Source of the DNA: an uncultured Desulfovibrio sp.
Lineage (GTDB): Bacteria > Desulfobacterota > Desulfovibrionia > Desulfovibrionales > Desulfovibrionaceae
Direction of reading: 5' to 3'
NCBI RefSeq assembly: GCF_944327235.1
Contig: NZ_CALVHE010000018.1
Coordinates: 1 to 39,124, forward strand
Length of the DNA stretch: 39,124 bases
Positions 1 to 39,124 of this stretch are shown here, piece after piece. A program made the position numbers and the translations under genes. The notes below the pieces were generated by a model. The model saw only the letters and a program-made list of their open reading frames with translations. It did no database searches and was not told the origin of the DNA. Within the stretch, counting starts at the first letter, position 1, and every line of letters begins with the position of its first letter.

Positions 1-12
1 ATGTGCCGCCAT
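1..12 (-). CDS. Start of an unidentified gene running off the left edge
   Basis: Only four codons (Met-Ala-Ala-His) are inside the window, so no product can be named. The start is supported by an AGGAG-type ribosome binding site on the minus strand at 20-25, about seven bases before the ATG at 10-12. A perfect TATAAT hexamer on the minus strand at 41-46 lies at a suitable distance for a -10 box, although no convincing -35 was found. It is downstream of, and co-directional with, the GntR gene, but a hairpin at 129-147 lies between them, so a separate transcription unit is likely. Confidence 0.4.
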
Positions 13-128
13 ATAGTCTCTCCTCAGTGTAAGTGAAGAGATTATAACACACTCTTTAATTTGACGACACTACCTAGTATTGGCAGGCCCTGCGGGCGCA
101 TGGACGTACAGGCATCAACAACGAAGCA

Positions 129-147
129 AGGGGGGACTTGCCCCCCT
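129..147 (-). terminator. Hairpin after the GntR gene, possible terminator
   Basis: A perfect 7-bp G/C stem (AGGGGGG with CCCCCCT) closes a 5-nt loop. It lies 33 bp past the stop of the regulator gene. Read leftward, the bases after the stem are only moderately T-rich, and the clear T run precedes the stem, so it is not a textbook terminator. Confidence 0.35.
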
Positions 148-179
148 CAAAAAACGTAATGCGCACGGCCCCGGCAGTC

Positions 180-845
180 TTACCGTCGGAAGCGCTTCAT
201 TTCCTCATGCACGAGCTCAAGGCCGATCATGATGTTCTTTTCCAGCGTGGACCGTAACAGTGCGGCATCCTTGCTGCGCAGGGCGGCAATGATGGCGGCG
301 TGCTGCTGGTTGAACAACTCCTTGTGCTCCACGGAGTAGGACCGCAAGGTCAGGAAGGCTTGCACGAAGTCCATGAGATGTTCCACCACGGCGACAAGAT
401 GCGGCATCCGCGACAGCTCATAGAGCCGTCGATGGAACTCCCTGTCCATATGGAAGAAATAGATCTCCTCTCCGGCGGACTCCATCTCGCGCGCTGTCTC
501 CTCCAGCGCATCCAGCTCGGCGGGGGTGGCCTGCAGCATGGCTTCCTCGGCAAGCGCCAGCTCCATACTGCAACGCTGCTCATAGATGAGCTTCATCTCG
601 CGAAACCCCGGCGGGAGCATGACGATAGCGCCCTTGTGGGGGATATTCTGCACAAGGCCGGACTTGTCCAGCAACAGGAGAGCGTCACGGATAGGCCCGC
701 GGCCGACTCCAAGACGCTGTTCAAGGTCCGTAAGGATGAGGCGCGTACCGGGCAGGGCGTCCCCCCTCATGATCATGTCGCGGATCATCTCATAGGCGGC
801 GTGCGATTTTGTCGAACTATTTCGCTGTTTTTTTGTAGAATTCAT
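180..845 (-). CDS. GntR-family transcriptional regulator, FCD subfamily
   Basis: This is a DNA-binding regulator, probably controlling the divergent permease/dehydrogenase cluster. The N-terminal winged helix-turn-helix spans about residues 15-80 and carries the typical GVGRGPIRDAL recognition-helix segment. The all-helical FCD effector domain covers about 85-215, with Asp134, His138 and His182 at the usual metal/ligand positions. A further position that is often His appears to be Asn204. The reading frame extends 7 codons further to an ATG at 866, but a good promoter (TTGACC, 17 bp, TATATA at 852-880) covers that ATG, and its predicted transcription start falls on the A of the ATG at 845. 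I therefore chose 845 and a leaderless mRNA; no Shine-Dalgarno precedes either start. The effector is unknown and may be the cluster's substrate or an intermediate. Confidence 0.9.
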   Translation of the reverse strand: MNSTKKQRNSSTKSHAAYEMIRDMIMRGDALPGTRLILTDLEQRLGVGRGPIRDALLLLDKSGLVQNIPHKGAIVMLPPGFREMKLIYEQRCSMELALAEEAMLQATPAELDALEETAREMESAGEEIYFFHMDREFHRRLYELSRMPHLVAVVEHLMDFVQAFLTLRSYSVEHKELFNQQHAAIIAALRSKDAALLRSTLEKNIMIGLELVHEEMKRFRR

Positions 846-851
846 GCGATA

Positions 852-880
852 TATATACGCTGACATATAAGGCGGGTCAA
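852..880 (-). promoter_or_regulatory. Promoter of the GntR regulator
   Basis: On the minus strand TTGACC (875-880), a 17-bp spacer and TATATA (852-857) form a good sigma-70 match. The expected transcription start is about 845, the first base of the chosen start codon. A box-like sequence (ATTCATGCGATA, 840-851) overlaps the start site and resembles the boxes before the permease, so autoregulation is plausible. Confidence 0.6.
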
Positions 881-950
881 TACGCTCTCAACCCTACCCA
901 ACGACCGCTATGCCTTATGTATCCTGGCTTTCCCGCGTACGCGCTCTTTT

Positions 951-974
951 TTTCATAAAATATTTCATAAAATA
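951..974 (+). promoter_or_regulatory. Tandem 12-bp operator-like boxes before the permease promoter
   Basis: TTTCATAAAATA occurs twice head to tail (951-962 and 963-974), ending exactly where the -35 hexamer of the permease promoter begins. Related sequences occur before the dehydrogenase gene (2564-2587) and at the GntR start (840-851). Position next to -35 suits an activator site or a repressor overlapping the polymerase footprint. That the GntR protein binds here is inference. Confidence 0.55.
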
Positions 975-1003
975 TTGACTTCTTCGTGCCGACCTTCTAG
1001 AGT
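975..1003 (+). promoter_or_regulatory. Promoter of the permease-led cluster
   Basis: TTGACT (975-980) and TAGAGT (998-1003) are separated by 17 bp. The predicted leader before the permease start codon is about 70 nt. Confidence 0.55.
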
Positions 1004-1079
1004 AGCACCAACGGTACAGAAAACTTCCGTGATCCGTGGGCACATGGCACCTCAACCTTTTGCGAACAGGGGAAAGACC

Positions 1080-2558
1080 ATGCAGCATGACCATCAGCAC
1101 ACACACCACCGCCACGAGCTCGGCAAGACCGTCCTGCCCATGCAGGCATGGGCGCTGGCGGTAGGCGCCATCATCGGCTGGGGATGCTTCATCCTGCCGG
1201 GAACGCGCTTCCTGCCCGACTCCGGCCCGCTGGCCAGTCTCATCGGTCTTGCCGTCGGCGGTCTTGCCCTGTGCATCGTCGCTCTGTGCTACGGCATCAT
1301 GATCAAGGGCTACCCTGTGGCAGGCGGCGCTTTTGCCTACGCATTCGTGGGCTTGGGGCGACTGGCGGCCGTGGTGTGCGGCTGGGGGCTGGCGTTGAGC
1401 TACATCTGCGTCATCTCCCTCAATGCGACGGCCATCCTCCTGCTGACGCGCTTCCTCCTGCCCGGAGCCTTTGAAACGGGACACCTCTACAGCATTGCGG
1501 GCTGGAACGTGTACGCCGGAGAGATCGTCCTCATCTCGTTGGTCATCCTCTTCTTCGCCTTCATGAACTATCGCGGCAGCAACTGCGCCAATACCGTCCA
1601 GCTGTGGCTCTCGCTCTCGCTGGCCGCCGGGGTGGTGGCGCTGGCTGTCGGCTCCGGCATAGACGAAGGGGCGGGCTCCACCAATCTGATGCCGCTCTAC
1701 AATGATCAGAACGGCCTGTTCGTGAGCATCATCTCCGTCGTGGCGCTTGCCCCCTTCCTCTATCAGGGCTTCGACACCATCCCGCAGACGGCCGAGGAGT
1801 TCAATTTCAGCCACGACAAGTCCACCATGCTCATGGTCATCTCCATCGTCTGCGGCTGCGTGCTCTACTCGCTCGTACTGGCCGCCGTGGCGATCATCCG
1901 GCCGTATCCCGAGCTCCTTGCCGCCGATCATCCCTGGCTGACGGGCGCCGTGGCAGGTATGGCCTTCGGCAAGTGGGGCGGCATCATCCTGGCGGTGCCG
2001 GTGCTGGCGGGCATCTTCTGCGGCATGAACGGGTATTTCATCGCCTCTACCCGCATCCTCTTCAGCATGGGGCGCAGCAAGTTCATCCCGGCTTGGTTCG
2101 AACGCATCCACCCGGAACACAAGACCCCGGTCAACGCCATCCTCTTCGTGCTGCTCTTCTCCCTGCTGGCGCCCTGGTTCGGCCGTCCCGTGCTGGTCTG
2201 GCTGACGGACACCTGTGCCCTGAGCGCCGCCCTGAGCTACTTCTTCACCTGTTACACCGCCTACAGGTACAGCGTCCGGCACGCTGACCGCGTCACCCTG
2301 CCGTTCGCCCGGCAGATAGCCTTCCTCGGCTGCGGGATCTCGGTCGTGAGCTTCTTTCTGCTGGCCGTACCCGGTTCCCCCGCCGCCATCAGCGCCGAAT
2401 CCTGGGGACTGCTGCTGGTCTGGTGCGTGCTGGGCGTCCTCTTCTACCGCCGCCGCGCAGACGAGCTCAAGGCCATCTCCACGGAGCAGCTCCAGTACAT
2501 GCTGCTTGGCGATACGGCCCGCCCGTTGCTTTTCACTGAAGGGAAAATTTTTCGCTAG
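1080..2558 (+). CDS. APC-family amino-acid permease
   Basis: A 492-residue inner-membrane transporter of the amino acid-polyamine-organocation family with about 12 hydrophobic helices. The first helix carries the substrate-loop signature GAIIGWGCFILPG, and the GFDTIPQTAEE segment in the middle is typical of the family. The start at 1080 follows an AGGGGAAAG ribosome binding site; the frame opens further upstream but without such a site. The N-terminal cytoplasmic tail is unusually His-rich, with six His in the first twelve residues. As first gene of the cluster it probably imports the compound degraded by the following enzymes, and an amino-acid-type carrier suggests a zwitterionic substrate. 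Substrate identity cannot be read from the sequence. Confidence 0.9.
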   Translation: MQHDHQHTHHRHELGKTVLPMQAWALAVGAIIGWGCFILPGTRFLPDSGPLASLIGLAVGGLALCIVALCYGIMIKGYPVAGGAFAYAFVGLGRLAAVVCGWGLALSYICVISLNATAILLLTRFLLPGAFETGHLYSIAGWNVYAGEIVLISLVILFFAFMNYRGSNCANTVQLWLSLSLAAGVVALAVGSGIDEGAGSTNLMPLYNDQNGLFVSIISVVALAPFLYQGFDTIPQTAEEFNFSHDKSTMLMVISIVCGCVLYSLVLAAVAIIRPYPELLAADHPWLTGAVAGMAFGKWGGIILAVPVLAGIFCGMNGYFIASTRILFSMGRSKFIPAWFERIHPEHKTPVNAILFVLLFSLLAPWFGRPVLVWLTDTCALSAALSYFFTCYTAYRYSVRHADRVTLPFARQIAFLGCGISVVSFFLLAVPGSPAAISAESWGLLLVWCVLGVLFYRRRADELKAISTEQLQYMLLGDTARPLLFTEGKIFR

Positions 2559-2566
2559 AAAAATTT
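2545..2566 (+). repeat. Hairpin across the permease stop codon
   Basis: A perfect 9-bp inverted repeat (AAATTTTTC, loop GCTA, GAAAAATTT) spans the TAG stop. It is A/T-rich and overlaps the downstream palindrome ATTTCATGAAAT, so two alternative structures compete. It could modulate read-through or message stability between the permease and the enzyme genes. Confidence 0.35.
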
Positions 2567-2587
2567 CATGAAATAATTCATAAATCT
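2563..2587 (+). promoter_or_regulatory. Operator-like boxes before the HpsN-like gene
   Basis: The perfect 12-bp palindrome ATTTCATGAAAT (2563-2574) contains TTTCATGAAATA (2564-2575), followed at the same 12-bp period by ATTCATAAATCT (2576-2587). Both resemble the tandem boxes at 951-974. They end three bases before the AAGGAG ribosome binding site (2590-2595). No clear promoter hexamers were found in this 44-bp gap. Confidence 0.45.
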
Positions 2588-2602
2588 CGAAGGAGCAGGA
2601 TC

Positions 2603-3913
2603 ATGCGTTACATCAAGCAAGCCACCAAGTCCGCTGAAGACAACAGCAAGCAGGCCCGCATCGCCGTCGAGCAGATGCTGAAAGAGATCCGCGCCGGACG
2701 CGAAGATGCCGTCCGCCAGCTGGCCAAGAAGTTCGATAACTGGGATCAGGAATTCATCCTGAGCGACGCCAAGCGTCAGGAACTCATCGGCATGGTCCCC
2801 GAAAGCGTCAAGCGCGATCTGGAATTCGCCCACAAGCAGGTCTCCGGCTTTGCCAAGGCCCAGCGCGAGAGCATCCATGAATTCGAGACCGAAGTGACGC
2901 CCGGCGTGGTGCTGGGACAGCGCATCATCCCCATGGATGTGGCCGGATGCTATGTGCCCGGCGGCCGCTTTGCCCATGCCTGCTCGGCCCTGATGAGCGT
3001 GGCCACGGCCAAGGCGGCGGGCGTGCCCTTCATCGTGGCCGCCACCCCGCCGCGCGGCACGCACATCGACCCCGCCACCTGCTACGCCATGCATATCGCC
3101 GGTGCGGACATCATCCTTGAGATGGGCGGCGTACAGGCCATCGCCACCATGGCCTACGGTCTGTTCACCGGCAAGCCCGCCAATATCCTGGTCGGTCCCG
3201 GCAACGCCTACGTGGCCGAAGCCAAGGCCCTGCTGAGCGGTTCCGGCCTCTGCGGCATCGACGTGTTCGCCGGTCCCACGGAATCCGGCATCATCGCTGA
3301 CGAAACGGCCGATCCCATGACGGTGGCCATCGACCTTGTCTCTCAGGCGGAGCATGGCTACAATTCGCCGGTCTGGCTCTTCACCACCAGCGAGACGCTG
3401 GCCGAACAGGTGCTTGAACTCATGCCCAAGCTCTGCGCCGACATGCCCAACCCCGACGTGCCGCTGAGCGCCTGGCGCGATTACGGCGAGATCGTCCTGT
3501 GCGACGACCGCGAAGAGATGGCTTCCGTCAGCGACCATTATGCTCCCGAACACATCCAGGTGATCGCGAAAGATCTTGACTGGTGGCGTACCCGCCTGCG
3601 CTGTTTCGGTTCGCTCTTCCTGGGCGAGGGCAGCACCGTGCCGCACGGCGACAAGTGCTCCGGCACCAACCACATCCTGCCCACCAAGAAGGCCGGTTAC
3701 TACAGCGGCGGCCTCAATGTGCACAAGTTCCTCAAGATCTGCACCTATCAGCACATCGATCCGGACAAGAACGACATCATCGGCGGCGCGGCCTCCCGTC
3801 TTTCCCGCGTTGAAGGCATGGAAGGCCATGCGCGCGCCTGCGACTGGCGTCTGCGGAAGTTCTATCCCGGCCGGGAGTGGGACTTCCCCGTGTACGAACA
3901 TCCCAAGTACTAA
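2603..3913 (+). CDS. Histidinol dehydrogenase-family enzyme, HpsN-like (sulfopropanediol/amino-alcohol dehydrogenase candidate)
   Basis: A 436-residue zinc- and NAD-dependent dehydrogenase that in this family oxidises a primary alcohol to the acid in two steps. Family zinc ligands are in place: Gln248 and His251 (SQAEHG), Asp350 and His409 (EGHARA). The catalytic Glu316-His317 pair sits in APEHIQV. Where biosynthetic HisD normally has GDY followed by the GTNHVLPT motif, this protein has GDKCSGTNHILPT, with Lys351 in place of Tyr. That is the pattern I associate with HpsN, which turns 2,3-dihydroxypropane-1-sulfonate into sulfolactate. No other histidine-biosynthesis gene is nearby. The start follows AAGGAG by 7 bp. 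Because true HisD acts on an amino alcohol, oxidation of cysteinolate to cysteate is an equally reasonable reaction. Family assignment is firm; substrate is inferred. Confidence 0.85.
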   Translation: MRYIKQATKSAEDNSKQARIAVEQMLKEIRAGREDAVRQLAKKFDNWDQEFILSDAKRQELIGMVPESVKRDLEFAHKQVSGFAKAQRESIHEFETEVTPGVVLGQRIIPMDVAGCYVPGGRFAHACSALMSVATAKAAGVPFIVAATPPRGTHIDPATCYAMHIAGADIILEMGGVQAIATMAYGLFTGKPANILVGPGNAYVAEAKALLSGSGLCGIDVFAGPTESGIIADETADPMTVAIDLVSQAEHGYNSPVWLFTTSETLAEQVLELMPKLCADMPNPDVPLSAWRDYGEIVLCDDREEMASVSDHYAPEHIQVIAKDLDWWRTRLRCFGSLFLGEGSTVPHGDKCSGTNHILPTKKAGYYSGGLNVHKFLKICTYQHIDPDKNDIIGGAASRLSRVEGMEGHARACDWRLRKFYPGREWDFPVYEHPKY

Positions 3914-3978
3914 ACAGCGAACGATGACGGCAGGCGGCCGTGTCCCGCCTGCCGCCGCAACCCGGCAAGGAGCCTCAC

Positions 3979-5181
3979 ATGAAGACATTCACCAAGGATT
4001 TCACCCTGCAGGAACCCATTCCTCAGGAAGGCATCGAGCTGGCGCTCGGCGTCATGCAGACCGGCCGCCTGCACCGTTACAACACCATGCCCGGCGAAAA
4101 GGGCTATGCCGCGGAACTGGAAGAGGCCTTTGCCGCCTATATGGGCTCCCGCTACTGTCTTGCCTGCGCGTCCTGCGGCAGCGCGCTCTATATCGCGCTC
4201 AAGAGTCTGGGCGTCCAGGCCGGGGATACCGTCCTCTGCAACGCCTACACCCTGGCACCCGTGCCCGGCGCCATTGAAAATGCGGGCGGCAAGATCGAAC
4301 TCGTCGAGATCACCGATGATTACACCATCAACATCGAGGATCTTGACGCCAAGGCCGCCAAGACCGGCGCGCGTTTCTTCCTGCTCTCGCACATGCGCGG
4401 CCATATGGCCAACATGGACAAGGTCATGGAAGTGGTGCGCAAGCACGACCTCATCCTGCTGGAAGACTGCGCCCACACCATGGGCGGCAGCTGGGACGGC
4501 AAAAAGAGCGGCACCTTCGGGCACGCGGCCTGCTACAGCACCCAGACCTACAAGCACATGAACTCCGGCGAGGGCGGCCTGCTCATCACCAATGACGATC
4601 TGGTCATGGCCCGCGCCATCATGTACTCCGGCTCCTATATGCTCTATACCGCGCACACGGCCCGCCCGGATGTCTCGGTCTTCGAGAAGGTCAAGAAGGT
4701 CACGCCGAACTTCAGTTCGCGCATGGACAATCTGCGCGCCGCGCTGCTGCTGCCGCAGCTGAAGATCCTCGACGAGCAGTGCCGCCGCTGGAACGTGCTG
4801 CATGACCACATGGCCGCCCGGCTCAAGGCCATCCCCGGCGTCGTCTGCCCGCAGCGCGACCCCCGCGAAAGCTATGTGGGCAGCTCCATCCAGTGGAACC
4901 TGCCCAAGGCCGGCTACGCCGATATCGAGACCTTCATCGCCAAGTGCGCCGAACGCGGCGTCTCCGTCAAATGGTTCGGCAACAAGGAGCCCAACGGTTT
5001 CACCAGCGCCTATGACAGCTGGCAGTATTTCCCCTATCTGGCCACGCTCGACCTGCCCACCACGCGGCGCGTGCTGGCCACCATGTGCGACATGCGCCTG
5101 CCCCTGACCTTCACCGTCGAGGACTGCGACGTCATTGCCGACATCATTGCCGAGGTCGTTACGGAAATGGGCCTGCGCTAG
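3979..5181 (+). CDS. DegT/DnrJ/EryC1/StrS-family PLP aminotransferase
   Basis: A 400-residue fold-type I aminotransferase of the family better known for amino-sugar synthesis. The Schiff-base lysine is Lys192 in TQTYKHMNSGEGG, and the cofactor-binding Asp is in LLEDCAHTMGG around residue 163. The start was placed at 3979, six bases after AAGGAG, rather than at an in-frame ATG at 3940 without a ribosome binding site. It lies 65 bp after the dehydrogenase and before a PLP-dependent lyase, so here it may move an amino group to or from a C3 keto- or aldehyde-sulfonate rather than a sugar. No sugar-nucleotide genes adjoin it. Confidence 0.88.
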   Translation: MKTFTKDFTLQEPIPQEGIELALGVMQTGRLHRYNTMPGEKGYAAELEEAFAAYMGSRYCLACASCGSALYIALKSLGVQAGDTVLCNAYTLAPVPGAIENAGGKIELVEITDDYTINIEDLDAKAAKTGARFFLLSHMRGHMANMDKVMEVVRKHDLILLEDCAHTMGGSWDGKKSGTFGHAACYSTQTYKHMNSGEGGLLITNDDLVMARAIMYSGSYMLYTAHTARPDVSVFEKVKKVTPNFSSRMDNLRAALLLPQLKILDEQCRRWNVLHDHMAARLKAIPGVVCPQRDPRESYVGSSIQWNLPKAGYADIETFIAKCAERGVSVKWFGNKEPNGFTSAYDSWQYFPYLATLDLPTTRRVLATMCDMRLPLTFTVEDCDVIADIIAEVVTEMGLR

Positions 5182-5246
5182 TGCGCCGTAAAGTCCGTTT
5201 TCGCCCCCTGTCTTTCATCCTCTAACCAGATATTGAGGTTTTCAGC

Positions 5247-6248
5247 ATGAATCTCGCCAAGTTCCCCCGTCGCGGCTATGTCACCGAACCCACGCCCCTC
5301 GAATACCTGCCCAACTTCAGCAAGGCGCTGGGCGGCAAGGTCAACATCTACATCAAGCGTGACGACCTCCTGCCCGGTACCGCGGGCGGCAACAAGACCC
5401 GCAAGCTGGACTTCGTCATGGCCGACGCCCTGGCGCAGGGCGCCGACACCATCATCACCTGCGGCGCCGTCCAGTCCAACCACTGCCGCCTGACCCTTTC
5501 CTGGGCCGTCAAGGAAGGGCTGGACTGCCACCTCGTCCTCGAAGAGCGCGTGACGGACAGCTACAAGCCTGAAGCCTCCGGCAACAACTTCCTCTTCCAG
5601 CTGCTGGGCGTGAAGAGCATCACCGTCGTGCCCGGCGGCAGCAACATGATGGAAGAGATGGGCAAGGTGGCCGACAAGCTCAAGGCGCAGGGCAAAAAGC
5701 CCTATATCGTGCCCGGCGGCGCTTCCAACAAGATCGGCGCTCTCGGCTATGTGAGCTGCGCCGAGGAGACGCTGCGTCAGCTCTTCGAGAAAGGCATCAA
5801 CATCGACCACATGGTGGTGCCCAGCGGCAGCGCCGGGACCCATGCGGGCATCATCGCGGGCATGTTCGGCAACAATGCGGGCATCCCGGTGACCGGCATC
5901 GGCGTCAACCGTCCCAAGCCCGTGCAGGAAGCGGCCGTGCACAAGCTGGCGCAGGAAACGCTGGACTACATCGGGGCCGGCGTGAGCCTGCCCACCGAAA
6001 AGGTGGTGGCCTTCGACGATTATGTCGGCCCCGGCTACTCCCTGCCCACCGACAGCATGGTGGAAGCCGTGAAGCTGCTGGCCCAGACCGAAGGCATCCT
6101 GCTTGATCCGGTGTACTCCGGCAAGGCCATGGCCGGTCTCATCGACCTGGTGCGCAAGGGCCACTTCGCTGACGGCAGCAATGTGCTCTTCCTGCACACC
6201 GGCGGCTCCCCGGCCCTGTATGCCTATCTTGACACCTTCCGCAAATAA
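5247..6248 (+). CDS. D-cysteine desulfhydrase / cysteate sulfo-lyase family enzyme (DcyD/CuyA-like)
   Basis: A 333-residue fold-type II PLP enzyme of the ACC deaminase/D-cysteine desulfhydrase family. Lys50 in AGGNKTRKLDF is the PLP lysine, the QSNHCR segment (76-81) is the family's substrate loop, and LHTGGSPALYAY near the C terminus is the phosphate-side motif. DcyD releases sulfide, pyruvate and ammonia from D-cysteine; its relative CuyA releases sulfite, pyruvate and ammonia from cysteate. The NKTRK form, as I remember the families, resembles CuyA more than DcyD (NKLRK). Next to an HpsN-like dehydrogenase the cysteate reaction is attractive, as sulfite would feed the sulfite reductase of a sulfate reducer. 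Chirality and substrate are not determinable here. Confidence 0.85.
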   Translation: MNLAKFPRRGYVTEPTPLEYLPNFSKALGGKVNIYIKRDDLLPGTAGGNKTRKLDFVMADALAQGADTIITCGAVQSNHCRLTLSWAVKEGLDCHLVLEERVTDSYKPEASGNNFLFQLLGVKSITVVPGGSNMMEEMGKVADKLKAQGKKPYIVPGGASNKIGALGYVSCAEETLRQLFEKGINIDHMVVPSGSAGTHAGIIAGMFGNNAGIPVTGIGVNRPKPVQEAAVHKLAQETLDYIGAGVSLPTEKVVAFDDYVGPGYSLPTDSMVEAVKLLAQTEGILLDPVYSGKAMAGLIDLVRKGHFADGSNVLFLHTGGSPALYAYLDTFRK

Positions 6249-6306
6249 GCCTTTCAACCTGCCGGGACGGCGTGCTGCCGTCCCGGCAGCCTCAGGAACG
6301 ACCCAC

Positions 6307-7086
6307 ATGTCTACCCAGCAGCTGCCTCCTTCCATCGGCGTCCTCGGCGGTCTCGGCCCCTATGCGGGGCTCGATCTGGTACACAAGATCTTTGACTGTT
6401 GCCCTGCCCACCGGGATCAGGACCATCTCCCCGTCATGCTCTACTCCTTTCCCAACGAGATCCCTCCCCGGGTGGAGTTCCTGCTGGGCAGCAGCCCGAC
6501 CAATCCCGGCCATGCCATGGGGGACATCATGGTACGGCTGGCGCAGGCTGGAGCCACCGTCATCGGTATGCCCTGCAATACGGCGCACAGCGCGCCCATG
6601 CTGGATGTGGCCCTTGAGCGCCTGAAGCGCTCCGGTTTCACGGGCCGTTTCATCCACATGATCACGGCCACCGCGGAATATCTGCGCAAGACCTTCCCCC
6701 AGGCCCGGCGTATCGGCGTCCTCTGCACGCAGGGCGCCTACGCGTCGCAGGTATTCACGCAGCATTTCCAGCCGGCGGGACTTGAGGTCATCTATCCCGA
6801 CGAAGCCGGACGCGACGCCCTGCAACATGCCATCAGCGATCCGGACTTCGGCATCAAGGCCTTCTCCCAGCCTGTCACCGCGCAGGCGCGCGCAGCCATC
6901 GAAGCACAGGCCGAAAGCCTGCGCTCCCGGCAGGCGGACGTCATCCTGCTCGGCTGCACCGAGCTGCCGCTGGCGCTGGAAGGCAAGGATTTCCGGGGGA
7001 TCCCCCTCGTGGACCCCACGCGCATCCTGGCGCGCTGCCTCGTCGAGGCGTTCGCACCCCATGTCGTATGCTCCGACGGCAAGTAG
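6307..7086 (+). CDS. Aspartate/glutamate racemase-family protein
   Basis: A 259-residue cofactor-independent amino-acid racemase. The two catalytic cysteines are Cys90 in GMPCNTAHSA and Cys217 in LLGCTELPLAL, and the N terminus has the family glycine stretch GVLGGLGPYAG. The start at 6307 follows AGGAACG; the same frame runs back into the previous gene but that part is not coding. Lying 58 bp after the PLP lyase, it could interconvert the D and L forms of the lyase substrate, for example aspartate-like cysteate. A role on aspartate or glutamate for cell-wall precursors is less likely from the context but not excluded. Confidence 0.88.
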   Translation: MSTQQLPPSIGVLGGLGPYAGLDLVHKIFDCCPAHRDQDHLPVMLYSFPNEIPPRVEFLLGSSPTNPGHAMGDIMVRLAQAGATVIGMPCNTAHSAPMLDVALERLKRSGFTGRFIHMITATAEYLRKTFPQARRIGVLCTQGAYASQVFTQHFQPAGLEVIYPDEAGRDALQHAISDPDFGIKAFSQPVTAQARAAIEAQAESLRSRQADVILLGCTELPLALEGKDFRGIPLVDPTRILARCLVEAFAPHVVCSDGK

Positions 7087-7099
7087 GGGACATCCCTGC

Positions 7100-7135
7100 C
7101 CTGCCGCCGGGAGCCTCCTCCCGCCCGGCGGCAGG
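7100..7135 (+). repeat. Long stem-loop just after the racemase
   Basis: A perfect 12-bp GC-rich inverted repeat (7100-7111 with 7124-7135) encloses 12 nt. It is followed by A rather than T, so it is more likely a 3'-end stabiliser than a terminator. Confidence 0.4.
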
Positions 7136-7284
7136 AAAAATGAACGCACGACCCGCCGGCAAAACGTTTTGGCACAAACGTACGCCGGCAAACAGCAAGG
7201 ACGCGACCCGAAAGAGCTCCAGGCATAAGCAAACTCCTGAAAGGCATCCTGTCGGTCATGGTAGCCTCCAGTCGGCAGAGCCCG

Positions 7285-7327
7285 CCCTCCTTTTCGCCGC
7301 ACACCGAAAAGGAGGGCTTTGTTTTCC
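7285..7327 (+). terminator. Terminator of the permease-racemase cluster
   Basis: A perfect 12-bp stem (CCCTCCTTTTCG with CGAAAAGGAGGG, 8-nt loop) is followed by CTTTGTTTTCCTT. It ends the cluster about 200 bp after the racemase and isolates it from the rpoB promoter. Confidence 0.75.
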
Positions 7328-7382
7328 TTCCTCCCTGCACGATCGCAGACCGGAAGCGCGCCGCCCGGCAAAAAGGCTGCGG

Positions 7383-7422
7383 GAAAAAAAGACTTGCCAA
7401 AAAGAAAAACTAAGGCTATGAG
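7383..7422 (+). promoter_or_regulatory. Promoter of rpoBC
   Basis: An A7 tract leads into GACTTGCCA, with TTGCCA (7394-7399) as -35, 17 bp, then TATGAG (7417-7422). The segment 7383-7400 is identical over 18 nt to the promoter of the tRNA/tuf/ribosomal operon at 27008-27025, and the -10 regions also resemble each other (TANNAGCATYG). A second TATAAT at 7433-7438 lacks a matching -35. Confidence 0.65.
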
Positions 7423-7699
7423 CATTGATTCCTATAATGCATTGGGGGATACTCTGGTCACGACGGCAAAACGCACACGCACGGCATAGATTTTTTCAGG
7501 CAGGCAAACGGAACGCCCCGTAAAGGGGGGTGCGCCCGTTTGTCCTTTGTTGCGTCTTTGACCAGAAACCCAAGGGAACTACGCTTCGGACAGCGGCACA
7601 CTGACGTCGCCCGCAGAGCGTGCGTCCGCCCGGCGGCACGGGGCCACCCCACCCGGCGTCAGGAACCGAAGCGCAACCGCTACCCACTTGAGGTACAGC
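7423..7699 (+). other. Long rpoBC leader
   Basis: About 270 nt separate the predicted rpoB promoter from its start codon and hold no supportable gene. A nested inverted repeat is visible: CAAACGG (7505-7511) with CCGTTTG (7536-7542) around a CCCC/GGGG inner stem (7516-7519, 7525-7528), followed by a T-rich stretch. It might act as an attenuator or processing site. The rest of 7328-7699 shows nothing beyond the promoter. Confidence 0.4.
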
Positions 7700-10600
7700 A
7701 TGGGCCAGCTTATCAAACAGTTCGGCAAGATCAAAGTTTCGCTCCCCATCCCGCACCTGCTCAATCTTCAGATAGACTCGTACGAGAAGTTTCTGCAGGA
7801 AGGCGTGGCCGAGGCCGACCGCAAGCCCGATGAAGGGCTGGAAGGCGTGTTCCACACCGTCTTTCCCATCGAAGATTTCAACAAGACCGCCAGTCTGGAG
7901 TTCGTGAGCTACGAAGTTCAGGAGCCCAAGTACGATCAGGCCGAATGCATTTCCAAGGGGCTGACCTACGAAGCGCCCGTGCGCATCAAGGTCCGCCTTG
8001 TGGTCTATGACATGGATGAAGCCTCCGGCAACCGGACCATCCGCGACATCAAGGAGCAGGACATCTATTTCGGCACCCTGCCCCTGATGACCGAAAAGGG
8101 CACCTTCATCATCAACGGCACCGAGCGCGTCATCGTCAATCAGCTCCAGCGCTCGCCCGGCATCATCTTCGAGCACGACGGCGGCAAGACGCATACCAGC
8201 CGCAAGGTGCTCTACTCCTGCCGCGTCATCCCCATGCGCGGCTCCTGGCTCGACTTCGACTTCGACCACAAGGACATCCTCTACGTCCGTATCGACCGCC
8301 GCCGCAAAATGCCCGCCACCATCCTGTTCAAGGCCATGGGCATGACCAAGACGGACATCCTGGACTACTTCTATACCCGCGAGCACTACCAGCTCGCCGA
8401 TCCCGACCGCCTGTTCTGGGAAGTGGAGAAGGACCTCTACCGCAAGGACAATGCCTACGCCGATATCGCCGCTCCGGACGGCACGGTCCTCGTCAAGGCG
8501 GGCAAACTCATCACCAAGCGCGGCTGGCGGCAGATCTGCGAGGCGGGCATCCCCACCATCGAAGTGCGCCCGGACACCCTTGACGGCATGTTCCTTGCCG
8601 AGGACGTGGTGGCCGAAGGCAGCGGCGAAGTACTGGCCGAAGCCGCGGACGAGATCACTCCCGGTCTGCTGGAACGTATGCGGGATGCGGGCATCCGGCG
8701 CATCGCCGTGCTGCACACCAAGGGCACGGACACCTCCTCCTCCATCCGCGACACCCTCATGCAGGACCGCATCGCGGATCAGGAAAAGGCTCAGGAGGAG
8801 ATCTACCGCCGTCTGCGCCCCTCCTCCCCGCCCACCGCGGAGATCGCGGCCAGCTTCTTCGACAATCTTTTCCGCAATCCCGACTACTACGACCTGTCGC
8901 CCGTGGGCCGCTACAAGCTCAACCAGCGCCTTGCCCTCACCGCGCAGGCGGTGGCCGGGGCCGAGCTGTCCGCCTACGACAAGAAGTTCGTCAACGAGGA
9001 CGGCAAGACCCTTGAGGAAAAATTCCACGGTCTGCTGGAGAACCGCACGCTCAACGATCACGACATCCTGACCGCCATCAAGGTGCTCGTGCAGTTGAAG
9101 GACAGCCACGGCCCCGCCGACGACATCGACCATCTGGGCAACCGCCGCGTGCGTCTGGTGGGCGAACTGGTGGAGAACCAGTACCGCATCGGCCTCGTGC
9201 GCATGGAACGCGCCATCAAGGAGCGCATGAGCCTGCAGGAGATCTCCACGCTCATGCCGCATGACCTCATCAATCCCAAGCCGGTCGCGGCCGTGCTCAA
9301 GGAATTCTTCGGCACGTCCCAGCTCTCGCAGTTCATGGACCAGACCAACTCCCTGTCCGAAGTGACGCACAAGCGGCGTCTCTCCGCTCTGGGTCCCGGC
9401 GGTCTGACCCGTGAGCGCGCGGGCTTTGAAGTGCGCGACGTGCACACCTCCCACTACGGACGCATCTGCCCCATCGAGACGCCCGAAGGCCCGAACATCG
9501 GTCTCATCGTCTCGCTGACCACCTTTGCCCAGGTCAACGACTTCGGCTTCATCGAAACGCCCTACCGCGTCATTCGCGACGGTTACGTCACGGATGAGAT
9601 CGTGCATCTCGACGCCTCGCGCGAATCCGATGCCGTGGTGGCTCAGGCCAATGTGCGCATCGACGCCGACGGCCGTCTGGCCGACGAATTCGTCACCGTG
9701 CGCGTCAAGGGCGAAGTGGAGATGCGCTCCCGTGACGAAGTGACCCTCATGGACATCTCGCCCAGCCAGATGGTGTCCATCTCCGCCGCGCTCATCCCCT
9801 TCCTGGAGCATGACGACGCCAACCGCGCGCTCATGGGCTCCAACATGCAGCGCCAGGCCGTGCCGCTGCTGCGTAGTGAAAAGCCGCTGGTGGGTACCGG
9901 CATGGAAGTGGACGTGGCGCGCGACTCCGGCGCCTGCATCGTGGCCCCGGCCGACGGCGTGGTCAAATACGCCGACGCCGACCGCATCGTGGTGGCCTAT
10001 GAAGGCGGGCTGTTCAAGCAGTCCGGCGGCGTCAAGGCCTACGATCTGCTCAAGTACCACAAGTCCAACCAGAACTCCTGCTTCGGCCAGAAGCCGACCT
10101 GCTATCCCGGCCAGATCGTGAAAAAGGGCCAGATCCTGGCCGACGGTCCGGGCATCGACGAAGGCACGCTGGCGCTGGGCAAAAACCTCGTGGTGGCCTT
10201 CATGCCCTGGTGCGGCTACAACTACGAAGACTCCATCCTCATTTCCGAACGTGTGGTCAAGGAAGACATCTTCACTTCCGTCCATATCGAGGACTTCGAG
10301 GTGGTGGCCCGCGACACCAAGCTGGGACCGGAAGAGATCACCCGCGATATCCCCAACGTCAGCGAGGACATGCTCCGCAACCTCGACGAGAGCGGCATCA
10401 TCCGCATCGGCGCGGCCGTGAAGCCTGACGACATCCTGGTGGGCAAGATCACCCCCAAGGGCGAGACCCAGCTCACCCCTGAAGAAAAGCTGCTGCGGGC
10501 CATCTTCGGTGAAAAGGCCCGCGACGTGAAGAATACCTCCCTCAAGGTGCCGCCGGGAGTGGAAGGTACGGTCATCGACGTCAAGGTCTTCAACCGTCGC

Positions 10601-11923
10601 TCCGGCGAAAAGGATGAGCGTACCCTGGCCATCGAGGCCCACGAGACCGCCGTGCTCGACCAGAAGGAAGCCGATCACCTGCGCGCGCTCTCCGACCGGA
10701 CGCGCACGCTCATCGCGCCCCATGTCGTGGGCAAGCAGGTGGCCACCACCGTGCCCGGCAAGAAGAAGGGCGAGGTGCTGGTGGAGGCCGGCGCGGCGCT
10801 GAGCGAGGAGCAGCTCGAGCAGATCCCCGTCAGGAAGCTGGCCGGGCTCTTCAAGAGCAAGGAAGTCAACGACAACGTGGCCGAACTGCTGCGCGCCTAT
10901 GACCTGGAGGTCGAGTACCTCAAGGGCATCTACGACTCCAAGCGCGAAAAGGTCACCGAAGGCGACGATCTGCCCCCCGGCGTCATCAAGATGGTCAAGG
11001 TCTACATCGCCATCAAGCGTAAGCTCTCGGTGGGCGACAAGATGGCCGGCCGTCACGGGAACAAGGGTGTCGTCTCCTGCATCCTGCCGGAAGAGGACAT
11101 GCCCTTCTTTGCCGACGGGCGTCCCGTGGACATCGTGCTCAACCCGCTGGGCGTGCCCTCGCGAATGAACATCGGCCAGATCATGGAGACACACCTCGGC
11201 TGGGGCGCCAAGGAGCTCGGCCGTCAGCTCGCTGAGCTGGTGGACTCCGGCGCCGCTGTGGCCACCGTCCGCGCCGACGTGAAGGACGTGTTCAACTCCG
11301 AGGCCATCAACGAGCTGGTGGACAGCATGGACGACGAAGAGTTCATCGCCTCGGTGAAGAAGCTGCGCAACGGCATCGTGACCCGTACGCCGGTCTTTGA
11401 CGGCGCCACGGAAGACGAGATCTGGGGCTGGATGGTCAAATCCGGTATGCCGCATGACGGCAAGACCGTGCTCTATGACGGCCGTACGGGCGTGCCCTTC
11501 AAGAACCGCGTGACCACCGGCGTCATGTATATCCTGAAGCTGCACCACCTGGTCGACGAAAAGATCCACGCCCGCTCCACCGGCCCCTACAGCCTCGTGA
11601 CCCAGCAGCCTCTGGGCGGTAAGGCCCAGTTCGGCGGTCAGCGTCTCGGGGAAATGGAAGTCTGGGCTCTGGAAGCTTACGGCGCGGCCTATCTGCTGCA
11701 GGAATTCCTCACGGTCAAGTCCGACGACGTGACGGGCCGTGTGAAGATGTACGAAAAAATCGTCAAGGGCGACAACTTCCTCGAAGCCGGTCTGCCCGAG
11801 TCCTTCAACGTGCTGGTGAAGGAACTCATGAGCCTGGGCCTCGACGTGACCCTGCACGAGGAAGAAGGCAAGAAAAAGCCCAAGCGCGTCGGCTTCATGC
11901 GTGAGCAGGAAGTGGACGAGTAG
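7700..11923 (+). CDS. rpoB: DNA-directed RNA polymerase subunit beta
   Basis: A 1407-residue catalytic subunit of RNA polymerase. The N terminus [21 protein letters not shown], the rifampicin-pocket region ([20 protein letters not shown], about residues 539-558) and the C-terminal [19 protein letters not shown] segment are diagnostic. The residues equivalent to E. coli Asp516, His526 and Ser531 are the usual sensitive-type ones. The start was set at the ATG at 7700 preceded by GAGGT, not the in-frame TTG at 7688. Unlike the usual order, rplL is not upstream; the gene begins a separate rpoB-rpoC unit with its own promoter. Confidence 0.98.
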
Positions 11924-11987
11924 CTGCCGGCCATCCGCCGGACAGAGGCAAGGACTGTAACGAGCTTTTGACAAGCAAGGTAGCTAT

Positions 11988-16157
<4,170 letters not shown>

Positions 16158-16175
16158 CCCTTCCCAGAAAAGACT

Positions 16176-16204
16176 AAGCCCCCGGCACAGCCGGGGGCTT
16201 TTTT
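16176..16204 (+). terminator. Strong rho-independent terminator of rpoBC
   Basis: An 11-bp perfect stem (AAGCCCCCGGC with GCCGGGGGCTT) closes an ACA loop and runs into six T residues, 18 bp after the rpoC stop. Confidence 0.93.
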
Positions 16205-16270
16205 GCGTCCTTCACGCAGCGGCTCGCCGTTGCCGATCAAAGCCTGCCGTGCCTGGGCGGCAACATCCTC

Positions 16271-16320
16271 TTGCCGGGCAAAAGATGCTTGCCTAGCCGC
16301 CTTCCCTATGCTATAGGCAA
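16271..16320 (+). promoter_or_regulatory. Candidate promoter and inverted repeats upstream of the cytochrome operon
   Basis: TTGCCT (16289-16294), 17 bp, TATAGG (16312-16317) is a plausible promoter. The hexamers sit inside a 7-bp inverted repeat, TTGCCTA (16289-16295) and TAGGCAA (16314-16320). A small palindrome, TTGCC-G-GGCAA (16271-16281), lies just upstream. The leader to the cytochrome start would be about 250 nt; no gene was found in 16205-16573. Confidence 0.4.
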
Positions 16321-16343
16321 GACGTATCATGTCTTTGCAACTC

Positions 16344-16368
16344 CCCGCAGGAGCGCTGTTCCTGCGGG
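16344..16368 (+). repeat. Stem-loop in the cytochrome operon leader
   Basis: A perfect 9-bp stem (CCCGCAGGA with TCCTGCGGG) has a 7-nt loop. No T run follows, so it is a leader structure or weak pause site rather than a clear terminator. Confidence 0.4.
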
Positions 16369-16573
16369 TGCCTTTCGGCCTTCCCGCAGCATGGTTTCGC
16401 ACAGTTTTCGGCAACGCCTCCGGCCTTGCCTATTTGCTGTTGCGGCGGGGAATCAGGGACAGGATGCGATGGAACCTGGCGGGTACTGGACCGCACGCCG
16501 GTGATGCAGCGTGCTTCCAGCGGCGGCATGGGCCGTCCGGCTACAATTTTCAGCCCCTTTGACAAGGACTTGT

Positions 16574-16963
16574 ATGAAAGCCCCAAACACGAAACAGATG
16601 GTTATGGCGTGTGCCGCGTGCCTGCTGACGCTGGGCCTTGCCCTGCCTTCCGGCGCCACGGCCGAGGAGTTCATCCCCTTCAAGAGCACCGGCATCAGCG
16701 GTGAAAAGATGCCCAAGGTCTTTTTCACTCACGACAAGCATGTGGAGTACGTCAAGGAAGACTGCTCCGCCTGTCACCGCGACGACAGCCCCGACCAGTT
16801 CCTTGATGTGAACGCCCAGCCGGAAGGCAAGAAGGTCGCCTACATGCACGAGACCTGTACGGCCTGCCATATCAAGTACAACAAGGGCCCGCGTCTTACC
16901 GAATGCCGTACCTGCCACAGCGCCTCCATTGCCGCGCAGCAGGGCGCCGCTGCCGCGAAGTAG
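16574..16963 (+). CDS. Periplasmic triheme class III cytochrome c (TmcA-like)
   Basis: A 129-residue exported multihaem cytochrome. The signal peptide spans residues 1-30 with likely cleavage after SGATA. There are three CxxCH haem sites (64-68, 95-99, 111-115), plus His53 and His56 (HDKH) and His92, exactly enough His for three bis-His haems. Tetrahaem c3 usually has CxxCHH at the first site, the extra His serving haem II; here Arg follows, and the haem II site is absent, as in c7-type cytochromes. With the TmcC- and TmcB-like genes downstream it should pass periplasmic electrons, for example from hydrogenase, to the membrane module. Calling it TmcA is by context; the classical TmcA is tetrahaem. 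The start follows AAGGA at 16574. Confidence 0.85.
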   Translation: MKAPNTKQMVMACAACLLTLGLALPSGATAEEFIPFKSTGISGEKMPKVFFTHDKHVEYVKEDCSACHRDDSPDQFLDVNAQPEGKKVAYMHETCTACHIKYNKGPRLTECRTCHSASIAAQQGAAAAK

Positions 16964-17013
16964 CAGCCGCATCCACGCACAGTCAACTTTCGTCCTTCAG
17001 GAGGCATCTCCAC

Positions 17014-17700
17014 ATGATCAATTTCGTGACTGGCCCGCTGTTTACCCTGTCGCTTGCGGTTTTCGCGCTGGGTCTCATCTTCCGTATGGTCGCCTATGTA
17101 GCCGGTCTTGACGGCAAGGCCGACCGCATCGCTTACCGCGCACACACGGATCGCTCCATCCCCGGCATCTTCGCGTCCATCATCAAATGGCTCATCCCCG
17201 GCGGCAGCCGCGGCTGGCGGGCCCAGCCGGTAGCGGCCGTCCTCTTCTTCCTGCTCCATTTCGGCGCGGTGCTCGTGCCCCTTTTCCTGCTCGGGCATAC
17301 CGTCATCCTTGAAAACTCCTGGTTCGGCATCTCCTTGCCCGCTCTGCCTGCCGACCTGGCCGACCTCCTGAGCATCCTGAGCCTCGTGGCTCTGGTGCTG
17401 CTGGTCGTGCGCCGCATCCGTCTGGCCAAGCTGCGCATCCTGACCACCGCCGGGGACTGGTTCATCCTTTTCCTGACCATCATGCCCTTCCTTACCGGCA
17501 TCGTTGCCCGCTTTGAACTGTGCGGCAATTATGAAGGCTGGATGCTGGCCCATGTGCTCTTTGGCGAACTTTTCCTCATCCTTGCGCCCTTCACCAAGCT
17601 TTCGCACATCGCGCTGTTCTTCATGTCCCGTGCCCAGATCGGCATGGACTATGCCATCAAGCGCGGCGGCGCTGCCCGTGGCGGCGCTTTCCCCTGGTAG
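17014..17700 (+). CDS. tmcC: Cytochrome b-type membrane anchor subunit, TmcC-like
   Basis: A 228-residue inner-membrane protein with five predicted helices (about residues 5-28, 70-100, 113-133, 150-170, 182-212). His residues in the second helix region (LLHFGAVLV, LLGHTVI) and the last one (LAHVLFGE, LSHIALFF) are in place to ligate b haems, as in the NarI/DsrM/TmcC group. The start at 17014 has a strong CAGGAGG site. Placed between a periplasmic cytochrome c and a cytoplasmic CCG-domain protein, it would carry electrons across the membrane, possibly exchanging with menaquinone. Confidence 0.82.
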   Translation: MINFVTGPLFTLSLAVFALGLIFRMVAYVAGLDGKADRIAYRAHTDRSIPGIFASIIKWLIPGGSRGWRAQPVAAVLFFLLHFGAVLVPLFLLGHTVILENSWFGISLPALPADLADLLSILSLVALVLLVVRRIRLAKLRILTTAGDWFILFLTIMPFLTGIVARFELCGNYEGWMLAHVLFGELFLILAPFTKLSHIALFFMSRAQIGMDYAIKRGGAARGGAFPW

Positions 17701-17742
17701 TAGGGCCATCCCAGCATTCTTTTCCTTTGAAAGGAGCCTCTA

Positions 17743-19134
17743 ATGTCTGAAATGCTTTGCACCCCAAAGCCGCTGACCACCAAGGAAGAAATCCATACGC
17801 TTCTGCAGGATAAGGGCGGTGCCAAATATTATGCCCAGATGAAACAGATGAAGGTGGATACGGAAGCCCTTGCCCGTGATGTGGAAGCGGCCTGCAAGTC
17901 TTCCCGTACCCGCACCTGGTTGAGCCTTTGCGCCCGTTGCGGCATGTGCGCCGAAAGCTGCTTCCTGTATCAGGCCAATGATCAGGACCCCAAGCAGGTT
18001 CCGTCCTACAAGTTCCAGAGCACCCTGGGCGAGCTGGTGCGCCGCAAGGGCCAGGTGGATACCGAATTCATGCTCCATTGCATGGAAGTCGCCTGGTCCC
18101 AGTGCACCTGCTGTAACCGCTGCTCGCTCTACTGCCCGCACGGCATCGACACCGGCGTGCTTATCAGCATCCTGCGCGGCCTGCTCTTCAAGCACGGTTT
18201 CGTGCCGTGGGAACTGAAGATCGGCTCCGGTATGCACCGTGTCTACGGCGCGCAGATGGACGTCAGCCAGGAAGACTGGCTCGACACCTGCGAATGGATG
18301 GTGGACGAGAACTCCGACGAGTGGCCTGGTCTGGAGATCCCTGTGGACAAGGAAGACGCGGACATCATGTATATCCTCAATGCCCGCGAAGTGAAGCACT
18401 ATCCCGACGATATCGCTAAGGCTGCCATTCTCTTCCATGTGGCCGGCGAAAACTGGACCGTGCCGAGTGAAGGCTGGGAAAACACCTCCCTCACCATGTT
18501 TGCCGGTGACTGGGAAGGTGCTGCCAACAACGTCAAGCGCATCTACAAGTCCGTGGAGAAGCTGCGTCCCAAGACCGTTGTGGGCACCGAGTGCGGCCAT
18601 GCCCACCGCGCCACTGTAGTGGAAGGCCCCTACTGGGCCGGTCAGCCTGACGGCGATCCGCCGGTCAAGTTCATGCACTATGTGGAATGGGTGGCCATGG
18701 CTCTGCGTACCGGCAAGCTCAAGATCGATCCCGCCAAGAAGATCAAGGTGCGCTGCACGCTGCAGGACTCCTGCAACTATGTGCGCAACAATGGTCTGGG
18801 TAAGTACACCCGCGAGATCATGAGTTACATTGCCGAGGATTTCGTGGAAATGTCTTCCTGCGGTGACCATAACTACTGCTGCGGCGGTGGTGGCGGTTTC
18901 AACGGCGTGGGTCTGTACCGCAAGCAGCGCAATGTGGGCCTCAAGATGAAGCTCAAGCAGATCCAGGACACGGGCGCCGAGCTGGTCATCGCCCCGTGCC
19001 ACAACTGCTGGGACGCCATCCGTGACATGATGGAAGAGTATGAAGTCCACAACATCAAGTGGTCCTTCCTCAAGCCCCTGCTCGTGGATATGATCCAGAT
19101 CCCCGAGAATATCGAGCACAATCCTCAGGAATAG
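17743..19134 (+). CDS. tmcB: HdrD-like Fe-S protein with CCG domain, TmcB-like
   Basis: A 463-residue cytoplasmic electron-transfer protein. Two [4Fe-4S] motifs are clear: Cys63/66/69/73 ([11 protein letters not shown]) and Cys121/124/127/131. A C-terminal CCG motif has Cys373, Cys379-Cys380 (YCCGGGGGF) and Cys419/Cys422 (CHNC), as in the non-cubane cluster domain of HdrB/HdrD, DsrK and TmcB. The preceding half-motif (TECGHA, about 286-291) looks degenerate. Start behind AAGGAG. It probably reduces or oxidises a cytoplasmic thiol or redox carrier in the Tmc-type complex. The gene order cytochrome-C-B and the lack of a tmcD gene afterwards differ from the four-gene tmcABCD order I know from D. 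vulgaris. Confidence 0.85.
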
Positions 19135-19162
19135 TCGCGCGTAACAAGTGGACTAGCTAAAT

Positions 19163-19195
19163 AAAGGCGGCCGGAAACTTCCGACCGCCTTTTTG
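19163..19195 (+). terminator. Terminator of the Tmc-like operon
   Basis: A near-perfect stem of about 13 bp (19163-19175 with 19180-19192, one mismatch) runs into a TTTTT tract, 28 bp after the tmcB stop. Confidence 0.88.
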
Positions 19196-19720
19196 CATGT
19201 GTGGTGTGATCCATTCCTTTTTCCCGCCAGACGTACACTCCTGGCTTACAGTTCCTTTCTTCCACCCCCGGGAACGACCTTTCGTACAAGGCACCAGTAG
19301 ATACCCCCCAAAAATACATACTGTAATGGCTAACCGCCTTCGCTCGCGCTGTGACAGCCTCACCTTGTTCACGGCGAAAGTACAACGTAGACAAATCGGC
19401 AAAGTCACGCTCAGGCAGGACATGCTGCTGACCTTTTTGCAAGGTCACCCGAACGTGTCCCACCTCTGTGAGCTCAGCCCGGAAGCGCGCTCCACTACCA
19501 CCATTTTTGAGACGGGTCCGGTAGGTAGCCGGATGCATTGCAAGGAATCAGCCATGCGTCATGTGCTGAACACGTCACCCACACTGTGCTGTATCTGTCA
19601 TGATGTATTCCCTACGGGCATTTCTCGGACACTCAGAGGTCCGCAGCGCCTGCAATGGTTACAGGTGCATAAGACCTCCGTACACGCTCATATACCAGTC
19701 CATGCAACCTTGACTCTGGC
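19196..19720 (+). other. Gene-free stretch between convergent units
   Basis: This 525-bp stretch lies between the Tmc-like operon terminator and the terminator of the leftward genes. Long open frames exist on both strands but none has a ribosome binding site, family motif or neighbouring-gene codon pattern. It looks less GC-rich than its surroundings. It may be decayed sequence; I could not identify a parent gene. Confidence 0.4.
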
Positions 19721-19763
19721 AAAATGAAAGCCCCCATCACCAGAAATTGGCAATGGAGGCTTT
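19721..19763 (-). terminator. Terminator of the leftward methyltransferase unit
   Basis: Read on the minus strand, AAAGCCTCCAT pairs with ATGGGGGCTTT (one G-U pair) around a 15-nt loop and is followed by CATTTT. It lies 36 bp past the stop of the membrane-anchored protein gene. Confidence 0.6.
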
Positions 19764-19798
19764 TCAAACGACAAGCAACGGGGATGCCTGGCCGCAGT

Positions 19799-20848
19799 CT
19801 ATTTGAAATCTTCGGGGATCTGCTTGACCTCGCGAATGTACAGAACGTCACCACTGTTCAGCGCGACGGTCTGCCAGCGCGTCAAACACTTCAGCTTGCC
19901 ACCGGCCAGAAGCGCTTTGCCGATCTCCGAATCGGCAGCCATCTCGATGGTCCAGGCCTGCTTGAAAGGCTCACCGGGCTGGAGCGGCGCCGCCTTATCG
20001 AGATACCGGTCAAGGATGGGCTTTCCCGACTCGCTGAGTATCGTCACGTGCAGGCTGTAGCCGTTGACGCGTTCAGCCGTGGCATTGCGGCCCATGACGA
20101 TGACACGGACCAAAAGCGTCTTGTTGTCGGAAATCACGCCCGCTGCAGCTTCACAGGACTGGATGGGAAGCGTCGCGTTCATGCGCTGCTGCGTCACTTC
20201 GTTTTTCTTAATCAGCTGCAGCCGTTTGGCTTCATTTCGTTTGAGCTGAGCTTCCCGGAATTGGGCAACCAGCTCGCGGGCATTGGGAAGGTCCGTAATG
20301 ACCCAGCCGGACGGAGTACGCTGCAGCAGGAAAATCAGATTAAAATCTTTATCAAACTGGGGATGATGAAGCGTAGCTGAGACAAAGGCCAGATTGGGGT
20401 CACCCGTCCCAGTGGTATTGAGCGCAAGACTGTGCTGCAGTTGCTTCACAAAATCCGGCGGCAAGATCTCAAGAGGCTGCTCAAGCGCTTCCTCAGGCGT
20501 CAGTTCGCGCTGCTTCCCCCTCTCCTTCGCCAGGAGACGCTCCTGCAGATACGTCTGCAGTCGCTGCATGATCGCTTGCTGCTGGTTAGCCCCCTGCTCG
20601 ATGAAAGGATAAAATTCCGCAATGCTTTGCGCAATGCGCTGGTTCATCGCAGGAAAATTCACCTGGACCGAAAGCTGCTCTTCATCAATGCTCTTGAGGT
20701 TGTCTCTCAGCATATCAAAGGCATATTGACTGCTCTGGAGATACTGGTAATGCTTCCAGCCTTCCCAGCCGCCGTAAGCCAACGCAATGACCAATGCCAC
20801 AAGCGCGATTTTAAGCTTGGCCTTCAGCAGGTTTTCCTTCAGGGACAT
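19799..20848 (-). CDS. Membrane-anchored protein of unknown function
   Basis: I do not recognise this 349-residue protein. It has a short basic N terminus and one hydrophobic helix (about residues 12-27), then a long charged, Gln-rich, probably helical region (35-220). A C-terminal domain with alternating hydrophobic residues follows (about 225-345). It has only two Cys, 232 and 321, which could form a disulfide if the domain is periplasmic. The start at 20848 was chosen over an ATG at 20857 because AAGGA is too close to the latter. It follows the methyltransferase gene by 15 bp and is presumably co-transcribed with it. Confidence 0.75.
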   Translation of the reverse strand: MSLKENLLKAKLKIALVALVIALAYGGWEGWKHYQYLQSSQYAFDMLRDNLKSIDEEQLSVQVNFPAMNQRIAQSIAEFYPFIEQGANQQQAIMQRLQTYLQERLLAKERGKQRELTPEEALEQPLEILPPDFVKQLQHSLALNTTGTGDPNLAFVSATLHHPQFDKDFNLIFLLQRTPSGWVITDLPNARELVAQFREAQLKRNEAKRLQLIKKNEVTQQRMNATLPIQSCEAAAGVISDNKTLLVRVIVMGRNATAERVNGYSLHVTILSESGKPILDRYLDKAAPLQPGEPFKQAWTIEMAADSEIGKALLAGGKLKCLTRWQTVALNSGDVLYIREVKQIPEDFK

Positions 20849-20863
20849 AGCATTCATCCTTTT

Positions 20864-21595
20864 TCAGTTCTTGCCGCCAGCGCGGCATTCCATCACAGCG
20901 GCCCCCTGCGCAAGAGGACCGGTATGCCCGGTCCGCAAACCAAGGGGCGTACCGCTGGCCGCAGGATCCAAATTGATACGGAGCAGGGTCCAAGCTCCAA
21001 GCAAAGCCGTACAAATGCGTCCGGCACCGCCCAATAAGCTGAACAGGCCGGAAACGAGGGGCAGCGGTAAACAGCCGTTCAGACGCTTCTTGCAGGGAAG
21101 ATCCCGAACAGCTGCCAACACCTGCCAGACATAGAGACCTCTGCACGGCAACGTAATGCGGCTCCATCCAAACGCATGGAGCGCACGAAGCAACGAACTC
21201 CTGTTCCAGAAACTGATCACAACGCCGCGAGACGCTATCCGCACCGCTTCCTTCACAGCTTGGCGCATCTGCGCCGCATCATGCTCGCCAAGATGCAGGA
21301 TGACCCAGTCGAAAGCATCCGTCTCCACAGGGATATCATCATCCGAAGCTGCGAGAATCTCGGTACCGTACGGCGCATTGGCGGCGGCAGCACTACGCTC
21401 ATCTGGAGAAGCAGCAGTACCGGTCACATCGAAGCCGCATTCCCAGAGCATTTGCAAGCAAAGCCCTTTACCGCAGTTTATCTCCAGCAGACGTGTATTG
21501 CGCCTGCGCCAGGAGGCGATATCAGCCTGAAGGGCCGCCGCGCAGCAGGTCCACATCCAACGGTCCAGATCATTGTCATGCGGCAGCTCGTGCAT
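20864..21595 (-). CDS. SAM-dependent methyltransferase-like protein
   Basis: A 243-residue class I methyltransferase-like protein. The SAM-binding motif I is LLEINCGKGLCLQML (about residues 36-50), followed by an acidic strand end, and FDWVILHLGEHD matches the motif after strand 4. The C-terminal part is hydrophobic and less typical. The start at 21595 follows AGGAG; the open frame continues upstream through the rplL terminator but is not coding there. The acceptor substrate is unknown, and Ubie/UbiG-like or class-11-type assignments are both possible. Confidence 0.75.
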   Translation of the reverse strand: MHELPHDNDLDRWMWTCCAAALQADIASWRRRNTRLLEINCGKGLCLQMLWECGFDVTGTAASPDERSAAAANAPYGTEILAASDDDIPVETDAFDWVILHLGEHDAAQMRQAVKEAVRIASRGVVISFWNRSSLLRALHAFGWSRITLPCRGLYVWQVLAAVRDLPCKKRLNGCLPLPLVSGLFSLLGGAGRICTALLGAWTLLRINLDPAASGTPLGLRTGHTGPLAQGAAVMECRAGGKN

Positions 21596-21699
21596 GTATC
21601 TCCTCGTAAGACGGTAAAAAACACATACCGCTAGCCGGCATGATTGCTTTCTCCAAGTATCATCGGCAGAATATACAGATTGCATATACACCGAAAGCA

Positions 21700-21733
21700 A
21701 AAAATAAAAAAGGGTGGGGAAAACCCCACCCTT
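21700..21733 (-). terminator. Strong terminator after rplL
   Basis: A perfect 10-bp stem (AAGGGTGGGG with CCCCACCCTT on either strand, 4-nt loop) is followed on the minus strand by a TTTTTTATTTTTTG tract. It closes the ribosomal-protein operon where rpoB would normally follow. Confidence 0.93.
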
Positions 21734-21758
21734 GAAAAGCAAAGAAAGCGAACTGCAA

Positions 21759-22148
21759 CTACTTGATTTCGACAGTAGCGCCAGCTTCGGTGAGCTGCTT
21801 CTTGGCTTCTTCGGCTTCTTCCTTGGAAACGCCTTCCTTGAGGGTGGAGGGGCAGCCGTCCACCTTTTCCTTGGCTTCCTTGAGGCCAAGGCTGGTAAGA
21901 GCGCGAACGACCTTGATGACGCCGATCTTGTTGGCGCCGGCGTCCTTCAGGATGACGTCGAATTCGGTCTTTTCTTCAGCGGCTTCAGCGGCGCCACCAG
22001 CAGCGGGAGCAGCCATCACCATGGCGGCAGCGGGAGCAGCGGCAGAAACACCGAACTTCTCTTCCAGTTCCTTGATGAACTCGGAGAGTTCCAGAACGGT
22101 CATGTTGGAGATAAACTCGACAACTTGTTCTTTGGTCACGTCAGACAT
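21759..22148 (-). CDS. rplL: 50S ribosomal protein L7/L12
   Basis: A 129-residue stalk protein. It has the N-terminal dimerisation segment (to about 35), an Ala/Gly-rich hinge (36-60) and the conserved C-terminal domain with EKTEFDVIL and KIGVIKVVR, which binds translational GTPases such as the EF-Tu encoded upstream. It is the last gene of the operon, 50 bp after rplJ. Confidence 0.97.
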
Positions 22149-22198
22149 GGTATTCTCCTGAAATCTTTGGCAATTTGTTGATGTATGGCCTGTTTGCC

Positions 22199-22723
22199 CT
22201 ACGCTGCCTTGGCCTTCTGCTCTTCAATGGCCTTGAGAGCATAAAGCATACCGCGAATGATATTGGCGAACAGAGAAACAAAATTGGTGGGCACCGCGTT
22301 CATGGTGCCAAGGACCTGGCCGAGCAGCTGATCCTTGGACGGGAGCGTCGCCAGCGCTTCAACCTGGGCAGGAGTCATTTCCTTGCCTTCAAGGCTGGCA
22401 GCGCGCATGGAGAAGAGCTTGCTCTTCTTGGCGAAATCACTCAACGCTTTGGCCACCGCCACCGGGTCATCGAATCCAAGGGCAATGGCGCAGTTTTCAT
22501 GGAACTTGTCCTTCACCACGTCATGCGGCCCACCGGTGAACGCAATCCGAGCCAGGGTATTTTTGACGACGTAGTATTCGCCGCCAGCCTTGCGCAGGCT
22601 GTCCCTGAGGCTCGTCAGCTCTTCCACCGTCATACCCTTGAAATCGGTCAGCACAGCGAAAGAAGCGCTTTCGGCTCTGGCCTTGATCGCCTCGATAACT
22701 GCTGCTTTTTGAGACCTATCCAC
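22199..22723 (-). CDS. rplJ: 50S ribosomal protein L10
   Basis: A 174-residue protein that anchors L7/L12 to the ribosome. The N-terminal RNA-binding domain contains FKGMTVEEL and [15 protein letters not shown]. The start codon is GTG at 22723, preceded by GAGGAG. In other bacteria L10 represses its own message through the leader; the 153-bp gap before this gene could serve that. Confidence 0.97.
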
Positions 22724-22876
22724 GTGATACTCCTCACGTTGGGGGTTGCCGTGTGGAATGCCGAGCCAAAGATAGTCTGGACAGGATGTTTAAAGAAAGC
22801 TCTGCCTGTCGTCTTCGACTCGAAATCCCTTGCCTTAGCCGATATCTGCCGGAAATATCCGGCAACTCCCGAAGGA
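22724..22876 (-). promoter_or_regulatory. Possible L10 autoregulatory leader
   Basis: The rplA-rplJ gap is 153 bp. It contains TGCCGG/CCGGCA and GACAGG/CCTGTC inverted repeats (the latter 22780-22785 with 22805-22810). Position and size match L10-L12 leaders known in other bacteria; the kink-turn itself was not proven by eye. Confidence 0.4.
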
Positions 22877-23584
22877 CTAGCCTTCGAGAAATTTCTTGAC
22901 CTGGGTCATGTCGATCTTGAAGCCAGGGCCCATGGTCGTGGAGACAGCCATGGAGAGCATGTAGGTCCCCTTGGCGCCGGAGGGCTTCAGACGGTTGACC
23001 GTTTCAAGCAGCGCCTTGAGGTTGCCAAGGATCTTTTCGCTGCCGAAGGACACCTTGCCCAGAGGGGCATGGAGGACACCGGCCTTGTCGACCTTGAAGT
23101 CGACGCGACCAGCCTTGAGTTCGTTGACTGCCTTGGCCACGTCGAAGGTCACAGACCCCGTCTTGGCGTTCGGCATGAGGCCACGGGGGCCAAGCTGACG
23201 ACCGATCTGGCCCACGAGAGCCATCACGTCCGGAGTGGCCACGGCGGCATCGAATTCGAGCCAGCCTTCCTTGACCTTGGCCACGAGGTCTTCGGCACCC
23301 ACGATGTCCGCACCGGCGTTCTTCGCTTCGGCCTGCTTTTCACCCTTACAGAACACGGCCACGCGCACTGTCTTGCCCAGCCCGTGAGGGAGGGTCACAG
23401 CGCCGCGAACCATTTGATCGGAATATTTGGGGTCGACGCCAAGGCGGATGGCCACATCGACCGTTTCATCAAACTTGGCGAAGGAGGCGGCAAGGGACTT
23501 GCTCACAGCGTCTTCGATGCTGAAGCGCTCCTGCAGGTCAACACCTTCCAGCGCCTTGCGAAAATTCTTTCCATGCTTGGGCAT
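22877..23584 (-). CDS. rplA: 50S ribosomal protein L1
   Basis: A 235-residue rRNA-binding protein of the L1 stalk. Recognisable segments are [16 protein letters not shown] at the N terminus, [29 protein letters not shown] and the C-terminal [11 protein letters not shown]. Length is normal for the family. Confidence 0.97.
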
Positions 23585-23692
23585 GTTAGTATCCTTATCG
23601 TCTTATCTCCTGTCGAAAGCTCATCTTGCGTGAGTTCGGCAGTACAATTGATGCAAACGCGGGCGAACGTTTCGCCCAGGGAGCGGAAGTCC

Positions 23693-24115
<423 letters not shown>

Positions 24116-24166
24116 GTTCTGTTGTCCTCTTGTCTCCGGAAGCAGGGTGAGGCGTCCGGATCTTTA

Positions 24167-24739
24167 CTAGCCCTTGGAAACCTGCACGAAATCCAGCTCG
24201 ACAGGCGTTTGACGGCCAAAGATCGAAACGGAAACGCGCAGCTTGCCCTTGTCGTAGTTGACATCTTCCACAACGCCGTTGAAGCCGCCGAAGGGCCCGT
24301 CGATAACGCGCACATCATCGCCGCGATCAAAATTGAATTTGGGTCGCGGCGTTTCCTGACGACTCTCCATAAGGGAGAGAATGCGCTCGGCCTCGCTGTC
24401 GCGCATGGGAGTCGGACGGTTTTTTCCGCCCACAAAGCCTGTAACCTTGGGGATGGATTGCACCAGATGCCAAGAAAGGTCAGTCATGATCATCTTGACC
24501 ATGATGTAACCGGGGTAGAACTTGCGGGTCGTCGTACGCTTCTCTCCGCCCTTGCCAAGCTCCATCACCTTTTCAGTGGGAACGATAACTTCCTGAATGA
24601 GGCCCTCGTCCTGGCCGGTGCGGATCATCTCGTTGATGGTCTTTTGCACGCGCTGCTCAAAACCTGAGTAGGTGTGCACGATGTACCAGCGAGACTTCTT
24701 GCCCAGCTCGGAATTCTCGTCGATGACAACTTCATTCAT
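24167..24739 (-). CDS. nusG: Transcription termination/antitermination factor NusG
   Basis: A 190-residue factor that binds RNA polymerase and couples it to Rho or the ribosome. The NGN domain starts at KKSRWYIVHTYSGFEQRV and includes FYPGYIMVKM; the C-terminal KOW domain has GDDVRVIDGPFGGFNGVV. The start was set at 24739, preceded by GAGG and 8 bp after the secE stop, rather than an upstream in-frame ATG inside secE. Confidence 0.96.
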   Translation of the reverse strand: MNEVVIDENSELGKKSRWYIVHTYSGFEQRVQKTINEMIRTGQDEGLIQEVIVPTEKVMELGKGGEKRTTTRKFYPGYIMVKMIMTDLSWHLVQSIPKVTGFVGGKNRPTPMRDSEAERILSLMESRQETPRPKFNFDRGDDVRVIDGPFGGFNGVVEDVNYDKGKLRVSVSIFGRQTPVELDFVQVSKG

Positions 24740-24747
24740 GGAAAGCC

Positions 24748-24987
24748 TCAGGAGAGGATATACTTGATAAGAGAGGAAAGCCCCAGATCCACCAGCCCGA
24801 GCACGACCGCCATGACCGCCACGAAAAACAGAACCGCAAGGGTTGCCTTGCGGGTATCCTTGACGGTCGGCCAAGTGACCTTGCGCAGTTCAGCGCGGGA
24901 GTCTTCCACATATTTCGTGAAACGGGCTACCGGATTGCTGGCGCTTTCGGCCTTGGTCTCGGAAGGTTGTGCCGCTTTCTTTGCCAT
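24748..24987 (-). CDS. secE: Preprotein translocase subunit SecE
   Basis: A 79-residue single-span subunit of the SecYEG channel. The amphipathic segment RAELRKVTWPTVKDTRKAT is followed by one transmembrane helix (about residues 50-75). The start at 24987 follows GGTAGG, 24 bp after tRNA-Trp. Confidence 0.95.
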   Translation of the reverse strand: MAKKAAQPSETKAESASNPVARFTKYVEDSRAELRKVTWPTVKDTRKATLAVLFFVAVMAVVLGLVDLGLSSLIKYILS

Positions 24988-25011
24988 GATGCCTACCCAA
25001 AGATATAGAAA

Positions 25012-25088
25012 TGGCAGGGCAGGAGGGATTCGAACCCCCAACTTGCGGTTTTGGAGACCGCCGCTCTAGCCGTTAGAGCTACTGCCCT
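25012..25088 (-). tRNA. tRNA-Trp (anticodon CCA)
   Basis: The acceptor arms AGGGCAG/CTGCCCT pair fully, the anticodon loop reads CTCCAAA, the T loop is TTCGAAT, and the 3' CCA is encoded. It lies between rpmG and secE, as in many bacteria. Confidence 0.96.
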
Positions 25089-25097
25089 GCGTACCGT

Positions 25098-25118
25098 CCG
25101 GGGGGAATATCCCCCCGG
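25098..25118 (-). repeat. GC hairpin between rpmG and tRNA-Trp
   Basis: A perfect 8-bp stem (CCGGGGGG with CCCCCCGG, loop of 5) lies between the rpmG stop and the tRNA. No T tract follows, so it is more likely an RNA processing or partial termination element. Confidence 0.45.
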
Positions 25119-25129
25119 CGGAAGAATTG

Positions 25130-25279
25130 TTACCTGGTTTCCCGGTGCACCGTATGTTTCTTGTCCCAAGGACAATACTTCTTCACTTCCAGGCGGCCCG
25201 TGGTATTACGCTTGTTCTTCACGGTGCTGTAGTTACGGCGTTTGCACTCGGTGCAGGCCAGAATGATGTTCACTCTCAT
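25130..25279 (-). CDS. rpmG: 50S ribosomal protein L33
   Basis: A 49-residue ribosomal protein ([17 protein letters not shown] at the start, [17 protein letters not shown] at the end). It keeps Cys9, Cys12 and Cys36, but the fourth Cys of the zinc form is replaced within CPWDKKH, so zinc binding is uncertain. It starts only 4 bp after the tuf stop. Confidence 0.95.
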
Positions 25280-25283
25280 GGCA

Positions 25284-26477
<1,194 letters not shown>

Positions 26478-26615
26478 TGTGCGTCTCCCTGGAGAAATTT
26501 TTTTGCGTTTAAGTATTTGATACCAGAGCATCCCGCTTTCACGGGACACCCGCATAATCCCTGTTTGCCAGGGAACGTGCTTGACGGGAAAAACAACTGT
26601 TGGGAAACGCAGGAA
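26478..26615 (-). other. tuf leader with two small hairpins, no tRNA-Thr
   Basis: The 138 bp between tRNA-Gly and tuf hold inverted repeats TCCCG/CGGGA (26531-26546) and CCCTG/CAGGG (26559-26573). Many bacteria have a tRNA-Thr here; none can be folded from this sequence. Confidence 0.45.
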
Positions 26616-26691
26616 TGGAGCGGGAAACGGGATTCGAACCCGCAACCCTCAGCTTGGAAGGCTGATGCTCTAGCCGTTGAGCTATTCCCGC
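26616..26691 (-). tRNA. tRNA-Gly (anticodon TCC)
   Basis: Acceptor arms GCGGGAA/TTCCCGC, anticodon loop CTTCCAA, T loop TTCGAAT and an encoded CCA end are present. Confidence 0.96.
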
Positions 26692-26712
26692 ATACCGGCG
26701 ATGCTCGTTTGA

Positions 26713-26753
26713 CGGTTGGCCTTCCGAGTCTTCTCGGTTTGAATCCCCAACCG
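26713..26753 (-). repeat. Nested hairpin between tRNA-Tyr and tRNA-Gly
   Basis: An outer 7-bp stem (CGGTTGG 26713-26719 with CCAACCG 26747-26753) encloses an inner 5-bp stem-loop (CCGAG-TCTT-CTCGG, 26724-26737). It sits in the 135-bp spacer of the tRNA cluster and does not fold into a complete tRNA. It could be a processing element or a decayed tRNA. Confidence 0.45.
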
Positions 26754-26826
26754 CTGCACCGTAGTTCCCGACAGTCACCTGTCTCCTACAGTCAAGGCAG
26801 TTTTCCAATACAGCCACAAAGCAATG

Positions 26827-26912
26827 TGGTGGAGGGGGGTGGATTTGAACCACCGAAGTCTTACGACGACAGATTTACAGTCTGTTCCCTTTGGCCACTC
26901 GGGAACCCCTCC
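26827..26912 (-). tRNA. tRNA-Tyr (anticodon GTA)
   Basis: Acceptor arms GGAGGGG/CCCCTCC, anticodon GTA within CTGTAAA, a long variable arm and an encoded CCA end identify it. It is the first gene of the tuf/ribosomal-protein unit. Confidence 0.95.
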
Positions 26913-26985
26913 ACAGCCATCTTGCATCTGAAGATGTGCAGTGGGCTGCGGCAGCGCTTTTGGCGACACACTCGCAGCAACGATG

Positions 26986-27025
26986 CTTTTAGGCGAAACC
27001 GACCCGCTTGGCAAGTCTTTTTTTC
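26986..27025 (-). promoter_or_regulatory. Promoter of the tRNA-tuf-ribosomal protein operon
   Basis: On the minus strand an A7 tract leads into GACTTGCCAA; TTGCCA (27009-27014) as -35, 17 bp, TAAAAG (26986-26991) as -10. Positions 27008-27025 match 18 nt of the rpoBC promoter exactly. The AT-rich run upstream (27018-27055) may act as an UP element. Confidence 0.7.
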
Positions 27026-27080
27026 AAAAAATTTCCTCTTTTTCTCTTTTTTATCTCCATCCACCTGTTTTCATTAAATA

Positions 27081-27284
27081 TTAAATTCTATCCAGATAAA
27101 GTCCCTCCAGAAACTGTTCCAGCGCGGCGTCCGCTTTGGCAATGAACGGCTTGAGGTCGTAGTGACGGCGGCAGCTGGGACACACCATATGGGCTTCCCT
27201 GCAGGACCGTTCCACCAGCAGCGGCTGCCCGCAGTCTGGGCAGGGAAGCGTCGTCTGCGCTTGTCGTGCGGCAAAATATCCCAT
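27081..27284 (-). CDS. Small dual-CXXC motif protein
   Basis: A 67-residue protein with two CxxC pairs, CPDC (15-18) and CPSC (35-38), typical of a zinc ribbon. I recall related small proteins in Desulfovibrio, some with selenocysteine; here all four positions are Cys. The start at 27284 follows AAGGAA. An overlapping longer frame lacks these motifs and was discarded. Function unknown. Confidence 0.75.
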   Translation of the reverse strand: MGYFAARQAQTTLPCPDCGQPLLVERSCREAHMVCPSCRRHYDLKPFIAKADAALEQFLEGLYLDRI

Positions 27285-27370
27285 GTGATTTCCTTATTTT
27301 CTTTTTTTCTGAAATTCCCTTTTTTCATCTTCCGTTGTCAAGATTCCCGCACGGCGCCTGCTCCCTTTTC

Positions 27371-27399
27371 TTGCCAAACGCCCTCCCCTCGGCTAACTT
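27371..27399 (+). promoter_or_regulatory. Weak candidate promoter of the qmo-like operon
   Basis: TTGCCA (27371-27376), 17 bp, TAACTT (27394-27399). The -35 matches that of the rpoBC and tRNA-Tyr promoters, but the -10 is poor. If used, the leader before the qmoA start would be under 10 nt. Confidence 0.3.
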
Positions 27400-27414
27400 T
27401 CAAATCCGTCGCTT

Positions 27415-28629
27415 ATGAATGACATCGTCTCCCCTTCCCTTTTTCCTTCCGGTGTGCTTGCTGTCCTCGGCGGCGGCATGGCTGGTCTGACGGCTGCCGT
27501 TGAGGCCGCTGAATGCGGGATCTCCACGCACCTCGTTGAGATCTCCCCGCGTCTTGGTGGGCGAGTCCTGTCGCTTTCCAGCTATTTTCCCAAGCGCTGC
27601 CCTCCGACCTGCGGTCTTGAACTCCTTGAAAACAGGCTGCGTAAGCTGGACGGCATAACCGTCCACCTTTCCACGCGCCTTGCTGGTCATGCCTTCGTGG
27701 ACGGTCGGCACGAGCTTGTGCTCGAGCCATTGGCGCAAGTTGACGGGCTGCCGACGCCGTCCCGGCTTTCCACGGTCCGCTGTGATGCCGTCATCATCGC
27801 TACCGGCTGGCGTCCGTATCCTCTTGCCTATCTGGTTGAGCGCGGCGCCTGTCACCCCTTGTGTCTGTCCGGCCTTCAGCTCGAGCGACAGCTCACCCTG
27901 GACGGGCCCACGCGCGGGATCCCTGTTCGCCCGGATACCGGCACCCCACCGAGACGCATGGCTTTCGTGCAGTGCGCCGGTTCTCGCGACGTCAACCATC
28001 TTTCCCATTGTTCCGCCGTCTGCTGCTCCGTCACGCTCAAGCAGTGCCGTATATTGCTTGAACGTCTGCCAGATCTCCGTATCGACGTTTACTACATGGA
28101 TCTGCGGATCCCGGGACGGCTTTTTCTTCTGCGAGAGGCTCTAGTCGAGTATGAACGCGCGGGACGCCTGCGCTTTTTTCCGGCCCGTCCTTTTCGGGCC
28201 GTTCCCGACGCACAGGGGATATGCTTGCCTGCCGAGAATGTTCAGACCGGCGAACGACTGGCATATACTTATGATCTGGCCGTCTGGGCCACGGGGATGC
28301 GTCCCACGCTTTCCCGGCACGACATGCCCGCCGCCGCAGGCTGGCCCAATCTGCCGGATGACTGGCAGGGACCGCCATTGCCGCAATCCGATGCACTGCC
28401 TCTGCCTCTCCTTCTGGACCGGCAGGGTTTCGTCATGGAGGACGGACAGACGGGGATCTTTGCGGCGGGCTGCGCCGTCCAGCCCATGAACGTCGCCGGC
28501 AGCGTGCGCTCAGGAGCGGCAGCCGCCATGCGTGCCCTTGGCTACCTCCGCCAGCGGTTGGAAGCTCTCCGAAAGAACGGCGACCACAGGCCGGAGGATA
28601 CCGCGCGTCAAGGAGGGGATCATGCCTGA
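27415..28629 (+). CDS. qmoA: QmoA-like FAD/Fe-S oxidoreductase (HdrA family), divergent
   Basis: A 404-residue HdrA-type flavoprotein. The FAD-binding GGGMAG is at 20-25, YFPKRCPPTCGLE (Cys62, Cys66) and MAFVQCAGSRDVNHLSHCS (Cys187, Cys199) match QmoA, followed by Cys203-204 and Cys211. A stretch that in canonical QmoA, as I recall it, lies between the CPPTCG region and the ATGW motif is missing here, while the C terminus has an added Pro-rich insert. In sulfate reducers QmoABC passes menaquinol electrons to APS reductase, but no aprBA lies nearby. No ribosome binding site precedes the ATG. The gene overlaps qmoB by 8 bp. Confidence 0.8.
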   Translation: MNDIVSPSLFPSGVLAVLGGGMAGLTAAVEAAECGISTHLVEISPRLGGRVLSLSSYFPKRCPPTCGLELLENRLRKLDGITVHLSTRLAGHAFVDGRHELVLEPLAQVDGLPTPSRLSTVRCDAVIIATGWRPYPLAYLVERGACHPLCLSGLQLERQLTLDGPTRGIPVRPDTGTPPRRMAFVQCAGSRDVNHLSHCSAVCCSVTLKQCRILLERLPDLRIDVYYMDLRIPGRLFLLREALVEYERAGRLRFFPARPFRAVPDAQGICLPAENVQTGERLAYTYDLAVWATGMRPTLSRHDMPAAAGWPNLPDDWQGPPLPQSDALPLPLLLDRQGFVMEDGQTGIFAAGCAVQPMNVAGSVRSGAAAAMRALGYLRQRLEALRKNGDHRPEDTARQGGDHA

Positions 28630-30901
28630 GCGTCCAGGGATACTATTGCTCTCCTGCCCTGATGCGGGAGACCTTGCCGCCAGTCTTGCAGATCGCTGGG
28701 GAGACCGCGTGACCGTCTTTCCGCTTGCCGACGTGCCGCAAGCTGCGGAAATGGCTGATCTTTGCCGCCGCCGGCATCTGGATGCCCTTCTGCTGGTCGG
28801 AGATACGCGACAACCGCCCCTGCCCGCGGGATATACGTCACCTGTGTGGGGAACGCCTGACGGGATGCGCCTCCCGTTGCAATGCTGCGCACTCCCTCCG
28901 CTGCCGTCTGCCGGAGCGCTCGAACGTCATCATACTGCCCACAAACGGCGTTGTGCTCTGTATGCGACGCCTGTTCCAGACGACCGCTCAGCCGCCGGAC
29001 CGACAATGCCGACGCTGGAACAAACGCTCACTGCCGCCCGTCTAGCCCGTCATGACTGCTTGAGCATGGCCGTGGCGCGCCTGCTTGCCCAACAGCCGTC
29101 CACGGCGCAGGTGACGCCGGTCAACAGTTTTCGGCTGCTCGTCCTGGGCGGGGGCTGGACTGGCCTGACGGCGGCACTGGCTGCCGCGCGCTGCGGTCTT
29201 TCCGTCCTGTTGGTGGAAAAGAGCGAAACGCTGGGAGGCGCGGCGCGCTTCCTGCCATCGGAACTCCCCTGCGCAGCCCCCTGGGACGAAGCGGTCCCCC
29301 TGCGGCTTGAGGAGCTTCTGCAGACCGTGCAGGAGCACCCTTCCATCCGGATCATCCTCGGAGCCGAACTTGCCTCTCTGGACGGGCAGCCCGGCGATTT
29401 TTGGGCAACGCTGACCGACGGCAGCCGCCACGCCTGCGGCAGCGTCCTGCTGGCGACCGGCTGGCGACCGTCCACGACCCTGGACATGCTGGGACTGGGC
29501 GGACTGGCCCCGGTAGTGACGGCATGGGACTTTGCCCGGCGATTGCGGGAAGATCGCATCCCCGCCGCGCACATCCTTTTCCTGACCGATACGCGGGAGC
29601 TGGAACGCCAGGCCCTCGACCGGGCCACGGAGACGGAACGGCCGGTCCTGGAACGCCGCCTGCGCCAGCTCCACGCCGCGCATGGCGTCAACAGTCTCGG
29701 TATGCTCAGTCTGGCGCGCGCCGTGGCGGAATGCTTTCCCGAACGGCGCCCCGCAAGCACCCTGCTTTTCCGGCAGATGACGCTTTCCGGCATTCGGGAG
29801 CGCTATTATCGCAAGGCCCAGGCGCACCCTGCCCTGCGGCTTGCGCGCGGCGAAGCTCTTGCCGTCGCGGTGGATGCCGGGGGCGTTCGTCTGCGCTTGC
29901 GACAAGCCGGTCTGGGAGGGAGCGACGGCACGACGGAACTGACGGCGGACATGCTTGTGCTGCCGGAAAGTATGCCCCCTGCCGGCGACGGTTGTCCGTT
30001 GCCGGTCACGGAAGGGAACCGGGCGGCGATCCTGCCTGAATGCCGCCGTTTTGACGGATATGCGGCATCCAATTTCATCTGTTTCCCCTATGAGACCCGG
30101 CGTACCGGCATAGCTGCCGCAGGCTGCGCCCGAGAGCCGCAGACCCTGGACAGTTGCGCGGAGGACGCTCAGGGCGCTGTGCTGGCCCTCCTGCGCGACA
30201 TGCGGGCAGTGGCGCACGGCACGTCGCCGCATCCCCGCAGCGGTGACGGCGCGTGTCCGCAGTTCGAGCTTTCCCGCTGTACGCGCTGTAACCGCTGTGT
30301 GGAAGAGTGTCCCTTCGGCGCGCTGGAAGTGGATGCCGAGGGCCTGCCACGTCATTTCCCGGGCCGCTGCCGCCGCTGCGGCACCTGTTTTGGCGCGTGT
30401 CCCGAGCGAGTCATCTCGCTGGCGGAACAAAACATGCGTATGGGACAGGATGTGATGGATGCCGCCTCTCTGCCCCCTGCTGCGGCCTGTCCCCGGCCGC
30501 TGGCGCTGGTGCTGGCCTGCGAAAACGATGCGTTGCCGGCCCTGCGGGAAGCGCAGGCCCGCTGGGGCGCGCATCCGGCCGTACGCGTCATGGGTGTCCG
30601 CTGTCTGGGGTCGGTCAACATGCAGTGGCTGGTGGACGCGCTCACCGGAAAATATGACGGAGTCCTGCTGCTGGGCTGCGCCGATGGGGAAGACGCCCAG
30701 TGTCATTTCGGCACCGGTTCGGCGCTCTGCCGTCAGCGTCTGCATAATCTGGCGGAGACCCTTCATGAACGAGGGCTTGATGCCCGTCGGGTACGGCTGG
30801 AGCCCACCGGACGGGACGCCGCTCCTGTCCTGACGGACCGCCTCGACCAGTTTTTGGAACGTCTGGCCGCGCTGGGTCCCAATCCCTTCGCCCGGGCCTG
30901 A
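28622..30901 (+). CDS. qmoB: QmoB-like flavo-iron-sulfur protein with MvhD-like C terminus, divergent
   Basis: A 759-residue subunit. The FAD domain begins at RLLVLGGGWTG (171-181). Two ferredoxin clusters use Cys553/556/559/563 and Cys583/586/589/593. The C-terminal MvhD-like domain (about 625-735) retains LACENDALPAL, VRCLGSVNMQWL and GCADGEDAQCHFGTGS. The N-terminal 165 residues begin GILLLSCPDAGDL, where canonical QmoB, from memory, has a CTGCGIG-type cluster motif, so one Fe-S site seems lost. The start at 28622 follows AAGGAGG and overlaps the qmoA stop, implying coupled translation. Confidence 0.82.
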   Translation: MPERPGILLLSCPDAGDLAASLADRWGDRVTVFPLADVPQAAEMADLCRRRHLDALLLVGDTRQPPLPAGYTSPVWGTPDGMRLPLQCCALPPLPSAGALERHHTAHKRRCALYATPVPDDRSAAGPTMPTLEQTLTAARLARHDCLSMAVARLLAQQPSTAQVTPVNSFRLLVLGGGWTGLTAALAAARCGLSVLLVEKSETLGGAARFLPSELPCAAPWDEAVPLRLEELLQTVQEHPSIRIILGAELASLDGQPGDFWATLTDGSRHACGSVLLATGWRPSTTLDMLGLGGLAPVVTAWDFARRLREDRIPAAHILFLTDTRELERQALDRATETERPVLERRLRQLHAAHGVNSLGMLSLARAVAECFPERRPASTLLFRQMTLSGIRERYYRKAQAHPALRLARGEALAVAVDAGGVRLRLRQAGLGGSDGTTELTADMLVLPESMPPAGDGCPLPVTEGNRAAILPECRRFDGYAASNFICFPYETRRTGIAAAGCAREPQTLDSCAEDAQGAVLALLRDMRAVAHGTSPHPRSGDGACPQFELSRCTRCNRCVEECPFGALEVDAEGLPRHFPGRCRRCGTCFGACPERVISLAEQNMRMGQDVMDAASLPPAAACPRPLALVLACENDALPALREAQARWGAHPAVRVMGVRCLGSVNMQWLVDALTGKYDGVLLLGCADGEDAQCHFGTGSALCRQRLHNLAETLHERGLDARRVRLEPTGRDAAPVLTDRLDQFLERLAALGPNPFARA

Positions 30902-30948
30902 CGCCGGATCTCCCGCTCTGACACTGCCGTAACATACAAGGAAACCCC

Positions 30949-32211
30949 ATGCCCGTCGCTGAAGCCCCCGCCCCTGCCCGCCGTACGCCTGACGGCTCCC
31001 GCCTGCTGCACGATGCCGGCGGCAAGGCGCTCGCCTGCCTGCAATGCGGCATGTGCGGCGTCGTCTGCCCGCACGCCGCCGCCGTCTCGCCGTGGCCGCG
31101 CAAGGAGATGCTCTGGCTGGGCTGGGGCGAGTACGACCGTCTGCGCCATGATCCGGACATCTGGCTTTGCCGCGACTGCGGCCACTGCGCCCGGCTGTGT
31201 CCTCGCGGCGCCGATCCCGCCGCGGTCATGGCCGCATTGCGGGCCGACGCCTGCCGCCGTCTCTCCGGCGCGCCGCTGCCGGTATGGCTGGAAAGATGGG
31301 GCCTGCCGCTGCTGGGCCTGCTGGGCTGGCTGCTTGTCTGGCTCATACGCGCCGTCCAGACGGGGAACTGGTTCCCCACCGTCCGCACTCCGCAAGGCAC
31401 GGACAGCATCCTTTTTGCCGCTCTCTACCCCGTGGGGCTCATCGACGCCGTTTTTCTGTCCACCACGCTGATCGTCCTGCTGATCCTGGTCCGTGGCGCG
31501 TACCGACAATGGCGGGACTACACTCCGTCGGGGAAACTGCGGCGTCTCGGTCCACGCACGTCGCCTCTGTCCGATCTCTGGGCCGTTCTGCGTGATGGCC
31601 TTTCCGGACGGGACTTCACCCGCTGCCACCTGGCCGATACGCCCCTTCCGCCCGAAGGTGGGGGAGCGTGCGCCGACCGGCAAACGCCGTCGCCCGATGC
31701 GAGCCGCCACCAGCGTCAGGGCCATATCCTGCTGACGGCTTCTCTGCTCGTCCTGGCCGGGGCAAGCGCCTATGTGGCCATAGGACACTGGGCCGGACTG
31801 CTTGGGCTGAGCTGGGCCTTTGCAAGTCCTCTTCCACAGCTCGATCCGGTAAAGCTGGCCGCCAATCTGGCCGCCTTCACCCTGCTGCTGGGCCTGTGGC
31901 ATCTGTGGCGCCGCCGTCATGCGGAGCAGCGCCATCGCCGCTTCCTGCCGCAAGGCAGGCACATCCTGCTCCTGTTCCTCGGCATCGTCCTCAGCGGGCT
32001 GGCCGCACAGTGGCTGCGGCTGGCCGGTCTGACGGCGGCCTATGCGGCGTATACCGTACATCTGGCACTGGTCTGGGCGCTTTTTGCCGGCCTGCCGTGG
32101 TCGCCGCTGGCCCATCTGGTCTATCGCACGCTTGCGCTCTATCATGTGCGCCGCTTTGGACGCTGCCGTCCCGACGCGGCCGCGGATCTTTTTGCCCCAA
32201 AGGATGCCTGA
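30949..32211 (+). CDS. qmoC: QmoC-like membrane Fe-S/cytochrome b subunit
   Basis: A 420-residue HdrC-HdrE-type fusion. The N-terminal domain binds two [4Fe-4S] clusters (Cys30/33/36/40 and Cys74/77/80/84). About six transmembrane helices follow from residue 116, with His in GHW, LWHLW, TVHLAL and LAHLVY able to bind b haems. It anchors the complex and exchanges electrons with the quinone pool. A hydrophilic loop near 200-255 is rich in Pro, Gly and Asp. The start at 30949 follows AAGGA, 47 bp after qmoB. Confidence 0.82.
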   Translation: MPVAEAPAPARRTPDGSRLLHDAGGKALACLQCGMCGVVCPHAAAVSPWPRKEMLWLGWGEYDRLRHDPDIWLCRDCGHCARLCPRGADPAAVMAALRADACRRLSGAPLPVWLERWGLPLLGLLGWLLVWLIRAVQTGNWFPTVRTPQGTDSILFAALYPVGLIDAVFLSTTLIVLLILVRGAYRQWRDYTPSGKLRRLGPRTSPLSDLWAVLRDGLSGRDFTRCHLADTPLPPEGGGACADRQTPSPDASRHQRQGHILLTASLLVLAGASAYVAIGHWAGLLGLSWAFASPLPQLDPVKLAANLAAFTLLLGLWHLWRRRHAEQRHRRFLPQGRHILLLFLGIVLSGLAAQWLRLAGLTAAYAAYTVHLALVWALFAGLPWSPLAHLVYRTLALYHVRRFGRCRPDAAADLFAPKDA

Positions 32212-32212
32212 T

Positions 32213-32884
32213 ATGGCTTGCTCCCCGCCCGAACGGATCATTGTGCCCCTGAAAGACGTGCTGGCGCTCTGTACCGCCGCTCCCGCGTCCCTGCCACCTT
32301 CCCAGCGGGACCTGCTCCGCTTCCTCCTGCAGCGCCAGGACCTGAGCGATGCCACACTGGATTGCCTGCGCCCGGCCGCTGTCGCCTGGCTGGTCTGCCT
32401 GTGCCCGGAGCTGGCCCTGCTGGACTGGGGCACGACAGGGCACGCCTCCGACGGAGCGCAGGCGCTCCACGCCGCCGCCCGCCGTCTGCTGGCGGCTGAT
32501 GCTGTTTCGCTGATCCCTCTTCAAGGCGCTTTGCTCCAGCTCGCCCATACGCACGCCGACCTCTGGGAAAATCGCCTCCGCAACGAGCAGACCTTGGCCG
32601 GACAGGCTGCCCGGCTTGCCGCCCGTCTGGAAGAGGTGGAACCGGCGGCCGCGGAACTGCTCCGGGAACAGCGCAAACTCGAAGCGGCTCAGGCGGAAGT
32701 GCGGCAGGTCCGCAGTCAGCTCCGCGCCGCCGAAGATGAACTTGCCCAGTTGCGCCGTCAGGTGGAGCATCTGCAGCAGGCCGCCCGGACGGCTCCTCCC
32801 GCCCCGGCTACGGCATCCGCTCCCGCTGAGGAGGATTTCGGCTTCGGCAGCAGGTCCGCCGATAGTGAGGGATTCGGCTTTTAG
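32213..32884 (+). CDS. Coiled-coil protein of unknown function ending the qmo-like operon
   Basis: I do not recognise this 223-residue protein. Residues 1-110 are probably helical and hydrophobic but lack a clear membrane span. Residues 115-190 form a strongly predicted coiled coil (repeated E-L-R-x-A/Q pattern). A Pro/Ala linker leads to a tail with two FGF elements (EDFGFG and EGFGF at the very end). It starts 1 bp after the qmoC stop, using AAAGGA, so it is tightly coupled to the complex and may be an assembly or tethering partner. It occupies the place of qmoD in other species but resembles nothing I can name. Confidence 0.75.
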   Translation: MACSPPERIIVPLKDVLALCTAAPASLPPSQRDLLRFLLQRQDLSDATLDCLRPAAVAWLVCLCPELALLDWGTTGHASDGAQALHAAARRLLAADAVSLIPLQGALLQLAHTHADLWENRLRNEQTLAGQAARLAARLEEVEPAAAELLREQRKLEAAQAEVRQVRSQLRAAEDELAQLRRQVEHLQQAARTAPPAPATASAPAEEDFGFGSRSADSEGFGF

Positions 32885-33367
32885 GGTCTGCAAACATAAA
32901 AATTTAAATCATTTCAAATAGATAATAAAAACAAACCGGTCACGCCTCATGTGTCCTTGGGCGGGGTCGCCCCGCGCCCCTGATCCTTCTCCCGATAAAA
33001 GCGCGTTGGGGAAGGGATGAACGAATAATGTTACCAGGCCTGGAGGCGGGACGCATCATCCCGCCTGCCGCAAGGCTGCCTTTTCCCGATCACATCGCTA
33101 TCGGGAAGGACCGACGTTGCGGCATGGCGCTCCCGCTGTGCCCAATGGCCCGCCGACGCTTTGCCGCAAGGAGGCTCCGCTTGGGACGGGCACAACGTCC
33201 CAGACCTGGGGATCGAACATTGCCGCGGTTTGTCCTCCCTCTCCTTCTGTGAGGAGGACGCCGCTGCCGTTTCTCTGTCCAGCGCCCGCCTCCTCTTTGT
33301 TTTTTTGCCGTCCTGCGGTATGGTGAGAGTGCGCGGCACACTTTTTCTTCCCTTGAAAGGCAATCCT
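32885..33367 (+). other. Hairpin-rich intergenic region
   Basis: No gene is supportable here. An AT-rich run (32893-32936) is followed by several perfect inverted repeats: 32961-32975 (6 bp), 33044-33066 (8 bp), 33083-33107 (8 bp), 33182-33202 (7 bp) and 33232-33259 (7 bp). The first may help end the qmo-like operon. The rest could be a structured RNA or the decayed end of another element. Confidence 0.45.
33297..33324 (+). promoter_or_regulatory. Possible promoter of manCB
   Basis: TTGTTT (33297-33302), 16 bp, TATGGT (33319-33324), leaving a leader of about 37 nt before manC. The hexamers are only moderate matches. Confidence 0.35.
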
Positions 33368-34816
33368 ATGGCATCTCTTTTTCCCGTCATCCTCTGCGGA
33401 GGGACCGGTTCGCGGCTCTGGCCGCTTTCCCGCTCCGGCCAACCCAAACAATTCATCGAGTTCGGCAAGAACAGCCTGCTCACCGATACCCTCGCCCGCT
33501 GTGCGCGGCTCGAATTTACGCGTCTGATCGCCGTCAGCAACGAGGAACACCGTTTTTACGTCAAGGATGCCGTCAGACAGCTCCCGGCGGCGGACATCAT
33601 CCTTGAGCCCACCCAGCGCAATACCGCACCGGCCATCGCTCTGGCGGCCTTCCGGGCCCAGGAATCCGGGGAAGGACAGGCGCTGCTGCTGGTGCTGCCG
33701 GCAGACCATCGCATGGCCCCCGAAGACGTTTTCGTTGAGGCCGTGCACAAGGCTCTGCCCGCCGCGTCCGAGGGACGCCTCGTCACCTTCGGCATCACCC
33801 CCACGGCTCCCGCCACGGGCTTCGGCTATATCATCGCCGGTGCCGCATTGTCCGACGGGCTGTACGCGGTCAGTCGCTTCCAGGAAAAACCCGATGCGGC
33901 AACGGCGCGCTGTCTGCTGGGATCGGGAACGGCCCTCTGGAACAGCGGCATGTTCCTCTTTAGGGCGGACTGTTATCTGGAACAGCTCCAGCGCTTTCGC
34001 CCGGACATTTTCGACGCCGTCAGCACAGCCTGGCAGGGACGCCGGACGGACGGACGCTTCCTGCGACCGGCGGCCGCTCCCTTCCGTGCCTGCCCGACGG
34101 ACTCCATCGATTACGCCATCATGGAACGGACGGATCGGGCGGCGGTCATGCCGCTCCAGCTGCACTGGAACGACCTCGGCTCCTGGGAGGCATTCTACGA
34201 GATCAGCCCGCATGACGAAAACGGCAATGCCCGACAGGGCGATGTCATGGTTGAGGACTGCCGCAACTGCTATCTGCACAGCACTGGGCGTCTGCTGGCT
34301 GCCGTGGGAGTGGAGGATCTGACCGTGGTGGAGACCCGTGACGCCGTGCTGGTGGCCCGCCGCGATCGCGTGCAGGACGTCAAACGCATCGTGCAGCGTC
34401 TGGAACAGGAACGCCGCCCGGAACATGCCCAGCATCCGCGAGTCTGCCGCCCGTGGGGCAGCTATGAGCGTCTGGCGGAGGGGGAACGCTTTCAGGTCAA
34501 GCGCATCGTGGTGGAACCGGGGGAGGAACTTTCCCTGCAGAAGCATTACCACCGCGCCGAACACTGGGTGGTGGTGGGCGGCGTGGCCGAAGTGACGCTG
34601 GGCGAGCAGGTGCGTCTGGTAACGGAAAACGAATCCATCTTTATCCCGCAGGGCAGCCTGCACCGCCTCAGGAATCCCGGGAAATTGCCGTTGCTGCTCA
34701 TTGAGATCCAGACCGGCAGCTATCTGGGAGAGGACGATATCGTGCGCATCAGTGATGCCTACGGCCGGACGGCCACGCCGTCCGAACCCTCTGCGGACCA
34801 CAAGGAGACGCAATGA
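33368..34816 (+). CDS. manC: Mannose-1-phosphate guanylyltransferase / mannose-6-phosphate isomerase
   Basis: A 482-residue bifunctional enzyme. The N-terminal nucleotidyltransferase has GGTGSRLWPLSR (11-22), QPKQFIEF and the ALWNSGMFLF motif. The C-terminal cupin isomerase domain (about 360-465) has LSLQKHYHRAEHWVVV, with its metal-binding His. It makes GDP-mannose from mannose 1-phosphate and interconverts fructose and mannose 6-phosphates, for polysaccharide or glycan synthesis. The start at 33368 follows AAAGG; the frame's upstream extension is not coding. It overlaps manB by 4 bp (ATGA). Confidence 0.93.
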   Translation: MASLFPVILCGGTGSRLWPLSRSGQPKQFIEFGKNSLLTDTLARCARLEFTRLIAVSNEEHRFYVKDAVRQLPAADIILEPTQRNTAPAIALAAFRAQESGEGQALLLVLPADHRMAPEDVFVEAVHKALPAASEGRLVTFGITPTAPATGFGYIIAGAALSDGLYAVSRFQEKPDAATARCLLGSGTALWNSGMFLFRADCYLEQLQRFRPDIFDAVSTAWQGRRTDGRFLRPAAAPFRACPTDSIDYAIMERTDRAAVMPLQLHWNDLGSWEAFYEISPHDENGNARQGDVMVEDCRNCYLHSTGRLLAAVGVEDLTVVETRDAVLVARRDRVQDVKRIVQRLEQERRPEHAQHPRVCRPWGSYERLAEGERFQVKRIVVEPGEELSLQKHYHRAEHWVVVGGVAEVTLGEQVRLVTENESIFIPQGSLHRLRNPGKLPLLLIEIQTGSYLGEDDIVRISDAYGRTATPSEPSADHKETQ

Positions 34817-36192
34817 GCGAACTTGACTGTTTCAAGGCCTATGACGTACGCGGCGCTGTACCGGAAGCGCTTTCCCCGCAGCTCGTCCGGGCCACCGGAC
34901 GAGCCTTCGCGGCCGTGACCGGCGCACGCCATGCCGTCATCGGGCGGGATGCCCGCCTGTCAGGCCCCCTTCTGCGTGATGCCCTTTGCCTTGGCCTGCG
35001 CGAATCAGGCTGCGCCGTGACGGACATCGGCATGTGCGGTACGGAAGAGATCTATCACGCCGCCTTTGCCCAGTCCTTCGACGGCGGCATCATGATCACG
35101 GGGTCGCATAACCCGGCCCATGAAAACGGGCTCAAGATGGTCAGGGCCGGAGCCGTCCCCATCAGCGGAGATTCCGGTCTGCACGCCATCCGGGACCGCG
35201 CGGCGGAAGAACTGCGCACGCTGACCGACGACGCCCCGCCGGCGGGAGAGCTTGCGCCCCTGCACACCGCCAGCTACCGGACAGCCTATGTGGAGCATCT
35301 GCTGCGCATGGTGGGGACGGACGGTCTGCGTCCGCTCAAGATACATTGCGATGCGGGCAATGGCTGCGCCGGGCTCGTCCTGCGGGAGCTGGCCCCGCAC
35401 CTGCCCTATGTCTTCACGTTCAGCAATGTGGAGCCGGACGGGCATTTTCCGCATGGGGTCCCCAATCCGCTGCTGCCCGAAAAACGCGAGGCCACGGCGC
35501 GGGCCGTGAAGGAACACGACGCGGACATGGGGCTGGCCTGGGACGGCGACTTTGACCGCTGCTTTTTTTACGACCATGAAGGGACCTTCATAGAAGGCTA
35601 TTATCTTGTGGGCCTGCTGGCGGAAGCCGTGCTGGAGAACCATCCCGGCGGCAAGATCGTGCATGACCCGCGCCTGCTCTGGAACACGCAGGAAGTGGTC
35701 ACCGCCGCCGGCGGCAAGCCTGTCCTCTCCAAGGCCGGACACGCCTTCATGAAAGAAACCATGCGTGCCGTGGACGCCGTGTACGGCGGCGAGATGAGCG
35801 CCCACCACTTTTTCCGGGAATTTGCCTACTGCGATTCCGGTATGCTGCCCTGGCTCATGGTGGCCCGTATCATCTGCCGCAGCGGCAAGTCCCTCAAGGA
35901 ACTGGTGGCCGCACGCATGGCCGCCTTCCCCTGCAGCGGCGAGATCAACCGCAGCGTTCGGGACGCCGCGGCCGTCATGGACGCCGTCTATCGGGATTAT
36001 GCGCCGCAGGCTCTGGAAGAGAGCCGTCTTGACGGCCTTTCCCTGAGTTTCAAGGACTGGCGCTTCAACCTGCGCCCCTCCAATACCGAGCCTCTCCTCC
36101 GTCTCAATGTGGAAGCCCGCGGGGATGCCGCCCTCATGATGCGGATGACCAAGGCCCTGCTGCACCATATCGACGTGGCCAACCACGCCTGA
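34813..36192 (+). CDS. manB: Phosphomannomutase/phosphoglucomutase
   Basis: A 459-residue alpha-D-phosphohexomutase. The phosphoserine is Ser98 in ITGSHNPAHENGLKM, the metal-binding loop is WDGDFDR (Asp244, Asp246, Asp248), the sugar loop is GGEMSAHHF (325-333), and the phosphate-binding PSNTEPLLRL is near the C terminus. It supplies mannose 1-phosphate to ManC, with which it is translationally coupled. Whether it also acts on glucose phosphates cannot be told. Confidence 0.92.
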   Translation: MSELDCFKAYDVRGAVPEALSPQLVRATGRAFAAVTGARHAVIGRDARLSGPLLRDALCLGLRESGCAVTDIGMCGTEEIYHAAFAQSFDGGIMITGSHNPAHENGLKMVRAGAVPISGDSGLHAIRDRAAEELRTLTDDAPPAGELAPLHTASYRTAYVEHLLRMVGTDGLRPLKIHCDAGNGCAGLVLRELAPHLPYVFTFSNVEPDGHFPHGVPNPLLPEKREATARAVKEHDADMGLAWDGDFDRCFFYDHEGTFIEGYYLVGLLAEAVLENHPGGKIVHDPRLLWNTQEVVTAAGGKPVLSKAGHAFMKETMRAVDAVYGGEMSAHHFFREFAYCDSGMLPWLMVARIICRSGKSLKELVAARMAAFPCSGEINRSVRDAAAVMDAVYRDYAPQALEESRLDGLSLSFKDWRFNLRPSNTEPLLRLNVEARGDAALMMRMTKALLHHIDVANHA

Positions 36193-36199
36193 TGCCGTT

Positions 36200-36241
36200 A
36201 CGGGCGTCGGCGCGCTTTCCCGGGAAAGCACCGGCGCCCGT
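36200..36241 (+). terminator. Long hairpin after manB, probable terminator
   Basis: ACGGGCGTCGG (36200-36210) pairs with CCGGCGCCCGT (36231-36241, one G-U), and the perfect palindrome GCTTTCCCGGGAAAGC (36214-36229) forms the inside. It begins 8 bp after the stop. The following T tract is poor. Confidence 0.6.
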
Positions 36242-36405
36242 TGCTCCACCTCCTCCCGCCCCCTCCTGTGCCTGCCTGCGGCCGCCCCGGCCGCGACCTC
36301 TGCGGGCATCATGCCTTGCGTTTCTCTTGACATTTCGCACGGCGCATGTTTCGAGGCATACTCGGATAACCCTTCCTTTTGTCATACGAAACCACAGGAG
36401 GCTCC

Positions 36406-37110
36406 ATGCTCGGACCCATCATCGACAGCGGCTGCCTGCTCGCAGGAGGGCTGGCGGGAGCGTACAGCTCCCACCTCGTGCCGAAACGCATCAAGGAAAG
36501 TCTGCCGCCCATCTTCGGCGTGGTCACGCTGTGCATGGGCATGACGCTGGTCAACAAGGTGGCGGCCATGCCCGTCGTCGTGGCGTCTCTGCTGCTCGGC
36601 ACGCTGCTCGGCGAGCTGTTCTTTGCCGAAAGGATCCTGTCCGCCGCCATCAAAAAGATCCTGCTGGCGACGCGCCGCCGGGACATACCGGTGGACGAGG
36701 CCACGGTCCTCAGCCTCGTGACCCTTGTTTCCGCCTTCTGTTTCGGGAGCATGGGCATTTTCGGCGCTGTCACCGAGGCTATCACGGGCAAGCCGGACAT
36801 CCTGCTGGCAAAGGCCGTACTGGACCTTTTCAGCGGCCTGCTGTTCGGGGCCGTTTTCGGCGGGATCGTGGGCTGCATCGCCCTGCCGCAGTTCGCCGTC
36901 CTGACGCTCTGCTATCTGTGCGGCAACTTCTGCTCACCGTTCATGACGGCCCCCCTGCTCGGAGACTTTACCGCCTGCGGCGGGGTCATCTTTGCGGCCA
37001 CGGGCCTGCGGATGTGCGGCATACGGATGTTCCCGGTCATCAACATGCTGCCGGCCCTCCTGCTCGCTCCCCTCTTTTCCCTGCTCTGGCAGCATATCTT
37101 CGGAGCCTGA
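36406..37110 (+). CDS. DUF554 family membrane protein
   Basis: A 234-residue integral membrane protein with about six to seven helices. It begins MLGPIIDSGCLLAGGLAG, and LVNKVAAMPVVVASLLLGTLLGE and FGSMGIFGAVTEAITGKPDILLAKA are typical of DUF554. The family's function is unestablished; transport has been suggested. The start at 36406 follows AGGAGG. It stands alone between the manCB hairpin and a convergent terminator. Confidence 0.85.
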   Translation: MLGPIIDSGCLLAGGLAGAYSSHLVPKRIKESLPPIFGVVTLCMGMTLVNKVAAMPVVVASLLLGTLLGELFFAERILSAAIKKILLATRRRDIPVDEATVLSLVTLVSAFCFGSMGIFGAVTEAITGKPDILLAKAVLDLFSGLLFGAVFGGIVGCIALPQFAVLTLCYLCGNFCSPFMTAPLLGDFTACGGVIFAATGLRMCGIRMFPVINMLPALLLAPLFSLLWQHIFGA

Positions 37111-37161
37111 CGCGGGGAGACGCCTTTTCATCCCCTTGGTCAGCCCACGAACGTGCCGACG

Positions 37162-37198
37162 AAAAAACGGCCTGCCGCTTTTTCAGCGGACAGGCCGT
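37162..37198 (-). terminator. Terminator of the nfeD-SPFH unit
   Basis: ACGGCCTGCCGCT (37167-37179) pairs with AGCGG-A-CAGGCCGT (37185-37198, one bulge). On the minus strand the stem runs into six T residues (37162-37167). It could also slow transcripts from the DUF554 gene on the other side. Confidence 0.8.
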
Positions 37199-37236
37199 AT
37201 GGTTTGGAGCGCGAAGCGTTTCAACCTGAAAATGCC

Positions 37237-38220
37237 CTAGACGCGAGGCGCTCCCGTTCCGGGCGCGGGAGCCTTCGACAACCCTTCGCCGGGCCGCAGG
37301 AGCTGCGTCAGCGTGGCGACCATGCCCGCCACATCGCCCACATTGGCCGGGATGATGGTCGTCGTACCGGCCTTGGCCAGTTCACCGAACTTTTCCACAT
37401 AGGCCTCGGCAAGACGCAGCTGGGCCGCCGCCACGCCGCCACCGGCCTCGAGGCGCTGCGCCACGGCATCCAGACCGTCGGCTGTGGCCTGCGCCACGGT
37501 GCGTATCTGCGCGGCTTCCCCTTCGGCCTTGTTGATCATGGCCTGCTTGAGACCTTCCGATTCAGCAATGGCGGCCGCCTTGGCGCCTTCTGCCAGATTG
37601 ATCCGGGACTGCATGTCCCCTTCGGACTGGGCGATGGCCGCGCGCTTTTCGCGCTCGGCGCGCATCTGCTTTTCCATGGCTTCCATCACCGAGGCCGGGG
37701 GCGTGATGTCGCGGATCTCATAGCGCAGCACCTTCACGCCCCACGCGGCGGTCGCGTCATCCAGCGCCTCGACCACTTCCTGATTGATGCGGGAACGCTC
37801 CTCAAAGGTCTTGTCCATCTCCAGCTTGCCGATGGCCGAGCGCAGGGTCGTCTGCGCCAGCTGGATAGCGCCCCACTCATAATCCGAGATGCCGTAGGCG
37901 GATTTTTCAGGCGAGAGCACCTGAAGGAACAGCACGCCGTCGATGCTCACGCTCACATTATCGCGGGTGATGCAGGTCTGTTCGGGCACGTCCAGCACTT
38001 GCTCCTTGAGGGAACGCCGGTAGGCGATACGATCGAAAAACGGCACCAGCACATGGAAGCCGGCGTGCAGGACGCCGCGAAACTTCCCGAGCCGCTCGAC
38101 GATGAAGGCGGACTGAGTGGGCACGATGACGACGCAGCGCCACAGAAAAACAAGGATGAACAACGCGATGGCGGCGGAAACCAGCCAAGTGGGGTTGAAT
38201 CCCGGATCCAAGATCTCCAT
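37237..38220 (-). CDS. SPFH/Band 7 domain protein (paraslipin/QmcA type)
   Basis: A 327-residue membrane-organising protein. One N-terminal transmembrane helix (about 12-30) precedes the SPFH domain (about 35-190, with VPTQSAFIVERLGKF and RDITPP). A charged coiled-coil follows (190-260) and a short tail. Start behind GGAGGAG. It lies 100 bp after an nfeD gene; the nfeD-SPFH pairing is widespread and the two proteins are thought to act together in membrane domains. Confidence 0.93.
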   Translation of the reverse strand: MEILDPGFNPTWLVSAAIALFILVFLWRCVVIVPTQSAFIVERLGKFRGVLHAGFHVLVPFFDRIAYRRSLKEQVLDVPEQTCITRDNVSVSIDGVLFLQVLSPEKSAYGISDYEWGAIQLAQTTLRSAIGKLEMDKTFEERSRINQEVVEALDDATAAWGVKVLRYEIRDITPPASVMEAMEKQMRAEREKRAAIAQSEGDMQSRINLAEGAKAAAIAESEGLKQAMINKAEGEAAQIRTVAQATADGLDAVAQRLEAGGGVAAAQLRLAEAYVEKFGELAKAGTTTIIPANVGDVAGMVATLTQLLRPGEGLSKAPAPGTGAPRV

Positions 38221-38320
38221 ACATCTCCTCCCTGAGTGTTGATCGTTGTGGCTCGTCGGACGGCTCCGGGGCCTCGCGCGCAGCGCGGCGGCCCGGACGG
38301 ACCATCGTCAGCCGCCCGCA

Positions 38321-38812
38321 TCAGGCCTGTTGTTCTTTTGAGGGCGTTTGCGGAGCCGCGGTCTCGCCGCCGGTGGGCGCTACCCGCAACACGAGCCCGT
38401 TCTGCGGCAGAGCGCCGAGGACCAGGATCGGCGTTCCGGCCGTCAGGACCTCACCCGTGTTCTCGGTCACAGCCCGCCAGAACGAGCCGCCGACCTCCAC
38501 CACCCCCGGCTGTTCGGCTGTCACCGTCTCGCGCACATGCCCCCGCTGCCCTTCCAGAGGATGCGCCACCTCGCTGCCGGGCGCCAGCTGCTTGCCGCTG
38601 AAAAGACGACGCCAGCGTCGCCGCAGGAGCATGAGACTCAGGAGCGACACCACGGCAAAGCAGACGACCTGCCAGACAAGCTGACCATTCACCAGCGCCA
38701 GCAGGGCACTTGACAACGCGCCCACGCCGAAGAAAAGGAAGAGGCCTGCAGGAAAAAATGCCTCGATGACTCCGAGCAGGAGGGCGGCTATCAGCCAGTA
38801 TTCTGCGCTCAT
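38321..38812 (-). CDS. NfeD family membrane protein (short form)
   Basis: A 163-residue protein with three to four hydrophobic helices in residues 1-75, a basic stretch (LLRRRWRRLFSG) and a C-terminal OB-fold-like domain (about 90-150, GQRGHVRETV...GTPILVLGAL). It lacks the N-terminal ClpP-like protease domain of long NfeD proteins. The start at 38812 has AGGAG upstream; the open frame before it is not coding. It is the upstream partner of the SPFH gene. Confidence 0.88.
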   Translation of the reverse strand: MSAEYWLIAALLLGVIEAFFPAGLFLFFGVGALSSALLALVNGQLVWQVVCFAVVSLLSLMLLRRRWRRLFSGKQLAPGSEVAHPLEGQRGHVRETVTAEQPGVVEVGGSFWRAVTENTGEVLTAGTPILVLGALPQNGLVLRVAPTGGETAAPQTPSKEQQA

Positions 38813-38990
38813 TCCCTTTTTCTCCTGTTTTTGCAGACGTACGAACGCGGCACCTCCTCTGGATGACGGATGCACCGACACCTCGAAAAATGCCGCCTGC
38901 GCGTTTGCCTTCCCTAACCATACACTCTTGCTTATCAAAAAATCCGCGTATTGTCATTCGGGTACGCTTCGCAGACCTCTGTACTACAAC

Positions 38991-39022
38991 AAAAAAGGCC
39001 GGGATCTGAACGATCCCGGCCT
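38991..39022 (-). terminator. Terminator of tRNA-Leu
   Basis: A perfect 11-bp stem (AGGCCGGGATC with GATCCCGGCCT, 5-nt loop) is followed on the minus strand by six T residues, 12 bp past the tRNA. Confidence 0.92.
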
Positions 39023-39033
39023 GTGCTTTCCGC

Positions 39034-39120
39034 TGGTGCCGAAGGGGAGACTCGAACTCCCACTCCCTTGCGAGAACTAGACCCTGAACCTAGCGTGTCT
39101 ACCAATTCCACCACTTCGGC
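39034..39120 (-). tRNA. tRNA-Leu (anticodon CAG)
   Basis: Acceptor arms GCCGAAG/CTTCGGC, anticodon loop TTCAGGG, a long variable arm and an encoded CCA end identify it. It is complete inside the right edge of the window. Confidence 0.95.
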
Positions 39121-39124
39121 GCGA

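Follow-up and report, generated by a model that had tools for sequence, protein, structure and literature searches.

The closest described counterparts of the locus studied here are built around the cysteate enzymes CuyA and CuyB. As summarized in PMC11382572, which cites JBC work from 2024, CuyB interconverts L- and D-cysteate, and D-cysteate is the substrate preferred by the lyase CuyA. The same paper describes a third DHPS pathway, which contains HpsN-type, aminotransferase, racemase and CuyA steps, and calls the cysteate-forming aminotransferase of R. pomeroyi unknown. In the sulfopropanediol 3-dehydrogenase HpsN, the sulfonate-binding His126 is part of a published G-R-Y-A/S-H motif, and loop residues 348–354 are reported to shift upon substrate binding. 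Two further compounds bear on the locus. Cysteinolate is described as an algal solute that at times exceeds DMSP in some phytoplankton (PMC8703288), and cysteinolate and 2-oxo-3-hydroxypropanesulfonate have both been found in diatoms and coccolithophores (PMC11131964).

In an uncultured Desulfovibrio sp., the original prediction placed a lyase of the D-cysteine desulfhydrase/CuyA family directly before an Asp/Glu-type racemase and proposed that both enantiomers of the substrate are used. Our analysis indicates that this lyase/racemase pair probably closes a sulfonate operon under GntR control, in a Desulfovibrio that reduces sulfite. A CuyA/racemase pairing is already published in kind and the pair alone adds little; what is new here, as judged from sequence, is that its racemase falls outside the canonical CuyB clade, that the pair closes an operon whose candidate operator has exact matches at four places in the genome, and that the HpsN-like dehydrogenase of this operon belongs to another clade than the characterised DHPS enzyme.

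Results

Operon organization

The window, by which we mean the whole 39,124-nt stretch that was analysed, carries the lyase and racemase ORFs on the same strand, 58 nt apart (Table 1). The predicted succession of a CuyA-type lyase and a racemase with both catalytic cysteines (C90 and C217) was thus confirmed. The lyase ORF encodes 333 residues from an ATG start and the racemase ORF 259 residues from the ATG at 6307, the mechanical ORF list opening the latter frame at an upstream TTG, 6103. The intergenic gaps inside the operon are 44–65 nt, and long ORFs that resemble rpoB and rpoC, as named by eye, lie 3' of the terminator-like hairpin. The order GntR, divergent from permease-HpsN-DegT-CuyA-racemase, is conserved in two related loci (L068 and L070); a third (L069) has the same gene order with no permease detected, and the GntR/FCD regulator adjoins the operon in all three. 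Terminator-like sites in the region number four compared to 4.8 in shuffles, which is not above chance, and the three promoter-like sites compared to 1.3 (sd 1.2) in shuffles carry little weight alone.

Table 1. Features of the operon and its surroundings in the window
Feature	Position	Strand	Basis
GntR/FCD-family regulator	180..866	-	PF00392 and PF07729 over cut-off; divergent from operon
Candidate operator with tandem TTTCATAAAATA half-sites that reach into promoter-like -35	951..980		exact TTTCATNAAATANTTCAT at 951-968
Promoter-like TTGACT-17-TAGAGT	975..1003	+	consensus scan
APC-type amino-acid permease	1080..2558	+	PF13520 and PF00324 over cut-off
Candidate operator, second copy, upstream of HpsN-like gene	2564..2581	+	exact TTTCATNAAATANTTCAT pattern match
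HpsN-like (histidinol-dehydrogenase family) dehydrogenase	2603..3913	+	PF00815; best PDB match 8v35
DegT/DnrJ/EryC1-type PLP aminotransferase (K192)	3979..5181	+	PF01041; alignment of 11 members
CuyA, D-cysteate sulfo-lyase	5247..6248	+	NF052482, 536.7 bits (cut-off 450)
Asp/Glu-type racemase (Rac2), putative cysteate racemase outside CuyB clade	6307..7086	+	NF052483, TIGR00035, tree, C90/C217
Terminator-like hairpin 3' of racemase	7284..7317	+	13-pair stem and T tail

The lyase and the racemase

The lyase, whose PLP lysine is K50 in a GGNKTRK motif, matches the NCBIfam model NF052482 "D-cysteate sulfo-lyase CuyA" over its full length with 536.7 bits, against a curated cut-off of 450, and no sequence difference from CuyA was seen. 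By contrast, the D-cysteine desulfhydrase models NF003029, NF003030 and NF003032 gave 292.1, 308.4 and 289 bits, short of their respective cut-offs of 610, 429 and 469. Of the two names joined in the predicted family, CuyA stands, and D-cysteine desulfhydrase was set aside on these scores.

The racemase contains both catalytic cysteines, C90 in PCNTAH and C217 in GCTE, and these residues, together with R55 and K184, line up with the aspartate racemase chain from P. horikoshii. Its best-scoring model is NF052483 "cysteate racemase CuyB", at 186.5 bits, which misses the cut-off of 190 by 3.5, while the broad amino-acid racemase model TIGR00035 (asp_race) is passed with 124.3 bits (cut-off 93.1). 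Six other members of the window racemase clade score 175–188 bits on the CuyB model, compared to 263–277 bits for four canonical CuyB proteins. A tree built from 58 racemases places the window protein in an 18-row clade (96/97) made up entirely of Desulfovibrionaceae sequences. CuyB forms a separate 28-row clade (95/96), and the fork that joins the two is left open. The racemase as an ordinary CuyB is thus rejected by both cut-off and tree. A first tree, which included the very long row L181, showed kinship with a Salmonella putative aspartate racemase (95/90); this is not claimed, because the deeper fork was open once L181 and two redundant rows had been removed and racemases added. The window racemase is therefore like CuyB in scoring best on its model, in having both cysteines and in partnering cuyA, but differs in falling below the cut-off, in its separate clade and in its length, the 259 residues comparing with 235–242 in six canonical CuyB proteins. 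The suggestion that an Asp/Glu-type racemase might act on cysteate is supported, as CuyB is the closest curated model and CuyA/CuyB chemistry is published (PMC11382572), and from these likenesses we infer activity on cysteate.

Co-occurrence of the racemase with cuyA

Window-type racemases, which we defined by a threshold of at least 46% identity, occur at 16 places in 13 of 149 family genomes. The cuyA gene is present in 40 of the 149, and all 13 genomes with a window-type racemase are among these (hypergeometric 7e-9, a value that ignores the relatedness of the genomes). We examined 42 of the 45 cuyA places listed in the family. A racemase lies within 1 kb at 12 of them, always on the same strand (10 of the window type and two canonical), and none lies within 1 kb at the other 30. 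Four of the 13 genomes (G101, G039, G125 and G042) have no window-type copy adjoining cuyA in the assembly, which we count against our best explanation. In three loci (L043, L047 and L054), a gene that by eye resembles a dicarboxylate symporter precedes the racemase.

The window's genome contains further cuyA sequence. One contig, C75, ends within a second cuyA, with 261 nt at 97.7% identity to the window gene, and another, C51, ends with 112 nt of the cuyA 3' end at 96.4%; on both, similarity to the window cuyA stops at the gene ends. We infer that the two contigs hold the two ends of one cuyA gene. Beside it, C75 carries a canonical cuyB (276.3 bits, over the cut-off), preceded by a Sodium:dicarboxylate symporter gene (PF00375). 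We read this CuyB-CuyA-symporter locus as what may be a natural route for cysteate itself. The same-genus genome G040 also has a cuyB-cuyA pair, with a lyase 77% identical to that of the window; set against this value, the near identity of the cuyA copies inside the window's genome points to gene conversion or recent copying.

The HpsN-like dehydrogenase

The best solved relative of the dehydrogenase is the sulfopropanediol 3-dehydrogenase CpHpsN. Residues His126, Gln248, His251, Glu318, His319, Asp352, Lys353, His359 and His411 are conserved, and Ser226, replaced by Thr, is the sole listed active-site residue that is changed. In the sulfonate-binding motif, which reads GRFAH, the His is retained and Tyr is replaced by Phe. 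In a tree of 72 rows, the window protein is found in a 42-row clade (100/99) and CpHpsN in a separate clade of 17 rows (98/97). Among the 59 sequences that are at least 57% identical to the window HpsN, a set in which some genes are repeated and some members are not beside DegT, 57 have His or Gln at position 350 and two have Tyr; all 19 members of the DHPS-type set have Phe or Tyr there. Thus, the window enzyme has His126 in common with CpHpsN, as well as the catalytic and metal residues listed, but differs from it in clade, in His/Gln at 350 and in its linkage to DegT and CuyA.

Grimontia and Enterovibrio contain both a DHPS-like operon and an HpsN-DegT-CuyA-CuyB operon, as assessed with family scans of Grimontia. 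The DHPS-type HpsN is accompanied there by short-chain and zinc dehydrogenases and by genes that resemble suyA and suyB, to which Grimontia adds an Ldh_2 dehydrogenase; the second HpsN is found with CuyA, DegT, TRAP and CuyB. Because these two genomes hold both kinds of operon, the HpsN-DegT-CuyA-CuyB operon may serve a substrate other than DHPS. A locus in G039 (L272), in which a window-clade HpsN adjoins a gene that is SuyA-like by eye, with no family match, counts against a separate substrate.

Neighbourhoods of the DegT aminotransferase

The best PDB matches of the DegT protein are inosose and keto-sugar aminotransferases. A profile from an 11-member alignment, run against genome contigs, returned at least 578 stretches, of which the best 80 were kept; neighbours were taken within up to 9 kb, and the counts are lower bounds since contigs often end early. 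Among these best 80 of at least 578 loci, an HpsN homologue lies near DegT in 38 (in L143, L146, L166 and L170 it belongs to the DHPS-type clade), a CuyA homologue in 25 (at only 35% identity in L108), CuyB in 17, RidA in five and a window-type racemase in one. HpsN and CuyA are found together in 19 of the same best 80, and 15 of the 19 have a racemase too. Tight operons recur, in the orders DctP-DctQ-DctM-HpsN-DegT-RidA-CuyA-CuyB (L103) and CuyA-HpsN-DegT-DctP-DctQ-DctM-CuyB (L113, L117 and L123). Window-type HpsN (at least 58% identity), CuyA and a racemase are combined in 12 of the best 80. In eight of these (L105, L106, L109, L110, L111, L113, L119 and L123), the run around DegT consists only of HpsN, CuyA, racemase, TRAP, RidA and GntR genes and so contains no sulfolactate dehydrogenase; the other four have extra genes, not all of which were identified.

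Other DegT relatives have different partners. Five loci (L121, L124, L131, L133 and L147) combine cuyA and DegT with no HpsN nearby, and in Hoeflea DegT precedes the sulfoacetaldehyde acetyltransferase gene xsc (TIGR03457, scored in L134 at 929.5 bits with a cut-off of 676.4). An FMN_dh gene of lactate-dehydrogenase type directly follows DegT in L148 and L150, the likeness to NCBIfam L-lactate dehydrogenase being scored in L148. In L159 the gene directly after DegT encodes a 2-hydroxyacid dehydrogenase, GhrA-like in NCBIfam at a score below the cut-off, and in L166 DegT, a DHPS-type HpsN and an Ldh_2 gene stand in a row, the last scoring 163 bits on L-sulfolactate dehydrogenase (cut-off 500). 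A family tally over 61 of 83 DegT neighbours has two FMN_dh and two 2-Hacid_dh_C among the matches listed, and the most shared family reaches at most four of the 61 among those matches. In the open-licence PMC literature, a restricted scope that makes the result a weak one, we found no paper that assigns a DegT enzyme to sulfonate breakdown.

An operator-like motif and a candidate regulon

The second candidate operator, at 2564, recurs unchanged before the dehydrogenase gene in L068 and in similar form in L070. With up to three mismatches, operator-like sites are found close to the regulator or ahead of HpsN in eight loci (L068, L069, L070, L074, L076, L101, L103 and L106), and clustered exact half-sites are present in 16 of 92 sequences. 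Across the whole genome of the window, the degenerate pattern has four exact places, namely 951 and 2564 in the window, C1:54332 and C30:10401; a reversed-pattern control gave three matches with up to one mismatch. As the pattern was derived from the window's own sites, the shuffle expectation overstates its weight, which depends instead on the identity of the genes that follow the four exact matches. On C1, the site is followed after 33 nt by a RidA-type gene (PF01042 at 114.9 bits, over the cut-off; TIGR00004 at 105.1, cut-off 106.25). On C30, about 75 nt separate the site from a downstream TRAP receptor gene (TIGR00787 over the cut-off), whose product is 48–50% identical to three receptors of HpsN-DegT operons. 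Since RidA and TRAP receptor homologues are operon members in relatives, all four exact places fit one regulon, and the operon, hpsN, the RidA gene and the TRAP receptor gene likely constitute one. A half-site scan of C75 and C51 revealed no operator-like site.

Discussion

We are fairly confident that the lyase and racemase together would break down cysteate, and we consider it probable, with less assurance, that the operon makes cysteate inside the cell and that the pair, at its end, degrades it. Every substrate named below, and the direction of the DegT step, is read from the families, residues, operon, operator-like sites and co-occurrence seen in the sequences. As for the claim that both enantiomers are used, the pairing of racemase and lyase stands, but it is better read as L-cysteate being fed to a D-preferring lyase.

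As the source of that cysteate we favour cysteinolate or its ketone, though only tentatively. On the cysteinolate route, uptake would occur via the permease or the TRAP receptor, DegT would aminate 2-oxo-3-hydroxypropanesulfonate to cysteinolate, and imported cysteinolate would enter at the HpsN-like step, a four-electron oxidation of cysteinolate to cysteate. The racemase would then interconvert L- and D-cysteate, and CuyA would eliminate sulfite from D-cysteate and release 2-aminoacrylate. The latter would yield pyruvate and ammonia, aided by the seemingly co-regulated RidA-type protein, and the sulfite would pass to dissimilatory sulfite reductase; dsrA is present in the window's genome. 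RidA suits a pathway in which 2-aminoacrylate is released, as it would be by CuyA. In the HisC/HisD pair, an aminotransferase turns a ketone into an amino alcohol, from which an enzyme of the histidinol dehydrogenase family then makes the amino acid. The proposed DegT and HpsN-like steps would run in parallel order on their predicted substrates, but with a DegT-type rather than a HisC-type aminotransferase, on a sulfonate rather than an imidazole, and in a catabolic direction. Counting against our best explanation, T. muris has cuyA yet did not grow on cysteate under the conditions tested in PMC10507020.

Two alternatives concern the pair itself. It is very improbable that the lyase is a D-cysteine desulfhydrase and that the pair handles D- and L-cysteine. 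The superfamily is common to both activities, the top PDB match of the lyase (7ysk) is named D-cysteine desulfhydrase, and CuyA is reported to be able to act as one (PMC10507020); against this, the protein reaches none of the three desulfhydrase equivalog cut-offs and clears that of CuyA by a wide margin, and its operon partner HpsN has the sulfonate-binding His. Somewhat less remote, though still unlikely, is an aspartate or glutamate racemase of other use that lies beside cuyA by chance. Its closest solved structures are aspartate racemases, the asp_race subfamily model is passed, and six of the 16 places of the window type have no cuyA within 1 kb. The presence of cuyA in 13 of 13 genomes with the window-type racemase weakens a plain aspartate racemase, which we retain as a rival, as do the 10 of 42 cuyA places that have a same-strand racemase of that type no more than 1 kb away and the lead of the CuyB model over asp_race by ~53–71 bits in the seven members scored.

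The strong rival concerns the source of the cysteate. HpsN would convert R-DHPS to R-sulfolactate, from which a sulfolactate dehydrogenase whose gene lies elsewhere would form sulfopyruvate; DegT would make cysteate from the latter, and the racemase and CuyA would finish. We regard this DHPS route as about equally likely as the cysteinolate route, each holding perhaps a minor share of the probability. The described third DHPS pathway is of this kind (PMC11382572), its cysteate-forming aminotransferase is the one called unknown in R. pomeroyi, and the window HpsN retains His126, Glu318, His319, Asp352 and Lys353. The hydroxyacid-type dehydrogenase genes beside DegT in L148, L150, L159 and L166 fit the sequence sulfolactate to sulfopyruvate to cysteate, and DegT also occurs with cuyA alone in the five loci named above and beside xsc. 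In those four dehydrogenase loci at least, sulfopyruvate would be the favoured DegT substrate, and it is these genes that led us to weight the cysteinolate route down and the DHPS route up. On the other side, the eight window-type HpsN operons have no sulfolactate dehydrogenase in the contiguous run around DegT, Grimontia and Enterovibrio carry a DHPS-like operon besides the HpsN-DegT-CuyA-CuyB operon, and the solved DegT relatives act on keto sugars and inososes. The window's genome has no PF02615 (Ldh_2) gene and hence no sulfolactate dehydrogenase of the Ldh_2 type, the one type searched. Nor does it have a PF04295 (SuyB-type) gene, a model that does detect the Grimontia SuyB-like protein, and a SuyAB route for sulfolactate was rejected for this genome. 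Compared to the third DHPS pathway as presented in PMC11382572, the window operon has the HpsN-type, aminotransferase, racemase and CuyA steps, but it lacks a sulfolactate dehydrogenase, its aminotransferase is of the DegT type and RidA is seemingly co-regulated.

It is conceivable, though we hold it only tentatively, that the cysteinolate route is a widespread and previously unassigned pathway, serving cysteinolate and its ketone in marine bacteria as well as in anaerobic Desulfovibrio, for which Desulfovibrionaceae would draw their racemase from a second lineage outside CuyB. If the assignment of the racemase is true, its clade would be a further lineage serving the same reaction. The operon offers candidates for cysteinolate breakdown in bacteria or, on the DHPS route, for the cysteate-making aminotransferase, and the racemase lineage and operon together form a variant that merits testing. 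For an organism that reduces sulfite, every turn of the pathway would give sulfite and hence sulfide.

Genomic context of the DegT relatives

In three Hoeflea loci (L134, L149 and L153; near 9001-12154), an aminotransferase shares 55-56% identity with the window DegT. The gene that directly follows it is of equal length in all three and, by a family scan of L134, encodes sulfoacetaldehyde acetyltransferase there. At other loci, DegT relatives adjoin FMN-dependent or NAD-type 2-hydroxyacid dehydrogenases (L148 1325-2461, L150 1834-2970, L159 8033-8980) or, in one case, have an HpsN of the DHPS type and an Ldh_2 gene as neighbours (L166 10343-12879). These hydroxyacid dehydrogenases hint that the DegT relatives in L148, L150, L159 and L166 act as sulfopyruvate aminotransferases.

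The Desulfovibrionaceae genome G039, a single contig of 2.17 Mb, carries a DegT relative (L073 6857-7861) that matches only in its later part, from approximately residue 64, and is possibly a decayed copy; no HpsN was detected near it in the 14 kb fetched. The same genome holds a member of the HpsN clade to which the window protein belongs; it is accompanied by TRAP-like genes and by a gene that, by eye, is SuyA-like (L272 2927-7632).

Related features in the window and its genome

Outside the window, the operator-like array also stands upstream of two other genes of the same genome, one of the RidA type and one for a TRAP receptor. The two antisense open frames are probably a consequence of high G+C content rather than genes.

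Features of the window, its genome (G000) and fetched loci
Feature	Location	Strand	Remark
Operator-like array	window 951-980; window 2564-2581; L288 7333-7350; L289 7402-7419		TTTYATRAAATA half-sites
Long open frame	window 7496-11974	minus	antisense to rpoB-like gene
Long open frame	window 915-2282	minus	antisense to permease gene
Third Asp/Glu-type racemase	L181 (G000:C9:14378-15013)
Second cuyA	L035 (G000:C75) 10423-11438; L036 (G000:C51) 19033-19146

The third racemase scored 103.6 bits against the CuyB model and forms a very long branch in the racemase tree. The second cuyA, within which both contigs break off, has a cuyB of the canonical kind and a symporter of the dicarboxylate type as neighbours. 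Its 96-98% DNA identity to the window cuyA is confined to the gene itself, and it looks like the product of gene conversion or a recent copy.
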